Assembly (NCBI GenBank): GCA_028709785.1
Contig: JAQUTK010000008.1
Span: 1-64,000 of the forward strand
DNA from: Bacteroidales bacterium
Lineage (GTDB): Bacteria; Bacteroidota; Bacteroidia; Bacteroidales; JAQUTK01
DNA length: 64,000 bases
Reading direction: 5' to 3'
Shown: positions 1-64,000 of the stretch, piece after piece
How the letters are laid out: every line of letters starts with the position of its first letter
Position numbering within the stretch: the stretch's first letter is position 1
The notes under the pieces: generated by a model
What the model saw: the letters and a program-made list of their open reading frames with translations, nothing else
What the model was told of the DNA's origin: nothing
The model's database searches: none
Translations under genes and position numbers: made by a program

Positions 1-1265
1 CTTGTAACAGCGTTGGGCCATGTTCTCATCTGACCGTATGGATGCACAGGACCATCATGAAAGTCGCAAAGTAAATGATTCTTTGCACACAATCGTGTAA
101 TCAATTGAGTACGTTCGTTTTTTTCAACAGGGTTTCCTTGCATAAAACCATACTTAATACCGGCAGCACCCCAATTCCCGTATTGTTCCAATGTCTTTTC
201 CAACGGGAATCTTCGTCCTCCAACATCATTGAGATAAAGCCAAATGCCAACCTCTTTTTCTTTACCGTATTTGATAATCTCGTGAACCTGATCCACTTTT
301 CCTCCTTTTACTGGATCCGAGTTTTCACCAAACTCTGGTCCATACCAATCAGCATCAAGAACAAGATGTCTTATATTGTTTTCAGAAGCAAAATCAACCA
401 TTCGTTTCCATGATTCCAACGACATGGTATATTTAAAATCACCTGACACAGCTCCGTTAATTCGCCAGTCCCACACAGCAACACCCGGTTTAACCCAAGA
501 GAAGTCCATTCCATTTTCAGGATCAGGATTCAGCAACTCGATAAGATGAGAATCAACCATATCACCGGGCTTTCTTCCAAAAAATACGACACGCCATGCA
601 TCATTAGGCTTTGATGCCACGCTAAACAAAGTTTCATTCATTTTCGATTGTAACACTAAAGGATCTCCACTGTTTAAGCAAGCCTCATGAATAGCCATAT
701 AACTATTGTCATTTACTTTAATTGTCATAACCGGAAATCTTCGTCCTTCGACTTTGGTTAGTTTGTCTGGTCCAAGGTTGGCTCTTTCCCCGTTGTAAAA
801 CCAAGCCGTATAGTCATCAGCAAAATTAAAACGGGTAAGTTCCGTGGTCGGATTTCCTGATTTAACCTTGTATCGAAAAGCAACTCCATCATTGTAGGCA
901 CGAGCTATAAGATCATACGAGGTCAGATCGATTGTCAGTTCGTTATAACGATCGAGTACTTTGGATCTCTTTCCCCAAACAGGGAACCAAACGTCATCGA
1001 CTGATTTCTTCTTTGAATCAACAAATTGGATTGGAGCAACTCCTTCCAGTCCTAATTCCGATTTTCCTATCAGCTCTTTTTTATCTGCACTAAATGTATA
1101 AAAGAGAGTTCCTCCCGTTGTTACGGAAAACTCCATCCGTAATTTTTTGTCAGGAGATTTGAGTGTAAAAGAGACTTCCTCTCCACTACTCTTCTTCAAC
1201 AGACTCGCGTTGGTTAACACACAGCAAAGTAAAAAACCGGTTAAGATGTACAGCTTTCTTGTCAT
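1..1265 (-). CDS. GH97 family glycoside hydrolase (alpha-galactosidase/alpha-glucosidase type), 3' part missing
   Basis: An open frame runs from an ATG at 1265 off the left edge, giving 421 residues without a stop. It begins with a signal peptide (MTRKLYILTGFLLCCVLTNA), so the enzyme is exported. The N-terminal beta-sandwich with GVAFRYKV is followed by a catalytic barrel entered at WVKPGVAVWDWR, a pattern typical of GH97. Acidic candidates lie in LVLDADWYG (about residue 302) and FHDG (about residue 402). GH97 enzymes cleave alpha-linked galactosides or glucosides from plant or host glycans, but which bond this one cuts cannot be told. The C-terminal domain is outside the window. The next gene upstream is a T9SS-secreted protein on the same strand, separated by a terminator-like hairpin, so they are probably separate units. 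Confidence 0.9.
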   Translation of the reverse strand, partial: MTRKLYILTGFLLCCVLTNASLLKKSSGEEVSFTLKSPDKKLRMEFSVTTGGTLFYTFSADKKELIGKSELGLEGVAPIQFVDSKKKSVDDVWFPVWGKRSKVLDRYNELTIDLTSYDLIARAYNDGVAFRYKVKSGNPTTELTRFNFADDYTAWFYNGERANLGPDKLTKVEGRRFPVMTIKVNDNSYMAIHEACLNSGDPLVLQSKMNETLFSVASKPNDAWRVVFFGRKPGDMVDSHLIELLNPDPENGMDFSWVKPGVAVWDWRINGAVSGDFKYTMSLESWKRMVDFASENNIRHLVLDADWYGPEFGENSDPVKGGKVDQVHEIIKYGKEKEVGIWLYLNDVGGRRFPLEKTLEQYGNWGAAGIKYGFMQGNPVEKNERTQLITRLCAKNHLLCDFHDGPVHPYGQMRTWPNAVT

Positions 1266-1849
1266 TTTTATTTGTTTTAAATGGTAAGTGAATCAAATTA
1301 CTAACTAAGAATTTATTATTATGTATTCTGAAAACAGCTATTCAATGAGACTTATTTCGTTTGAAATTCGTCTTTGAACAGCTTAAAATATTGTTCCTCA
1401 CTTGTATTTTACCAATTGAAGGATCTATTATTTCAGCAAAAGTATCCAATAATATTAAATATGGAAATAGATCGATCTGTATTTTAAGAAAAGTCTTTTT
1501 ATACGTTATGACTGCTCTTTAAGTAACAAGTACAATAAGTAAGCAAGAGTCAAAGCATTATATCTTAATCATGTAAATCATATCCTCAGAGAGATGAGCC
1601 AAAGAGTATTAATTGCATTGACAATAACTAATCTGAAAAGGGAAAGATCGTATTCGTTGAGTTTTTTTATTTTTAATACTCTTTCCAGGCCTAAACAGAA
1701 AAAGCGCGATGCTCTGTTTGTATCAGATTTCACCGTGAATCCTTCTTCTTTCAATAAACAAACGGTGCCAAACCACTAAAGGTTTAGCACCATTTCACTT
1801 ATTCCCTGATGGATACACCTGAACAAAATGAACGGATCAGATACAGAAT
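1266..1849. other. intergenic region, AT-rich
   Basis: This 584-nt spacer lies between two genes transcribed leftward. I see no convincing gene: a 61-codon rightward frame at 1594-1779 has no recognisable product, and its end overlaps a hairpin. The only clear element is the terminator-like inverted repeat at 1764-1791. No perfect TAnnTTTG element was found just upstream of the GH97 start. Confidence 0.5.
1764..1791 (-). terminator. terminator-like hairpin after the T9SS protein gene
   Basis: GGTGCCAAACC (1764-1774) and GGTTTAGCACC (1781-1791) pair over 11 positions with one C/A mismatch around a 6-nt loop. On the minus strand the stem is followed by a T-rich tract (GTTTGTTTATTG). It lies 58 nt past the stop of the 1850-3385 gene. 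Confidence 0.7.
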
Positions 1850-3385
1850 TTATCTCTTTATAATCAACTTCTTCGTATAACTCTTATCACCAAGATCTAT
1901 TTTCAGGATGTACAATCCATTCAAAAGGTTGTCCGCGTTGATAGTTACACAATGTTTCCCGCTGTCTTTCATACCGCTTTCTAAATCCAGTTGTTTCAGA
2001 CCTACGATAGAGTAAATTCCTGCATTTACCTGCGACACATGATCCAATATATATGTCACTGTAATCTCATCGGACGAAGGATTGTAAAATACCTCCAACG
2101 GATCCTGAATAGCCAAAGGCGAAACATCAAGAGTCGGATCAAATGTCTTGAAAGACCATACATAATCTTGGCCAAGACTTATACCCGGAACGTTTTTTAC
2201 TCCGCTGGTGATTGTTACTGTGTAAGTCATTGCATTTTCCAACAGACTATCCGGCTGAAACGAGAATCCTGTTAATGTTCGTGTGATCTTTCCGGAAAGA
2301 GTCTTTTCTCTATCAGAAAAAATAACGTTTACATGATTAAATGTAAGAGAATCCATCTCCTGACTGAATGTGACAACAATGGCAGTTGATAGATCATTGA
2401 TGATAGAATCAGCTTGTGGAGTTATCTGAACAATGTACGGAGCAGGAGTCTCTAATTCAAAATCAATGTTACCAGTTCCTTCATTAGCCAGAGAAATATT
2501 CTTTGACTTACTCCCATATCCTGGTTTGTAAGTTCGAATACTAATGTATCCGGGAGGGATACTATCAATCAGGTATGTCCCATCACTTGCAGTATAAGAT
2601 TCTCTGATACCATTGGCAACAACCAGCACACTATCCAAAGGAGTATTTGTTCCTTTTTCAATGATTTTTCCGGTTACAGTGGAATATTGTCCCAGTTCTG
2701 CCTTGTTGATAAGAATCTTTACGAAATCAATTGCAAAACCGTCGCCGGCACCTGTTGTATAATCGTCAAATCGAATGCTTACCTGCCCATCCTCAAAAAG
2801 GTACAAATACTCAGCGGGAACATTTGCACTGATCATTTTACCTATTGGACCTGTCTGAACAAGAGAATTGATAATATTTTCCAAAAATGGAACGCGAACG
2901 CTATCAATAGTAATCGTGTAGGATGCCCCCCAAACCGGTGCCTGAAAGTCATCAACAAAAATCTGCATAACAACCGATTTTACAGCTACACCATTGAGAT
3001 TGTAATTAAGAGTAACCGGCGTCACAATATTACCTGGACGCGATGTAGTTGCGGTGTAACCATCGCTTCCGTGAGGAGGTGCGCCTGCATAACTGCTGAT
3101 AACCATGATTCGGTCAGTTCCGGTAGGATCATTTTCATTCACACTCCAAGGGAAACCATGACCAGGAGTATTGTTGCCGGAAAAAGGATTAAATCCGGAA
3201 GGCCAGCCAAAATTCAAATTGTCAATATCCCCTACTCTGACCATCAACTCAGCCTGAGGGGTATTTGTAAGAGTCACATACTGTTCAGACCAATTGCCAT
3301 CCTCTTCTGTTATCGTCTGAGCTGAGCTCACATGGATACAAAAAAGGAATACAAACATAAGAAGTAATTTGTAGCTAGTTTTCAT
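1850..3385 (-). CDS. T9SS-secreted protein with carboxypeptidase-regulatory-like and SbsA-type Ig-like domains
   Basis: The 511-residue product starts with a signal peptide (MKTSYKLLLMFVFLFCIHVSSAQ). Residues about 25-230 form a beta-rich domain rich in aromatic residues and Gly with no family I can name. About 237-310 looks like a carboxypeptidase-regulatory-like fold (VTGKIIEKGTNTPLDSV, then DGTYLIDSIPPGYISI). About 315-415 looks like an SbsA-type Ig domain (ITPQADSIINDLSTAIVVTFS). The last 85 residues end in GLYILKIDLG and YTKKLIIKR, the usual type IX sorting tail, so the protein should cross the outer membrane and be attached or released at the surface. A TAGTTTTG -7 element lies about 70 nt upstream. 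Its substrate or partner is unknown; an adhesin or carbohydrate-binding role is only a guess. Confidence 0.85.
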   Translation of the reverse strand: MKTSYKLLLMFVFLFCIHVSSAQTITEEDGNWSEQYVTLTNTPQAELMVRVGDIDNLNFGWPSGFNPFSGNNTPGHGFPWSVNENDPTGTDRIMVISSYAGAPPHGSDGYTATTSRPGNIVTPVTLNYNLNGVAVKSVVMQIFVDDFQAPVWGASYTITIDSVRVPFLENIINSLVQTGPIGKMISANVPAEYLYLFEDGQVSIRFDDYTTGAGDGFAIDFVKILINKAELGQYSTVTGKIIEKGTNTPLDSVLVVANGIRESYTASDGTYLIDSIPPGYISIRTYKPGYGSKSKNISLANEGTGNIDFELETPAPYIVQITPQADSIINDLSTAIVVTFSQEMDSLTFNHVNVIFSDREKTLSGKITRTLTGFSFQPDSLLENAMTYTVTITSGVKNVPGISLGQDYVWSFKTFDPTLDVSPLAIQDPLEVFYNPSSDEITVTYILDHVSQVNAGIYSIVGLKQLDLESGMKDSGKHCVTINADNLLNGLYILKIDLGDKSYTKKLIIKR

Positions 3386-3452
3386 AAGATTAGGTTTTAC
3401 AGATGAACAAATAGAACTTCTGGGATAATACAGAATATAGTATTGTTATCTA

Positions 3453-3460
3453 CAAAACTA
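3453..3460 (-). promoter_or_regulatory. Bacteroidetes -7 promoter element for the T9SS protein gene
   Basis: TAGTTTTG on the minus strand matches TAnnTTTG perfectly and would start transcription about 60 nt before the ATG at 3385. No clear -33 element was identified. Confidence 0.5.
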
Positions 3461-3731
3461 CTCTTTTATTTCTATTGAGTAGCTTGATTTAAGTAATTTG
3501 AATTATATAAATTCTGTTAACCACACAAACTATAAGTAGTACTCTTGTTATGCACAATAATCGAAATGAAAAGTTATGAAAATCTCCGCTCCAATAGATT
3601 TTAAGAGAAATTGAACAGATTATACTTGAAATATCAGATACTCTTTTTGAGTCTTCAGAAACACTCAAACAAAATGAGGTTTGCTACAAAAATAATTATA
3701 ACAGATAAAAACAAGATACACTTAAAATAAT

Positions 3732-3739
3732 TACTTTTG
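3732..3739 (+). promoter_or_regulatory. Bacteroidetes -7 promoter element for the carboxyltransferase gene
   Basis: TACTTTTG fits TAnnTTTG. It directly abuts the ATG at 3741, so transcription should begin near 3745. That start codon would then lie outside the message, which favours the ATG at 3777. Confidence 0.6.
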
Positions 3740-3776
3740 CATGAAAGTTCAGGAATTACCCGAAACTAATAATATA

Positions 3777-5540
3777 ATGAAAAAAGAAATTAAGTTTAGC
3801 CTTGTTTACCGCGACATGTGGCAATCTTCAGGGAAGTATCAACCACGTGTTGATCAATTACAACGTATAGCCCCTCTTATTATAGAAATGGGCTGTTTTT
3901 CCCGCGTAGAAACCAATGGAGGAGCCTTCGAGCAAGTGAACCTCATGTATGGTGAAAACCCTAATATTGCAGTCCGCACCTTCACAAAACCATTCAATGA
4001 AGCCGGCATTCAGACTCATATGCTTGACCGTGGATTGAACGGACTTCGCATGTTTCCTGTTCCTGCTGATGTGAGAAAGCTCATGTACAAGGTGAAGCAT
4101 GCGCAGGGCGTAGATATTACCCGCATCTTTTGTGGATTAAATGATGTTCGGAATATCATTCCTTCTATCAAATACGCTTTGGAAGCTGGTATGATTCCGC
4201 AAGCAGCCTTGTGCATCACTTCTTCTCCGGTGCATACCGTTGAGTATTATTCAGGTATTGCCGACGAACTGGTTGCTGCTGGTGCACCGGAGATTTGTCT
4301 GAAAGACATGGCAGGAATTGCCCGTCCGGCATTCTTGGGAAGACTGACCAAAGCCATCAAAGAGAAGCACCCGGATGTTATTGTCCAATATCACAGCCAT
4401 AGCGGTCCCGGATTGGATATGGCTTCTATTCTGGAAGTCTGCGAAAACGGAGCCGATATAATCGACGTTGCCATGGAACCACTTTCCTGGGGAAAAGGTC
4501 ACCCAGATGTTATTTCTGTGCAGGTTATGTTGAAAGATGCAGGATTTGATGTCCCCGAAATCAACATGAAAGCTTATATGAAAGCAAGAAGTATGACTCA
4601 GGAGTTTATCGATGATTTTCTGGGATACTTTATAGATCCAACAAATAAGCACACTTCTTCTTTGTTGCTTAAATGCGGACTACCGGGAGGTATGATGGGA
4701 TCTATGATGGCAGATTTGAAGGGAGTTCACTCCAGTATCAACATGACGTTGAAGAGTAAAGGCAAAGAACCTCTTTCCATTGATGATTTGCTCGTTATGT
4801 TATTTGATGAAGTGGAATATGTATGGCCTAAACTCGGCTATCCTCCATTGGTTACTCCGTTTAGCCAATATGTAAAGAATGTGGCTTTGATGAATGTAAT
4901 GATGGTGATTCGCGGAGAAGGTCGTTACACCATGATTGATGCCAATACCTGGGGTATGATACAAGGTCTGAGTGGCCGCCTGCCCGGACCGCTTGCTCCT
5001 GAGATTATTGAGCTTGCAACATCTAAAGGATTGAAGTTCTCGGAGGAAGATCCACAAAAGAACTATCCGGACGCACTTGATACTTTCCGCAAGGAGATGC
5101 AAGAAAATGGCTGGGATTGTGGTCCTGATGATGAGGAACTTTTCGAACTTGCAATGCATGACCGTCAATATCGCGATTATCGTTCGGGTGTTGCCAAGAA
5201 ACGCTTTGAGGAAGAATTGGAAAAAGCTAAAAGCGATCAGATGGCTCAGCAGGGTCTTTCGGAAGATGAGATCAAGAAGATCAAACGCGCCAAAGCGGAA
5301 CCTGTTACAGCCCTGACAAGTGGCCAGATATTGTGGGAAATTGATCCTGTGTTGCCATGTGTAGCTCCGTCTATTGGTTCCAAGTATTCCGAAGGCGATG
5401 GTTTCTGCTACATATCTACTCCATATAACACGATCGAAAGACAAGAGATCCTCCTTACAGGAAAGATGATTGAGGTTTGTGTAAAGCAAGGTGAATTTGT
5501 CAGAAAAGGAGATGTTCTCGGTTATATTGAACGTATCTAA
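3777..5540 (+). CDS. oxaloacetate decarboxylase alpha/pyruvate carboxylase B-type carboxyltransferase with a degenerate biotinyl domain
   Basis: The product is 587 residues from the chosen ATG, or 599 from an ATG at 3741 that overlaps the promoter. Numbering from 3741, the HMGL-like barrel has the metal-binding Asp in YRDMWQS (D25), the lysine expected to be carbamylated in CLKDMAG (K188) and the metal ligands HSH (H218, H220). The PYC/OADA conserved domain follows, then a Lys/Glu-rich linker. The last 60 residues resemble a biotinyl/lipoyl fold. Where the family has EAMK, this protein reads TPYN, so Asn (about 563) replaces the biotin-accepting Lys. The enzyme would normally move CO2 between biotin and pyruvate. 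Here a carrier must come from elsewhere, or the activity has changed. No carrier, biotin carboxylase or membrane decarboxylase subunit is nearby. Confidence 0.85.
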   Translation: MKKEIKFSLVYRDMWQSSGKYQPRVDQLQRIAPLIIEMGCFSRVETNGGAFEQVNLMYGENPNIAVRTFTKPFNEAGIQTHMLDRGLNGLRMFPVPADVRKLMYKVKHAQGVDITRIFCGLNDVRNIIPSIKYALEAGMIPQAALCITSSPVHTVEYYSGIADELVAAGAPEICLKDMAGIARPAFLGRLTKAIKEKHPDVIVQYHSHSGPGLDMASILEVCENGADIIDVAMEPLSWGKGHPDVISVQVMLKDAGFDVPEINMKAYMKARSMTQEFIDDFLGYFIDPTNKHTSSLLLKCGLPGGMMGSMMADLKGVHSSINMTLKSKGKEPLSIDDLLVMLFDEVEYVWPKLGYPPLVTPFSQYVKNVALMNVMMVIRGEGRYTMIDANTWGMIQGLSGRLPGPLAPEIIELATSKGLKFSEEDPQKNYPDALDTFRKEMQENGWDCGPDDEELFELAMHDRQYRDYRSGVAKKRFEEELEKAKSDQMAQQGLSEDEIKKIKRAKAEPVTALTSGQILWEIDPVLPCVAPSIGSKYSEGDGFCYISTPYNTIERQEILLTGKMIEVCVKQGEFVRKGDVLGYIERI

Positions 5541-5562
5541 CTAACCCTTTCCAATATTATAT

Positions 5563-5600
5563 AAAAGTGAGGAAGCTCTGATTGAACTTCCTCACTTTTT
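5563..5600 (+). terminator. rho-independent terminator after the carboxyltransferase gene
   Basis: AAAAGTGAGGAAG (5563-5575) pairs perfectly with CTTCCTCACTTTT around an 11-nt loop. The T-run ends at 5600. The stem lies 22 nt past the stop codon. Confidence 0.9.
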
Positions 5601-5850
5601 GTTTGGCTACTAAGTCCGTTTATAACACAAGCTTAGAGCAAAGGCTTTTCTCCTTTCAGTATCTACAGCTGTTGATGGATAGGAATCGGTGTTTTAGAAC
5701 AATTTGCTCTGTAAAGAAGAAAGCACTGATTCTCGCTGATCAGGAGTAAAAACAGAGTTTCTCGTCACTTTAGAGGATTTCTGACTTTTCTATATCACTG
5801 ATAAATAACGAGTTGTACTTTCTGAAAAGGCGTCCGTATGCGTGCCAAAT

Positions 5851-5865
5851 TTCGTCCTAATGAAA
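5851..5865 (+). repeat. dispersed intergenic motif, copy 1
   Basis: TTCGTCCTAATGAAA is identical over 15 nt to a second intergenic copy at 47004-47018. Both lie upstream of rightward genes and near CGTCYGTATG-type words. Origin and role are unknown. Confidence 0.5.
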
Positions 5866-6062
5866 TGTTTATTTCTTCAGGTTCCGATGGGAAAGACAAC
5901 CTGATGTTTTTCCCAAAACTATTAGAAGAAATTCAGCACTTTTCAGGCCGTATGTAGGACCCTGAAACGGGTTGAGTCTTTTAGAACAATGACGGATCTG
6001 GTCACACAGAAAACAGGTATGAATCTTTCTCCAAGACAGACCTATGTTTCGCCCTTTTTATG

Positions 6063-6070
6063 TAAGTTTG
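6063..6070 (+). promoter_or_regulatory. Bacteroidetes -7 promoter element for the glycerophosphodiesterase operon
   Basis: TAAGTTTG matches TAnnTTTG perfectly and predicts a leader of about 68 nt before the ATG at 6145. Confidence 0.55.
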
Positions 6071-6144
6071 CATTGTGATAGAAGATGTTGTTTGTACGTC
6101 CCTCTTTTCACAAACATAAATTGTAAATCTAAAAACCATCTAAA

Positions 6145-6930
6145 ATGAAGAAAGTTTTTTGTTCCCTCCTCTCCCTGTTATTAATTTCAGGAACGCTTAT
6201 GGCTCAAACAAAAGTGATTGCCCACCGAGGCTATTGGGATTGCAGTGGATCTGCACAAAACAGTATTGCCTCTTTACAAAAAGCCCAGGAGATCGGTATC
6301 TATGGTTCGGAATGTGATGTATATGTCACAGCCGATGGTGTCGTCGTACTCAATCATGACAGAACACATGGCTCAATGAATGTGGAACAAACAAAATATA
6401 AGCAACTGAAGAAATTGAAACTTAAAAATGGAGAGATACTCCCTACCTTCAAAAGCTATCTCAAACAAGGTTTGAAGGACACAAACACCAAACTGATTGT
6501 GGAGATCAAATCTCACAAAGACACCGCCAATGAAGACCGTTGCGTAAAAGAGGTGGTGAAGATGGTAAAGAAATACAAGATGGAGAATCAGGTAGAATAT
6601 ATCTCTTTCAGCAAGAGGGCTTGCAGTAATCTGATCACTCTCTCACCTTCGACTCCTGTAGCCTATCTGGGCAGCGACATCGCTCCTAAAGAGTTAAAGA
6701 AACTAGGTTATAGCGGTGTGGATTTCAGTGATGCAACTTTTAACAAGCATCCGGAGTGGATCGATGAAGCAAAGGCCTGCGGATTGACCATCAACGTCTG
6801 GACGATTGATAAGGGAGCTGATATGCAACACTTCATCAATCAGAAAGTGGATTATATCACAACAAATAACCCCTTACTATTGAAAGGATTAGTAAAAATA
6901 ATCCAGACAATCAATAGCCGGAATACATGA
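6145..6930 (+). CDS. secreted glycerophosphoryl diester phosphodiesterase
   Basis: The 261-residue product has a signal peptide (MKKVFCSLLSLLLISGTLMA) and a GDPD barrel. The diagnostic residues are present: the catalytic His in AHRGY, then SECDVYVTADG with the metal-binding Glu and Asp, and LNHD. VEIKSH and the C-terminal VWTID also fit the family. Such enzymes split glycerophosphodiesters, for example deacylated phospholipid head groups, into glycerol-3-phosphate and an alcohol, here in the periplasm or outside. The stop overlaps the next start by 4 nt (ATGA), so translation of the two is coupled. Confidence 0.93.
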   Translation: MKKVFCSLLSLLLISGTLMAQTKVIAHRGYWDCSGSAQNSIASLQKAQEIGIYGSECDVYVTADGVVVLNHDRTHGSMNVEQTKYKQLKKLKLKNGEILPTFKSYLKQGLKDTNTKLIVEIKSHKDTANEDRCVKEVVKMVKKYKMENQVEYISFSKRACSNLITLSPSTPVAYLGSDIAPKELKKLGYSGVDFSDATFNKHPEWIDEAKACGLTINVWTIDKGADMQHFINQKVDYITTNNPLLLKGLVKIIQTINSRNT

Positions 6931-8144
6931 ATCGGACTTTATTGCTTTTTAATCCTGAAAATGACCTGGCACTTGCCAATGGAAGTCCCTATTTCTGTGC
7001 GCCAGACAGTGCCAGAATGATGAGGAACGACTTATCGCTGTTGCCGATCTGGTATGCAGCAGGTAAAGGAACGGTATGCATTGACACCCTTCCTGAAGAC
7101 TCTGAATGGCTGGAGATGATCTCCAAACTGAAACTGGACGCTGACTGGATAGTCAGTGATAGCTTACCACCCCATCTGCTGAGTGATTCAGATCTGTTTC
7201 TTTCTCCATGGGGATGGAGCCCTGCCTGTGTGGATTTTTTCCGAAAGAGAGGAATAGCCGATCAGCTACTTCCGGATGCAGATCAAATGGATCTTGTGAG
7301 ACAACTCTCCCACCGTTCCACCTCATTGACAGTGCTCAGCGAACTTCGACAGAACACCTCACTTCCTTTTGCATCCTTTGAATCCGGCGTCGAACTGACA
7401 ACACTTGACCAGATACACAACTTTGCTGCTCAGCACAAAAGCTGTGTGTATAAAGCACCATGGTCCGGTAGTGGCAAAGGGATACACTGGCGCACAACGC
7501 ATCATAAGATGGAACGTCTCGATCATTGGGCGGAAGGGATCCTTGCTAAACAAGGCAGTGTCATCGCCGAACAGAAATACAACAAGATTCTCGACTTTGC
7601 AATGGAATTTCATTGTCAGGAGCTGCAAGCCAGTTTTTCCGGCTATTCTCTCTTTTATACCGATCTTTATGGTACGTACAAAGGCAATCTGCTTGCTTCC
7701 GACAGCCATATCGAAAAGCAAATCGGTCAATACGTCTCACCGGAAATACTACAACGATTGCGTCAATCCCTGGAAAACACTCTTACCACCCTCATCGCTC
7801 CTCATTACAACGGTTATCTGGGAATTGATATGTTTGTGTATCAAACAGAAGTGGAGCATTACGCCATCCATCCCTGTGTCGAAATCAATCTGCGAATGAA
7901 TATGGGAATGGCGGCACGATTGATCTACGATCTTCACGTGGAAGAGGGAAAACAGGGAATCTATTCTGTCGATTATGTGAAAGATGCAAGCGAACTATAT
8001 ACGGATCATTGCCAGCGCATGGAGACTCAGAAAGGGGTGATTCGAAATGGCAAATTAAGCAGTGGATACTTCTCCCTGACTCCTGTCACCCCGAAGAGCC
8101 ATTATCGTGCCCGTGTGGAAATAAAGGAAACGAATGTACTATGA
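6927..8144 (+). CDS. ATP-grasp-like protein of unknown function
   Basis: The product is 405 residues with no signal peptide or membrane segment, so it is probably cytoplasmic. The N-terminus (LLLFNPENDLALANG) does not match a family I can name. The middle holds CVYKAPWSGSGKGI, a glycine-rich ATP-grasp-like loop with the preceding Lys. The C-terminal part has VEINLRMNMG, which resembles the Glu-x-Asn metal-binding motif of ATP-grasp ligases. ATP-grasp enzymes join a carboxylate to an amine or thiol through an acyl phosphate; the substrates here cannot be guessed. Both junctions with its neighbours are ATGA overlaps, placing it firmly inside the operon. Confidence 0.65.
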   Translation: MNRTLLLFNPENDLALANGSPYFCAPDSARMMRNDLSLLPIWYAAGKGTVCIDTLPEDSEWLEMISKLKLDADWIVSDSLPPHLLSDSDLFLSPWGWSPACVDFFRKRGIADQLLPDADQMDLVRQLSHRSTSLTVLSELRQNTSLPFASFESGVELTTLDQIHNFAAQHKSCVYKAPWSGSGKGIHWRTTHHKMERLDHWAEGILAKQGSVIAEQKYNKILDFAMEFHCQELQASFSGYSLFYTDLYGTYKGNLLASDSHIEKQIGQYVSPEILQRLRQSLENTLTTLIAPHYNGYLGIDMFVYQTEVEHYAIHPCVEINLRMNMGMAARLIYDLHVEEGKQGIYSVDYVKDASELYTDHCQRMETQKGVIRNGKLSSGYFSLTPVTPKSHYRARVEIKETNVL

Positions 8145-8599
8145 CACGAATCAACTCTGCCATACCGGTTAAAGCCCTCACTGACGAACATCTGCTGGCA
8201 GAACATCGTGAGATCAAGAGGATCTGTGCTCAGTTTAAGACAAGCATCCTGGAGAGCAAAAAGAGAGTAAAAATACCGGAACGGTTCACATTGGGCAGCG
8301 GACATGTAACCTTTTTCCTTGATAAAGGTCTCTTTACGTTCCATCGTTATCGTGCCATCTATATGGAGTGTCTCAATCGCGGTTTTCAGGTGGAAGACTA
8401 CTCCGGCAACTGGGATATCTATAAAGAAGCACCGGCATATTATCTTGATTACTCCTGCACGGAAGAAGAATACCTGCTTCTGAAAGAGCGTATACTGGAA
8501 CGGATAGGGAGCAGTCCGAAAGCGGTCTTCCACTACTACTCCGTATCCGTCAGCAAAGAACGTGCTGCTGAGATATTAGTCAGTACCCCTATCGAATAA
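8141..8599 (+). CDS. pyrimidine dimer DNA glycosylase/AP lyase (T4 endonuclease V family)
   Basis: The 152-residue product closely follows phage T4 DenV: MTRIN at the N-terminus, DEHLLAEHREI, then LGSGHVTFF and ECLNRGF. In DenV the amine of Thr2 attacks the damaged nucleotide and a Glu near residue 23 assists. Here Thr2, Arg3, Arg23 and Glu24 are in place. Because Thr2 must become the N-terminus, the ATG at 8141 is the true start; an upstream ATG at 8009 in the same frame would bury it. The enzyme should cut at UV-induced cyclobutane dimers. The frame overlaps the ATP-grasp-like gene by 4 nt. Confidence 0.93.
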   Translation: MTRINSAIPVKALTDEHLLAEHREIKRICAQFKTSILESKKRVKIPERFTLGSGHVTFFLDKGLFTFHRYRAIYMECLNRGFQVEDYSGNWDIYKEAPAYYLDYSCTEEEYLLLKERILERIGSSPKAVFHYYSVSVSKERAAEILVSTPIE

Positions 8600-8609
8600 G
8601 AGGTAAATC

Positions 8610-9419
8610 TTATTCTACAATATTCGGGAAGCAACTCCAACCCGAAGAAGCATATTTCCCTTTTGTTCCTTTGGGTACAATCACCTTGATACCGTCTATA
8701 TTGATTCCTCCGAAAGATTCATTTTCGGGTGAATAAACCGGAGGCTCCTTGCACAAAAAGCGAATCTCCTTCAGATTATTGCATGCACCAAAAGCGCCCT
8801 CACCAATCTTTGTTTCGGTGGAAGAAATGGTTAATGAAGCAATACTGGCACAAGCCCCAAAAGCTCCATCACCAACTTCAGCCATGCTTTTGGGTAGTGT
8901 GACAGACATCAAACTGACACAAGCACCAAAAGCGCCTTCACTAATCTTTTTTACCCCTTCCGAGAAGATGACCGTTTTCATACTGACACAAGCTCCAAAA
9001 GTACCTTCAGCGATTGAAGTACAACTTCCCGGGATGGTCACTGAAGTCAGACTTGTGCAGGCGCCAAAAGCTCCTTCTCCCATGGAAGTGACTCCGGCAG
9101 GAATAATAATTGACTTCAGAGCGGTGCAGGCTCCAAAAGCTCCTTCACCAATCGTTTTAACCCCGGAAGATATTTTCATGGAAACGATCTTGGTCGCTCC
9201 AAAAGCACCTTCTTCAATCGCTTTGACTGCATAACTCTTCCCATTGAACGTTACGGTCGAAGGTATCACAATATTTCCGGACAAGTTCTCACTTTGTCTT
9301 CCCACAGACACAGTGCCATCATTGTTTGTAGAGTAGTTCAGACCATTGAACGTGAAATCTGCGGCCTGTGCCATAAGTGCCATCATCAAACATAAAGAAA
9401 GGGACACTAATCTTCTCAT
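8610..9419 (-). CDS. BspA-type leucine-rich repeat (LRR_5) exported protein
   Basis: From the ATG at 9419 (or 9425) the product is about 270 residues with a signal peptide (MRRLVSLSLCLMMALMAQA). An ATG at 9452 is unlikely because it falls inside the -7 element at 9450-9457. The body is a run of about seven 23-residue repeats built on EGAFGACTSLTSVTIP, the BspA/TpLRR pattern. The C-terminus (IKVIVPKGTKGKYASSGWS) closes the solenoid as in other members. There is no T9SS tail or lipobox. BspA-type proteins bind host or bacterial surface proteins; the ligand here is unknown. The gene converges on the DNA glycosylase gene with an 11-nt gap. Confidence 0.85.
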   Translation of the reverse strand: MRRLVSLSLCLMMALMAQAADFTFNGLNYSTNNDGTVSVGRQSENLSGNIVIPSTVTFNGKSYAVKAIEEGAFGATKIVSMKISSGVKTIGEGAFGACTALKSIIIPAGVTSMGEGAFGACTSLTSVTIPGSCTSIAEGTFGACVSMKTVIFSEGVKKISEGAFGACVSLMSVTLPKSMAEVGDGAFGACASIASLTISSTETKIGEGAFGACNNLKEIRFLCKEPPVYSPENESFGGINIDGIKVIVPKGTKGKYASSGWSCFPNIVE

Positions 9420-9449
9420 AATCATGTGAATTAAAGAGTGAATATTCCG

Positions 9450-9457
9450 CAAAGATA
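9450..9457 (-). promoter_or_regulatory. Bacteroidetes -7 promoter element for the 8.6-kb LRR gene
   Basis: TATCTTTG on the minus strand matches TAnnTTTG perfectly and is followed by CGG. It decides the start of the LRR gene, because transcription should begin near 9444. Confidence 0.65.
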
Positions 9458-9464
9458 ACTGTAT

Positions 9465-12400
9465 TTATTTCATACGGATAATTTTTGCAGAGTCTTCTCC
9501 TAAACGAATGAAGTAAATCCCATCTGCCTGTCCGGCAAGATCGACGGTTGCTTTGCCCAGGTTATAGACTCCAGTCTGAACAAGTCTTCCCTGAAGATTA
9601 AACACTTCATAGTTTCCGGCTTCACTCTTCAGACCGGTGACAGTGTACACTCCCGTTGAAGGATCCTGATTGACGGAAACCAATCTATGGGATGTAAGTG
9701 ACTGTCCGGTGAGGATCTTATCAAGAGCCAACAACTTCCAGCTTTCGCCAAAGTGATTGTCCATATCGTAACCCTTCAAGGTAAGTCCCTGATTGGAGGC
9801 TTGAATCGTTGGCCATGGCGAGTTATTATTATAAGTTACCTGATCAATTATCATGCCATATTTATCAGCCAGTTGAATCATTTCGCCTTCATCGGCAAGA
9901 CGACCACTCGCCCATTGGTAGATAGGTTCGTTTCTGTTTTCCCAATAGGTAGCAAAAGGATTGGAGGTCACAAACACTTTCTCTTTCGGACTGATAGCAG
10001 TTCCCGCTGGAAATTGAAAGGTTACACCTTTATTAAACATGTAACTATCCAAAGAGATCGGCGTATTTCCCGGGTTATACAAACCGATGAATTCAAGATC
10101 CTCCGTTCCTGCCTCTGTAAAATAGGCGATATCGCTGATCATCACGGAAGGAGCTATTTCCGGTAATGTAATATTCGCACCGATATTGCCACCATCAATA
10201 GCAGTCCCGATGAGTGGCGAACCTGCCAACAGTGAGAAGTCGTAGAAAGTAGGATTGGTGAACATCGGATTGCCAAACAGATTGTTTCCTTCAGGAAGCT
10301 GTTCCGTATCATCAGAAGAATTAGAAATCTGAATCGCAGAGTAATCATCGTTTTGATAACCTGATGTATACGAATTGGATAGTATTGAATTTGTAACCAA
10401 CGCATTGGCTCCCGCATCACCGGCATGTTTCTGATAATTTGCAATGGCAATGTTATTACCATAATAGGTACAATGATCAATCACGACACTGCTTGAGTCT
10501 TTCATTCCGGCACCCATACCACAATTTAAAAAGACCGAGTTGGTAATCCTGGTCGACGATTGCTGACCGATAGATACCCCTTTATCCTGTATGTTATAAG
10601 CTACAATACCGTCTACCACTACCCCTTTGGAATGATCGCCCAGATCCACCGCGTCACTGTTAAATCCGGTGAAATCATGAAAATAAGAATTTGTCACGCT
10701 GGCACTACCTGTCGTCAGATCACCAAAGTCGATCGCATCAACATCAAGCTTATCGTTTCCACTGAATTCACAATGATCTATAAGTACCTTACCGAGTTTC
10801 ACATTCAGAAAGTCAGCACCATCATAATCGGTATGTATCTTGCTATTCGTCAGTGACACCGTAGAATTGTATGCAGCAATAGGATTGTTGTGGATATGAT
10901 CAATGCTGACACTGTCGATAATCACCTGCGAATGCGCAATCGAAAGCGCGGCAAGTTCATAAATAGGTCGTGGACCTTTGGACGCGTTTTCCAGAATGAC
11001 ATTTTTGAAACAGGAAGTGTCGCTCACATTCTTGATACTGATTACTCCCCATTTTTTGTTTGCACTCTCCGGATTACTTTTGAATAGGATCGGTTCTGAA
11101 CCGCTTCCAAGCGCCTGAATTGCTCCCGAAGCAAAGATGGAAACACCGTCCGACATCCAAAGCTCTACCCCAGGTTCAATGATCAGCTTGCCGGTAGAAG
11201 TAATTTGTACGTTATCGGGAACAAGTATCGGTGAACACTCCTTTGAAACAGTGTACTCATCCGAAATCACAGCCGGTAAGATACATTGTCCGTTGTTTTG
11301 GAAAACAGCAGTGACATTCAATGCTGTCGTCGGATGAACGATCAGTTCTTTTGAGGTCGAAATATAACTGCTTGTTACTGAAAGAACAGCAGACAAACCG
11401 AGATTGAAGCTTATATCGCTACTGGTTGCATTTGCCTGATGAACCTCCACTGCTATCACATTCTTTCCGTTCACAAGTAATTTGGGATCGATTTCAAATT
11501 CGATTGTACCAGATGATGTTGAAGCTGCATAAGTAGAATAATAAATAGTCCCAACAGGCATATTCACTCGTTGAACTTCAACACCATCTACATAAACCAC
11601 AGCACCATCGTCATATTTTACGCTCATTGTCAGTTTCTGAATACTCTCTTTGTCTGTCACATCAAGAACCTTCCGGAAATAATACGTAGGATACTTATTG
11701 CTTGAACTTGTGCCATAGCTTAGTGTTGTCTTCTCATCTCCATCGCCATAGCCCATTTCTGCTTCTCCGCTTTTCCAGGAAGAATCGTCATACTCCACAC
11801 TATTCCATGAAGTACCCAAATCACTCCCGGTATCCGAATAGCTCCACGTGCTTCCCATATTTATCAACTGAGTCTGGTCTTTGGATTGCCATCCCATAAA
11901 GGTATAGCCGGCTTTTGGCTCAGCTACAAGTTTGATTTCCTCACCTCCGGGATAACCACCGGTACTATTCGGAACAAGTAACTTCATGCCATTGAAAGTG
12001 AGATTACCTGCATTGGATGGATAGGTCGAGACAGAGACAGATACCGGTGATTGAAAACCAAAGTTTTTCAAATCATTCAATAACAGAGAAGGACGGGCAC
12101 CTATGAATGATTTCATCGCCTCTACCTGAGTCAACCAATAATCTACCGACGAAATCGGGTTTCCATAACTTGAAGAAGTGCCTTTCCAGCGTTCAATATG
12201 ATAGGGTATTTCAGCAGCAATGGTATTCTTATGCAGCTCAATCATTGAATCGATCCTTACCGGATTATACGATGTAAAGAGGTGATTGGCTAGTCTGAGT
12301 CCAAAATACTTTTTATATTCTGCATTGGTCATCAATTGTTTAAAAGGCCATGGGTCTTGACTGATAAAGTAATTAATAAGTCTACTTGATGGACTGAAGA

Positions 12401-13934
12401 AACCACGATCCAGGTCCATGATTATCCATTTCCAGAGTCCCGAATCTTTTGGTTTCCAAGCCATCACGTTATGGTCTACCGAACTATTTCCGCTAATAAC
12501 TTCCGTACAAATCAAGTCTGTAAAGTTTTCAACATCCATCATAGTAGCCAAAGAATCCATATTTTCCTGTACTGTAAGATCCTTTGTCGTATAGAATGTT
12601 TTCAATTTATTGTAAGCGACCAGGTCACCCGCTTCGGCAAAGTCTTCATTTTCCACCATGTCAATCGTCCCCTCTTTTGAGTCGTGATTGCCAATGATAA
12701 AATCTTCATCAATCTTCTCACGGATATTGTGGATACCCATATATTTTCCATTGATATAGACGACACAGGCTCTGAATCCTGAATTATCCAGATCTGTATT
12801 TTCTATGGTCGCATTCTGAATCAAACCATCTCTGAACAGTGTATACGACCAGTCGCTACCGGAAGCTCTCAGCGCAAACGAATCAAAACTCTTGCGATCC
12901 TTATCAAAGATGAGTGGATACTCCAGTTTGCCTGCGCCATAAGCCTTACGGAAATAGACTCCCAACATCTTTTGAGGCAACTTCCAGGAAAACAATCCGT
13001 TAACCTTGACTCCCGCCTGCAGATTGAAAGCTGCCCCATCGCGACCATCATTCTCAAACAGTTCGATATTGACAGGTATTTCCCATTCCGGTTTGAAACT
13101 CTGCGCGTAAATACCAGTACCCGAACTCCAGAAATTATCCGGAGCTGATGATAGAGAGACAATTGGAAGATTTGTGAGCCGGTTAGCGGTATCTATAAAA
13201 TAAGAATTGGTTTTTATAGGCCCCATGACTTGACCAGGTTTATAAATACGTGCTCTCACCACGGTATTTTCTGAAATTTCAATCGGGAAAGAGGCAACAG
13301 GCGATGATACTTTTGGCTCTGATCCATCAAGCGTATAGTGAACTTCTCCACCAAAAATAGTTGACAGTTCGACTGTTACGGGAGTCTTATAAATACCACC
13401 CGCAAGAGAAAAGCTTGGATCACTTAATACCACCCCGTCAAACGCCATTGTCGAATTGGGATTTCCGGGGGTAGAAGTTGTAAAATAGACCCATTCCATG
13501 TTACTATTTCTCCCCATCGAGATATTTGGTTCCTGTACCCCAAAAGTACATGAATCGATGATGGCCTGACCGGGTGATACAATCGCAAGTTCTTCACCGG
13601 AAGCCGATAATTTGAAATTAGTATGAAGACCTGTATCCATACCGTCCGCCCAGATAACCAAATATTGTCCGGGGTGAATGGTCACGTTCGTTTTTATTTG
13701 CCACTTGGTAAGATCATTCAGATTATCGGTGATGTAGTACCCGTTTAATGAAACAGCTGTTGATCCCCGGTTGACTATTTCGATCCAGTCAGCACTCTGA
13801 TCATAATCAGGATCCACGTATGCCCCCGAATTAGAGGCCATAAACTCATTAAGTAACAATTGCGCCGAAACTTGAAAAGAGGCGACAAATAAGATTAGAA
13901 ATAAGGTAATTGTTTTAGTACGTTTCATTTTCAA
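9465..13934 (-). CDS. giant T9SS-secreted CotH-kinase/lamin-tail/beta-helix protein
   Basis: The product is 1489 residues with a signal peptide (MKMKRTKTITLFLILFVASFQVSA); the ATG at 13928 is an alternative start. In order: a lamin-tail domain (about 25-150, LLLNEFMASNSG and DWIEIVNRG); a chitobiase-C/FN3-like domain (about 165-250, VHYTLDGSEP); a CotH-type kinase domain (about 255-640, with RASGSDWSYTLFRDGL, KYMGIHNIREKIDEDF and IIMDLDRGFF); a short InlB-like repeat (GYTFMGWQS); a jelly-roll segment with VYVDGVEV and VIAVEVHQ; a right-handed beta-helix (about 920-1240); a second lamin-tail domain; and a T9SS sorting tail ending DGIYFIRLGEDSAKIIRMK. CotH domains phosphorylate spore-coat proteins in Bacillus. 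Whether this extracellular version is active is not known. Confidence 0.85.
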   Translation of the reverse strand: MKMKRTKTITLFLILFVASFQVSAQLLLNEFMASNSGAYVDPDYDQSADWIEIVNRGSTAVSLNGYYITDNLNDLTKWQIKTNVTIHPGQYLVIWADGMDTGLHTNFKLSASGEELAIVSPGQAIIDSCTFGVQEPNISMGRNSNMEWVYFTTSTPGNPNSTMAFDGVVLSDPSFSLAGGIYKTPVTVELSTIFGGEVHYTLDGSEPKVSSPVASFPIEISENTVVRARIYKPGQVMGPIKTNSYFIDTANRLTNLPIVSLSSAPDNFWSSGTGIYAQSFKPEWEIPVNIELFENDGRDGAAFNLQAGVKVNGLFSWKLPQKMLGVYFRKAYGAGKLEYPLIFDKDRKSFDSFALRASGSDWSYTLFRDGLIQNATIENTDLDNSGFRACVVYINGKYMGIHNIREKIDEDFIIGNHDSKEGTIDMVENEDFAEAGDLVAYNKLKTFYTTKDLTVQENMDSLATMMDVENFTDLICTEVISGNSSVDHNVMAWKPKDSGLWKWIIMDLDRGFFSPSSRLINYFISQDPWPFKQLMTNAEYKKYFGLRLANHLFTSYNPVRIDSMIELHKNTIAAEIPYHIERWKGTSSSYGNPISSVDYWLTQVEAMKSFIGARPSLLLNDLKNFGFQSPVSVSVSTYPSNAGNLTFNGMKLLVPNSTGGYPGGEEIKLVAEPKAGYTFMGWQSKDQTQLINMGSTWSYSDTGSDLGTSWNSVEYDDSSWKSGEAEMGYGDGDEKTTLSYGTSSSNKYPTYYFRKVLDVTDKESIQKLTMSVKYDDGAVVYVDGVEVQRVNMPVGTIYYSTYAASTSSGTIEFEIDPKLLVNGKNVIAVEVHQANATSSDISFNLGLSAVLSVTSSYISTSKELIVHPTTALNVTAVFQNNGQCILPAVISDEYTVSKECSPILVPDNVQITSTGKLIIEPGVELWMSDGVSIFASGAIQALGSGSEPILFKSNPESANKKWGVISIKNVSDTSCFKNVILENASKGPRPIYELAALSIAHSQVIIDSVSIDHIHNNPIAAYNSTVSLTNSKIHTDYDGADFLNVKLGKVLIDHCEFSGNDKLDVDAIDFGDLTTGSASVTNSYFHDFTGFNSDAVDLGDHSKGVVVDGIVAYNIQDKGVSIGQQSSTRITNSVFLNCGMGAGMKDSSSVVIDHCTYYGNNIAIANYQKHAGDAGANALVTNSILSNSYTSGYQNDDYSAIQISNSSDDTEQLPEGNNLFGNPMFTNPTFYDFSLLAGSPLIGTAIDGGNIGANITLPEIAPSVMISDIAYFTEAGTEDLEFIGLYNPGNTPISLDSYMFNKGVTFQFPAGTAISPKEKVFVTSNPFATYWENRNEPIYQWASGRLADEGEMIQLADKYGMIIDQVTYNNNSPWPTIQASNQGLTLKGYDMDNHFGESWKLLALDKILTGQSLTSHRLVSVNQDPSTGVYTVTGLKSEAGNYEVFNLQGRLVQTGVYNLGKATVDLAGQADGIYFIRLGEDSAKIIRMK

Positions 13935-14069
13935 ACAGAATAAAGTAATTTGTCTATCAAAAAGAAATTATAGAATTGGCACAAAAGTCACTACCAATGT
14001 TGAATAAAATCTGAATTAATATATTCTTTAGGAAAATAACAGCGTTTTTTTCGTGTATAACCACAAAAG

Positions 14070-15323
14070 CTATTTGAATGATACCTTAAAACAATGCAAT
14101 CCATCATTATAACTATATTCAATTGTATATTTGTAATACGAACAGATGTTTCTGCATATCTCAAGTCCCAATCCGACACTATGCCTGTCCTTTCCTTGTT
14201 TATGGAAACGTTTAAACAGATTCTCACTGTCTAACGCTCCTCCATTAGATGTGTTCATTATTCTGAAAATACCTGGTTGCAAATAAAAATGAATAAAACC
14301 ACCCTGTGGTGTATGCCGAACGGCATTTGAAATCAGATTGCCAATTAGAATACCAACCAATGTCTTATCGGCATATATCTCTACATTCTTTACACATGAT
14401 ATTGAAACGCGAATTTGTTTCAAATGCATTGCGTCCTGATAAAGAGATATATATTCTGTAATAACTTCATTCAGACGTACTTGTTCCTTCTCAGTAAACT
14501 GATTATTCTCAATTTTGGCTAACAATAATAGAGTCTTGTTTAACTTGCTTATCCGCTGATTAGCGATAGTAAGTGCCTCTATAAGAAGAGCTTGTTCATT
14601 ATTAATGGGCGATGTTTGCATCAGCAGATCCAGATTGCTTTGCATAATTGCGAGCGGAGTCTGCAACTCATGAGCTGCATTTTCGGTAAATTCTTTTTGG
14701 GCAATAAACACTTTATAATTCCTTCCTGTAAGTTCATTTAATGAAGAATTCAGGTCATTAAGTTCGCTTATTTTACTAGCTTTCAATGATAACGGCTCCT
14801 GTTTATCCATCCTATAACTTCGTAATTCATTGAGGGTATGATAAAACGGTATCCAGATTCTTCGGTTTAGTCTGCTATTAATAAATAAAAGAGACAACTG
14901 CAATAAGATCAAGATAATCACTTGCAATACAATGATTGTATTCAAGAGATCTGTATTCTCAATTAAGGATTTCTGGATACGAATATTGTAAGGCTTATCG
15001 TTTATCACGGAGGTACATTCAAGTACCCTGTGAGTGATTGTTTCCTTGTCATCAGGAATAAAGACATCCTGATCAAAAATACGTTCTTTTGTCTCATGTG
15101 ACGATCCCGGACGAATCGTTATATTGTTATTGTAAGAAACAAAATTCTCAGGTAAAGTCGTCAGTAGTTTCTTTTCAATCCATTGTTTTTGAAATCGCAT
15201 ATCTTCATCAATGCTATGCAGCATAACAGCGTGAATAACCATGTAAAAAACAGGGATCGACAGCATGACAATAATACTAGCCATGCCAATATAGCGAATA
15301 GATATGTGATTCGTTAGTTTCAA
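14070..15323 (-). CDS. sensor histidine kinase of an OmpR-type two-component system
   Basis: The 417-residue membrane kinase has transmembrane segments at about 11-32 and 127-148, enclosing a periplasmic domain of about 95 residues. The phosphoacceptor box is ENAAHELQTPL (H218). The ATPase domain shows GNLISNAVRHT and the G2 region SVGLGLEICRNIC. Its start overlaps the regulator stop by 4 nt (ATGA), so the pair is translated together. It should phosphorylate the regulator at 15320-15997 in response to an envelope signal. The linked PepSY and efflux genes suggest envelope or toxic-compound stress, but the ligand is not visible. Confidence 0.92.
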   Translation of the reverse strand: MKLTNHISIRYIGMASIIVMLSIPVFYMVIHAVMLHSIDEDMRFQKQWIEKKLLTTLPENFVSYNNNITIRPGSSHETKERIFDQDVFIPDDKETITHRVLECTSVINDKPYNIRIQKSLIENTDLLNTIIVLQVIILILLQLSLLFINSRLNRRIWIPFYHTLNELRSYRMDKQEPLSLKASKISELNDLNSSLNELTGRNYKVFIAQKEFTENAAHELQTPLAIMQSNLDLLMQTSPINNEQALLIEALTIANQRISKLNKTLLLLAKIENNQFTEKEQVRLNEVITEYISLYQDAMHLKQIRVSISCVKNVEIYADKTLVGILIGNLISNAVRHTPQGGFIHFYLQPGIFRIMNTSNGGALDSENLFKRFHKQGKDRHSVGLGLEICRNICSYYKYTIEYSYNDGLHCFKVSFK

Positions 15324-15997
15324 TTTACTTCAAACTTATAGCCCATGCCATAAATGGATTTAATATAATCATCAGCACCGGCCGCGGCAATTTTCTTCTT
15401 CAGGTTTTTGATATGAGCATAGACAAAATCAAAATTATCAAAGTAGTCAGCACGGTCGCCAGTGATATGCTCTGCTATTGCAGATTTGGATATAACCCTG
15501 TTTTTATTCACCACTAAATATAAGAGTAAATCATATTCTTTGCGGGTTATATCCAACGCAATGTTGTTAATGAAAACCATCTTGGCAACTGTATCAATAA
15601 CTATCTCGTTCACAACAACATTACTACTTCCCTCAAATCTTCGGCGACGAATGACGGCTGAAATGCGGGCGCTTAATTCTGATAGATGAAATGGTTTGGC
15701 GAGATAATCATCGGCGCCAAGATTCAGTCCGTCAATCTTATCCTCGATGGAGTTTTTAGCTGAAATAATGATTACGCCGTCTGTTTTATTGTTTTTCCTT
15801 AATACCTTCAATACATTCAGTCCATTCCCATCAGGCAAAGTAATGTCCAACAAGATACAATCGTATTCAAAGCTTTCCACTTTTTCAAGTGCAAGTTTTA
15901 AATTACCCGCGACTTCACACAGGTAATTCTCTGACTTCAGGTAAGTAGCAATGCTCTCACTCAGCGCTCTTTCGTCTTCTACAATAAGAATTTTCAT
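15320..15997 (-). CDS. OmpR/PhoB-family response regulator
   Basis: The 225-residue product has a receiver domain with the phospho-Asp in LLDITLPDG (D51), the conserved Lys in LAKPF, and a C-terminal winged helix (KEYDLLLYLVVNKN, then HIKNLKKKI and IYGMGYKFEV). Its own promoter carries two ATTCAGAAT boxes 11 bp apart, the one-turn spacing used by dimers of this family. The same box occurs at the PepSY and efflux promoters, so it probably regulates itself and both neighbours. Confidence 0.94.
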   Translation of the reverse strand: MKILIVEDERALSESIATYLKSENYLCEVAGNLKLALEKVESFEYDCILLDITLPDGNGLNVLKVLRKNNKTDGVIIISAKNSIEDKIDGLNLGADDYLAKPFHLSELSARISAVIRRRRFEGSSNVVVNEIVIDTVAKMVFINNIALDITRKEYDLLLYLVVNKNRVISKSAIAEHITGDRADYFDNFDFVYAHIKNLKKKIAAAGADDYIKSIYGMGYKFEVN

Positions 15998-16016
15998 TGT
16001 ACTTTCATTTTGCCTT

Positions 16017-16051
16017 CAAATGTATGATTCTATTCTGAATTAATTCTGAAT
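16017..16051 (-). promoter_or_regulatory. autoregulated promoter of the OmpR-type two-component operon
   Basis: On the minus strand, ATTCAGAAT boxes lie at 16051-16043 and 16040-16032, repeating with an 11-bp period. They are followed by TACATTTG (16024-16017), a perfect -7 element. The first base of the first box is 27 nt from the first base of the -7 element. Confidence 0.75.
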
Positions 16052-16149
16052 TTCAATAAAAAGATACTCAATCGCATGTATTTGAACATATTCGAGGAAA
16101 ACGAGGTAAAGATGGAATATTAAACCAATTAATAGTAAATCAGTCTAAA

Positions 16150-16184
16150 ATTCAGAATTTTCATAGATTCTCTTCGTATGTTTG
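16150..16184 (+). promoter_or_regulatory. promoter and operator of the PepSY-like gene
   Basis: ATTCAGAAT (16150-16158) stands exactly 27 nt before TATGTTTG (16177-16184), a perfect -7 element. The second half-site expected at 16161 is poorly conserved. The -7 element overlaps an ATG at 16178, so that codon is not the start; the ATG at 16226 is. Confidence 0.7.
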
Positions 16185-16225
16185 TCACTTTCAATTTCCA
16201 GTATTCATTTAATATCTCAAAAACA

Positions 16226-16687
16226 ATGAAGAAAGTAGTGTTAATCGGAGTGATTGGCTTAGGTTTAGTAGCAGTGAGTGCAGTCGCATTTGCAATCTCA
16301 GAAGGATGCGAGAAGAAAACCGAAGTTCCGGCTGTTGTAAAGACTGCCTTTGAAAAACAATATCCGGGACTAAAAGCCGAATGGAGTGAAGAAGATGGAT
16401 GTTTTGAAGCTGAATTCAAACAAAACAAGAAAGAAATGAGCGCTGTATACGACGCTCAAGGTGTTTTGCAAGAGACAGAAGAAGAAATTACAGTGAATGA
16501 ATTGCCAAAGGCTGTAACCGACTATGTAAATGCAAATAAGTCGGGTAAGATTAAAGAGGCTGCGATAATTACAAAACCGGATGGTACCGTAAATTATGAA
16601 GCTGAGATTAAAGGGAAAGACTTTATGTTTGACGCAACCGGAAACTTTATCCAAATAGCTAGTGAAGGGCAAAAAGTGGAAAAATAA
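16226..16687 (+). CDS. periplasmic PepSY-like (PF11396-type) protein
   Basis: The product is 153 residues with a signal peptide (MKKVVLIGVIGLGLVAVSAVAFA). Two similar halves follow: VPAVVKTAFEKQYPG with AEWSEEDGCFEAEF, and LPKAVTDYVNANKSG with TVNYEAEIKGKDFMFD. This is the pattern of the PepSY-like family of small Bacteroidetes exported proteins, which often sit beside two-component systems. It may bind or buffer a signal for the kinase, but no direct activity is known. It is strongly acidic and has its own terminator. Confidence 0.8.
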   Translation: MKKVVLIGVIGLGLVAVSAVAFAISEGCEKKTEVPAVVKTAFEKQYPGLKAEWSEEDGCFEAEFKQNKKEMSAVYDAQGVLQETEEEITVNELPKAVTDYVNANKSGKIKEAAIITKPDGTVNYEAEIKGKDFMFDATGNFIQIASEGQKVEK

Positions 16688-16709
16688 AATTGGAAATGTA
16701 CTTTTCTCA

Positions 16710-16737
16710 AAAAGGCTATCCCGACAGATAGCCTTTT
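16710..16737 (+). terminator. rho-independent terminator after the PepSY-like gene
   Basis: AAAAGGCTATC (16710-16720) and GATAGCCTTTT (16727-16737) pair perfectly around the 6-nt loop CCGACA. This makes the efflux operon a separate transcription unit. Confidence 0.92.
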
Positions 16738-16749
16738 CGTTCCTTATAA

Positions 16750-16784
16750 ATTCAGAATTAATTCAGAATTCAGTTAGATATTTG
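16750..16784 (+). promoter_or_regulatory. promoter and operator of the RND efflux operon
   Basis: ATTCAGAAT boxes lie at 16750-16758 and 16761-16769 (11-bp period). GATATTTG at 16777-16784 is a one-mismatch -7 element, again 27 nt from the first box. The layout copies that of the regulator promoter. Confidence 0.72.
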
Positions 16785-16809
16785 TAGTGTTATCGATCAA
16801 CCATATGCA

Positions 16810-18087
16810 ATGAAACAACTCTTTCACATTAAATTAAGAAGCTGCTTTTTGCTAAGAGCATTCTTAATTACCGGTCTGTCGCTATCCTCACAAGCCTTTG
16901 CACAAGAAGCCAAATCATTGGATGATTATCTTTCACGTGCTAAATCCAACAGTCCGCTCCTCAACGATTACAACAATCAGGTGTATTCCCTCAAGATAGA
17001 CAGTCTGAAACTCAAAGCCGACTATGGATTTCAGGTCGAAGGCTATGGCGATCTTACTTACCCCACATCCATCAACGGATGGGGATATAATGGAAGCCTG
17101 TACACCGAACAAAACCTTGCTGCCATCGTAAGAGTAACCAAAGACTTGCTGGGAAAAAGAAATCTCAACTCACGATTGGCCAATTACAATCTGGAGATCC
17201 AACAAACGCTCAACAAGTCTGAGATTACCATTCAAACACTCAACAGAGCCGTTACAGAACAATACATCCATACGTATGCCAGTCAGCAGCAATACGATAT
17301 TGTAAAAGAGATCGTTCAGCTTTTAGAGCAGGAAGACAATGTGTTAAATGAACTAACTAAAACTGCCGTCTTCAAGCAGACCGATTATCTCACTTTTAAG
17401 GTTATCTTACAGCAAAACTTGTTAGAATTAAAACAGAGAGGCAGCGAATGGCAAAATAATTACGCGACTCTCAATTACCTTTCCGGCATTGTGGATACCT
17501 CCTTGCCAAAGCTTGAGCCACCAACCATGTATGCCGATGATTTCGTTCCATTCGATGAAAGTGTGTATGCCCAAAGTTATCGTACTGATAGCTTGAAGAT
17601 AGCAAATGAAGCCAGGATCATCCAGTATGATTATATACCCCGCTTGTCCGTCTATGCGGATGGAGGTTATTCTTCCGCGCTTGCCAGTGCTCCTTACAAA
17701 AACTTTGGTTTCAGTGCCGGACTCAGTCTGAAAGTTCCCATTTATGATGGAAACAAAAAGAAGAAATTGCTGCTGCAAAACCAAATAGCAGAAGATACCC
17801 GGACAAAATACAACGAGTTCGCAAGAAACCAATACCGCCAACAGATCGTGCAGATACAAGCACAGATAAAGCAATACAATCAAATGATGGAGGTGGCAAA
17901 CGAACAGATGAAGTATGCGGAAACATTGATCGAAGCCAACCCGAAGCAACTGCCCACGGGCGATGTCAAAGTGGTGGACTTCATTCTTTCCATCAACAAT
18001 TACCTCAACCTTAAATCGGGATTGGTACAATTCAAAACTAATCTCTATAACCTGCACAATCAACTACATAATCTAATCATTCAATAG
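16810..18087 (+). CDS. TolC-family outer membrane efflux protein
   Basis: The 425-residue exported protein has a signal sequence ending in SSQAFAQ. It shows the long alpha-helical hairpins and duplicated layout of TolC-type channels (SLDDYLSRAKSNSPLL; SAGLSLKVPIYDGNKKKKLLL). It would form the outer-membrane duct for the adaptor and pump encoded next. The adaptor gene follows after 2 nt. Confidence 0.9.
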   Translation: MKQLFHIKLRSCFLLRAFLITGLSLSSQAFAQEAKSLDDYLSRAKSNSPLLNDYNNQVYSLKIDSLKLKADYGFQVEGYGDLTYPTSINGWGYNGSLYTEQNLAAIVRVTKDLLGKRNLNSRLANYNLEIQQTLNKSEITIQTLNRAVTEQYIHTYASQQQYDIVKEIVQLLEQEDNVLNELTKTAVFKQTDYLTFKVILQQNLLELKQRGSEWQNNYATLNYLSGIVDTSLPKLEPPTMYADDFVPFDESVYAQSYRTDSLKIANEARIIQYDYIPRLSVYADGGYSSALASAPYKNFGFSAGLSLKVPIYDGNKKKKLLLQNQIAEDTRTKYNEFARNQYRQQIVQIQAQIKQYNQMMEVANEQMKYAETLIEANPKQLPTGDVKVVDFILSINNYLNLKSGLVQFKTNLYNLHNQLHNLIIQ

Positions 18088-18089
18088 CT

Positions 18090-19025
18090 ATGAAGATGCC
18101 TACTATTTCTTTCATACTTCTCCTGTCACTCCTGATATTTGCCTCTGGTTGTAACAGTAATCAGTCTGACTCCCATGCCGCAGAAGAGCAACAAGCCGCT
18201 CCCAAAACACCGGTCACAATAGCCTACCCTTCCGATACGGCGCAGTTGAGCAATCAAATTACGCTCAATGCCACGGCTACCTATCTGTTAAAGTCCGATG
18301 TAAAGGCAAACACGATGGGCTACATCACCCGGATGAATATTAAATTGGCCGATCGTGTAAACAGAGGACAGGTATTGTTTGGCTTGCAAACAAAAGAAGC
18401 AAGAGCACTGGGAACCACCATCTCAAAATTAGATTCATCCTTTCGCTTTTCGGGTTTCACCACTGTTGTCAGTCCTGCTTCCGGATATGTAGAGATGGTC
18501 AACCATCAGGTAGGCGATTATGTACAAGATGGTGATATATTGGCAACCATCACCGACGCAAGCAGCTTCGGCTTTGTAATGGATGTGCCCTACGAATACA
18601 ATCAACTCGTCATCCGCAACGGACAGCTGACTGTAAACCTACCCGATGGCAGAAACCTCGTAGGTCAGGTGGCTAAGATAATGCCGGCAGTCAGTCCGGA
18701 GTCGCAGACTCAAAAGGTATTGGTAAAAGTACAAGACGGTGGCAATATCCCGGAAAATCTTATTGCTACCATTCAACTGACCAAACAGAAAGCATCCGGG
18801 ATATCGGTGCCCAAAACCGCTGTTCTGACTGACGAAGCGCAATCTACTTTCTGGGTCATGAAACTGATCAATGACACCACTGCTGTGGAGATTGACATTC
18901 GAAAAGGAATAGAAACAGACGAACGGGTGCAAGTGCTTTCAGAAAACCTTACTGTGAACGACCGCATCATTATATCAGGTAACTACGGATTGAGTGATAC
19001 CGCTTCTGTAATCATTCAAAAGTAA
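18090..19025 (+). CDS. RND efflux periplasmic adaptor lipoprotein
   Basis: The 311-residue product has a lipoprotein signal with Cys21 (LLIFASGC). It shows the split biotinyl-lipoyl hairpin of membrane fusion proteins (KANTMGYITRMNIKLADRV ... SPASGYVEMVNHQVGDYVQ), with an unusually short helical hairpin between the halves. A beta-barrel and a membrane-proximal domain follow (VPKTAVLTDEAQSTFWVMK). It links the pump to the TolC partner. The tight spacing on both sides marks one operon. Confidence 0.9.
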   Translation: MKMPTISFILLLSLLIFASGCNSNQSDSHAAEEQQAAPKTPVTIAYPSDTAQLSNQITLNATATYLLKSDVKANTMGYITRMNIKLADRVNRGQVLFGLQTKEARALGTTISKLDSSFRFSGFTTVVSPASGYVEMVNHQVGDYVQDGDILATITDASSFGFVMDVPYEYNQLVIRNGQLTVNLPDGRNLVGQVAKIMPAVSPESQTQKVLVKVQDGGNIPENLIATIQLTKQKASGISVPKTAVLTDEAQSTFWVMKLINDTTAVEIDIRKGIETDERVQVLSENLTVNDRIIISGNYGLSDTASVIIQK

Positions 19026-19031
19026 ATTGTG

Positions 19032-22000
19032 ATGAAAGAAACATTCTTTGTAAAATACAAAAGCCCCATTCTCATACTCGTACTTTTGATACTGTTTGGG
19101 GGTGCATTCTCCTATACAGAAATCAAATCGGCCTTGTTTCCTGAGATCACTTTCCCTAAGATCAAAGTAATAGCTGATGCCGGACAGCAACCCGTCGATC
19201 AGATGACCATCTCTGTCACTCGTCCGCTGGAGAATGCCATCAAGCAAGTGCCCGACCTAAAAGTTATTCAAAGCACTACCAGCCGTGGCAGTTGCGAGAT
19301 CTCGGCATTCATGTCCTGGAATGCCAATATTGATCTGAGCCAGCAACAGATTGAAGCAAAAATCAACCAGGTCCGCAACCAGTTGCCACCCGACATTGAG
19401 ATCTCCGTCGAAAAGATGAACCCGTCCATTCTTCCGGTCATGGGCTATTCGGTCACCTCAAAGACCATCAGTCCCATCCAACTCAAACAGATCGCCTTAT
19501 ACACCATCAAACCATTTCTATCTCAAGTGCCCGGCGTCAGCGACATCCGGGTGATAGGTGGTCAGGATAAAGAATACTGGGCCATCCTGCATCAGGAAAC
19601 GATGCGACAACTTGGGCTTACACCGGCAAGCATTACAGAAGCGGTAAACAATACCAACTTTATCACCTCCAACGGCTATTCCTCCGACTATCGCTATCTC
19701 TATCTGACCGTTACCGACGCACAACTGCGCAATCAGGAACAACTGAAGAATGTCGTCATCAAAAACGACGGCAACCGCATTATCTATTTTAAAGATATTG
19801 CCGACATCAATGTCCATGAGGCCAAGCAATACATTAAGATAAATGCCAACGGTACCGAAAGCCTCCTGATAGCGGTCGTACAACAGCCAAATGCCAATGT
19901 GGTCGAACTATCCAAAGCGATGGAACAAAAGGTTGTCGAACTCCAAAAGACCTTACCCAAAGACATGCAGTTCACACCTTATTATGTACAGGCAGACTTT
20001 GTGAACGATGCGATCCGCAGCGTCACAGACGCGCTCTGGATTGGTTTGCTCCTGGCAATGATCGTCGCCATCCTCTTCCTGAAATCATGGAAAGCAAGCG
20101 TCACCATCCTCTTGACTATTCCCGTAACCCTGAGTCTTACGATGCTCTCTCTTTATGCCATCGGGCAAACCTTTAACATCATGACACTGGGTGCAATAGC
20201 CGCCTCAATCGGACTAATCCTGGATGATGCCATTGTGGTCGTCGAACAGATACACCGCACACACGAAGAGCATCCCGAAGAGACAAGCCGCACACTGGTG
20301 CAAAAAGCCATCAGCTACCTGCTCCGGGCAATGGTCGGGTCATCTCTCAGTACCATTGTAATCTTCCTTCCCTTTATGCTGATGACAGGTGTTGCAGGAG
20401 CCTATTTTAAGGTTATGACCGACACGATGATTATCACGTTGGTTTGTTCTTTCTTTGCCACCTGGCTATTACTTCCGGTGATCTATCTCTTCCTGACCGC
20501 TCTGATCAAAGACAAACACTTAAACCACCACGAAGTAAAAGAGCGCAAGTGGGTTGGCTTCTTCATCCGCAGACCGATCTATTCCTATCTCTTCATGGCC
20601 GTATTAGTTGTACTTTCTGCATTGATCATACCTACCATCGGCACCGGATTTTTACCGGAAATGGATGAAGGCAGTATCGTGCTTGACTACACCTCCCCTC
20701 CCGGAACCTCTCTGGAAGAGACCGACCGCGAACTGAAAGAAGTAGACAAGATCTTGAAAACCATTCCCGAAGTGAAGTTCTATAGTCGCCGCACAGGCAC
20801 CGAGATGGGATTCTTCATTACTGAGCCCAACAGTGGCGATTATCTGATCCAGTTAAAGAAAGACCGCAACAAAACCACAGAGGAAGTTATTGAGGAAATC
20901 CGTCTGAAGATAGACGCTACCGGGTTACCATTGACCGCCGATTTCGGACAGGTCATCGGCGATATGCTGGGTGATCTGATGAATAGTGTGCAACCGATAG
21001 AGATCAAGATCTTCGGTAACGACGAGAAAGTCCTTCAGAAATATTCCAAACAAGTAGCCGACATTGTAAGCAATGTAAAAGGTACCGCGGACGTGTTTGA
21101 CGGGATCGTGATTGCGGGACCATCCATTCAGGTCACGCCTGATCTTGCTGCTTTGGGACAGTATAACATCACTCCGAAAGATTTCCAATACCAGGTGCAG
21201 ACTCTTCTGGAAGGAAATGTAGTTGGCAATCTGTTCGACACCCAGCAGTTTACCCCTATCCGGATCCTGTATAGCAAGATCAGCAATGCCTCCTTGAACC
21301 AGATTGAAAACAGCAGGATTGCCCTGCCCGGAGGACAATTGAAGCCTTTGAAAGAATTTGCATCTGTCAGAGTCGCCGGTGGAGCAGCGGAAGTACATCG
21401 GGAAGACTTACAGACCCTCGGCATTGTGACCGCACGCTTGGAAAGCAGTAACCTGGGAGGTACGGTAAAAGAGATTCAGAAGCAAATTGAACAGCAGATC
21501 AAACTGCCATCCGGTTATGTAATCGTATATGGCGGAGCTTATGCCGAACAGCAACAATCATTTAAAGAGCTCCTGTTAATCTTGATACTCTCCTGTTTGT
21601 TGGTATTTACTGTAATCCTGTTCTTGTATCGTAACATCAAAGTCGCGATCATCATCTTATTGATCTCTATATTAGGTATCTCGGGCAGTTATATTCTGCT
21701 ATATCTCACAGGAACCCCATTAAACGTGGGCAGTTATACCGGCTTGATTATGATGGTGGGTATCATAGGAGAAAATGCGATCTTCACCTTACTTCAGTTT
21801 TATGAAAGCCATGCCAGCAAGACAAAAGAGCAAGCACTGGTCTATGCCATCAGCACCCGGCTTCGTCCCAAACTGATGACCGCCCTGTGTGCTATCATTG
21901 CATTGATGCCATTAGCATTAGGCATTGGTACCGGTGCTCAGATGCATCAACCTCTGGCTATTGCCGTCATTGGTGGGTTTCTGGTAGCATTGCCCCTCTT

Positions 22001-22049
22001 GCTGATCGTGCTGCCAAGTTTATTAAACAAAGTTGATTTTAAGAAATAA
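19032..22049 (+). CDS. RND-superfamily efflux permease
   Basis: The product is 1005 residues, full length for an AcrB/CusA-type pump; a GTG at 19029 is an alternative start. The first transmembrane segment is followed by a porter domain with FPEITFPKIKV, then transmembrane segments with GAIAASIGLILDDAIVVVE and a second duplicated half ending LPLLLIVLPSLLNK. Such pumps exchange protons for drugs, metals or lipids in the periplasm. The sequence does not show the characteristic metal-binding methionines clearly enough to call the substrate. Expression is probably driven by the OmpR-type boxes at 16750-16769. Confidence 0.9.
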   Translation: MKETFFVKYKSPILILVLLILFGGAFSYTEIKSALFPEITFPKIKVIADAGQQPVDQMTISVTRPLENAIKQVPDLKVIQSTTSRGSCEISAFMSWNANIDLSQQQIEAKINQVRNQLPPDIEISVEKMNPSILPVMGYSVTSKTISPIQLKQIALYTIKPFLSQVPGVSDIRVIGGQDKEYWAILHQETMRQLGLTPASITEAVNNTNFITSNGYSSDYRYLYLTVTDAQLRNQEQLKNVVIKNDGNRIIYFKDIADINVHEAKQYIKINANGTESLLIAVVQQPNANVVELSKAMEQKVVELQKTLPKDMQFTPYYVQADFVNDAIRSVTDALWIGLLLAMIVAILFLKSWKASVTILLTIPVTLSLTMLSLYAIGQTFNIMTLGAIAASIGLILDDAIVVVEQIHRTHEEHPEETSRTLVQKAISYLLRAMVGSSLSTIVIFLPFMLMTGVAGAYFKVMTDTMIITLVCSFFATWLLLPVIYLFLTALIKDKHLNHHEVKERKWVGFFIRRPIYSYLFMAVLVVLSALIIPTIGTGFLPEMDEGSIVLDYTSPPGTSLEETDRELKEVDKILKTIPEVKFYSRRTGTEMGFFITEPNSGDYLIQLKKDRNKTTEEVIEEIRLKIDATGLPLTADFGQVIGDMLGDLMNSVQPIEIKIFGNDEKVLQKYSKQVADIVSNVKGTADVFDGIVIAGPSIQVTPDLAALGQYNITPKDFQYQVQTLLEGNVVGNLFDTQQFTPIRILYSKISNASLNQIENSRIALPGGQLKPLKEFASVRVAGGAAEVHREDLQTLGIVTARLESSNLGGTVKEIQKQIEQQIKLPSGYVIVYGGAYAEQQQSFKELLLILILSCLLVFTVILFLYRNIKVAIIILLISILGISGSYILLYLTGTPLNVGSYTGLIMMVGIIGENAIFTLLQFYESHASKTKEQALVYAISTRLRPKLMTALCAIIALMPLALGIGTGAQMHQPLAIAVIGGFLVALPLLLIVLPSLLNKVDFKK

Positions 22050-22061
22050 CTATTTGAAAGA

Positions 22062-22841
22062 ATGAAAGAAAGAATGAAAACTACCATCACCTCACTCCTG
22101 GTATTATTTAGCATTGCAACATATGCACAAACTGTTCCGTTGCAAGACTCACTTGTTCCAGTTCCACAAAAAGCGACAACTCTCCAAAAGACGAACAAAC
22201 TCACGTACAAAGAATTTATTATCCCGGCAGTGCTGATTAGCTATGGAGCAATCGCATTAGAAAGCGATGGTTTAAAAAACATCAATGATGCAATCCACGA
22301 AGAAATAAATATAGAGCATCCCCATCAATTCCTTCATGTAGATGATTACAGCCAATTTGCACCTGGTGTAGCCGTCTTTGGTTTGCAAGCCTTCGGCATC
22401 AAAGGAAAAAACAGTGCAATGGACGAAGCCATTATTTATGCGATATCAATTGGCATTTCCACAGCAGTGGTCACACCTCTTAAGAGAGCGACCCATGTAA
22501 TGCGTCCCAACAATAGTTCCGACAATTCCTTTCCTTCCGGACATACCACAATAGCATTTGCATCGGCCGAACTTTTAAGAAGGGAATATTGGAATGTCTC
22601 CCCATGGATTGGCGTTGCAGGATATGCCGTAGCTACCGGAACCGGTTTTTTAAGAATGTACAACAACAAACACTGGTTTAGCGATGTAGTAGCTGGCGCA
22701 GGCATTGGTATAGCTTCCACCAATCTGGCATATTGGCTGCATAGTAAGATTAATTGGGGAAAGAAGCACAAACAAACCGCTTCCGTTTTCCCTATTTATG
22801 AAAATGGTGGCTTCGCTGTTGGATTCATCTCACAGTTCTAA
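22062..22841 (+). CDS. PAP2-family phosphatase, last gene of the RND operon
   Basis: The 259-residue exported or membrane-bound protein begins 12 nt after the pump gene; the ATG at 22074 is an alternative start. The acid phosphatase signature is intact: LKRATHVMRP, FPSGHT and FLRMYNNKHWFSDV, supplying the Lys/Arg, Ser-Gly-His and Arg/His-Asp triads. Family members remove phosphate from lipids such as undecaprenyl pyrophosphate or lipid A. Its place in the efflux operon suggests an envelope-remodelling role. It converges on the next LRR gene with a 14-nt gap. Confidence 0.88.
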   Translation: MKERMKTTITSLLVLFSIATYAQTVPLQDSLVPVPQKATTLQKTNKLTYKEFIIPAVLISYGAIALESDGLKNINDAIHEEINIEHPHQFLHVDDYSQFAPGVAVFGLQAFGIKGKNSAMDEAIIYAISIGISTAVVTPLKRATHVMRPNNSSDNSFPSGHTTIAFASAELLRREYWNVSPWIGVAGYAVATGTGFLRMYNNKHWFSDVVAGAGIGIASTNLAYWLHSKINWGKKHKQTASVFPIYENGGFAVGFISQF

Positions 22842-22855
22842 TCATTTTACCTGAT

Positions 22856-23947
22856 TTACAGTATCAACTCAACAGACTTGTCGCCTACATTCACATAATA
22901 TGTTGTTCCGATAGGTAATGAGATTGACAGGAGCAGTGTGCCCAGCGTATCATACACAGAGATGCAATCACCGGTCAGCGATCCTTTGACCTCTATAAAC
23001 GAACCATTATCACACAGGAAAGAGAGCGGCAAAGCAGCCGTTTCCGCTACAGTGATGATATAATCTTCCACGATATTTGTAAACTCCATCCATTCGACAG
23101 CACCGGAATAAGAAAGTTTAGAGCCTCCCGGCACAAACAACTTACAACAATCTTTATTCACAAAGCTGAATCCGTTAAAACTCACAGAAGGAGGAATTGC
23201 ATTCTTAATACGTATCATTGAAAGAAGACGACAATAGGAAAAAGCAAACGTCCCAATAGAAAGGACACTGGATGGAAGAGTAACAGAAGTAAGATTTGAA
23301 CAATAATAGAACGCATTATTCCCGATGGAAGTGACACCCTCAGGGATGGAAATAGTAGATAAAGCTTTACATCCTGCAAAAGCCCATTCACCGATGGAAG
23401 TAACCCCTGCCGGAATCGTGACTGATATAAGCTCCTGTAAACCTGCAAAAGCTCCATTTCCAATTGCTTTGACACACTCGGGAATCTCATAGTCAGTTCC
23501 TTTTGCCTTAGGATAAGCCACGAGAGTCTCATAGTTCTTTGTGAATAAGACACCCTCTATCTGAGAAAATACGGGATGATCATCATCTATACAAAAGTGA
23601 GTCAACTCATTACAGGAAGCGAAAACGCCTGTACCAAAGGAAGATACTGCCAAAGGAATGCTCACTTCTGTGAGAGCATTACACCAGAGAAAGGCAAAAT
23701 CGCCCATTGATGTGATGCTTGGCGGAAACTTTATGGATGTTAGTTCGTGACAATTACGAAAAGCAAAGGATCCGATAGAAGTGACAGTATACGTCGTTTT
23801 ATCGTATGTCACAGTAGCGGGAATCTCAAGAGCACCAGCAACAGGGACCGTGTGAAAAGTAACAGAGACAGATGTTTGATCCGGATTGATTGAATACTGC
23901 AAATCATCAACAGCAAAATAGGACTTGTATGTTTGATTTTTCCCCAT
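22856..23947 (-). CDS. BspA-type leucine-rich repeat protein without a visible signal peptide
   Basis: The 363-residue product has about nine LRR_5 repeats (VTSIGEWAFAGCKALSTI, VTSIGNNAFYYCSNLTSV). The last 65 residues (VYDTLGTLLLSISLPIG, ending KSVELIL) loosely resemble a T9SS sorting tail. The N-terminus (MGKNQTYKSYFAVDD) is not a signal peptide, and an in-frame TAG lies four codons upstream, so no longer version is possible. Either the 5' end has been lost or export uses another route. A perfect -7 element lies about 90 nt upstream. Confidence 0.8.
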   Translation of the reverse strand: MGKNQTYKSYFAVDDLQYSINPDQTSVSVTFHTVPVAGALEIPATVTYDKTTYTVTSIGSFAFRNCHELTSIKFPPSITSMGDFAFLWCNALTEVSIPLAVSSFGTGVFASCNELTHFCIDDDHPVFSQIEGVLFTKNYETLVAYPKAKGTDYEIPECVKAIGNGAFAGLQELISVTIPAGVTSIGEWAFAGCKALSTISIPEGVTSIGNNAFYYCSNLTSVTLPSSVLSIGTFAFSYCRLLSMIRIKNAIPPSVSFNGFSFVNKDCCKLFVPGGSKLSYSGAVEWMEFTNIVEDYIITVAETAALPLSFLCDNGSFIEVKGSLTGDCISVYDTLGTLLLSISLPIGTTYYVNVGDKSVELIL

Positions 23948-24035
23948 AGCCTTCGTCTATTAATGGAGAGAAAAAGAAGTTATTACCTGCCAAAGGAATC
24001 TATTGATCTTCTCTTCTGATTTATTTTGTCACGCA

Positions 24036-24043
24036 CAAATGTA
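24036..24043 (-). promoter_or_regulatory. Bacteroidetes -7 promoter element for the 22.9-kb LRR gene
   Basis: TACATTTG on the minus strand matches TAnnTTTG perfectly and gives a leader of about 80 nt before the ATG at 23947. Confidence 0.5.
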
Positions 24044-24126
24044 GCAGTTTCTTTTGATATTCTGTTCACAAATAAGATTAATTAGTAAAGGAGGAAGTAT
24101 CCCTGCCAACTTACTTGTACATCCGA

Positions 24127-26811
24127 TTATTCTGCCAATATCTTCTTAAACTCTTTCCATTCTTCAGCTTTTGCATAAGCATCTTGCATCCCTTTAGGGA
24201 CATGCAATACACAAGATGCTTTATCCATCTTTTCAAAACCTTTATTACCAACAATTGGAGATGTTGCGCTCAAGACACGCATCTCTTTTATACCATCGCA
24301 TCCTGTAAAGGCAAAGAAACCAATCTCTTTTACATTCTCAGGAAGCGTGATGGAAGCAAGTCCGGCACAACCGGAAAATGCATAAGGACGGATGTTGGTA
24401 ACACTCTTCGGTAGCGTAATAGCCGTGAGATCTTTGCACCCTTCAAAAGCACACGCCTCAATCATTGTGACTCCATCAGGAACAGTGTAGCTCGCGGCTT
24501 TCCCATTGGGAAATGCTATCAGGGTCTTTTTATCCTTGGAAAACAACACTCCGTCTATTACCGCGAAGTCTTTGCTATCCGGAGCTACAACAAACGTTGT
24601 CAAAGCATTGCAACCACTAAGCGCACCATAATCTATATTATTTACACTCGCCGGAATCGATAACATCGTCATTGCTTTGCATCCCTTAAATGGATTCCCA
24701 TTTATCTCAGTGAAGCCTTCCGGAAAAGACATGGAAGTAAGTCCATTGCATTCGGCAAAAGCTTCGTCACCAATGTAGGTAAGGCTCGCAGGTAGTACCA
24801 ATGAAGTAAGACTGCTGCAACTTTTAAAAGCACTGGATCCAATCGTAGTGACTCCCTCCGGAATCTTTACGGAAGTAAGTTTGAAGCATCTTTCAAAAGC
24901 ACAATGACCAATCTCAGTAAGAGCCGAAGGAAAATTGACTGCTGCTAATTTTGTACAGTTATTAAACCCATACGTACAGATCTCTGTAATGCTCTCAGGG
25001 AGTATTACAGAGATAAGAGCACGACAATTAGAAAAGGCTTCCTTCTCAATCTGAGTGATACCGGCGGGAATAGTCACAGAAGTAAGTCCGGTGTAATTAA
25101 AGGCTTTCTCACCAATAGATGTGAGACTGTCGGGCAGTTTTATCTCTCGCAGATAAAAGCATGTCTCAAAAGCACTCTTTCCAATCTTTGTGATATTTTC
25201 CGGCAGTACAATGGTCTCCAGACTCTTCATTTCCTTAAACAGCCCCTCTTCAATCTCATTGACCGGTACTGTATATCCCATATCAGTAATAGATAAAGCA
25301 ACAATCGTAGCATCCTTCAGATTCAAATCCATGAGGATAGGAAGTTCTGTGCGTATCGATGCGATATCCGTATTGTTGATCAGTCCGTGGATAGTTAGTT
25401 TGGACACCTTTTTCAAGTTATCCTTCCCTATCACATTTATTAAAGTGCCTGCTTTCTTCAAAGTCACATCAAAACTGGTGTTGGTTCCTTCTTCAATGAC
25501 ATTAAAGGCACTCCATCCTGTCGCCGAACAATAAGCAGTGCCAGCCGATTTCGGCACAAAAAGAGTAATTGACGGTCGATTGAGATTTTCAAAACTATTA
25601 CTATTTGTGCTCAACGAAGGTGGCGTAGATGCATTGCATAATATCTCTCTAAGATTGTCGCTGAACGAAAAAGCATTATCCCCAATAGATGTTACACTCG
25701 AAGGGATGGTCACAGACTTCAAACTAACACAATTATCGAAAGCTTTATTCCCAATCATTGTGACACCATTGGGAATTGTATAACTTACTGCCTTTGCTTT
25801 TGGAAAAGCCAAAAGAGTCTTCTTGTCTTTACTAAACAAGACACCATCCACCACTGATAACGTCGGATGATTATCCGGAACAATAAACTGAGTCAATGCC
25901 GCACCTCCGGAATAGATATCGTCTGTTATTGTCGTGAAGCTTGAAAAGAAGCCTGAAAGGATTGTCATAGAAGTCAGGCCAGTGCAATCACCAAAAGGAA
26001 ATTTTCCTACCGAAGTAACACTCCGGGGAATTATGATTGAGTAAAGGTTTCGACAAAAACGAAATGCACCATCTTGTATTGAAGTCACTCCTTCCGGAAT
26101 CTCCACTGAAGAAAGATTATTGCAACTTTTAAAAGAATATTTCCCTAACGCAGTGATACCGGAAGGAATAGAATATTCTTTTCTTGTTTTTGCCGGAGGA
26201 TAAGCAGAAAGAGTGTCTTTATGAAACAAGACATCATCTACGACATAATATTCCTGCTCTTTATTTGCAGCAATAAACTGAGACAAGCTACTGCAATCTT
26301 CAAAAGCATCATTTATGGAAGTTAAACTCGAAGGAATCGTCACAGAACTAAGAGCGACGCAACTGCTAAATGCACCTTGACCAATGGAAGTTACCCCCTC
26401 AGTGAGTATAACGTTTCGAAGCGCACGACAATTATTAAATGCGTCAGAGCCGATTGAAGCACTCCCTATCGTCGCGGAAACTAATCCACTGCAATTTTGA
26501 AAAGCTAAATCGCCTAATCTCTTCACACTTTTAGGGATTGTCACGGAGTTCAGTTGATTACAATAACGGAAAGCCTTCTCCCCAATGGAGGTGACAGGAT
26601 AGATCTTACCTTCATAATTTACACTGGCGGGGATAACAATAGTTTGCTCAGAAGTTGAAAAGCTGTTTTTAAATAAAGCGCTTTTTCCTGTTACACTTAC
26701 CGAGATGCTGTCGGCATTTTTGGAATACTTCAAAAGATCAACCTCAAAAGCGGATGAATATGTTGCCAAAGCAACCAACATGCTGAAGGAAAGAATGAAT
26801 GCTTTTCTCAT
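24127..26811 (-). CDS. large BspA-type leucine-rich repeat exported protein
   Basis: The 894-residue product has a signal peptide (MRKAFILSFSMLVALATYSSA) and more than twenty LRR_5 repeats in two blocks. A non-repeat insert of about 70 residues lies near 450-520 (FDVTLKKAGTLINVIGKD). Both blocks contain a plug segment, DGVLFSKDKKTLLAFP near 325 and DGVLFSKDKKTLIAFP near 770, so the protein arose by internal duplication. The C-terminus is LRR-like (CVLHVPKGMQDAYAKAEEW) with no T9SS tail or lipobox. Adhesion is the usual role of the family. The plug motif also occurs in the neighbouring 22856-23947 protein, so the two are paralogues. Confidence 0.87.
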   Translation of the reverse strand: MRKAFILSFSMLVALATYSSAFEVDLLKYSKNADSISVSVTGKSALFKNSFSTSEQTIVIPASVNYEGKIYPVTSIGEKAFRYCNQLNSVTIPKSVKRLGDLAFQNCSGLVSATIGSASIGSDAFNNCRALRNVILTEGVTSIGQGAFSSCVALSSVTIPSSLTSINDAFEDCSSLSQFIAANKEQEYYVVDDVLFHKDTLSAYPPAKTRKEYSIPSGITALGKYSFKSCNNLSSVEIPEGVTSIQDGAFRFCRNLYSIIIPRSVTSVGKFPFGDCTGLTSMTILSGFFSSFTTITDDIYSGGAALTQFIVPDNHPTLSVVDGVLFSKDKKTLLAFPKAKAVSYTIPNGVTMIGNKAFDNCVSLKSVTIPSSVTSIGDNAFSFSDNLREILCNASTPPSLSTNSNSFENLNRPSITLFVPKSAGTAYCSATGWSAFNVIEEGTNTSFDVTLKKAGTLINVIGKDNLKKVSKLTIHGLINNTDIASIRTELPILMDLNLKDATIVALSITDMGYTVPVNEIEEGLFKEMKSLETIVLPENITKIGKSAFETCFYLREIKLPDSLTSIGEKAFNYTGLTSVTIPAGITQIEKEAFSNCRALISVILPESITEICTYGFNNCTKLAAVNFPSALTEIGHCAFERCFKLTSVKIPEGVTTIGSSAFKSCSSLTSLVLPASLTYIGDEAFAECNGLTSMSFPEGFTEINGNPFKGCKAMTMLSIPASVNNIDYGALSGCNALTTFVVAPDSKDFAVIDGVLFSKDKKTLIAFPNGKAASYTVPDGVTMIEACAFEGCKDLTAITLPKSVTNIRPYAFSGCAGLASITLPENVKEIGFFAFTGCDGIKEMRVLSATSPIVGNKGFEKMDKASCVLHVPKGMQDAYAKAEEWKEFKKILAE

Positions 26812-26888
26812 GATAACTGAACTAAAAGCTGAATATCTCTTTCAGAGAAAGATGATAATCTGCCGGATGATTGATTTGTTCTATTTTG

Positions 26889-26896
26889 CAAAAATA
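26889..26896 (-). promoter_or_regulatory. Bacteroidetes -7 promoter element for the 24.1-kb LRR gene
   Basis: TATTTTTG on the minus strand matches TAnnTTTG perfectly and predicts a leader of about 70 nt. Confidence 0.5.
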
Positions 26897-26956
26897 ACAA
26901 CTATTTTCTATTTCTGCTATTAAATGATAATAATTCCAACAATTATCCTCACTCAT

Positions 26957-27004
26957 GCCGTCATTGCGACCCCCGTGCCGTCATTGCGGGCTTGACCCGC
27001 AATC
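26957..27004. repeat. REP-like intergenic repeat, left copy
   Basis: Two GCCGTCATTGCG words 20 bp apart are followed by a hairpin (ATTGCGGG, loop, CCCGCAAT). The same arrangement occurs inverted at 27548-27595, with the 8-nt filler between the words being different. Confidence 0.85.
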
Positions 27005-27450
27005 TGCTTGCGGGCTTCTCTGATATATAGTAGTAAATAATGTATGAAATTGCATGACGGAGCAAACATTTTTGTAAGCTTTTTTGTCGGAGCAAGTTGG
27101 AGTAAATTCTTGCAAGATGCCCGAGAAGGTATTGTAGATGGGTGCTTGGTGTCTTTGGTGCATTGAAATCATGGTATCTACCCTTTTGCAAAACGAAAAT
27201 AAAAAAAAAAAAAGATTCAGGGGGATTTCCCGTCAGAAGTAGCGTCAGAAGTATCCGGAAGCCCTAAACAGTGCATTCTTATCTATGAATCCGTTCGTCC
27301 TTTCCAATGAACTCAATCATCAGGTCGTTTGTTCCGTTTCATGAACGTGAAACGGAGCAAACATCAAGACGCTTTTTTAAAAGAGTGCCTATCCAATGAG
27401 GAAGACAACCTGAAGCGTTTTTATTTCCATAAGGTCTGTTCCTCGCTTCA

Positions 27451-27510
27451 CTGCAGCGAAGCGGGAAGTGCGCTGCAGCGAAGCGAGAAAAGTGCTGCAG
27501 CGAAACGAGG
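27451..27510. repeat. 22-bp tandem repeat, three imperfect units
   Basis: CTGCAGCGAAGCG begins at 27451, 27473 and 27495, an exact 22-bp period. The third unit differs (CGAAACG). The preceding CGCTTCA can pair with GCGAAGCG, making a hairpin. Confidence 0.8.
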
Positions 27511-27547
27511 GGGGTATACGAATGGATGGTTAAGCAAAGCAGGATGA

Positions 27548-27595
27548 GATTGCGGGTCAAGCCCGCAATGACGGCGAAGGATCCGCAATGACGGC
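27548..27595. repeat. REP-like intergenic repeat, right copy (inverted)
   Basis: This is the reverse complement of the 26957-27004 repeat: hairpin first, then CGCAATGACGGC twice, 20 bp apart. Confidence 0.85.
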
Positions 27596-27681
27596 AAAGC
27601 CGAATAAGCACTATTTCAAAAAACAGTGCATCATTTCGATAATAAAAGAGTCCATGTTCGTATAAAGTAAAATATAAAGTC

Positions 27682-27689
27682 TATATTTG
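27682..27689 (+). promoter_or_regulatory. Bacteroidetes -7 promoter element for the NtrC-type regulator operon
   Basis: TATATTTG fits TAnnTTTG and predicts a leader of about 65 nt before the ATG at 27761. Confidence 0.5.
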
Positions 27690-27760
27690 TCATCCTAAAA
27701 AAACAGAAAATCACACGAGCATGAATGTCCGGATATCGTTGAAAAGCTGATTAAAAGACC

Positions 27761-29098
27761 ATGAAGAAACAGGGAAAAATCCTGATTGTGGATGACAATC
27801 GCAACATACTCTGCGCCCTGCAGATGCTACTGGGTAGTTACTTCGAACAAGTGCTGACGCTCCCCTCGCCCGTCCGCCTTCTGTCAGTGCTGCGGGAGGA
27901 AAAGGTGGACGTAGTGCTGCTGGACATGAATTTCAATACAGGCATCAACACCGGCAACGAAGGATTATACTGGTTGGGACAGATCAAAGAGTTTGACAAG
28001 TCGCTTCCTGTGGTGCTCTTTACCGCCTATGCCGACATCGAACTGGCTGTGCGGGGCATTAAAGAGGGAGCAACCGACTTCATCGTCAAGCCGTGGGAAA
28101 ATGAAAAGATGGTGGCTGTGCTCCTCGCCGCTACCTCAAGCCGTAAGGATAAAACTACAAGAAAGTCTGCCGTGGATGAGGCTGCTTCTGAGATGTATTG
28201 GGGTGAATCGCCGGTCATGAAAGCACTCAGATCGCTCACCCAACGGGTAGCGCAAACCAATGCCGACATCCTGATTACGGGAGAGAATGGCACGGGAAAA
28301 GAGGTACTGGCAAAAGAGATTCATGATCAATCGCTGCGCAGCAGAGGTACAATGGTCTGCGTCGATCTGGGCGCCATACCTGATACGTTGTTTGAAAGCG
28401 AACTGTTTGGCTGCGTGAAAGGTGCTTTTACGGATGCCAAGAGTGACCGTATGGGCAAGTTTGAGGCTGCCAATGGTGGCACACTTTTCCTGGATGAGAT
28501 TGGCAACCTTCCTTTTCACCTACAAGCCAAATTGCTCTCTGTACTTCAACGGCGTACTATCTTCCGGGTAGGTAGTACCTTGCCCATTCCGATTGATATC
28601 CGTCTGATATGCGCCACCAACCGCAACTTGCATCAGATGGTCGCACAGGGAGAGTTTCGCGAAGACCTGCTCTACCGGATCAATACGGTGCACGTCGAAC
28701 TGCCTCCCCTCCGCGAACGAACGGACGAGATCGTTCCTTTGGCCAAACGATTTATCGGGATCTATGAAAAGCAATACAAGGCAAAAGAGAGCTCTCTTTC
28801 CAAAGAAGCCGAAGAGATACTGAAGGCATGCAGCTGGCAAGGCAACATCCGCGAACTCCGACACTGCATCGAACGAGCCATCATCCTGACAGGCGGAGGC
28901 ATCCTTGCGCCAAACAATTTTGTGCTTTCCGAGTCCAAAGCGATACCTATCAGCGAGGCACCTACACTGGATGAAATGGAACAGGCAATCATCCGAAAGG
29001 CAATGACCACGCACAATGGCAATCTTTCCGCAGTGGCAGCACAGCTGGGCATTACCCGTCAGACGCTTTATAACAAACTGAAGAAATATACGATCTAA
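27761..29098 (+). CDS. sigma-54-dependent response regulator (NtrC family)
   Basis: The product is 445 residues. The receiver domain has its phospho-Asp in VLLDMNF (D55). The AAA+ domain has Walker A GENGTGKE (about 174-181), the sigma-54 contact loop GAFTDA (221-226), Walker B FLDEIG and the Arg-finger region LLYRIN. The Fis-type helix-turn-helix is at about 410-445 ([23 protein letters not shown]). The usual loop is GAFTGA, so Asp replaces Gly here. It should open promoters of RNA polymerase carrying RpoN. Two sigma-54-like promoters with paired inverted repeats lie in front of the downstream permeases. The kinase gene follows after 4 nt. Confidence 0.94.
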
Positions 29099-29102
29099 GG
29101 CC

Positions 29103-30416
29103 ATGTTTACCAGATATCTTCACCTCCGTCTAGCCACCTATCTGTTGCTGCTGACGGTTTCATTGGTTGGTGCCACACTTTGGTTTGTGGCAAAAGAGTA
29201 TCTGTATGGAGCTACCTTTCTGGCTCTCTGCCCCATCTCTCTCATCCTGATCTATCGGTTGTATCTGAATAACAGCCGAAAGATCACCTATATGTTTGAA
29301 TCGGTGGAAAACAAAGACTTCTCCATGCATCTGGCGGAGAGTGGTGTGAATGGCGCGGACAAGGAAGTCAACAAGACCTTAAACCGGATTAAGAACATCC
29401 TCGGACGAGCCCGTCAGGAGACGATCGAGCAAGAGAAGTACTACGAACATATACTGGATAGTGTAAGCACCGGCATCGTCGTGCTGCATGAAAACGGACT
29501 GGTTTATCAATGTAACAATGCGGCACACCGGTTGCTGGGGCTTTCCATTTTCACGCATATCAACCAACTCTCCAAAGTGGATGCTTCGTTGCCCGAACTC
29601 TTCCGTTCGATACAGCCGGAGGAGAAGCGGATGCTCTCCTTTTCGACCGAACGGGGCATGGCGCATCTCTCCATGATGGCATCTGCCATGCGTCTGAAAG
29701 AGGAATCCATCCGTATCATTGCCCTCAACGATATCAACAGCGAACTGGATGAGAAGGAGATCGACTCCTGGATTCGTCTGATCCGTGTGCTGACACATGA
29801 GATCATGAATTCCATGGCCCCTATCTCTTCCTTGACCGAGACGCTACTTGAAAGGCATGGCAGGAAGGATCCGGAGATCAAAAGCGGACTGGAAGTGATC
29901 CATTCAACAAGTAAGAACCTGCTCTCTTTTGTCGATTCGTACCGCCAGTTCACGAGGGTGCCTACTCCTGCTCCAACCCTCTTTTATGTAAAGGGATTTC
30001 TGGAGACACTGGTACGCCTTGTCTGCAACGAACCGGGATGTGACCGTGTGCAGATCACACTTTCCGTGCAACCGGAAGAGCTCCTGTTGTATGCAGACGA
30101 ACAGCTGGTTCATCAGGTAGTATTTAATCTCCTGAAGAATGCGGTGCAAGCAGTATCTGATACCCCTGACGCAGCCATTCATCTTTCAGCTCACTGCGAA
30201 GAAGGTGAACGTGTGAATATTGAAGTGTCGGACAACGGTCCGGGAATTGCGGCAGACGTTGCCGAACAGATTTTTGTTCCTTTCTTCACAACCAAACAGG
30301 AAGGATCGGGTGTCGGACTAAGCATCTCCCGTCAGATCATGCGACTGCACAATGGAAGCATCACATTAAAGAAGAGCATTCCGGGTCAGACCACCTTCCG
30401 TCTTTCCTTTGATTGA
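29103..30416 (+). CDS. sensor histidine kinase partner of the NtrC-type regulator
   Basis: The 437-residue product has two N-terminal membrane segments (about 12-30 and 36-55) joined by only a few residues, so there is almost no periplasmic sensor. A PAS-like region follows (about 105-215, IVVLHENGLVYQCNNAA). The phosphoacceptor is in THEIMNSMAP (H232). The ATPase domain has NLLKNAVQAV, DNGPGIA and GSGVGLSISRQIM. It probably senses an intramembrane or cytoplasmic cue. As part of an exporter locus, it could respond to membrane-active peptides. Confidence 0.92.
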   Translation: MFTRYLHLRLATYLLLLTVSLVGATLWFVAKEYLYGATFLALCPISLILIYRLYLNNSRKITYMFESVENKDFSMHLAESGVNGADKEVNKTLNRIKNILGRARQETIEQEKYYEHILDSVSTGIVVLHENGLVYQCNNAAHRLLGLSIFTHINQLSKVDASLPELFRSIQPEEKRMLSFSTERGMAHLSMMASAMRLKEESIRIIALNDINSELDEKEIDSWIRLIRVLTHEIMNSMAPISSLTETLLERHGRKDPEIKSGLEVIHSTSKNLLSFVDSYRQFTRVPTPAPTLFYVKGFLETLVRLVCNEPGCDRVQITLSVQPEELLLYADEQLVHQVVFNLLKNAVQAVSDTPDAAIHLSAHCEEGERVNIEVSDNGPGIAADVAEQIFVPFFTTKQEGSGVGLSISRQIMRLHNGSITLKKSIPGQTTFRLSFD

Positions 30417-30430
30417 GCCGAGCCTTCCAT

Positions 30431-30477
30431 AAAGTGTCCATTTATCATACAGCATGTGTCTAATTATTTGACACTTT
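30431..30477 (+). promoter_or_regulatory. putative upstream activator site of permease 1 (or terminator of the kinase gene)
   Basis: AAAGTGTC (30431-30438) and GACACTTT (30470-30477) form a perfect 8-bp inverted repeat, with an inner GTGTC at 30456. The centre lies 86 bp upstream of the -12 element at 30537-30540. Position and symmetry suit NtrC-type binding. Because it follows the kinase stop, a terminator function is also possible. Confidence 0.55.
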
Positions 30478-30526
30478 ACAAAAGGTTGTATTCGCTTAAT
30501 CGTTCTTTATCAATTAGATAAGTTTC

Positions 30527-30542
30527 TGGCATCAACTTTGAT
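30527..30542 (+). promoter_or_regulatory. sigma-54-like promoter of permease 1
   Basis: TGGCATCAACTTTGAT resembles TGGCAC-N5-TTGCA with correct -24/-12 spacing, but has GA where GC is usual. It matches the promoter at 35105-35120 in layout, and both are followed by TATAGTATA. Confidence 0.6.
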
Positions 30543-30586
30543 ATAGTATAGTGTAGCATATAATCACTATTAAAAAAGGAAATATC

Positions 30587-32965
30587 ATGTTCATCCACAA
30601 TCTGACTGTTGCCCTTCGCAACCTGACAAAATACAAGACACAAAGTATTGTCTCCATACTCGGTTTGGCGGCAGGCTTCGCCTGCTTCTCCCTAACCGCT
30701 ATGTGGATCCGTTATGAGAATAGTTTTGATAACTTTCATCCAAAGGGAGATCGGATCTATCAGATTGTGTTTAAAGATAAAACTAGTGAGGCTGGTTATT
30801 ATGTAGGCGCTCCTACTCCATTGGCAGCCTATTTGAAAACAAATCTCCCGGAAATTGAAGAAACAGCCATGATTACAAATAGTGTGACATTTATGTCTTC
30901 TATCTCACAAGGAAAGGGATTTGGTCTTACAGTCGTAGACAGTGGATTTATAAAGATATTTGACCTTCCAAAAGTGCTTCTCCAAGAGTTAAAGTCATCG
31001 CAGCCTCACATAATTCCTTGTGCTGTTTCCCAGTCAGTAGCAGATAAGCTCCTTTGTGACACCGTTCAGAATATTATTGGAATGCACTCAGAAAACTATT
31101 ACCGTAAAGACAAACTATTTGAGATTCAAAGGATATTGCCCGATTGGGAACGATCAGAAATTAAATATGATGGCTTGGCATTAGACGAAGAAAAAAGAGC
31201 GGATATTTGGTATGATTGCTATTATACTCTATATGTTTTACTGAAAGAGGGAGTTGATAAAGATGCATTTATTCAAAAAATAAATGATCTGAAGGTTGAA
31301 GATCTTAAGTATTCTGTCAGGCAGGATCTTACAGCAATACCATTACTTGATTTACACAAAGTGATTCCAGGTAATCGGATGGCTTCAAAAACAAAATATC
31401 AACATATACTTATCTTTGCATGTGCAGGAGCATTGGTTATCCTCTGTGCATTGTTCAACTATCTCGTGTTATTTATCACCCGACTTAAAATGCGAGGTAG
31501 AGAACTAGCTCTTAGAAAAGTGAACGGTGCTACTAATAGCTCGCTCATGATAACGCTACTCATTGAATTTGGTCTGGTGCTGCTAATCTCTCTTCTTGCC
31601 GGCGAATATCTTATAAAAATGTCTCTTCCTTTCTTTCAAAAGATGTCCGGCACAAAAATGGAGCAAATTGATATTTATCGCGAAACACTTCTATTTGCTG
31701 TTATTCTATACATTGGGACAATTTTGCTCTGCGCTCTTCCTATTCACTATTTCCGCAAGAAAACATTAAAAAGACATCTGCATGGACAGTTTAAGGGAGG
31801 CATCAAAAATCTCTTTCAGAAAGTAGTGATGGTGTCACAATTACTGATGAGTGCACTTGTTATTATTGCAACACTTGTCATCTATTTGCAGGTGAGTTAT
31901 CTTCAAAGCAGAAGTATGGGATGTAACCTGCATAATATTTCTAGTTTTCAAGCAGGAAGTATTAAAAACAAAGATTTATCGCCAATATCAAATGCTATAA
32001 GTAAGTATCCATTTGTGGAGAAAATAATCTATGCAGATGAAACCATATACCCTATTACTTCTTTCAATGAAAGATATGTATCAGTCAATGTTGAACAGGA
32101 AGATGGAAAAGGAGAAACCGAGGCAAAGATCAGAGAATTCTATATTAATCCGGAGATAATAGATTTGCTAGATATACACTTGCTGGAAGGACGTATCTTC
32201 AACAAGGATGAAAGCAAAGTGACTATCATCAACAAATCTGCAAGTAAACTTTTAGGAAAGAACGGAAAACCTGGTTGTCTTTTATACGGCCAGACAATTG
32301 TAGGAGTAGCATCGGACTTCTACCTTGAATCACCACTGTTAAATGTTCAACCCACCATGTACAGCAATATGTATGACAGTATTAGTCTACGCGGAAAAGT
32401 ACTACTTTATAGTCAACTAATTATTAAGGTTAAAGAAGGAACGAATGATTCTATAATGAAAGAGATGAGAATCAAAGCCTCTCAAATGGCAGAAGAGCTT
32501 TTTCCTAATTGGTATTCAGCATGGATACCAGATTGGGAAGAGTATTACCAGAGGATATACCTCACCTCCGAAAAGAATCTGGCCAAGCTCTTCAGCATTG
32601 TCTCCATCATCTGCCTGCTGATCTCCATCTTCGGCATATATTCACTGGCGTCACTTACTTGTGAGCAGCGCCGCAAGGAGATTGCCATCCGAAAGATCAA
32701 TGGAGCAACGATGAAAGACATCCTGAATCTCTTCTTCAAAGAGTTCTTTATCCTGTTGGGCATCGCATTGGTCATTGCATTCCCAATCGGATACTATGTG
32801 ATGCACCTCTGGCTGGAGCAATATAGCCGTCAGGTACCAATGGGGCCCCTACTCTTTCTGGGTATTGCACTTGCACTGGCGCTTGTCATCATCCTGACAA
32901 TCATCTTTCGGGTATGGCGCGCAGCATCTGCCAACCCTGCCCAAGTAATCAAAGAAAACAATTAA
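30587..32965 (+). CDS. MacB/FtsX-type ABC exporter permease, paralogue 1
   Basis: The 792-residue product has the duplicated eight-helix layout: a first helix (about 20-42), a MacB periplasmic core, helices near 272, 325 and 370, then a second set with helices near 425, 690, 735 and 775. Signature stretches are ARGR-like RELALRKVNGATNSS and its second-half counterpart RRKEIAIRKINGATMKDI. It needs the ATPase at 37594 to drive export. It is about as long as, and clearly homologous to, the permease at 35178, and the last 140 residues are nearly identical. That suggests recent duplication or gene conversion at the 3' end. Confidence 0.9.
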   Translation: MFIHNLTVALRNLTKYKTQSIVSILGLAAGFACFSLTAMWIRYENSFDNFHPKGDRIYQIVFKDKTSEAGYYVGAPTPLAAYLKTNLPEIEETAMITNSVTFMSSISQGKGFGLTVVDSGFIKIFDLPKVLLQELKSSQPHIIPCAVSQSVADKLLCDTVQNIIGMHSENYYRKDKLFEIQRILPDWERSEIKYDGLALDEEKRADIWYDCYYTLYVLLKEGVDKDAFIQKINDLKVEDLKYSVRQDLTAIPLLDLHKVIPGNRMASKTKYQHILIFACAGALVILCALFNYLVLFITRLKMRGRELALRKVNGATNSSLMITLLIEFGLVLLISLLAGEYLIKMSLPFFQKMSGTKMEQIDIYRETLLFAVILYIGTILLCALPIHYFRKKTLKRHLHGQFKGGIKNLFQKVVMVSQLLMSALVIIATLVIYLQVSYLQSRSMGCNLHNISSFQAGSIKNKDLSPISNAISKYPFVEKIIYADETIYPITSFNERYVSVNVEQEDGKGETEAKIREFYINPEIIDLLDIHLLEGRIFNKDESKVTIINKSASKLLGKNGKPGCLLYGQTIVGVASDFYLESPLLNVQPTMYSNMYDSISLRGKVLLYSQLIIKVKEGTNDSIMKEMRIKASQMAEELFPNWYSAWIPDWEEYYQRIYLTSEKNLAKLFSIVSIICLLISIFGIYSLASLTCEQRRKEIAIRKINGATMKDILNLFFKEFFILLGIALVIAFPIGYYVMHLWLEQYSRQVPMGPLLFLGIALALALVIILTIIFRVWRAASANPAQVIKENN

Positions 32966-32969
32966 CGCT

Positions 32970-33026
32970 ATGTTCATCCACAATCTGACTGTTGCACTTC
33001 GCAACCCAAAGAGTACATTAAAATAA
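32970..33026 (+). pseudogene. remnant of a third permease 5' end
   Basis: The 18-codon frame reads MFIHNLTVALRN and then PKSTLK before TAA. Its first 36 nt match the start of permease 1 with one difference (GCA for GCC), and the encoded first 12 residues are the same as in both full permeases. The sequence then breaks off. It begins 4 nt after permease 1 ends, where a tandem copy would be expected. Confidence 0.8.
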
Positions 33027-33123
33027 TTGCTTATACCAAATATAAGATTAAATTTTGAGTTATATATCTGAATATATCAAAAACACACCACTGGTATCGG
33101 TGGAAAACATTAATTTGAAGAAT

Positions 33124-34956
33124 ATGAAAAACATTCTGTTTGCATTTATCTTTGTTGCAATCGCTTTCAATAGCTCTGCAATAAACAGTGTTCCGAAGGT
33201 AGCATCCCAAAAAGTACCATCAGATGTCTCCAAATGGATCAAAAAGGAGCTTTCGAAGGCTAAGACCAAGAAACTGATCGACCTGAACACTTCCGCTTTC
33301 TTTTGCAGAGACTCTGCCAGATTAATAGGGTATATCATTGGATATGATTCTCTCAAGAATGAGAAGACGGGGATGATTTATGCAGGAAATGTCTTGACAC
33401 ATGAAGATAATGTCATAGTTATTCAAATTTATCCGGATGGCCGCTTTGAGGCTACTTTCCCTATAAATCATCCGCAGCAACCATTTATGATCTTATTCAA
33501 TAAAAGAACTACGTTTTACATTGAACCAGGACAAACATTGGGCATGATAATCGGTGATGAAACTGAATTTGTAGGCCCTGCTGCTCAGATCAATAAGGAT
33601 CTGAATAGTATTTCTTTGAAAGAAATGGAGTATAATTCCAGAAAAGAAAAAGAAAAAACAATGAATCCGGTTGAATATAAAGCGGATATGGAAGCTTTCT
33701 TTGAGGAATGTAAGGCTGATCTGGAGAAGCAACTGCAAGGAAAAAAGATTACTCCGCAAGCTGAATCATTACTGAGAAATGAAGTATTAATTCAACATGC
33801 TTGCTATATACTTGGTTATGAGTGGTACGTTACCCGACAAATTTATATGCAACAAGACACCGCAGAGATGAAGAAGGTCAGAGTACCCATAACGGATGAG
33901 TTTTTTGACTTTCTTCGCAAGATGCCTTTAAATGATCAGAAACTACTGGCATCCGGTTCTTTTGCCGGTTTTATCAATCAACTGGAATTTTGCGACCCAT
34001 TTTTTGGGAGAGTTGTGAATAATAGTGCCGGTTATGTGGCTCCAGAGAAGAGCTTTGATGAATATGTCTTTGATGAATTGAAGCTTAATCCGACAGAAGA
34101 GGATCTTGCATTTAAAGTACTCATAGATTCTGCAAAAACACTAAAATATAAAGATTTTATAAAGCAAGACAGTATCCGTGCAAAATCTTTTTATAAAAGA
34201 CTCAATGAGATGAATCGTTCATTTGAAAAAAAGCACGAAGCGCAACAGAAGGATTACCAAAAGAAATATCGGGATATTAATAAACCATTGGCGGCTTCTC
34301 TGCGTATTCAGATGGCTAATCATCTGAGAGATTCTAATATGACCAAGCTATCGGGCATTAAACCCAATCTGGTTGAAGAGATCATATTAACCCGTTCACT
34401 GGAATTTGATCTGAAGCATATTGAGAATAAAGACAGAGCACGTCAATGCCTGACCAATTTGGATAACAGTATCACCCATCCATTCCTGATAGATGAAGGG
34501 GAGAGACTTTTTAACAAGCTGTATCCATCCGTACAAAAGACTGCTTATGAGTTGCCTTCCGGAAAAGGAACCGATATCCTCCGGAAGATCATCGATCCTT
34601 TTAAAGGGAAGATGGTAGTCATCGATTTTTGGGCAACTACCTGCGGACCATGTGTCGGATCGATCAGAAACATGAAGGCTTTCAGAGAGGAAATGAAGGA
34701 GAATAAAGAGCTTGTTTTTGTCTTTATAACCAGTGAAGGTGGCTCACCTAAGGATGCTTACGATAAGTTTGTGAAAGATCAGGATCTGGTGAATACATAT
34801 CGAGTGACTGAAGATGAAGACAGATATCTGTGTCAGCTATTCCAATTCAATGGAATTCCTCACTATGTGCTGATTGATAAAGATGGAAAAGTGGCTAATG
34901 CTGACTACTCTATGGGGAGTTTGAAAATGGATATTGAGAATCGTCAGGCTCAGTAG
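33124..34956 (+). CDS. TlpA-like thioredoxin-fold exported protein
   Basis: From the ATG at 33124 the product is 610 residues with a signal peptide (MKNILFAFIFVAIAFNSSA); a TTG at 33055 would bury it. The N-terminal region (about 40-170) looks like the beta-rich domain commonly found ahead of TlpA modules. The middle is helical and charged. The C-terminal thioredoxin fold has FWATTCGPC (about 500-508) and the cis-Pro loop GIPHYVLIDKDG. It should reduce or exchange disulfides in the periplasm. The gene sits between two near-identical permease genes, following a broken permease start, so it may have replaced a copy. Confidence 0.85.
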   Translation: MKNILFAFIFVAIAFNSSAINSVPKVASQKVPSDVSKWIKKELSKAKTKKLIDLNTSAFFCRDSARLIGYIIGYDSLKNEKTGMIYAGNVLTHEDNVIVIQIYPDGRFEATFPINHPQQPFMILFNKRTTFYIEPGQTLGMIIGDETEFVGPAAQINKDLNSISLKEMEYNSRKEKEKTMNPVEYKADMEAFFEECKADLEKQLQGKKITPQAESLLRNEVLIQHACYILGYEWYVTRQIYMQQDTAEMKKVRVPITDEFFDFLRKMPLNDQKLLASGSFAGFINQLEFCDPFFGRVVNNSAGYVAPEKSFDEYVFDELKLNPTEEDLAFKVLIDSAKTLKYKDFIKQDSIRAKSFYKRLNEMNRSFEKKHEAQQKDYQKKYRDINKPLAASLRIQMANHLRDSNMTKLSGIKPNLVEEIILTRSLEFDLKHIENKDRARQCLTNLDNSITHPFLIDEGERLFNKLYPSVQKTAYELPSGKGTDILRKIIDPFKGKMVVIDFWATTCGPCVGSIRNMKAFREEMKENKELVFVFITSEGGSPKDAYDKFVKDQDLVNTYRVTEDEDRYLCQLFQFNGIPHYVLIDKDGKVANADYSMGSLKMDIENRQAQ

Positions 34957-35006
34957 AATAAAGCTCAGAGTTACAGTTCGTATGGCGTTCGTAAAAGAAA
35001 ACCATT

Positions 35007-35056
35007 GAAAAGTGTGCGGTTTAGCAACAAGAACGTGCGGAGCCGCACATCTTTTC
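35007..35056 (+). promoter_or_regulatory. putative upstream activator site of permease 2 (or terminator of the thioredoxin-fold gene)
   Basis: GAAAAGTGTGCGG (35007-35019) pairs with CCGCACATCTTTTC (35043-35056) with one unpaired base. The inner GTGCGG-AG-CCGCAC (35035-35048) is itself an inverted repeat. The centre is about 86 bp upstream of the -12 element at 35115-35118, as at permease 1. Confidence 0.55.
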
Positions 35057-35104
35057 AAACAACGAAATACAGTTTATCTATTAATAATCAATTGATTATG
35101 AGTT

Positions 35105-35120
35105 TGGCAAGCAGTTTGTA
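35105..35120 (+). promoter_or_regulatory. sigma-54-like promoter of permease 2
   Basis: TGGCAAGCAGTTTGTA has TGG and TTTG in the same 10-nt register as the promoter at 30527. It is followed by TATAGTATA. The -12 element reads GT rather than GC. Confidence 0.55.
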
Positions 35121-35177
35121 TAGTATATAGCGTAAAGTAATACAAACAGATGCTTTTAACCAAACAAATAAAATAAG

Positions 35178-37550
35178 ATGTTTATACACAATCTGACAGT
35201 TGCACTTCGCAACCTGAGCAAGTACAAGACGCAAAGTATCGTCTCTATTCTCGGTTTAGCAGCGGGCTTCGCTTGCTTCTCCCTCACCGCTATGTGGATA
35301 CGCTATGAAAATAGTTATGACCGGTTTCAACCGAAAGGAGATCGCATCTATCGGATTGTGACGCAAGACAAAAAACAAGCCAAGGGGTATTACGAGTTTT
35401 TGCCTGATCCTATGGGCGACTATCTAAAATCTCACTTTCCGGAAGTAGAAGAAGTATCGCTGGTGGACTCATACGCAACTGCTTTATTCGCATCTAAAGA
35501 GGGCGATGAAGAAAGAAAAATGACAACTGGTATCATAAGAATTGACAGTGGGTTTATCAAGATGTTTGACCTTCCAAGAGAGTTGATTACACAACTGCAA
35601 CCTTCTCAATCGGGCAAACAACCGATTGCAGTGGTGCAAAGCATGGCCGATTATTTAGCCGGGAAGGGAAAGAGTCCTATAAACATGGTCAGTGAACCGG
35701 GACCCAAACAATTTGAGATCAGGGGAGTCTTGCCTGAATGGGAACGAACTGAAATCAAATTTAAGGCAGTAGCTATCAGCTATGAGAAGACAAATTATTG
35801 GAATATTCCGTATCTCTATGTCTATGTACTGCTGAAAGAAGGAAGCGATGAAAAGGCTTTTATGCAAAAAATAAAAGAGCTGAAAGTGGATGGAATGCCG
35901 AGGATTGGAGATAACTTCATGGCTGTTCCACTCCATGATATGCACAGGGTGATGCCTTCCGACCGTTCCAACATGCGCACGAAATATGAACATATCCGCA
36001 TCTTTGCACTTGCCGGCGCTATGGTGATCCTCTGCGCGTTGTTCAACTACCTGGTTCTTTTTATCACACGACTCAAGATGCGCGGTCGCGAACTTGCGCT
36101 TCGCAAGGTAAATGGTGCCTCTGATAGCTCTTTGATGGGGACTCTCCTCCTTGAGTTTGGTCTGGTACTGTTGATGGCTCTTTTTATAGGCGAATGTATG
36201 GTTGAGCTTTCTCTCTCCTTCTTTAAGGAGGTATCACGTGCCAACATGGAACCCATGGATATCTACAAGGAGACATTATTCTTTGCCTTCCTCCTTTATG
36301 TGATCACCTTGCTTCTCTGTGCTTTGCCAATCTACTATTTCAGACGGAAGACATTGTATGCGCATCTGCACGGCAAGATTGAAAATGGGGTGCGCAATAT
36401 TTTTCAAAAGGTCGTGTTGGTCTCGCAGATACTGATGAGTGCAATCATGATTGTTGCGACCACTGTCATCTTTTTACAGGTACGATACTTGCAAAATCAG
36501 TCTCTGGGGTTGAATCCACACAATATCTACACGATCCATTCATTGGTTAGACAATCATCCGACCTGAGTCCGCTGGAAGAGAAGCTGAAACAGTTGCCTT
36601 CCGTGGATAAGATTGCCATTACTCATGGTAATTTCTTTCCCAATTGTACGTATGACGCATCTACGAAGGTAATGCAGGAAGGAACTATTGATCCTACGCC
36701 CGTCTATATCATGCATTGTTTCACTGATGCCCGTCTGTTTGAAATGGCTGAAATCCGCTTGCTCGAAGGAAGATATTACCGTACGGAAGAGACACACGAA
36801 GTGGTCATCAATGAATCGGCAAAGAAGCTGTTAGGTGAAAAAGGAACACCCGGCAATCAGGTGGATGGTCACACGATTGTAGGTGTTGTTGCAGATTGTT
36901 ATACCGAGTCCCCACTCCTTCCTGCCAATCCAACGATCTATCGCAACATTATGGATAGAGATGGCTTCTCTGATTACATGAAAGGGTATGGCAGAATCAC
37001 AATTACCTTCAAGCTAAAAGAAGGGGTGATACAGAAGAACGAAGATCTGGAGAAGCTAAAGGAAGAGATCAATGATCTAGCGAAAGATATGCAGAATGCT
37101 TCTCCTTTTATCTCCAGTTGGGAAAAGAGTTATGAAGATATCTTCCTAAACTCCGAAAAGAACCTGGCGAAGCTCTTTTCCATCGTTAGCATCATCTGTC
37201 TGTTGATCTCTATCTTCGGCATCTATTCGCTGGCATCCCTCACCTGTGAGCAGCGTCGCAAGGAGATTGCCATCCGGAAGATCAATGGAGCAACGATGAA
37301 AGATATCTTGAATCTCTTTTTCAAAGAGTTCTTTCTCCTGCTGGGCATCGCACTGGTAATTGCTTTCCCTATCGGATATTATGTGATGAACCTCTGGCTG
37401 GAACAATATACAAGACGGGTACCAATGGGTCTCCCACTCTTTCTGGGGGTGGCTTTGAGTCTGGCACTGGTCATCGTGGCATCGATCTTCTTACGGGTGT
37501 GGCGCGCAGCATCAGCCAACCCGGCGGAGGTGGTCAAAGAAAACAACTAA
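35178..37550 (+). CDS. MacB/FtsX-type ABC exporter permease, paralogue 2
   Basis: The 790-residue product has the same architecture as the permease at 30587. The N-terminal 40 residues (MFIHNLTVALRNLSKYKTQS) and the last 140 are almost the same, while the two periplasmic cores differ widely. The transmembrane motifs RELALRKVNGASDSS and RRKEIAIRKINGATMKDI are kept. The divergent periplasmic parts suggest the two copies recognise different cargo or form a heterodimer. The ATPase gene follows after 43 nt. Confidence 0.9.
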   Translation: MFIHNLTVALRNLSKYKTQSIVSILGLAAGFACFSLTAMWIRYENSYDRFQPKGDRIYRIVTQDKKQAKGYYEFLPDPMGDYLKSHFPEVEEVSLVDSYATALFASKEGDEERKMTTGIIRIDSGFIKMFDLPRELITQLQPSQSGKQPIAVVQSMADYLAGKGKSPINMVSEPGPKQFEIRGVLPEWERTEIKFKAVAISYEKTNYWNIPYLYVYVLLKEGSDEKAFMQKIKELKVDGMPRIGDNFMAVPLHDMHRVMPSDRSNMRTKYEHIRIFALAGAMVILCALFNYLVLFITRLKMRGRELALRKVNGASDSSLMGTLLLEFGLVLLMALFIGECMVELSLSFFKEVSRANMEPMDIYKETLFFAFLLYVITLLLCALPIYYFRRKTLYAHLHGKIENGVRNIFQKVVLVSQILMSAIMIVATTVIFLQVRYLQNQSLGLNPHNIYTIHSLVRQSSDLSPLEEKLKQLPSVDKIAITHGNFFPNCTYDASTKVMQEGTIDPTPVYIMHCFTDARLFEMAEIRLLEGRYYRTEETHEVVINESAKKLLGEKGTPGNQVDGHTIVGVVADCYTESPLLPANPTIYRNIMDRDGFSDYMKGYGRITITFKLKEGVIQKNEDLEKLKEEINDLAKDMQNASPFISSWEKSYEDIFLNSEKNLAKLFSIVSIICLLISIFGIYSLASLTCEQRRKEIAIRKINGATMKDILNLFFKEFFLLLGIALVIAFPIGYYVMNLWLEQYTRRVPMGLPLFLGVALSLALVIVASIFLRVWRAASANPAEVVKENN

Positions 37551-37593
37551 CGAATGAATTAAACTATTTAAAAACGTAATAAACAAAGTAATC

Positions 37594-38268
37594 ATGATTA
37601 AGACAGTAGAATTGCAAAAGATCTTCCGTACGGAAGAAGTAGAGACTTGGGCGTTAAACAATGTCTCTCTGGATGTAAAAGAGGGTGAGTTTGTGGCTGT
37701 AATGGGTCCTTCCGGTTGTGGTAAATCAACCCTTCTGAATATCCTCGGTTTGCTCGATAACCCTACGAGTGGCGAATATTACCTGAATGGCATCGAGGTG
37801 GGTAAGTACAGCGAATCGGAACGTACCAATCTGCGTAAAGGGGTGATCGGTTTCGTCTTTCAGAGCTTTAACCTGATCGAGGAACTTTCAGTATTCGAAA
37901 ACATCGAACTGCCACTGCTCTACATGGGTGTTTCCAAGAGTGAACGGAAGAAACGTGTGGAAGCTGTGATGGAACGAATGAATATCGCTCACAGAGCAAA
38001 GCATTTTCCACAACAGCTCTCCGGAGGTCAACAACAACGTGTGGCCATAGCCAGAGCGGTTATCGCTAACCCGAAGGTGATTCTTGCGGATGAGCCGACC
38101 GGTAACCTCGACTCAAAGAATGGTCTGGAAGTGATGAACCTCCTCACCGAACTGAATAAAGAGGGCACTACCATCATCATGGTGACACACAGTCAGCATG
38201 ACGCGGGCTTTGCTTCCAGAGTCATCAACTTGTTTGATGGACAGGTGGTTGCTGAGACTCAGTTATAA
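37594..38268 (+). CDS. ABC exporter ATPase (MacB/LolD type)
   Basis: The 224-residue product has Walker [10 protein letters not shown], the Q-loop FVFQSFN, the signature LSGGQQQR, Walker [13 protein letters not shown] and the His-loop TMVTHSQ. Length and motifs fit the stand-alone ATPases that power MacB/LolCE-type permeases. It is the only ATPase in the locus, so it must serve both permeases at 30587 and 35178. Confidence 0.93.
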
Positions 38269-38291
38269 TTCCTATTCAAAAACAGAAAACT

Positions 38292-39770
38292 ATGAACAAG
38301 TTTGTGCTCCTCTCTCTTACGTCTCTGTGGCTCTTTCAGCCGCTGAAGGCCGAAGTTACTCCACGGACATTCACGTTGCGGGAGGTCATTGATCTGGCAC
38401 GCTTACAGTCGCCCGATGCAATGAAGGCGAGACATAGTTTTCAGTCGAGCTACTGGCAATACCGTTCCTACAAAGCAAACTTCCTTCCTTCTGTGTCACT
38501 TACTTCGTCTCCCTACCTCACGCATAGTGAAAACCGGATAACTCTGGAAAGTGGGAAGTCAAAGTTTGTGATGCAGGATCAGATGTATGTGGATGCTACA
38601 TTGACGGTCAACCAGAGTATTCCACTGACTGGTGGTAGTTTGTTTGTCAAATCAAAACTACAGCGTGCCGATGAATTCAGCGACAATACTCATTCCTACA
38701 ATTCGACACCGATTCTGATTGGTTTCTCGCAAGATCTCTTCGGCTATAACTCTCTGAAATGGAGTATGAAAACCGAACCGCTCTATTTTGAGAAGGCTAA
38801 AAAGAGTTATGTGGAAACAATGGAACTGGTGGCTTCACAGGCCTGCAATTACTTCTTCAATCTGGCAGATGCATTGTCCGACCTGAACACAGCTCATAAG
38901 AATCAGGCAAATGCGGATACACTTTATCGTTTTGCACAAGGGCGTTACAATATCGGTACAATCGCTGATAATGAGTTGCTCCAGCTGGAGATCAACAAAT
39001 TGCAGAGCGAGACCGATGTCATTCAGGCGGAGGCAAACGTAAACTATTATCAGCAACAGCTCCGCTCCTTTCTGGGAATAAACGATGATCGTGAAATCAA
39101 ACTGGTGGTGGATTCCACTGTGCCAGCCATGCAGATCGAAGAAGAAAAGGTAATGGCTCTTACTTTAACGAATAGTCCGGACATAGCTAATCTGCGTCTC
39201 AATGAGCTGATGAGTGAAAGTAATGTGGCTTATCGAAAGGCGAATAACGGTTTGAAGATGGATGTCTACGCTCAGTTTGGTTTGACTCGGACATCCGAGG
39301 ATATCAATACCTCCTATAGAGATCTGGCTCAGCAACAATATGTGCAGGTGGGTATCTCCATCCCCCTTCTCGACTGGGGGTTGGGACGGGGAAAAGTCAA
39401 GGTGGCTCAGTCGCAACTGGATCTGACAAGAGTGGAAAACGAACAGCAGAAAAACAACATCGAACAGAATGTACAACGGCTGGTATGGCAGTTCAATTTG
39501 CAGGCAAACATGATACGTATTGCCGCAAAGACGGCTGAAACTGCTCAGAGACATCATGAGGTGACGCAAAGGCTCTATCTGTTGGGCAAGTCAACAATAT
39601 TGGACCTCAATGCGGCGATTGCCGGCAAAGATTCCAGGCAAAAAGCCTATATCAGAGCAATTGCTTCCTACTGGGGATTGTATTACACACTCAGAAGCAT
39701 GACCTTGCATGACTTCGAAAGTGACACACCTCTTACAGATGAATGGCTCATCTTACTCAATAAACAGTAA
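38292..39770 (+). CDS. TolC-family outer membrane protein of the ABC exporter locus
   Basis: The 492-residue exported protein has a signal sequence ending in LKAE, then FTLREVIDLARLQSPDA and two TolC-type helical repeats (QGRYNIGTIADNELLQLEI; LYLLGKSTILDLNAAI). It lies between the ATPase and the adaptor with gaps of about 20 nt, so it completes a tripartite exporter. It is distinct from the TolC at 16810 in the RND operon. Confidence 0.9.
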   Translation: MNKFVLLSLTSLWLFQPLKAEVTPRTFTLREVIDLARLQSPDAMKARHSFQSSYWQYRSYKANFLPSVSLTSSPYLTHSENRITLESGKSKFVMQDQMYVDATLTVNQSIPLTGGSLFVKSKLQRADEFSDNTHSYNSTPILIGFSQDLFGYNSLKWSMKTEPLYFEKAKKSYVETMELVASQACNYFFNLADALSDLNTAHKNQANADTLYRFAQGRYNIGTIADNELLQLEINKLQSETDVIQAEANVNYYQQQLRSFLGINDDREIKLVVDSTVPAMQIEEEKVMALTLTNSPDIANLRLNELMSESNVAYRKANNGLKMDVYAQFGLTRTSEDINTSYRDLAQQQYVQVGISIPLLDWGLGRGKVKVAQSQLDLTRVENEQQKNNIEQNVQRLVWQFNLQANMIRIAAKTAETAQRHHEVTQRLYLLGKSTILDLNAAIAGKDSRQKAYIRAIASYWGLYYTLRSMTLHDFESDTPLTDEWLILLNKQ

Positions 39771-39790
39771 TTATAAAAACACTATCAGAC

Positions 39791-41038
39791 ATGGATATAC
39801 AGATTCCCAAAAAGAAGTTTTACGTAAAATATAAGTTTCATCTCGCCGGAGCGACCTTATTGATAGCACTGCTCTGTTACATGATCATCGCATCTCTGGG
39901 TCCTGCCAAGCTTCGTATTGACAGTGAGGAGGTGAAAATCGGGGAAGCAGTGAACGACAAGTTTATGGAGTATGTGGATGTAGAGGGTGTCATACAGCCG
40001 ATCCTTACCATACGGGTCAATGCGCGGGAAAGAGGCAGTGTGAAGCAAATCGTCGCCGAAGAGGGAGCCATGCTTAAGACAGGCGACACCATCCTGGTGC
40101 TCGACAATCCGGATCTTCTCAGAGAGATTGAGGACCAACAGGATGAGTGGCACAAGACCCTTATGAGCTACAAGGAAAAAGAACTGGAGATGGAACAGAA
40201 GAGTCTGAACCTGAAACAGCAGACGATGAAGGCAAGCTACGAACTGAGCCGTTTGCGCAAGAGTTTTGAGCTCGATAAAGAAGAGTTTAAGATGGGCGTC
40301 AAGAGCAAGGCGCAACTGGATGTTTCTCAGGATGATTATGAATATAACCTGAAAAATACGGCTCTTCAGCTCGAGAGTCTGCGCCATGACTCCGCCATGA
40401 CAATCATCAACAGGCAACTGCTGAAAGATGATCAGAGTCGGGCAGAGAAAAAGTATCTTCGCTCCAATGAGCGTATCGGCGAACTGGTGATCAGAGCTCC
40501 TTACAGCGGTCAGTTGAGCTTTGTGAACGTGGTGCCCGGACAGCAAATCGGTACCGGTGAGAGCGTTGGAGAGATTAAAGTATTGGATCAGTTCAAGATA
40601 CGTACTTCCTTGAGTGAGTTTTACATAGACAGAATTACCAATGGTCTCCCGGGATCCATTAACTATCAGGAAAAGAAGTATCCGGTACATGTGACAAAGG
40701 TAGTGCCGGAAGTAAAAAACAGGATGTTTGATATCGATCTGGTCTTTAACGACAGCATGCCCGACAACGTACGCATCGGCAAAAACTACCGGGTACAGGT
40801 AGAATTGGGACAACCCGAACAGGTGTTGGTTATTCCGAAAGGAAACTTCTTTCAGGCAACAAGTGGAGAATGGATCTTTAAGCTGACACCTTCCGGTGAC
40901 AAAGCGGTGAGACAGAAGATTGTGATCGGTCGTCAGAATCCTTTGCAATATGAAATACTCGAAGGATTAAAACCCGGCGACAAAGTCATCGTTACCGGAT
41001 ATGACAAGTTTGGCGATGTACAGGAACTGGTACTGTGA
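39791..41038 (+). CDS. HlyD-family periplasmic adaptor of the ABC exporter
   Basis: The product is 415 residues, anchored by an N-terminal transmembrane helix (about 17-34). It has a lipoyl half (GSVKQIVAEEGAMLKTGDTI), a long coiled-coil hairpin (about 105-220, many Glu/Lys/Gln), and then the second half (LVIRAPYSGQLSFVNVVPG) and a beta-barrel region ending in LKPGDKVIVTGYD. It should connect the permease and the TolC partner, as MacA does for MacB. It is the last gene of the locus and converges on rarA with a 61-nt gap. Confidence 0.9.
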   Translation: MDIQIPKKKFYVKYKFHLAGATLLIALLCYMIIASLGPAKLRIDSEEVKIGEAVNDKFMEYVDVEGVIQPILTIRVNARERGSVKQIVAEEGAMLKTGDTILVLDNPDLLREIEDQQDEWHKTLMSYKEKELEMEQKSLNLKQQTMKASYELSRLRKSFELDKEEFKMGVKSKAQLDVSQDDYEYNLKNTALQLESLRHDSAMTIINRQLLKDDQSRAEKKYLRSNERIGELVIRAPYSGQLSFVNVVPGQQIGTGESVGEIKVLDQFKIRTSLSEFYIDRITNGLPGSINYQEKKYPVHVTKVVPEVKNRMFDIDLVFNDSMPDNVRIGKNYRVQVELGQPEQVLVIPKGNFFQATSGEWIFKLTPSGDKAVRQKIVIGRQNPLQYEILEGLKPGDKVIVTGYDKFGDVQELVL

Positions 41039-41099
41039 CAACTAAGTTGTGATAAAGGGGACATTGCTTGTAATAGGACCTGATGTGTGACTCGTCCTG

Positions 41100-42368
41100 C
41101 TACTTGTAACGTCCCTCCCACAGCTTATTCATAATCTCTTTGATCTTCGCTTCGGAAGCGTTCTCCTGCGGTTTCCACAATACTTTGTCTTTGAGGGCAT
41201 CAGGAAGAAATTGCTGTTTGACAAAATGATGGGGATAATCATGCGAATATTTGTAGCCTGCACCATAGTTCAGTTCCTTCATCAGCTGAGTCGGCGCATT
41301 GCGTAGATGCAGTGGCACCGGTTGATTACCGGTTTGCTCTATAAGTGCCAACGCATCATCTATTGCCTTATAGGCTGAGTTACTCTTCGCACTTGTTGCC
41401 AGATAGATGGTCGTTTCGGCCAGGATAATACGTCCCTCGGGCCATCCGATCTTCTGCAAAGCATCAAAACAGGTATTGGCAATGAGCAGCGCATTGGGAT
41501 TGGCAAGACCAATATCTTCGGCTGCAGAGATGACCAGTCGACGGGCAATAAATGTGGGATCCTCTCCCCCTGCTACCATACGAGCCAACCAATAGATTGC
41601 CGCGTCAGGATCGCTGCCCCGGATACTCTTGATAAACGCCGAGACGATGTCGTAATGTATCTCTCCTTCTTTATCATAAGCCATCGGATTGGCTTGTAAC
41701 CGTTCAACGACTTTATCGTCGGTAATCACCACCTCATTACTTTCCTCGGCACTTACCACCAGATCAAGGATATTGAGCAGTTTGCGGGCATCACCGCCGG
41801 AGTAACGAAGCATCGCCTCGTACTCTTTGACTTCAATCTTTTTCTGTTTGAGTACGATATCTGTTTCCAGTGCATGATGCATCAGCTGAAGCAGTTCATC
41901 CTTGTCAAGCGATTTAAGCACATAGACCTGACAGCGGGAGAGCAAGGGACGGATCACCTCGAAAGAAGGGTTTTCCGTTGTCGCGCCAATCAGCGTCACA
42001 ATACCACTTTCGACAGCACCCAACAGAGAGTCCTGCTGTGCTTTGCTGAAACGATGAATCTCATCAATGAATAGTATCGGACTGGCAGACTGGAAGAACT
42101 GCTGTTTGCGGGCGGTTTCAATCACCTCGCGCACATCCTTCACACCGGAGTTGATCGCACTCAAGCTAAAGAAGTTCGTCTGCAACGTATTGGCTATGAT
42201 ACGTGCCAGCGTCGTTTTACCCACGCCGGGAGGTCCCCAGAGGATAAACGAAGAGAGTCGTCCTCCTTCAATCATTTTTCGAAGCACTGCACCTTCACCT
42301 ACAAGGTGTTTTTGTCCGATGTAATCGTATAGAGATGTGGGGCGTATTCTTTCAGCAAGTGGTTGCAT
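41100..42368 (-). CDS. rarA: replication-associated recombination protein A, AAA+ ATPase
   Basis: The 422-residue product is full length for RarA/MgsA. It has [16 protein letters not shown] at the N-terminus, Walker [10 protein letters not shown] (about 45-53), Walker [10 protein letters not shown], sensor-1 [10 protein letters not shown] and the C-terminal MgsA region ([10 protein letters not shown], then [11 protein letters not shown]). RarA acts at stalled replication forks together with the replisome. A perfect -7 element lies 25 nt upstream. It is transcribed divergently from the AI-2E family gene. Confidence 0.96.
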
Positions 42369-42392
42369 ATCTGTTTGCGTTCATTGATTCAG

Positions 42393-42400
42393 CAAATATA
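42393..42400 (-). promoter_or_regulatory. Bacteroidetes -7 promoter element of rarA
   Basis: TATATTTG on the minus strand fits TAnnTTTG perfectly, giving a leader of about 18 nt. Confidence 0.6.
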
Positions 42401-42508
42401 CCGATTATTCCAGTACCACAAAATGGGTGGACTGAATTATTCAGAAGAAATAAGGGAGAAGGCTATTCTTTTTAGACAGACCTTTATCTTGATTCCATTC
42501 TTTTTATG

Positions 42509-42516
42509 TATGTTTG
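42509..42516 (+). promoter_or_regulatory. Bacteroidetes -7 promoter element of the AI-2E family gene
   Basis: TATGTTTG fits TAnnTTTG perfectly. Transcription should start near 42523, about 10 nt before the ATG at 42533. Confidence 0.6.
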
Positions 42517-42532
42517 AAAATAATTTGCAAGA

Positions 42533-43615
42533 ATGACAAACATGGAAGGAAAGAATCAGAATGTATTGATGCAACAGGTCTTATTTTTACTGTTGCTGAT
42601 CGGATTGGCCTCATTATTCATCAGAGAGTTATCTTTCTTTGTCAGTTCATTTCTCGGGGCTATCACCTGCAATGTCCTCTTGAAAAGACCTTTCAACACG
42701 ATGGTCAACCGATGGAAATGGCCAAAGAGCCTCTCTGCTATCACACTAATGGTTGGAGTCTCACTGGTGATTGCTGCCATCTTGTGGTTACTCTTTAACC
42801 AGGTGGTCATCAAACTCTCTGAGATAGAAAACTTTCAAATCACAGAAGGTTTTGATGTGATCCGCCAAAAAACGAAGGAGATCACCGGCTATAACATCAT
42901 TCCGGAAGATATCATAACCAAGACAGCCACCACCCTCACAGGTATTGTCACAGATGTGTTTAATACGACTTACCGTGTGGTTGCCAATCTGTTTATGATG
43001 TTCTTTCTGCTCTATTTCATGATAACGGCAGATGACTCTTACAAGAATCTCTTTACCGATTTCCTTCCGCTTTCTGATGAAAACAGAAAAATGCTTACCG
43101 ACGAATCCTTCAACATGATCTATGCCAACTCAATCGGCATTCCGTTGATGATGACCGTACAAGGTTGCTTTGCGATATTGGGATACTTTATTTTTGGTGT
43201 GGGTGATCCTTTCTTCTGGGGAATATTGACCGGTTTCTTCAGTATTATCCCGATTGTAGGGACAACAGTGATATGGCTCCCACTCTCTATTTACATGATG
43301 GCTACGGATAATGCCTGGATGGGTATCGGATTGATTGCGTATGGCGGACTGGTCATTACCAATGTGGATAATCTGTTTCGTTTTATCCTGATGAAGAAAA
43401 TAGCCGATGTACATCCGCTCATTACAGTATTGGGAGTCATATTCGGACTATCCTTGTTCGGTTTCTGGGGAATTATTTTTGGTCCGTCGCTCCTCTCTGT
43501 TTTCCTTTTGCTTGTTAAGACGTACCGCAGCGAATACATTGACACGCATGAACCTGTAACAGATGCCATACAGATTGAAGAGATAAAAGAGATTCAGGAC
43601 AAAGAGGAGGAATAA
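42533..43615 (+). CDS. AI-2E/PerM-family membrane transporter
   Basis: The 360-residue membrane protein has helices near 12-45, 65-90, 145-165, then 205-225, 230-260, 275-295 and 305-335. It carries the family motif region PLMMTVQGCFAILGYFIFGV and GFFSIIPIVGTTVIWLP. A Glu/Lys-rich cytoplasmic tail ends it (EEIKEIQDKEEE). Family members are oligomeric exporters or Na+/H+ antiporters; the cargo of this one is unknown. The ATG at 42542 is an alternative start. Confidence 0.88.
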   Translation: MTNMEGKNQNVLMQQVLFLLLLIGLASLFIRELSFFVSSFLGAITCNVLLKRPFNTMVNRWKWPKSLSAITLMVGVSLVIAAILWLLFNQVVIKLSEIENFQITEGFDVIRQKTKEITGYNIIPEDIITKTATTLTGIVTDVFNTTYRVVANLFMMFFLLYFMITADDSYKNLFTDFLPLSDENRKMLTDESFNMIYANSIGIPLMMTVQGCFAILGYFIFGVGDPFFWGILTGFFSIIPIVGTTVIWLPLSIYMMATDNAWMGIGLIAYGGLVITNVDNLFRFILMKKIADVHPLITVLGVIFGLSLFGFWGIIFGPSLLSVFLLLVKTYRSEYIDTHEPVTDAIQIEEIKEIQDKEEE

Positions 43616-43634
43616 AACACATAGAGCCATAAAC

Positions 43635-43670
43635 AAAACGAGGAGCCTTTGAAAAAAGACTCCTCGTTTT
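43635..43670. terminator. bidirectional terminator between the AI-2E family gene and fabD
   Basis: AAAACGAGGAG (43635-43645) and CTCCTCGTTTT (43660-43670) pair perfectly around a 14-nt loop. T-tracts end the stem on both strands, serving both convergent genes. Confidence 0.92.
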
Positions 43671-43688
43671 GATATAGGACTATTCTAC

Positions 43689-44570
43689 TTAAAGTGTAGC
43701 CACTTCAGCCACAACTTCTTTATTGATTTTCTTAACCAATCCCTGAAGCACAGCGCCGGGGCCTACTTCAATGAACGTGTCGCAACCATCAGCGATCATG
43801 TTTTGTACTGATTGCGTCCAGCGAACCGGAGCAGTCAGTTGCTTCAACAGATTTGCCTTGATCACAGCAGGATCTGTCTGAGGTTTGGCATCCACATTCT
43901 GATACACCGGACAGACAGGGGTATGAAACTCTGTCGCCTCAATCGCTTCTGCCAGTTCGATACGGGCAGGTTCCATCAATGGGGAGTGAAACGCACCACC
44001 CACAGGCAGCTTCAAAGCGCGTTTGGCACCGGCTGCAAGCATCTGCTCACAAGCGGCCTCCACAGAGGGGATATCTCCCGAGATAACCAGCTGTCCCGGA
44101 CAGTTATAATTTGCAGGCACCACAACTCCATCAATGCCGGCACAGATCTCTTCTACCTTCACATCATCCAGTGCCAATACAGCTGCCATCGTCGAAGGTT
44201 CGATCTCACAGGCTTTTTGCATCGCCATCGCACGTTTGGACACAAGTACCAGACCATCCTCAAAGCTGAGTGCACCGGCAGCTACCAAAGCGGAGAACTC
44301 ACCCAACGAGTGACCTGCCACCATGTTTGGCTGAAATGATTCTCCGAGTGTCTTTGCCAGAATTACTGAATGGAGAAATACCGCGGGCTGCGTTACTTTG
44401 GTCTGACGAAGATCTTCCATCGTCCCTTCAAACATAAGATCGGTAATACGAAAACCGAGAATCTGATTTGCTTTTTCAAAGAGGTCTTTGGCCACAGGAG
44501 AGTTCTCGTACAGTTCTTTTCCCATACCTACAAACTGCGATCCCTGACCGGGAAATACATATGCTTTCAT
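43689..44570 (-). CDS. fabD: malonyl-CoA:ACP transacylase
   Basis: The 293-residue cytoplasmic enzyme has the FPGQGSQ start, the nucleophile Ser in AGHSLGE (S88), Arg in SKRAMAMQ, and the catalytic His in GAFHSPLM (H195). FabD moves the malonyl group from CoA to acyl carrier protein to begin fatty-acid elongation. It is monocistronic: a perfect -7 element lies 37-44 nt upstream and a terminator 19 nt downstream. Confidence 0.96.
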   Translation of the reverse strand: MKAYVFPGQGSQFVGMGKELYENSPVAKDLFEKANQILGFRITDLMFEGTMEDLRQTKVTQPAVFLHSVILAKTLGESFQPNMVAGHSLGEFSALVAAGALSFEDGLVLVSKRAMAMQKACEIEPSTMAAVLALDDVKVEEICAGIDGVVVPANYNCPGQLVISGDIPSVEAACEQMLAAGAKRALKLPVGGAFHSPLMEPARIELAEAIEATEFHTPVCPVYQNVDAKPQTDPAVIKANLLKQLTAPVRWTQSVQNMIADGCDTFIEVGPGAVLQGLVKKINKEVVAEVATL

Positions 44571-44606
44571 TTCTAACTAAATTAAATGAATAATAATAAT
44601 CCGACG

Positions 44607-44614
44607 CAAAAGTA
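44607..44614 (-). promoter_or_regulatory. Bacteroidetes -7 promoter element of fabD
   Basis: TACTTTTG followed by CG on the minus strand fits TAnnTTTG perfectly and gives a leader of about 30 nt. Confidence 0.65.
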
Positions 44615-44635
44615 GTATAATATCATTAATTGTCT

Positions 44636-44643
44636 TAGTTTTG
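44636..44643 (+). promoter_or_regulatory. Bacteroidetes -7 promoter element of the GH13 gene
   Basis: TAGTTTTG fits TAnnTTTG perfectly. It overlaps a TTG at 44641, ruling that out as a start and supporting the ATG at 44686. Confidence 0.65.
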
Positions 44644-44685
44644 TCGTATAAAATAACAACTACACCGTTTAACACTCCCCTACGA

Positions 44686-46377
44686 ATGAAGCATAAACTA
44701 CTGATATACCAAGTCTTACCCCGTCTATTCGGAAACAATAAAAACACCAATACCTTTAACGGTACTTTGAAAGAGAACGGCTGCGGCAAGTTTGAGGCAT
44801 TTACCGCAAAGGCGCTTGAAGAGATTAAAGGACTGGGTATTACGCATATATGGTACACAGGAGTATTAGAGCATGCGACCAAAACCGACTATTCCAACAT
44901 AGGTATCCGTCCCGATCATCCTGCCGTAGTCAAAGGCAATGCCGGTTCGCCGTATGCAATCAAAGACTATTATGATGTGGATCCGGATCTGGCTGTTGAC
45001 CCGACGAACAGGATAAATGAGTTTGAGTCACTGGTGGATCGTACACATGCCACCGGACTGAAGGTCATCATCGACTTTGTCCCCAATCATCTGGCTCGCC
45101 GCTATCATTCGGATGCCAAACCGGAAGGGGTACGTGACTTCGGAGAAGACGACGACACAAGCAAGTGTTTCTCTCCGCAAAATAATTTCTATTACATCGG
45201 CAATGAGGTATTTGCCGGACAGTTTAATCTCAACAGTGGTGCACCCGAACCATACACAGAGAGTCCTGCCAAGGCAACCGGAAACGACTGTTTTAATGCC
45301 TACCCCAGTATGAATGATTGGTATGAAACCGTCAAACTCAACTACGGCGTGGACTATATGAATTATCGTGCCGCTCATTTTCAGGAGACACCCGACACCT
45401 GGAAGAAGATGCTGGAAGTGCTCCTTTACTGGGCAGGAAAGAAAGTGGATGGTTTTCGCTGCGATATGGCGGAGATGGTGCCTGTGGCATTTTGGGAATG
45501 GGCTATTACACGGGTGAAAAAGAAATTTCCGAAAGTGATTTTTATCGCGGAAGTTTATAACCCCGCTGAATATCACAACTATCTGTTTAATGGTAAGTTT
45601 GACTATCTGTACGACAAAGAGGGGCTTTACAATACCCTGCGTGCAGTTACTACCAGTCAGACCCCGGCGAGTAACATCTCCAATTGCTGGAAGCAGACCA
45701 GTGGATATCAGGAACGGATGCTCTCTTTTATGGAGAACCACGACGAACAGCGGATTGCCTCCGACTTCTTCGCCGGCAATGCACGACACGGCATACCGGG
45801 CATGATCGTCTGTGCCACGATGAACACCAATCCGGTGATGATCTATTGCGGACAGGAATTAGGGGAACCGGGTATGGATCGGGAAGGATTTAGCGGACTG
45901 GATGGTCGCACAACTATCTTTGACTATTGGAACGTGGAGAGCATCTCGCGCTGGATCAATCAGGGAACCTTTGACGGTTCGCTGCTTTCCGATGACCAGA
46001 AAGAGATACGCGCATTCTACCGCAAACTGCTTACGATCACAAAGAAAGAAGTGTGTCTGAAAGAGGGTTCCTTCTTTGATCTGATGTATGTCAATGATAC
46101 GAACATGTCCATGAACGGCAAACAATACATGTATCTGCGAAAGAAAGAGAATACACTGATACTGGTGGCCACCAATTTCAGCGATGCCTCGCTGAAGCTG
46201 GATATCCGTATTCCACTTCATGCCTTTGAGTTGTACGGCATTCCTATAGCCGGCTTTGTGGATGTCACCGAACTCCTCAGCGGAGAAAAGAGCCAACAGC
46301 TCCTCTCCGCCTCCGTTCCGTTCCGGGTGGAGCTCAATGGATGGTCTGGTAAGATCCTGAAGATGAAACTGAGTTAG
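44686..46377 (+). CDS. cytoplasmic GH13 (alpha-amylase family) enzyme
   Basis: From the ATG at 44686 the product is 563 residues with no signal peptide, so it acts inside the cell. The GH13 regions are present: [19 protein letters not shown] (nucleophile Asp), FIAEVYNP (acid/base Glu) and MENHDEQRI (third Asp). A C-terminal all-beta domain follows ([15 protein letters not shown]). It should act on alpha-glucans or malto-oligosaccharides imported or stored as glycogen. The precise subfamily cannot be given. The gene converges on the SEC-C gene, and the two frames overlap by 4 nt at their 3' ends. Confidence 0.92.
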
Positions 46378-46694
46378 TTGCTCCCGCAACAGTGCTTATA
46401 CTTCTTGCCGCTTCCGCAGGGACAAGGTTCATTGCGTCCGATCTTCGGAGTGCTACGAACCGCATTCTTTTCCCATAGATCGTTAACCTCTTCCTGTGAA
46501 ATATTTATTCCTGCCTTCTTCATGTTTGGCCCCATGATCAACTGTGGTGGTTTCTCCTGCAATTTCGGACCTTTGTATTTCTCATGCACTTCGGTTGGCG
46601 AATTTCCTTTGAGTATCCATCGGGGGAAACTATTGATTAATTCCATTAATTCTATCATGACAAACTGAGCCTTTTCTCTGGAAAAACTCTGCAT
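46374..46694 (-). CDS. small SEC-C zinc-binding motif protein
   Basis: The 106-residue product ends with [19 protein letters not shown], the zinc-binding SEC-C motif (three Cys-type ligands and His) that SecA uses to bind SecB and ribosomes. The preceding 80 residues are not similar to SecA and show no other domain. Its stop region overlaps the end of the GH13 gene. An in-frame stop 14 codons upstream limits extension. The function is unknown. Confidence 0.82.
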
Positions 46695-47114
46695 ATCTTC
46701 AAAATGCGACCAAACTAACTCACATTTTATTCACATCATTTCACTCACAGCACTTACATAATAAACCTGCGAGTAAATTTGTTGAGACTCATGATCCATG
46801 ATACCAAAGGTGGTGATAATATCCTAAGATAAAAAGAAGGTTAGTCATTGTTTGTTGACGCGGTATAGATAAAACAATCTTTATGAAAATTAGGTCGGAT
46901 TTCCGACGAGAGGAGTCAGTTCTTTTGACTTCATTTGCAGTACAAAGCAAGTCGATTTGTGTTGTTTATTGCCTCAGAAAAAACATCTGTATGGAACAAA
47001 CAATTCGTCCTAATGAAAGGATCATTTCATTTGTATGAAAGAGAACTTTCGTCTGTATGTTTTTTTTGTGAGTTTATGAATGTTGTTGTGTCACTATAAT
47101 AAAAATAGATCCTT
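46695..47114. other. intergenic region upstream of the DUF4373 gene
   Basis: No gene was seen in these 420 nt. It contains a perfect short hairpin GTCGGA-TT-TCCGAC (46894-46907), a weaker AGTCA/TGACT pair just after it, the TTCGTCCTAATGAAA motif (47004-47018) and related CGTCTGTATG (47051-47060). I found no exact TAnnTTTG element near the next start. Confidence 0.5.
47004..47018 (+). repeat. dispersed intergenic motif, copy 2
   Basis: TTCGTCCTAATGAAA is identical to 5851-5865. TTTGTATGAAA and TTCGTCTGTATG follow within 45 nt. Confidence 0.5.
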
Positions 47115-47912
47115 ATGAAAGACAATTATTATTTTCCCCATGATGCCGAATCAATGAATGATCCCAGAATCATCAAGTTACTCGATCGCTACAAAATGGC
47201 CGGGTATGGTATTTATTTTGCTTTAAACGAACTGTTACGAGTGCAGGAAAACTATCGTTGTCACCTGTCGTTACTTAAAATGTTTGCACGAAAAATCAAT
47301 GTAAAATGTCAGATGATCCTCTCTGTTATCAACGATTTTGAGTTGTTTGTTGTCGAAGATGAGTGGTTTTATTCGGAAGATATGTGTCGGAGAATGAAAA
47401 AATATGATCTTAAGAAATGTAAAATGGAAGAGAAAAGAGCAATTACGGAAGCAGCTAATGAATTGAATATCAAGCTCGAGCTATTGCGAGAGGAAGCAGA
47501 AATCAAGCACAAAGAAAAGGAAATAGAAAAAGAAATGGAATTGGAAAAAGAAAAGGAAAAAAAAGAAATAGTAATAGTAATAGAAAGGAATTTAAAAAGG
47601 AAAGAAGAAAGGGAAGAAGAAAGTCAACAAACTGATTCACCTGAGGTGAATGAAGAAATTGCAAAGACTACGACTGATGATGATGATGATGATGATGATG
47701 ATAATTGTTTTGTAGAATGTTTGAATCTTGCTTTTTCTCCACTGAAACAACCTGGTGAAAAAAAGAAATGGATGACTCCAGTCAAAAATGCTTTGAAGGA
47801 AAATGCTTTGAAGGAAAAAATTCGGCTGAATGTTGCGAAAATAAAACCGGAATCGGGTCAGGAGTTGAAAACCACCCCCACAATCCATACAGGAGAGTCT
47901 CCACCGACCTGA
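47115..47912 (+). CDS. DUF4373-type protein with a charged coiled coil and poly-Asp tract
   Basis: The 265-residue product begins YYFPHDAESMNDPRIIKLL ... MAGYGIYFALNELLR, the N-terminal DUF4373 (Lin1244/Lin1753-like) domain, over about 105 residues. A Lys/Glu-rich helix (about 110-175) follows, then nine Asp in a row (about 191-199) encoded by a GAT microsatellite, and a tail with a NALKE duplication from a 15-bp tandem repeat. The domain is common in Bacteroidetes and Gram-positive mobile DNA, where it is thought to relate to replication proteins; no function is proven. The purine-rich coding strand with an A8 run (47557-47564) looks prone to slippage. Confidence 0.75.
   Translation: MKDNYYFPHDAESMNDPRIIKLLDRYKMAGYGIYFALNELLRVQENYRCHLSLLKMFARKINVKCQMILSVINDFELFVVEDEWFYSEDMCRRMKKYDLKKCKMEEKRAITEAANELNIKLELLREEAEIKHKEKEIEKEMELEKEKEKKEIVIVIERNLKRKEEREEESQQTDSPEVNEEIAKTTTDDDDDDDDDNCFVECLNLAFSPLKQPGEKKKWMTPVKNALKENALKEKIRLNVAKIKPESGQELKTTPTIHTGESPPT
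47675..47702 (+). repeat. GAT/TGA trinucleotide microsatellite
   Basis: About nine uninterrupted copies of TGA/GAT encode nine consecutive Asp residues. Gain or loss of units keeps the reading frame, so the tract would change length without breaking the protein. Confidence 0.9.
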
Positions 47913-48031
47913 TTGTCCGGTGATCATGAATATGGGCCGTTTGCGAAAAAAAGCACAAAGAGTACAAAGTTCAAATTATGAGTTGAATATGGATTTTACC
48001 TGCAAATTATTCGTTTATAGACGAAACTTTG

Positions 48032-48039
48032 TATATTTG
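48032..48039 (+). promoter_or_regulatory. Bacteroidetes -7 promoter element of the DUF4143 ATPase gene, with upstream inverted repeat
   Basis: TATATTTG fits TAnnTTTG perfectly. TTCGT-N6-ACGAA (48010-48025) lies just upstream, in the area a polymerase would cover, and may be an operator. The leader before the ATG at 48056 would be only about 10 nt. Confidence 0.6.
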
Positions 48040-48055
48040 TGAAAAATATTTGGCT

Positions 48056-49321
48056 ATGGACGAAAAAGTTGCGTCATTGAGGAAGTATAATTTATGGGGA
48101 TCTAATACTCTTGACTGGGGGTATAAGCGGAGTGGATATACCGATAAGATAACAGACTATACCGGCAATCGACTTATAAAAGTACTCGTTGGGCAAAGAC
48201 GTTCAGGCAAGAGCTACATATTGAGACAGGTTGCCAAGCAGCTCGTAGACAATGGAGTAAATCCTGAAAACACGTTGCTTATCAACAGGGAGTTTACTGA
48301 CCTCGACTTTCTGAAATCTTATAAAGATCTGGACGAGCTGATAAAATCATATAAAAAAGAACTCAACCCTTCAGGTAAGGTTTTCATTTTTATTGATGAA
48401 ATACAGATAATAGAAGGTTGGGAAAAGGTAATCAATTCCTATTCTCAGGACTTTTCCGAGAGTTATGAATTGTTTATCAGTGGTTCGAACTCAAAAATGC
48501 TGTCCGGGGAGTTGGCAACCTTGCTATCTGGTCGGTATGTCTGTTTTGAAGTGTTTCCGTTCAGTTATACTGAATATTTGGGAATAAAAGAACAGGAAAA
48601 GGGAAGGGTAAGCTATTTGGAATATATGAGCAGCGGAGGGCTTCCTGAATTGTTCATGCTCCAAAAACCTGAACTCAAGCGTAATTATATATCTGCCATC
48701 AAGGATACAGTCTTGTTGCGCGATATTATCCAACGCCATAATGTGCGTGATCCAAAACTACTCGAAGATATCTTTGTCTTCTTGGTGAATAATGCTTCAA
48801 ACCTCATCTCTATTACCAATATTGTTAAATACTTTAAAGGACAAGGGCGCAGAACAAGCTATGATGCTGTCTCCACTTATATAGGGTATATTGAGGATAC
48901 GTTTCTTATTCATCGCTGTGACCGATATGATATCAAAGGGAAAGATACCCTATCCGGCAACACCAAATACTACATCAATGATCTGGCATACAAGAATTTC
49001 CTATATTCGGGCTATGGATATGGATTGGGATATCTTGTAGAGAATCTAGTCTATCTGGAATTACGCCGGAAAGGATTTGATGTTTATGTAGGAACTTTAC
49101 GTACGAAGGAAGTCGATTTTGTCGCCAGGAAAGCAGACCGTATCATCTACCTGCAAAGCACATATATGCTTTCCGACGAAGCTACTGTTGAAAGAGAGTA
49201 TTCCTCACTTGAAGCTATCGACGACAATTTTGAAAAGATTGTCGTTTCACTGGATGAGATTACAATGCCCTTGCGAGGTGGTATCCGGCATATTCAGGCT
49301 TGGGAATTACAAGATTTATAA
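48056..49321 (+). CDS. AAA ATPase with DUF4143 domain
   Basis: The product is 421 residues from ATG 48056; an in-frame start at 48029 is ruled out by the promoter. The AAA_14 part has Walker A VGQRRSGKS and Walker B FIFIDEIQ. The sensor-like FISGSNSKML and RYVCFEVFPFSYTEYL follow. The C-terminal DUF4143 part contains YINDLAYKN, LENLVYLELRRKG-like residues and EVDFVA, the last resembling a PD-(D/E)XK nuclease core. Bacteroidetes genomes carry many such ATPases; their role is not established. The gene has its own promoter. Confidence 0.9.
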   Translation: MDEKVASLRKYNLWGSNTLDWGYKRSGYTDKITDYTGNRLIKVLVGQRRSGKSYILRQVAKQLVDNGVNPENTLLINREFTDLDFLKSYKDLDELIKSYKKELNPSGKVFIFIDEIQIIEGWEKVINSYSQDFSESYELFISGSNSKMLSGELATLLSGRYVCFEVFPFSYTEYLGIKEQEKGRVSYLEYMSSGGLPELFMLQKPELKRNYISAIKDTVLLRDIIQRHNVRDPKLLEDIFVFLVNNASNLISITNIVKYFKGQGRRTSYDAVSTYIGYIEDTFLIHRCDRYDIKGKDTLSGNTKYYINDLAYKNFLYSGYGYGLGYLVENLVYLELRRKGFDVYVGTLRTKEVDFVARKADRIIYLQSTYMLSDEATVEREYSSLEAIDDNFEKIVVSLDEITMPLRGGIRHIQAWELQDL

Positions 49322-49335
49322 CACAAAAAAAGAAA

Positions 49336-49367
49336 AATAGCCGCTAATCAAACGATTAACAGCTATT
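49336..49367. terminator. hairpin between the DUF4143 gene and tRNA-Asp
   Basis: AATAGC (49336-49341) with GCTATT (49362-49367) encloses TAATC/GATTA (49345-49349, 49354-49358). A T-rich tract on the minus strand follows the stem, fitting termination of the tRNA transcript. It may also stop the rightward gene. Confidence 0.7.
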
Positions 49368-49373
49368 ATTTTG

Positions 49374-49447
49374 CGGTGCGGACGGGACTCGAACCCGCGA
49401 CCCCATGCGTGACAGGCATGTATTCTAACCAACTGAACTACCACACC
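49374..49447 (-). tRNA. tRNA-Asp (GTC)
   Basis: The minus strand folds as a tRNA of 74 nt without an encoded CCA. The acceptor arms GGTGTGG and CCGCACC pair with one G-T. The anticodon loop CCTGTCACG puts GTC in place. The T arm is CGCGGGTTCGAGTCCCG. The discriminator base is G, as expected for Asp. Confidence 0.96.
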
Positions 49448-49466
49448 AGCTTTTTCAAAAGCGATG

Positions 49467-49474
49467 CAAAGGTA
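49467..49474 (-). promoter_or_regulatory. Bacteroidetes -7 promoter element of tRNA-Asp
   Basis: TACCTTTG on the minus strand fits TAnnTTTG perfectly and lies about 20 nt from the tRNA 5' end. Confidence 0.6.
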
Positions 49475-49589
49475 GATATATTTTGAAAAGAAGCAAATAT
49501 TTCTGCCACAAATTTTCGTTATCCACAAGCCAACTCTATTTTTTTATCCTTTTACAGGACTATCTTTTCGCAGTAATCGGGATTTTCGT

Positions 49590-49597
49590 TACTTTTG
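49590..49597 (+). promoter_or_regulatory. Bacteroidetes -7 promoter element of the his operon
   Basis: TACTTTTG followed by C fits TAnnTTTG perfectly and starts a leader of about 26 nt before hisH. Confidence 0.65.
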
Positions 49598-49629
49598 CAG
49601 TGTTGAAAGAGTAACACAAATAAATTCGG

Positions 49630-50223
49630 ATGGATATTGTTATTATAAAATACAATGCCGGTAATATCTACTCAGTAGATTACGCGCTGAAAAGGCTCGG
49701 AGTGGAAGCTGTGGTGACAGCAGATCCCGAACTGATACGCAAGGCGGATAAAGTCATTTTTCCCGGTCAGGGAGAAGCGGTAACCACGATGAAATATCTT
49801 CGTGAACGACATCTGGATGAATTAATCTGTGATTTGAAACAACCGGTACTCGGTATCTGTCTGGGGCTGCAGCTCATGTGCCGCTTCTCGGAAGAGGGAA
49901 ACACGACCTGTCTGGGCATTTTTGATACGGAAGTGAAGAAGTTTATGCCCGAACGTCATGAGGACAAAGTGCCGCACATGGGTTGGAACACTATTTATGA
50001 TTGCAGCTCTCCCCTATTCAAAGGCATTGATTCTGTAAATCCGTATGTCTATTTCGTACATAGTTACTACGTTCCGCTCAATCCGTATGCGATAACAAAG
50101 ACGGATTATATTGTGCCATTTACGTCGGCTATTCACAAGGATAACTTCTATGCGACACAATATCACCCGGAAAAAAGCGGCAAGACCGGCGAACTGATTT
50201 TACAAAACTTCTTAGACTTGTAA
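49630..50223 (+). CDS. hisH: imidazole glycerol phosphate synthase, glutaminase subunit
   Basis: The 197-residue product is a class I glutamine amidotransferase with the catalytic Cys in GICLGLQ (C77) and His and Glu in QYHPEKSG (H179, E181). It strips ammonia from glutamine and passes it to HisF to form IGP and AICAR. It leads the tightly packed his operon; hisA follows after 2 nt. Confidence 0.97.
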
Positions 50224-50225
50224 AG

Positions 50226-50945
50226 ATGATAGAGATAATTCCTGCGATCGATATAATTGATGGTAAGTGTGTCCGACTCTCACAGGGGGACTACAACCAG
50301 AAAAAGATCTATAATGAGAACCCGCTGGAGGTTGCGAAGATGTTTGAGGATCATGGTATCCACAGACTCCACCTGGTGGATCTGGATGGTGCCAAAGCGA
50401 GTCATATCGTTAATCACAAAGTATTGGAGCAGATAGCTACCCGAACGGCACTTGCCGTTGATTTCGGTGGCGGTCTGAAGACAGACAGTGATGTGTATAT
50501 CGCCTTCGAATGTGGTGCGCAGATGATTACCGGAGGAAGTATCGCGGTGAAAAATCCGGATGTGTTTACCTCCTGGATCAAAACCTTTGGCCCTGAGAAA
50601 ATCATTCTGGGTGCCGATGTCAAAGATAAGATGATTGCCGTAAACGGCTGGCAGGAAGAGACGAAAGTCGAACTGTTTGACTTTGTCAAAGGATACATGA
50701 ACAAATCGCTCAATAAAGTGATCTGTACAGATATCAGTAAAGACGGCATGTTACAGGGACCTGCTATCGGGCTCTACAAAGAGATGCTTGACCGTTTTCC
50801 GTACCTCTATCTGATTGCCAGTGGCGGTGTGAGTTCACTGGACGACATCATCGCTCTCGAAGAAGCTGACGTACCGGCAGTAATCTTTGGAAAGGCGATC
50901 TATGAAGGTCGTATCTCAATGAAAGACTTAAAACGATTCCTCTAA
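50226..50945 (+). CDS. hisA: phosphoribosylformimino-5-aminoimidazole carboxamide ribotide isomerase
   Basis: The 239-residue (beta/alpha)8 barrel has the first catalytic Asp in [13 protein letters not shown] and the second in [12 protein letters not shown]. The phosphate-binding loops GGGL and SGGV are present. It isomerises ProFAR to PRFAR, the substrate of the HisF-HisH complex encoded on both sides. Confidence 0.97.
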
Positions 50946-50956
50946 ACTTCCATACT

Positions 50957-51715
50957 ATGCTTGCAAAACGAATAATCCCTTGTCTGGATGTAAAAGATGG
51001 TATGACCGTCAAAGGTGTTAACTTTGTCAATTTCCGCGAAGCGGGTGATGCTGTGGAATTAGGTAAAGCCTACAGCGATCAGGGGGCTGATGAACTGGTC
51101 TATCTGGATATTACCGCATCGCACGAAGGTCGTAAGACTTTTGTCGATCTGGTCAGACGGGTAGCCGCTAATATCAGTATCCCGTTTACAGTGGGTGGCG
51201 GAATCAATGAGTTGAAGGATGTGGACAGACTGCTGAATGCCGGTGCTGATAAGGTTTCGATCAATTCGGCTGCACTTCGCAACCCGCATCTGATCGAAGA
51301 GATTTCAACGCATTTCGGGAGTCAGGTATGTGTGGTAGCGATTGACGCCAAACTTGAAGATAACGGTACATGGATGTGTTATCTGAATGGAGGACGGATT
51401 CCAACTGACAGAGATCTGTTTGGCTGGGCCAAAGAAGCACAAGACCGTGGAGCCGGAGAGATTTTGTTTACCAGCATGAGTCACGATGGTGTGAAAGAGG
51501 GATATGCCAATGATGCGTTGGCAAGATTGGCTGACAGTCTGAATATTCCGGTAATCGCATCGGGGGGCGCAGGCAAAATGGAGCATTTCAAAGATACGTT
51601 TGTAGTCGGAAAAGCCGATGCCGCACTGGCAGCAAGTGTGTTTCACTTTGGTGAAATCAAAATTCCGGAACTAAAGCAATATCTCAAAGAACAACATATT
51701 ACAGTACGAATTTAA
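50957..51715 (+). CDS. hisF: imidazole glycerol phosphate synthase, cyclase subunit
   Basis: The 252-residue barrel has [16 protein letters not shown] at the start, VGGGINE, and [12 protein letters not shown] with the second catalytic Asp, ending with the SGGAGK phosphate loop. It uses ammonia from HisH to convert PRFAR to IGP and AICAR. The gap to hisA is 11 nt. Confidence 0.97.
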
Positions 51716-51729
51716 ATAATCATTACGAT

Positions 51730-52326
51730 ATGAAACTCAATTATGACAAGATGGGCGGATTGATTCCTGCTATTATTCAGGACGACGTAACTAACAAGGT
51801 GTTGATGCTCGGATTCATGAATGAAGAAGCTTACAACAAAACGGTAGAACTGGGTAAGGTGACTTTCTATAGCCGTACCAAAGACAGACTGTGGACAAAA
51901 GGCGAAGAGAGCGGTAACTTTCTGAACGTGGTCTCTATAAAAGAGGATTGTGATCAGGATACGTTATTGATCAAAGTAAATCCGGTCGGACCTGTATGTC
52001 ATTTAGGTACAGACACTTGTTGGGGTGAGAAAAACGACATGGAGGATATCCTCTTCCTGAAATACCTGCAAGACTTTATTGAACGTCGTTATAAGGAAAT
52101 GCCGGAAGGTTCTTATACTACTTCCCTGTTTCAGAAAGGTATCAACCGTATGGCTCAGAAAGTGGGCGAAGAAGCAGTTGAGTCTGTCATTGAAGCAACC
52201 AATGGTACTGAAAAAGGGCTGATATACGAGGCTTCTGACCTTATTTACCACCTTATTGTATTGCTTACTTCCAAAGGTCTTCGTATCGATGATCTGGCTC
52301 GTGAGTTGAAAACCCGCCATAAATAA
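51730..52326 (+). CDS. hisI: bifunctional phosphoribosyl-AMP cyclohydrolase/phosphoribosyl-ATP pyrophosphatase
   Basis: The 198-residue fusion (HisIE) has the cyclohydrolase part first, with zinc and magnesium ligands in VCHLGTDTCWGE. The MazG-like pyrophosphatase follows (about 105-198) with KVGEEAVESVIEA and YEASDLIYHLIVLL. Fusion of both activities is common in bacteria. It performs steps two and three of histidine synthesis, converting PR-ATP through PR-AMP to ProFAR. Confidence 0.96.
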   Translation: MKLNYDKMGGLIPAIIQDDVTNKVLMLGFMNEEAYNKTVELGKVTFYSRTKDRLWTKGEESGNFLNVVSIKEDCDQDTLLIKVNPVGPVCHLGTDTCWGEKNDMEDILFLKYLQDFIERRYKEMPEGSYTTSLFQKGINRMAQKVGEEAVESVIEATNGTEKGLIYEASDLIYHLIVLLTSKGLRIDDLARELKTRHK

Positions 52327-52334
52327 TTGGTAAA

Positions 52335-53078
52335 ATGAGCGAAGAACTACTTATCCGGTATGAGAATGTGGAGATCAGACAGAAGGAGCTGGTCGTCCTG
52401 AAAGATGTGAACCTTCAAGTGAGCAAAGGAGAATTCATCTATCTGATCGGAAAGGTAGGCTCCGGGAAAAGCAGTTTGCTGAAAACATTGTACTATGAAC
52501 TTCTCATCAGCGAAGGTGAAGCAACGATTTATGATTATAACCTTAGAAAGCTGAAAAGAAAAGAGATACCTCTGCTCAGAAGAAAGCTCGGTATCGTTTT
52601 TCAGGACTTTCAGTTGTTGATTGACAGGAACGTTCAGAAAAATCTGGAGTTTGTGCTGAAAGCCACCGGATGGAAGTCAAAAGATGACATGGAAGAGCGT
52701 ATTAATAAGGTGCTGAAAGAGGTCGGGATGTCGAATAAAGGCTACAAAATGCCTCATGAATTGTCGGGTGGCGAACAGCAACGTATTGTGATTGCCCGGG
52801 CATTGCTCAATGCTCCTGATCTGATACTAGCCGATGAACCGACCGGCAACCTGGATGTGGAGACCGGAACACAGATTCTCGAACTTCTGAGACGGATTAA
52901 CGAACTGGGAACAACGATCATTATGACAACTCATAATCTGGATTGGGTCAGCAAGTTTCCCGCAAAGACCTATGTCTGCGAAAATAACCGCTTGACCTGT
53001 CTGGTGCCGGATGTCGAAGTGGAGAAAGTAAACGATCTGAAAAAAGAATTTGATTCTGAAACAGACTCAGCTAGTTAA
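52335..53078 (+). CDS. ftsE: FtsE-like ABC ATPase
   Basis: The 247-residue product has Walker A GKVGSGKSS, signature LSGGEQQR, Walker [13 protein letters not shown] and TTHNLDW. The opening LIRYENVEIRQKELVVLKDV and the overall length fit FtsE, the ATPase that with FtsX controls cell-wall hydrolases at division. It is 8 nt from hisI, so it is cotranscribed with histidine genes. No ftsX is present in the window. A generic MacB-type ATPase is the alternative. Confidence 0.82.
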   Translation: MSEELLIRYENVEIRQKELVVLKDVNLQVSKGEFIYLIGKVGSGKSSLLKTLYYELLISEGEATIYDYNLRKLKRKEIPLLRRKLGIVFQDFQLLIDRNVQKNLEFVLKATGWKSKDDMEERINKVLKEVGMSNKGYKMPHELSGGEQQRIVIARALLNAPDLILADEPTGNLDVETGTQILELLRRINELGTTIIMTTHNLDWVSKFPAKTYVCENNRLTCLVPDVEVEKVNDLKKEFDSETDSAS

Positions 53079-53116
53079 AGAATGACAAGCAAATTGGTAG
53101 AATGCAAATTATATCG

Positions 53117-53124
53117 TATTTTTG
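53117..53124 (+). promoter_or_regulatory. Bacteroidetes -7 promoter element of the lysC-lysA operon
   Basis: TATTTTTG fits TAnnTTTG perfectly and predicts a leader of about 53 nt. No clear lysine riboswitch or attenuator structure was recognised in it. Confidence 0.6.
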
Positions 53125-53183
53125 TACCTGAAAAGAGATTAGCAACAATCAGTTATCAATAGAAATATTAATTGAAATAGAAA

Positions 53184-54500
53184 ATGAAAGTATTAAAGTT
53201 TGGAGGTACCTCTGTGGGCAGTGCTCAACGCATGAAAGAAGTAGCAAAGTTGATCAGCGGAGATGGTCAGAATATCATTGTTCTCTCTGCGATGTCAGGC
53301 ACAACAAACAGTTTGGTTGAGATTTCTGATTATCTGTATAAAAAGAATCCTGACGGAGCGAATGAAATCATTAACCGTCTGGAGAAGAAATACATGGACG
53401 TTATAAAAGAACTTTACACCAAAGAAGAATATAATGAAAAAGGTCTTGAGGTGGTAAAGTCACATTTCGATTATATCCGCTCTTTCACAAAAGATTTGTT
53501 TACCGTTTTTGAAGAAAAAGTTGTCCTGGCTCAGGGCGAACTGATCTCTACCGCATTGGTAAACAACTACATGAACGAACAGGGCGTTAAGTGTGTATTA
53601 CTTCCTGCGCTTGATTTTATGCGCACGGACAAAAACAGCGAACCGGATCCTGTCTATATCAAAGATAAACTGGCTGTTCAGCTCGCCAAATATCCGGATG
53701 CCGAACTCTTTATCACGCAAGGTTTTATCTGTCGCAATGCATATGGCGAAGTGGATAACCTGCAAAGAGGCGGCAGTGACTATACAGCATCATTGGTGGG
53801 TGCGGCAGTCAATGCTTCCGAGATTCAGATCTGGACAGATATTGATGGCATGCATAACAATGATCCACGTTTTGTGGAGAACACAAGTCCGGTACGTCAG
53901 CTCCATTTTGAAGAAGCTGCAGAACTGGCCTACTTCGGAGCCAAAATCCTCCATCCTACCTGTATTGTTCCGGCAAAGTTCAATAACATTCCGGTACGTC
54001 TGCTCAACACGATGGATCCTACCGCTCCGGGCACTCTGATCTGCAACGAACTTGTACATGGAAAGATCAAAGCTGTGGCTGCAAAAGACGGCATCACCTC
54101 CATCAAGATCAAATCGGGTCGTATGCTGCTTGCTCATGGTTTTATGCGGAAAGTATTCGAGATCTTTGAAAACTACCAGACTCCGGTTGACATGGTTACA
54201 ACGTCGGAAGTTGGCATTTCTCTGACTATAGACAATAAGAAGAATCTGAAGGAAATCCTTGATTCATTAAAGAAGTTTGGTACAGTGACCGTAGATGAAG
54301 AGATGTGTATCATCTGCGTCGTTGGAGACCTGGATTGGGAAAATCTTGGTTTTGAAGATGATGCACTTCATGCGTTGAAAGAAATTCCAATCCGGATGAT
54401 CTCTTATGGAGGAAGTAATTATAATATCTCCTTCCTGATCAAAGCCAGCGACAAGAAAAAGGCGCTTCAATCTTTAAGTAATTACCTGTTTAATAAGTAA
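53184..54500 (+). CDS. lysC: aspartate kinase, monofunctional
   Basis: The 438-residue product has the start KFGGTSVG, the catalytic FITQGFI, RGGSDYTAS and WTDIDGMHNNDP, and then C-terminal ACT domains (VDMVTTSEVGISLTID). There is no homoserine dehydrogenase fused. It phosphorylates aspartate to begin the lysine, methionine and threonine pathway. The ACT domains suggest feedback control, and with lysA next door lysine is the likely effector. Confidence 0.95.
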   Translation: MKVLKFGGTSVGSAQRMKEVAKLISGDGQNIIVLSAMSGTTNSLVEISDYLYKKNPDGANEIINRLEKKYMDVIKELYTKEEYNEKGLEVVKSHFDYIRSFTKDLFTVFEEKVVLAQGELISTALVNNYMNEQGVKCVLLPALDFMRTDKNSEPDPVYIKDKLAVQLAKYPDAELFITQGFICRNAYGEVDNLQRGGSDYTASLVGAAVNASEIQIWTDIDGMHNNDPRFVENTSPVRQLHFEEAAELAYFGAKILHPTCIVPAKFNNIPVRLLNTMDPTAPGTLICNELVHGKIKAVAAKDGITSIKIKSGRMLLAHGFMRKVFEIFENYQTPVDMVTTSEVGISLTIDNKKNLKEILDSLKKFGTVTVDEEMCIICVVGDLDWENLGFEDDALHALKEIPIRMISYGGSNYNISFLIKASDKKKALQSLSNYLFNK

Positions 54501-54508
54501 ATGACTTT

Positions 54509-55666
54509 ATGAAAGGAACATTTCCTATCAATAAAATAAAAGGGACGGAGACGCCCTTTTATTTTTACAATACCGGCTTGTTGAGAGAAACACTGGAAAC
54601 TGCGAAGAAAGAAGCCGGCAAATTCGGTTACTTCATTCACTATGCAATGAAGGCAAATGCCAATCCCCGGCTACTTTCTATTATACGTGAACATGGTTTT
54701 GGCGCCGACTGTGTAAGTGGTGGCGAAGTATTGGCCGCACTGAAAGCGGGATTTCCTGCTTCAAAAGTGGTGTTTGCCGGTGTGGGAAAAGCGGATTGGG
54801 AGATTAATGCCGCTCTGGATAATGATATCTTTTGCTTTAACATAGAGTCTGTTCCGGAGCTGGAAGTGATCAACGAACTGGCTGCGGCAAAAAACAAAGT
54901 TGCCTCCATCGCTATCCGGGTCAACCCCAATGTGGATGCGCATACTCATCATTATATCACAACCGGATTGCAGGAGAATAAATTTGGTATCAATCTGTGT
55001 GATCTCGATATGGTTATCGACCTTGCGATCGCTCTGCCTAACATCAAACTGGTGGGATTGCATTTTCATATCGGTTCGCAGATAACCGACATGACTCCGT
55101 TTGCCTCTCTGAGCATGCGTATCAATGAGATTCAGACCAAACTGGGAGAGCGTAAGATCCGTCTGGAACATATTAATGTCGGCGGCGGACTGGGTATTGA
55201 TTATGATCACCCAAACCGTCAGCCGATTCCGGATTTCAAGAGTTATTTTGAAACTTTCCACAAACATCTCAACTTGTATGAGGGACAGACATTCCACTGC
55301 GAACTGGGACGTTCGCTGGTGGCACAATGTGGAAGTTTGATTTCAAAGGTGCTCTATATTAAACAAGGTACGGCCAAGCAATTTGCTATACTGGATGCAG
55401 GTATGACAGATCTTATCCGCCCCGCGCTTTATCAGGCATATCATAAGATTGAGAATATCTCTTCAGATGAACCGCTTGAAAAATACGATGTAGTAGGACC
55501 TATCTGTGAATCATCTGATTGTTTTGAAAAAGAGGCTGATCTCAACAAAGCACACCGCGGAGACTATTTTGCTCTTCGTTCGGCAGGTGCTTATGGTGAA
55601 ATCATGGCCTCTCAATACAATCTGCGTAAATTACCTGGCTCATTCTTATCTGAAGATTTTATCTAA
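54509..55666 (+). CDS. lysA: diaminopimelate decarboxylase
   Basis: The 385-residue product is a fold-III PLP enzyme. The PLP Lys is in HYAMKANANP (K48), followed by GGLGIDYDH and the phosphate loop region. CESSDCFEK carries the Cys that completes the partner active site in the dimer. It converts meso-diaminopimelate to lysine. It starts 8 nt after lysC. Confidence 0.96.
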   Translation: MKGTFPINKIKGTETPFYFYNTGLLRETLETAKKEAGKFGYFIHYAMKANANPRLLSIIREHGFGADCVSGGEVLAALKAGFPASKVVFAGVGKADWEINAALDNDIFCFNIESVPELEVINELAAAKNKVASIAIRVNPNVDAHTHHYITTGLQENKFGINLCDLDMVIDLAIALPNIKLVGLHFHIGSQITDMTPFASLSMRINEIQTKLGERKIRLEHINVGGGLGIDYDHPNRQPIPDFKSYFETFHKHLNLYEGQTFHCELGRSLVAQCGSLISKVLYIKQGTAKQFAILDAGMTDLIRPALYQAYHKIENISSDEPLEKYDVVGPICESSDCFEKEADLNKAHRGDYFALRSAGAYGEIMASQYNLRKLPGSFLSEDFI

Positions 55667-55681
55667 CAAGAAACAAAACTG

Positions 55682-56839
55682 ATGGGATTTTTCTTCGATC
55701 AATATCCATTTCTAATCGGGATATGCATGGTGGCACTGCTGGCTTTGCTGGTGCAACTGTTTTGCTATCTCTATTACTATGGGTCGGTCTGGTTTCAATC
55801 GCGCAGAGCAGCGAAAAACAAGATTGTTTATACAGACGAAGAGGTTCCTGTGTCAGTCATTGTATATGCGGAATATCTGGAAGAGTTGCAACAGACTCTT
55901 CCGGCAATTCTGCAACAGCAATACTCCGATTTTGAAGTGATCGTTGTCAATGATGGAAATGGCAGTCAGGTCTATGACTATGTCTCGATCTTACAAAACG
56001 ATTATCCCAATCTCTATCATACCTATGTGCCTCTCAATGCAAAATATATCAGTCGCAAGAAGTTGGCTCTTACTATTGGCATCAAGGCGGCACGCAACGA
56101 ATGGGTCATGCTGACCAACGCGGGATGTCTTCCCTCCTCTTCGCTTTGGATCAAAAGTATGTCGCGCAACTTCTTGCCGCAGACAGATCTGGTGTTGGGA
56201 TACAGTAACTTCAAATCCAGACATTCTTTGATCAGCCGGTTTATTGCCTTTGATGGAATGATGGATGCGTTGCAGTATCTCGGAAGAGCTATTCATCACT
56301 CGGCATATAAAGGCGATGGACGAAACATGGCCTTTCGCAAGGAACTATTCTTCCGGCAGGAAGGTTTTAAAGGACACCTCGACCTGATTTCCGGAGAGGA
56401 TGATCTGTTTGTGAGCAGCATCACCACACCGAAGAATACGAGGGTAGAGTGTTCCTCTGATAGTTTGATTTCCGAAGCTTCGGTCAATCTGACTCTCTGG
56501 GCAAACTTCAAACAAAAGTATGCCGCCTCTTCCCGTTATTACAAACGTTCCGCATCAATTATCGCACTGATACGCAACAGTTCGATGTATCTCTTTTACG
56601 CCTCTTTTATCATTCTGATTGTCTCAGGTTTCACCTCCGGCTGGGTTTTCTCTGTCATTGGTTCGCTGCTGTTTCTTATCCGATACAGTATCCAACAGTT
56701 TGTCATTGAAAAGAGCAGTTCGCTGTTACAGGAACGTTCCTGCTATTTCACCATTATGCTTTTCGAGCTCCTTACTCCTTTATGCTCCATCTATTTCCGC
56801 CTTCGCCGCTCCAGCTACGACTTTACCTGGAAGATCTGA
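55682..56839 (+). CDS. membrane GT2-type glycosyltransferase with an altered DxD region
   Basis: The 385-residue product has an N-terminal helix (about 8-32), a GT-A-like domain (VPVSVIVYAEYLEELQQTL ... FEVIVVNDGN), and C-terminal helices (about 300-345 and 355-372). Where GT2 enzymes have a DxD triplet (TDADC), this protein reads LTNAGCLP. The later SGEDDLFVSS is retained. The change may abolish metal binding or mark a distinct subgroup. It lies 15 nt after lysA and probably shares its promoter. Confidence 0.82.
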   Translation: MGFFFDQYPFLIGICMVALLALLVQLFCYLYYYGSVWFQSRRAAKNKIVYTDEEVPVSVIVYAEYLEELQQTLPAILQQQYSDFEVIVVNDGNGSQVYDYVSILQNDYPNLYHTYVPLNAKYISRKKLALTIGIKAARNEWVMLTNAGCLPSSSLWIKSMSRNFLPQTDLVLGYSNFKSRHSLISRFIAFDGMMDALQYLGRAIHHSAYKGDGRNMAFRKELFFRQEGFKGHLDLISGEDDLFVSSITTPKNTRVECSSDSLISEASVNLTLWANFKQKYAASSRYYKRSASIIALIRNSSMYLFYASFIILIVSGFTSGWVFSVIGSLLFLIRYSIQQFVIEKSSSLLQERSCYFTIMLFELLTPLCSIYFRLRRSSYDFTWKI

Positions 56840-56971
56840 ACCACTTCTCCACTCTTTATTCCTGTTAAATATTCCCAATTAGATCGTTGGTTTTGTATAT
56901 TTCATTATATTTATGGCTGATTTGTATCTGCTACCTTGATCAGTCGCTGTATTATTCAATGAATATACAAT

Positions 56972-57874
56972 ATGAAAAACTATGCATCCAGTCAAACTGT
57001 CAGATTACACTCGGGAGAAACACTTCTGGATGTGAATGGCCGAAAACTTTGGTATGAAGTAGTCGGTGAAGGAGATCAGATTCCCCTCTTACTTCTTCAT
57101 GGCGGTCCCGGTGCTCCAAGTTATTACCTGAATCCTCTACGGGAGCTATCAGACGAACGTCCGGTTATTTTTTTTGATCAGTTGGGTTGTGGACGCTCAG
57201 AACCAATCACCGATACAAGTTTGTTGACTATTCCCTTTTTTGTGGATCAAATCGAAGCATTACGCAAAGCCTTAGGAATTGAATCATTTTATCTCTATGG
57301 TCAGTCATGGGGAACAATGTTGGGAATGGACTATTACCTGACCTATCCCGAACATGTGAAAGCGATTATCTTCAGCAGTGCGGCACTGAGTATTCCTTTA
57401 TGGATCAGAGAAACCAGAAAGATGCTCGATACACTGCCCGAAGAGAACAGGGAAGCGATCCGTATCAACGAGGAACGCGGCACTTTTGATGACCCGGACT
57501 ATCAGAAAGCACTTGATCTGTTTTATCAAAAATATGTATCTCGCAAACAGCCGTTGTCACAGGATCTGGTCACTACTTTTGAAAATATCAGTGCTGTTGT
57601 TTACAACTACATGTTTGGTCCCAGCGAGTTTAACAGTACCGGTATATTGGCTGACTTTGACCGCACTCCTCAATTAAAAGATATAAAGGTCCCGGTGCTA
57701 TATATCGTCGGTCAGTATGATGAAGCCTCACCCACTAACGTAAGATATTACCACAGTCTGACCCCCGGTTCGTCGTATGTGGAGATCCCCGATGCGGCGC
57801 ATGTCACCATGCACGATGCTCCCGGAGCTGACGTAAAGGCTATCCGCGATTTTCTGAAAGAAGTAAAAGAATGA
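56972..57874 (+). CDS. alpha/beta-hydrolase, proline iminopeptidase-like (S33)
   Basis: The 300-residue cytoplasmic protein has the oxyanion motif HGGPGAPS, nucleophile Ser in GQSWGTM (S112), an Asp in VGQYDEASP and the His in DAAHVTMHD. This is the proline iminopeptidase arrangement, in which N-terminal proline is released from short peptides. Other S33 hydrolases share it, so the substrate is not certain. Confidence 0.85.
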   Translation: MKNYASSQTVRLHSGETLLDVNGRKLWYEVVGEGDQIPLLLLHGGPGAPSYYLNPLRELSDERPVIFFDQLGCGRSEPITDTSLLTIPFFVDQIEALRKALGIESFYLYGQSWGTMLGMDYYLTYPEHVKAIIFSSAALSIPLWIRETRKMLDTLPEENREAIRINEERGTFDDPDYQKALDLFYQKYVSRKQPLSQDLVTTFENISAVVYNYMFGPSEFNSTGILADFDRTPQLKDIKVPVLYIVGQYDEASPTNVRYYHSLTPGSSYVEIPDAAHVTMHDAPGADVKAIRDFLKEVKE

Positions 57875-57898
57875 TATCAAACAGATTAGCACAACGAT

Positions 57899-58750
57899 AT
57901 GGAACAGAAGTTTGAAATTCGGAATGCAACCGAGAAAGAAGTGGAGCAGATACTTGTAGAATGGTCTGCCGAAGAAGGATGGAACCCGGGATTGCACGAT
58001 GGAACCTGCTATTACGCAGCTGATCCAAAAGGTTTTTTTATTGGGTTTCTGGGTGATGAACCAATCGCATGTGTCTCTGCAGTAGCCTATAACCACTCTT
58101 TTGGGTTTATGGGCTTTTTTATTGTAAAACCGGAATACAGGGGACAAGAATATGGTTTGCAGATTGGGAAGGCCGGATTTGACTACCTGGGCAACCGGAC
58201 AATCGGACTGGATGGTGTGGTAGCTCAACAGGCCAATTACATGAAATCCGGTTTTAAGATTGCATGGAACAATTATCGGATGAAGGGTAAGGCTGTCACT
58301 TCTCCTCAAATAGATCCGGAAATCATTCCCCTCTCTGACGAATTGATGGAAGAAGTAGAAATACTGGATGCTTCCTGTTTCTCTATCTCCCGCCCTTCAT
58401 TTTTTCATCGTTGGGTAAAACAACCCGATCATACCGTTTTTGTCAGTATGCGAAAAGGAAGAGTCAGTGGTTACGGGGTGATACGCAAATGCAGAGAAGG
58501 TTACAAGATTGGTCCGTTGATTGCTGATAATCAGGAACAGGCTGAAGGTTTATATCAGGCTCTTTGTTCTTCTGTTGAGGAAGGTGCCGTAATCTATCTG
58601 GATATCCCTGAACTGAATAAATCAGCTATTCATCTGGCATCAAAACAGAATATGGAAAAAGTCTTTGAAACAGCCCGAATGTATGTCGGGCATGTCCCGC
58701 TCCTTAAGATGAGCAGAATATTTGGATTGACAAGCTTTGAGATTGGGTGA
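57899..58750 (+). CDS. tandem GNAT acetyltransferase
   Basis: The product is 283 residues. The N-terminal GNAT domain (about 4-135) has the acetyl-CoA loop FFIVKPEYRGQEYGLQIG. The second (about 150-280) resembles the Acetyltransf_18 type (YGVIRKCREGYKIGPLIA). Proteins with this pair acetylate small amines or peptides; the target is not visible. It begins 24 nt after the hydrolase gene, probably in one unit. Confidence 0.85.
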   Translation: MEQKFEIRNATEKEVEQILVEWSAEEGWNPGLHDGTCYYAADPKGFFIGFLGDEPIACVSAVAYNHSFGFMGFFIVKPEYRGQEYGLQIGKAGFDYLGNRTIGLDGVVAQQANYMKSGFKIAWNNYRMKGKAVTSPQIDPEIIPLSDELMEEVEILDASCFSISRPSFFHRWVKQPDHTVFVSMRKGRVSGYGVIRKCREGYKIGPLIADNQEQAEGLYQALCSSVEEGAVIYLDIPELNKSAIHLASKQNMEKVFETARMYVGHVPLLKMSRIFGLTSFEIG

Positions 58751-58814
58751 TTCCTCTTGAAGCAATAGTCTCAACAAAGGTGTATGTACTAATGTTCCTT
58801 ATCTACTACGTCGT

Positions 58815-59786
58815 ATGAAGAAATTGATGATTGGTTGGATTGGAGGTTTTCTTTGTTGCTTGCAATGTCTCGCCCAGGAATTACCTCAGCTCACATTTAC
58901 CCCCCAATGGCTGCCTCAGGCGCAGTTTGCGGGATACTATGTGGCTCAGAAGAAAGGATTTTATAAGGCAGAAGGATTAGATGTCAGGATTGTCCACCCT
59001 TCCCCTTCTGTCAACTCTGTGGAATATCTCAGGAATGAGCAATCGGATATTACGACTCAGTTTCTTACTTCTGCTTTTGCTTTCCGTGACGCAGGAGTAG
59101 ATCTGGTAAACATCGCGCAGATTTCTCAAAACTCAGCACTGCTGTTTGTTTCCAAAAAAGAAAAAGGCATCATGGAGCTCTCTGATCTCAATGGAAAAAA
59201 AATAGGGATCTGGCGATCAGGGTTTGATGAAGTAGCCAGAGAGATCATAAAATCTAACAATTATCAGGTACAATGGGTGCCGGTACTTAATACCGTCAAT
59301 CTGTTCTTATCCGGATATCTGGATGCCATGACAGTGATGTGGTATAATGAATATGACCAGATTATCCAGTCGGGTGTCAACGAAGAGGAGTTAAACCGCA
59401 TCTTTTTTTCTGATTGCGGATTCAATATTCCGGAAGACGGACTCTATTGCCTGAACAAAACACTGATCCAGCGCGGTGACGATCTGCTGAAATTTGTCCG
59501 GGCAACCCTGAAAGGATGGGAATATGCAAAAGAAAACAAAGAGGAAACTCTGAGCATTGTTCTGGAGGAAATGAAAAAAAACCATGTGCCGACCAACAAG
59601 GCTCACCAGGCCTGGATGCTGGATAAGGTACTTCTCATGATAGATCCGGGAAGTAAAAACGTAAAAAAAGGAGAGCTCGCGGAGAGTGATTTCGTCAAAA
59701 CTCAAAACATGCTCTTTGAGGCCGGAAACATAAAAGCCCGGACAGCATTCAAGGAATTTTACAAACCAGTCATGAAAAATAAATAA
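58815..59786 (+). CDS. NMT1/ThiY-type periplasmic substrate-binding protein, first gene of the signalling module
   Basis: The 323-residue product has a signal peptide (MKKLMIGWIGGFLCCLQCLA) and an NMT1-type binding fold. FTPQWLPQAQFAGYYVAQKKG is the usual ligand-entry strand, with SALLFVSK and GLYCLNKTL following. Relatives bring thiamine-precursor pyrimidines, taurine or sulfonates to ABC importers. No permease or ATPase is next to it. The SpoIIE-type phosphatase gene follows after 10 nt, so its ligand may be read out by that sensor instead of transported. Confidence 0.85.
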   Translation: MKKLMIGWIGGFLCCLQCLAQELPQLTFTPQWLPQAQFAGYYVAQKKGFYKAEGLDVRIVHPSPSVNSVEYLRNEQSDITTQFLTSAFAFRDAGVDLVNIAQISQNSALLFVSKKEKGIMELSDLNGKKIGIWRSGFDEVAREIIKSNNYQVQWVPVLNTVNLFLSGYLDAMTVMWYNEYDQIIQSGVNEEELNRIFFSDCGFNIPEDGLYCLNKTLIQRGDDLLKFVRATLKGWEYAKENKEETLSIVLEEMKKNHVPTNKAHQAWMLDKVLLMIDPGSKNVKKGELAESDFVKTQNMLFEAGNIKARTAFKEFYKPVMKNK

Positions 59787-59796
59787 GATCAAGAGT

Positions 59797-61737
59797 ATGA
59801 AAATTCAATTCAACATGAATAAATCTCTCTCTCTGCGGATTGCGGTGTACGTCTTATCTTTTTGTATGCTTCTGTTTCTGTTGGTCTTATTGGTCTTTTT
59901 CTTCTTCTCGAGAAAACAAATAGAAGAGATGACTCTTAAGAACGCCGAAATCATCACAAGCAAAAGTGCCATGGATGTGGAACGAACAATTCTACCAATC
60001 ATCCGGGTGGCTCAAAACTATAAATGGATCCTGGAGAATAAGCAACAGAGCAGCGCCGAATTGTATGAGATGACCAGACAGGTGGTCGAAAATAATCCGG
60101 ATGTTATTGGTTCTGCCATTGCTTTTGAGCCAAACTTCTTCGAAAAGGAAGGTCTGTATTTCTCACCCTATTCTTATCGTGAAAATGATTCAATCAAGTC
60201 CATGCAATTAGGGAATGCATCGTATGACTACTTTTACATGGACTGGTATCAGATCCCTGTAGCGACCGGAAAGAGTGGCTGGAGCGAGCCCTATCACGAC
60301 ACTGGTGGAGGTAATTCACTGATGACTACCTACTCAGTACCTTTCTACAAGAATGTAAACAATGAAAAGAAAATCGCGGGAGTCATCACCTTTGATCTCT
60401 CTCTGAACAAGTTCACGGATTCGGTCTCTTCTCTGAAAATTCTGGAGACAGGATATGCAACTGTATTATCCGCAAACGGGACTTTCGTTACACACCCGAA
60501 AAAAGAGCTGATCATGAATCAGACAATCTTCAGCTATGCCTCCGAAATAAATAATCCGGAATTGCGGGAGATAGGAAGAATAATACAAAAGGAGAACAGC
60601 GGCTATGTATCCAGCACCTTAAACGGAGTGGAACGAATGCTTTATTTCAAGAAATTATCATCCAGCAACTGGTCCATCGCAGTCGTCTTCCCAAAATCAG
60701 AGATGTATTTGCCACTCCATAAAATATCCATCATTCTGATTGTGCTTGTTTGTATTGGTTTGCTATTGCTTGCGGTTATTGTATCCAAAATCATCTCCCG
60801 ACAAATCATTCCTCTCCGGCACTTTGCCGGTTCAGCGCGTGAAATCGCCAAAGGTAACTTCAGTAATCAACTGCCTTTGATTAAGAGGAACGATGAATTG
60901 AAAGACCTGCATAACTCCTTTGAATATATGCAGAGAAAGCTCACACAGTATATCGAAGATCTCAAACAAACGGCAATCGCAAAAGAAAAGATAGAAAGCG
61001 AACTGAGAATTGCCCGTGAGATACAGATGGGCATGATTCCAAAGATATTTCCTCCGTTCCCCAATCTGATCGAAATTGATCTTTATGCCACACTTCATCC
61101 GGCCAAAGAGGTGGGCGGCGATTTGTATGACTTTTTCATGCTTGACGAAAATCACATTTGCTTTGCAATCGGTGACGTATCGGGCAAAGGGGTTCCGGCA
61201 TCCCTGTTCATGGCAGTCACAAGAACACTGCTTCGTTCGGTAGCTCCCGATCAGATGACAACCCGTGGCATTGTCAATTCGCTCAACAAGTCTCTCTCCA
61301 CAAACAACGACTCAAACATGTTTGTAACCTTCTTTTTAGGTATCATCGAACTGAACACCGGAATCATGACCTATACGAATGCCGGACACAATCCTCCGGT
61401 ATTGATCCACCCGAATGGAGAAGTCAAGGCCTTCGAAATGACAAAAGATATCCCTGTGGGTGTCTTTGAAACCTTCGAATATGAAGAAAAGACTCTCCGG
61501 CTCTCAGACAACGACAAGCTGTTTCTCTATACCGATGGAGTTACTGAAGCAGAGAACAAAGAGGAAGAGTTTTATTCAGAAAAGAGACTTATCACCATGC
61601 TTTCGAAAAACTACAGTCTTACTCCAAAGGATCTGATCAGTGTCGTTTCCGGCGATGTGGCACTGCATGTAAATGAAAACGAACAATCGGATGATATCAC
61701 CATGTTATCGATCGTGTACTATGGAAGCAAAAGGTAA
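59797..61737 (+). CDS. Cache-HAMP-SpoIIE (PP2C) membrane phosphatase
   Basis: The product is 646 residues. Two membrane helices (about 14-38 and 308-330) enclose a dCache-like periplasmic domain (WSEPYHDTGGGNSLMTTYSVPF; AGVITFDLSLNKFTD). A HAMP segment (about 330-385) and a coiled coil (SELRIAREIQMGMIP) lead to the PP2C domain. Metal-binding stretches are GGDLYDFF, AIGDVSGKGVPAS, FLYTDGVTEAE and QSDDITML. The enzyme should dephosphorylate the STAS protein encoded at 62140 when the Cache domain is engaged. The next gene overlaps its end by 17 nt. Confidence 0.92.
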   Translation: MKIQFNMNKSLSLRIAVYVLSFCMLLFLLVLLVFFFFSRKQIEEMTLKNAEIITSKSAMDVERTILPIIRVAQNYKWILENKQQSSAELYEMTRQVVENNPDVIGSAIAFEPNFFEKEGLYFSPYSYRENDSIKSMQLGNASYDYFYMDWYQIPVATGKSGWSEPYHDTGGGNSLMTTYSVPFYKNVNNEKKIAGVITFDLSLNKFTDSVSSLKILETGYATVLSANGTFVTHPKKELIMNQTIFSYASEINNPELREIGRIIQKENSGYVSSTLNGVERMLYFKKLSSSNWSIAVVFPKSEMYLPLHKISIILIVLVCIGLLLLAVIVSKIISRQIIPLRHFAGSAREIAKGNFSNQLPLIKRNDELKDLHNSFEYMQRKLTQYIEDLKQTAIAKEKIESELRIAREIQMGMIPKIFPPFPNLIEIDLYATLHPAKEVGGDLYDFFMLDENHICFAIGDVSGKGVPASLFMAVTRTLLRSVAPDQMTTRGIVNSLNKSLSTNNDSNMFVTFFLGIIELNTGIMTYTNAGHNPPVLIHPNGEVKAFEMTKDIPVGVFETFEYEEKTLRLSDNDKLFLYTDGVTEAENKEEEFYSEKRLITMLSKNYSLTPKDLISVVSGDVALHVNENEQSDDITMLSIVYYGSKR

Positions 61738-62143
61738 AATTCAATTCGTACTGGACAACAAAGTCGACGAACTTTCACTTCTATCGGCAAAGGTGGAAAC
61801 AATGGCCGATTTGTGGGATTTTTCCGACTCGCAAACAATGAATCTGAATCTTGTGTTGGAAGAGGCTATATCCAACATATTGTTTTATGCTTTCGATGAT
61901 GACAGCGAACAGAAGATCTATCTCATCCTTGAATACGACGATGAAACGCTCTCTGTCGAAATTATGGATTCCGGCAAACCGTTTGACCCGACCCGCCAAG
62001 GACCACCGGATATTACTCTTCCTGCGGAAGAACGTTCGATTGGTGGACTGGGTATCTTTTTAATTAACAAGCTCATGGATCATGTAGAATATTGTAGAAA
62101 AGAGAATATGAATATGCTAACGCTTAAAAAGAGAATAAAATGA
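61721..62143 (+). CDS. RsbW-type anti-sigma factor/serine kinase
   Basis: From the ATG at 61721 the product is 140 residues, normal for the family. The GHKL ATPase boxes are VLEEAISNILFYAF (N-box), MDSGKPFDP (G1) and GGLGIFLINKLMD (G2). It would phosphorylate the STAS partner at 62140 and bind a sigma factor or another target. It overlaps the phosphatase gene by 17 nt and the STAS gene by 4 nt, so the three are tightly coupled. Confidence 0.92.
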   Translation: MEAKGKIQFVLDNKVDELSLLSAKVETMADLWDFSDSQTMNLNLVLEEAISNILFYAFDDDSEQKIYLILEYDDETLSVEIMDSGKPFDPTRQGPPDITLPAEERSIGGLGIFLINKLMDHVEYCRKENMNMLTLKKRIK

Positions 62144-62472
62144 ATATATCATTTGAGACAAAATCCAACTTCACCGTCATACATCTCACGGGAAGAATAG
62201 ATGTAACAAATTCCAATGACTTAGAGACAGAACTAATCCGGTTATTTGAAGATGACAGATATAATTTACTCATCAATTGCGCCGAATTAAACTACATCAG
62301 CAGTTCTGGTTTGCGGGTCTTCCTACTGGCTCAGAAAAAAGTCATGGCAGCACAGGGAGATCTGATCATCTGCTCTCTGCAACCGATGATCAGAGAAATC
62401 TTTGACATTTCCGGACTATCCACCATTTTCAAAATCTGTAAGTCAGAAGAAGAGGCTCTTCAGAAAATATAG
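62140..62472 (+). CDS. RsbV-type STAS anti-sigma factor antagonist
   Basis: The 110-residue single STAS domain has LTGRIDVTNSNDLE and INCAELNYISSSGLR. Aligned with SpoIIAA, the phosphorylated serine is S55. Unphosphorylated, it would capture the RsbW-type kinase and free its target. The target, a sigma factor or effector, is not encoded in the window. Confidence 0.93.
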   Translation: MNISFETKSNFTVIHLTGRIDVTNSNDLETELIRLFEDDRYNLLINCAELNYISSSGLRVFLLAQKKVMAAQGDLIICSLQPMIREIFDISGLSTIFKICKSEEEALQKI

Positions 62473-62511
62473 TAACAGTTGGACAAACCTTAAAGATTCA
62501 AAGAAATAACC

Positions 62512-64000
62512 ATGAAAATACGGAAGTTAATCAACGGATTCCTTGCGCTCGGACTTGCCGGTGCACTATTGTTGTTGTCAGATCTTGAAAACCGCGTGCG
62601 CTCTCAGGATGCTAAAGAGGAGTCGAAAGAGGAAGGTGGACTGCATGCTGTAAAAGGACGTACCTACAAAATCGGAATGACATACTTTGCTCCGGATGCC
62701 ACGATGGAGGCCGGATTAGTCGGCTTGTGGGACGGATTGAAAGAGTTGGGATTTGTCGAAGACAGCAATCTGACGGTCATCCGGCAACATGCCAACGGCG
62801 AAATGGCAAACCTGCAACCGATCCATCTGAACATGGACAATGAAGATATTGATCTTATTCTGATCAATACGACTCCTGCCATCACTGCAGCCGTATCTAC
62901 GGTCAAAAAACATCCAATGGTATTCACTATGACCTATACGCCACTGGAAGCCGGTGCCGGAAAAAGCTATACGGATCATCTTCCCAACATTACCGGAGTC
63001 GGCTCCTTCCCTCCTGTGGAAAAGACATTTGACTTCATCCGCGATGTTTTTCCCAATGTAAAGCGCATCGGCACAGTGTATAACTCTTCGGAGATCAACT
63101 CAGTGAAGGTGGTTGAAAAAGCCCGTGAATACATCAAAGATAAAGGAATCACACTGATTGAAAACACCGTAGTAAACACGTCTGAAGTATATCAGGCAAC
63201 CTATGCGCTTTGTCTTAAGAACATTGATGTAGTGTGGGTCACCGGCGATAACACCGCCTTGCAGTCCATGCCCGGTATTGTAAAAGTGTGCAGGGATAAT
63301 AAGATACCTCTTATCCTTAATGATGTGGATTATGTACAGCAGGGCGCTCTGGCCGCCGTGGGTATCGGATGGTATGCGACAGGAAAACATACCGCACCCT
63401 TTGTGGCTAAGGTTCTGAATGGAGAGAGTCCGGCAAACATTGATATCGAAAACTATGTGGAAGAGGATATCACACTCAATCAGGAAGTAGCCAAAACGCT
63501 TGGTATTACGTTTCCTGAGAAATACACCCTCATGAAAAAGAAGAAAGCAAAAAGAGAACAACCTCTGAAACTCTGCCTGATTCACTACGTGGATAGTCCG
63601 AATTCTGAGAATGTGGAAAAGGGAGTCCGCGACGAACTGAAGCGACAGGGAATGATGGAAGGAACTGATTTCACGATGAAGACATTCAATGCGCAAGGAG
63701 ACAATGCAACGCTCAACAGCATCACCGAGTCTGTGGCTGGAGAAAAGTGGGACCTTATTTTTGCCTCTTCTACTCCTACCATACAGTCTCTGGCAAAAAA
63801 GATAAAGAATATACCGATTGTTTTTTCCAATGTGGGTGATCCTGTCAAAGCTGGACTTGGTAACTCATTTACCGATCATTTGCCCAATATGACGGGTGTA
63901 TCCACCATGAGTGATTTTGACGGATTAGTCAACCTGGTGATTGAATCTGTACCCGGTGTCAAAACCATCGGAACGGTCTTCACTCCCAACGAAGTAAACT
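62512..64000 (+). CDS. tandem ABC-type substrate-binding protein (two ABC_sub_bind domains), 3' part missing
   Basis: The frame starts at ATG 62512 and stays open for 496 codons to the window edge. The N-terminus (MKIRKLINGFLALGLAGALL) is a signal peptide or anchor. The first PF04392-like domain (about 50-340) contains YKIGMTYFAPDATMEAGLVG, ITGVGSFPPVEKTFDFI and VWVTGDNTALQSM. A second begins at about 350 (LKLCLIHYVDSPNSENVE) with PNMTGVSTMSDFDGLV. The repeated pattern shows a fused duplication. Single-domain relatives feed ABC importers for amino acids or sugars. This one lies 39 nt after the STAS gene and is probably cotranscribed with the signalling genes. Confidence 0.85.
   Translation, partial: MKIRKLINGFLALGLAGALLLLSDLENRVRSQDAKEESKEEGGLHAVKGRTYKIGMTYFAPDATMEAGLVGLWDGLKELGFVEDSNLTVIRQHANGEMANLQPIHLNMDNEDIDLILINTTPAITAAVSTVKKHPMVFTMTYTPLEAGAGKSYTDHLPNITGVGSFPPVEKTFDFIRDVFPNVKRIGTVYNSSEINSVKVVEKAREYIKDKGITLIENTVVNTSEVYQATYALCLKNIDVVWVTGDNTALQSMPGIVKVCRDNKIPLILNDVDYVQQGALAAVGIGWYATGKHTAPFVAKVLNGESPANIDIENYVEEDITLNQEVAKTLGITFPEKYTLMKKKKAKREQPLKLCLIHYVDSPNSENVEKGVRDELKRQGMMEGTDFTMKTFNAQGDNATLNSITESVAGEKWDLIFASSTPTIQSLAKKIKNIPIVFSNVGDPVKAGLGNSFTDHLPNMTGVSTMSDFDGLVNLVIESVPGVKTIGTVFTPNEVN

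Follow-up and report, generated by a model that had tools for sequence, protein, structure and literature searches.

What joins three neighbouring promoters that serve, respectively, a two-component system (TCS), a small PepSY-like protein and an export pump? The question is raised by a 64,000-nucleotide stretch of DNA from a Bacteroidales bacterium (hereafter the window), in which each of these promoters carries the same word, ATTCAGAAT, at the same distance from its core. On the minus strand, the window encodes an OmpR/PhoB-type response regulator of 225 aa (15320-15997) with the receiver domain (Response_reg, 7e-28) and the winged-helix domain (Trans_reg_C, 4e-16) that define this family. 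Its gene is overlapped by that of a sensor histidine kinase (14070-15323, minus strand), which belongs to the NCBIfam PorY family (NF052314, 432.7 bits for a curated cut-off of 350). Divergent from this TCS operon, on the plus strand, lie the gene of the PepSY-like protein (16226-16687), which has an N-terminal signal sequence and matches PF11396 just under the gathering score (E 2.6e-6), and the pump genes. The latter code for a TolC-type outer membrane efflux protein (16810-18087; PF02321), a periplasmic adaptor subunit (18090-19025; PF16576, PF13437), an RND permease (19029-22049; ACR_tran, 663 bits) for which multidrug and metal models compete as the substrate class, and a PAP2 phosphatase (22062-22841; PF01569), which closes the probable RND operon. 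Beyond it, on the other strand, positions 22856-26811 encode two leucine-rich-repeat proteins that look BspA-like by eye.

The TCS promoter, read on the minus strand, contains two exact copies of ATTCAGAAT 11 bp apart, at 16043-16051 (box 1) and 16032-16040 (box 2), followed by the -7 element TACATTTG (16024-16017). On the plus strand, the RND promoter repeats this arrangement with boxes at 16750-16758 and 16761-16769 and the -7 element GATATTTG at 16777-16784, while the PepSY promoter has one exact box at 16150-16158 (21.9 bits with the matrix built from orthologues) and the -7 element TATGTTTG at 16177-16184. The PepSY gene is taken to start at the ATG at 16226, as the longer open reading frame, which starts at 16178, would overlap the -7 element. 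A terminator-like hairpin (16710-16737, plus strand), made of an 11-bp stem and a T-rich tail, separates the PepSY gene from the RND operon; the pump therefore needs a promoter of its own, the one carrying the operator. An earlier note on this DNA had listed these five boxes and a constant distance of 27 nt from the first base of box 1 to that of the -7 element, and both the coordinates and the distance are exact in all three promoters. It had allowed the PepSY promoter a single box; one good box is indeed present, but a second, degenerate half-site, TCATAGATT, occupies 16161-16169 (plus strand), in the register where orthologous PepSY promoters have a good second box.

That such constant geometry is hard to ascribe to chance is borne out by the numbers. 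The probability of finding two further promoters at the identical offset is about 4e-6 when the density of NAnnTTTG in the window is used (0.0019 per position), and about 3e-5 with the density of the two intergenic regions instead. Exact copies of ATTCAGAAT number six in the window, the sixth lying within coding sequence (12813-12821), versus 1.8 (sd 1.2) expected by chance, and none of 100 shuffles reached six. The three -7 elements resemble TAnnTTTG, the consensus of the ordinary housekeeping -7 element in Bacteroides (PMC7366714). None of the TCS, PepSY and RND promoters has a TTG where the -33 element usually lies, and scans for sigma-70-type promoters did no better than on shuffled sequence.

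The genome-wide scan for tandem ATTCAGAAT pairs that the earlier note had proposed found, with 0 to 2 mismatches allowed in 3.55 Mb, only the TCS and RND places. In the same genome, a search with the full model likewise gave significance only to the TCS (E 3e-5) and RND (E 8.5e-5) sites; owing to its poor second half-site, the PepSY site falls short of significance when taken alone (E 3.3). The third-best site genome-wide (20.6 bits, E 0.10, which is borderline) is a probable fourth operator and promoter at 13982-14016 on the minus strand, composed of ATTCAGATT (14016-14008), ATTCAACAT (14005-13997) and the -7 element GACTTTTG (13989-13982). It lies upstream of the gene that comes after the kinase gene (9465-13928, minus strand) and encodes a CotH-kinase/lamin-tail protein (PF08757, PF00932) with a weak type IX sorting domain (PF18962, under the gathering score). 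This site is probably a weaker member of the shared-operator set, and the operator appears nearly confined, in its own genome, to this locus plus the probable CotH-type promoter.

Regulator orthologues were found in 101 of the 295 Bacteroidales genomes sampled, and the comparison set comprised 104 loci (1.53 Mb) whose regulators are 43-66% identical. The kinase gene is adjacent to the regulator gene in nearly all of these loci, and a PepSY-like gene is close by in many, often in the order regulator, kinase, PepSY; the TCS, PepSY and RND pump genes remain neighbours in several other families, and one genome (G261) has a divergent layout identical to that of the window. The exact word ATTCAGAAT is not conserved in the orthologous loci, where only a degenerate pattern is kept; searching the 295 genomes for it gave one extra match, upstream of hemA, and a scan of genome contigs returned mostly unrelated regulators from other phyla. 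The diverged half-sites upstream of the regulator gene nonetheless keep the 11-bp repeat and the 27-nt spacing, as in CTTTAGATTTA CTTTAGAAT tagattt TATATTTG. From an initial matrix seeded with sites chosen by eye, a 35-nt composite matrix (box, 11 bp, box, TAnnTTTG) was refined on the sites of the relatives. It found 141 sites above 18 bits in the 1.53 Mb, whereas shuffled DNA gave 2 and the reversed matrix 1. In held-out halves of the set, 26/52 and 28/52 loci exceeded the 99% null level, versus 2-3% of random 200-mers. The composite site precedes the regulator's own gene in about half of the 104 loci; autoregulation would thus not be universal, about half of the orthologous regulators having no recognisable site before their own gene.

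When box pairs were scored without the -7 element, a strict TAnnTTTG followed at +27 in 41 cases, at +28 in 9 and at any other offset in at most 2, with a box matrix trained on regulator-gene sites that had been picked with their -7 element, the PepSY and hemA sites being outside the training. The 27-nt spacing, exact in the three promoters of the window, is therefore the majority state in relatives, a minority having 28 nt. One Bacteroidales clade (L247, L250, L251, L253) has the -7 element at 28 rather than 27 nt before the regulator gene. Operators precede both the regulator and the PepSY gene in 34 loci of relatives, and in other Bacteroidales families orthologues also keep the tandem operator and its spacing before these two genes. 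These comparative data argue that the boxes are a real operator.

A further line of evidence connects the letters of the boxes to the adjacent regulator. Of all residue-base pairs compared over 54 loci, K197 and position 4 have the highest corrected mutual information, and this is so for both boxes; in box 2, lysine goes with C in 39 loci and without it in 1, C occurs without lysine in 1, and neither is present in 13. To explain T at position 4, about 4-6 changes have to be placed on the tree, with one exception (L241), and with so few independent changes and a counterexample the count-based p of 2e-10 overstates the coupling, the direction of which is clear. H195, or Q at this residue, covaries with box position 1. 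An alignment to solved response regulators places K197, like H195, within the winged-helix stretch HIKNL, which faces HIHNL of PmrA/BasR and is the predicted recognition helix of the family. Moreover, the regulator and PepSY operators agree in 14.1 of 18 letters within a locus and in 11.7 between loci, the maximum in 2000 shuffles being 12.9. That box letters are shared through ancestry only was considered and set aside, being opposed by the residue-base coupling and by the tree, on few changes. K197 is accordingly put forward as a candidate specificity residue.

The genes behind the 141 best sites extend the list of predicted targets. Most code for the regulator (54) or the PepSY-like protein (51), and the others include hemA, TonB-type receptors, PAP2 phosphatases and BOF proteins. 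PAP2 genes have an operator of their own in L220, L068 and, weakly, L202. BOF-type small periplasmic proteins lie behind the operator in L231 and L248, with a Pfam match for the latter, which is reminiscent of ygiW, the neighbour of qseBC in enterobacteria. The operator precedes hemA, the gene of glutamyl-tRNA reductase, in L148, L278, L284, L309-L312, L316-L319 and L326. A genome-wide model search of 25 relatives had, beyond the surroundings of the regulator, yielded further hemA sites and one HmuY-family gene (PF14064), which has a good operator in front of it and is remote from the regulator locus (L302; G125 C7:6760-6794, minus strand). With a threshold of 12 bits, the hemA promoter carries a site in 17 of the 19 genomes that have the regulator and in 2 of the 8 that do not. 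In G107 and G099, the site is present although hemA and the regulator are on different contigs. As for the two genomes with a hemA site and no regulator, G084 is an incomplete assembly and G070 shares its genus with the regulator-bearing G173, making it possible that its orthologue was overlooked.

Other explanations of the boxes have to be weighed against this evidence. Chance repeats within AT-rich intergenic DNA might be invoked, given that ATTCAGAAT is itself AT-rich and that the window holds 56 one-mismatch matches for 37 expected; after the shuffled and reversed-matrix controls, the conservation across many families, the strict spacing, the genome-wide uniqueness and the residue-base coupling, such an origin is hardly credible. 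The operator could instead belong to another regulator, for instance a second response regulator, of which the adjacent one would merely be a target, and the genome does encode several further OmpR-type regulators (21 matches). However, the box letters track K197 and H195 of the adjacent regulator, hemA sites co-occur with its orthologues, and the -7 element is of the ordinary housekeeping type (PMC7366714), which makes this reading very unlikely.

The boxes might also be a genuine operator of the adjacent regulator that serves mainly for repression, a regulator bound over the -33 region and the spacer blocking RNA polymerase until the signal lifts the block. Box 2 is placed downstream of the usual -33 position and ahead of the -7 element, which would suit a block, and HaeR of Porphyromonas gingivalis has been reported as both activator and repressor (PMC3764172). 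Yet the same regulator acts positively on its own gene (PMC3764172), promoters without a -33 TTG at the usual spacing look activator-dependent, and a fixed spacing of 27 or 28 nt is expected for contact with sigma but unnecessary for a steric block. Mainly repressive action therefore seems unlikely.

We prefer, and hold with considerable confidence, the reading in which the adjacent regulator has its operator in the ATTCAGAAT boxes and, once phosphorylated, would activate the TCS operon together with the PepSY-like gene and the RND-PAP2 operon, and probably also the gene of the CotH-type protein. The boxes are a head-to-tail pair of half-sites, about 11 bp apart, and the promoter core follows them at a constant distance. 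Activation by PmrA and PhoB relies on direct repeats that they bind across the -33 region, at a set distance from the core of the promoter. Owing to the conserved composite site, its spacing and the K197 coupling, the regulator very probably binds the boxes and would activate from the -33 region in the manner of PmrA or PhoB. All the sequence evidence, from the conserved operators and the neighbouring genes to the coupling of K197, agrees with the claim of the earlier note that the regulator governs the PepSY-like gene and the pump as well as itself. Position, spacing, conservation, gene layout, co-inheritance and residue-base coupling are computed results; binding itself, activation rather than repression and the signal discussed below are inferred, and phosphorylation dependence is proposed because the binding geometry is like that of PmrA and PhoB. 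According to this model, the PorY-family kinase would phosphorylate the OmpR/PhoB-type regulator, which would bind as a dimer, its subunits lying head to tail on the two half-sites at their 11-bp distance and K197 of the recognition helix reading box position 4. The bound regulator would cover the -33 region at its fixed distance from the -7 element and recruit the sigma factor, leading to expression of the targets listed above. Since the PepSY-like protein would share the control of its sensor, one may speculate that it provides feedback or serves as an accessory sensor.

PmrAB/BasRS uses half-sites in direct repeat, 11 bp apart and located ahead of the -10 element. PmrA is also the closest curated model to the regulator of the window (169.7 bits, for a PmrA/BasR equivalog cut-off of 330), which scores below the curated cut-offs of both PmrA and QseC, and BasR/PmrA ranks second among the solved structures aligned to it. 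The window differs from PmrAB/BasRS, and from QseBC, by its half-site, its Bacteroidota -7 element and the PepSY-like and hemA targets. The nearest described system, as likened by published description and gene layout, appears to be HaeSR of P. gingivalis (PG0719 kinase, PG0720 regulator) with the lipoprotein PG0717. As in HaeSR, the OmpR-type regulator and kinase of the window adjoin a gene of the PepSY_like/DUF2874 family, DUF2874 being presumably the old name of PepSY_like (PF11396). PG0717 was described with DUF2874 domains, and HaeSR is reported to be hemin-activated and autoregulated, its regulator binding its own promoter at a site for which no motif was given; its targets include TonB receptors, an outer-membrane efflux protein and heme genes (PMC3764172). 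A footprint of PG0720 in P. gingivalis was also reported without a motif (PMC8757827). Autoregulation would be a shared trait, deduced in the window from the operator before the regulator gene, whereas the PepSY gene and the pump are divergent from the TCS, unlike in HaeSR. A literature search for the motif string returned no match.

The kinase, through its membership of the NCBI PorY family, also recalls PorX/PorY of P. gingivalis, which responds to hemin; there, however, PorY is encoded far from PorX, which has a PglZ/alkaline-phosphatase-like domain and is not autoregulated (PMC8050853). The kinase of the window is no orphan: its gene overlaps the OmpR-type regulator gene, the two being adjacent in nearly all of the loci compared, and the system seems to be autoregulated. 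All 19 kinases tested beside orthologous regulators (L048-L065 and the window's own) fall in the PorY family, a name that may mislead annotation.

As the hemA and HmuY genes of relatives share the operator and HaeSR responds to hemin, heme or tetrapyrrole load could be what is sensed, or else an envelope stress linked to it. The window's own genome (G000, rated 99.8% complete) has no hemA above the model cut-off, so that the heme link is made by analogy, and heme as a firm signal was set aside as unproven. Iron limitation induces two PepSY-like genes in Bacteroides thetaiotaomicron (PMC10434189); taken with the hemin responses of HaeSR and PorX/PorY, this makes heme or iron status a plausible input. 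More tentatively, and with the odds rather against it, PorY-family kinases as a class could be heme/tetrapyrrole sensors in Bacteroidota, their usual partner being this OmpR-type regulator, which would read a TTCAGAAT direct repeat to set hemA, HmuY, PepSY-like proteins and export pumps, with the PorY-PorX pairing of P. gingivalis as a derived exception.

Beyond what the earlier note had proposed, the analysis points to an order-wide operator, to hemA and PAP2 targets in relatives and to a CotH promoter in the window. A TCS family that is widespread in Bacteroidales, and whose members in the literature found are known only from HaeSR and PorY of P. gingivalis, with no motif reported, thereby gains a sequence-level operator, a promoter geometry of fixed spacing and a candidate residue for specificity. 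If K197 reads position 4, a K197N substitution would move the preference of the regulator from TTCAGAAT to TTTAGAAT half-sites. With the matrix, regulons can be predicted in environmental as well as gut species, and the connection proposed here of heme genes with PepSY-like proteins and efflux pumps becomes open to direct test.
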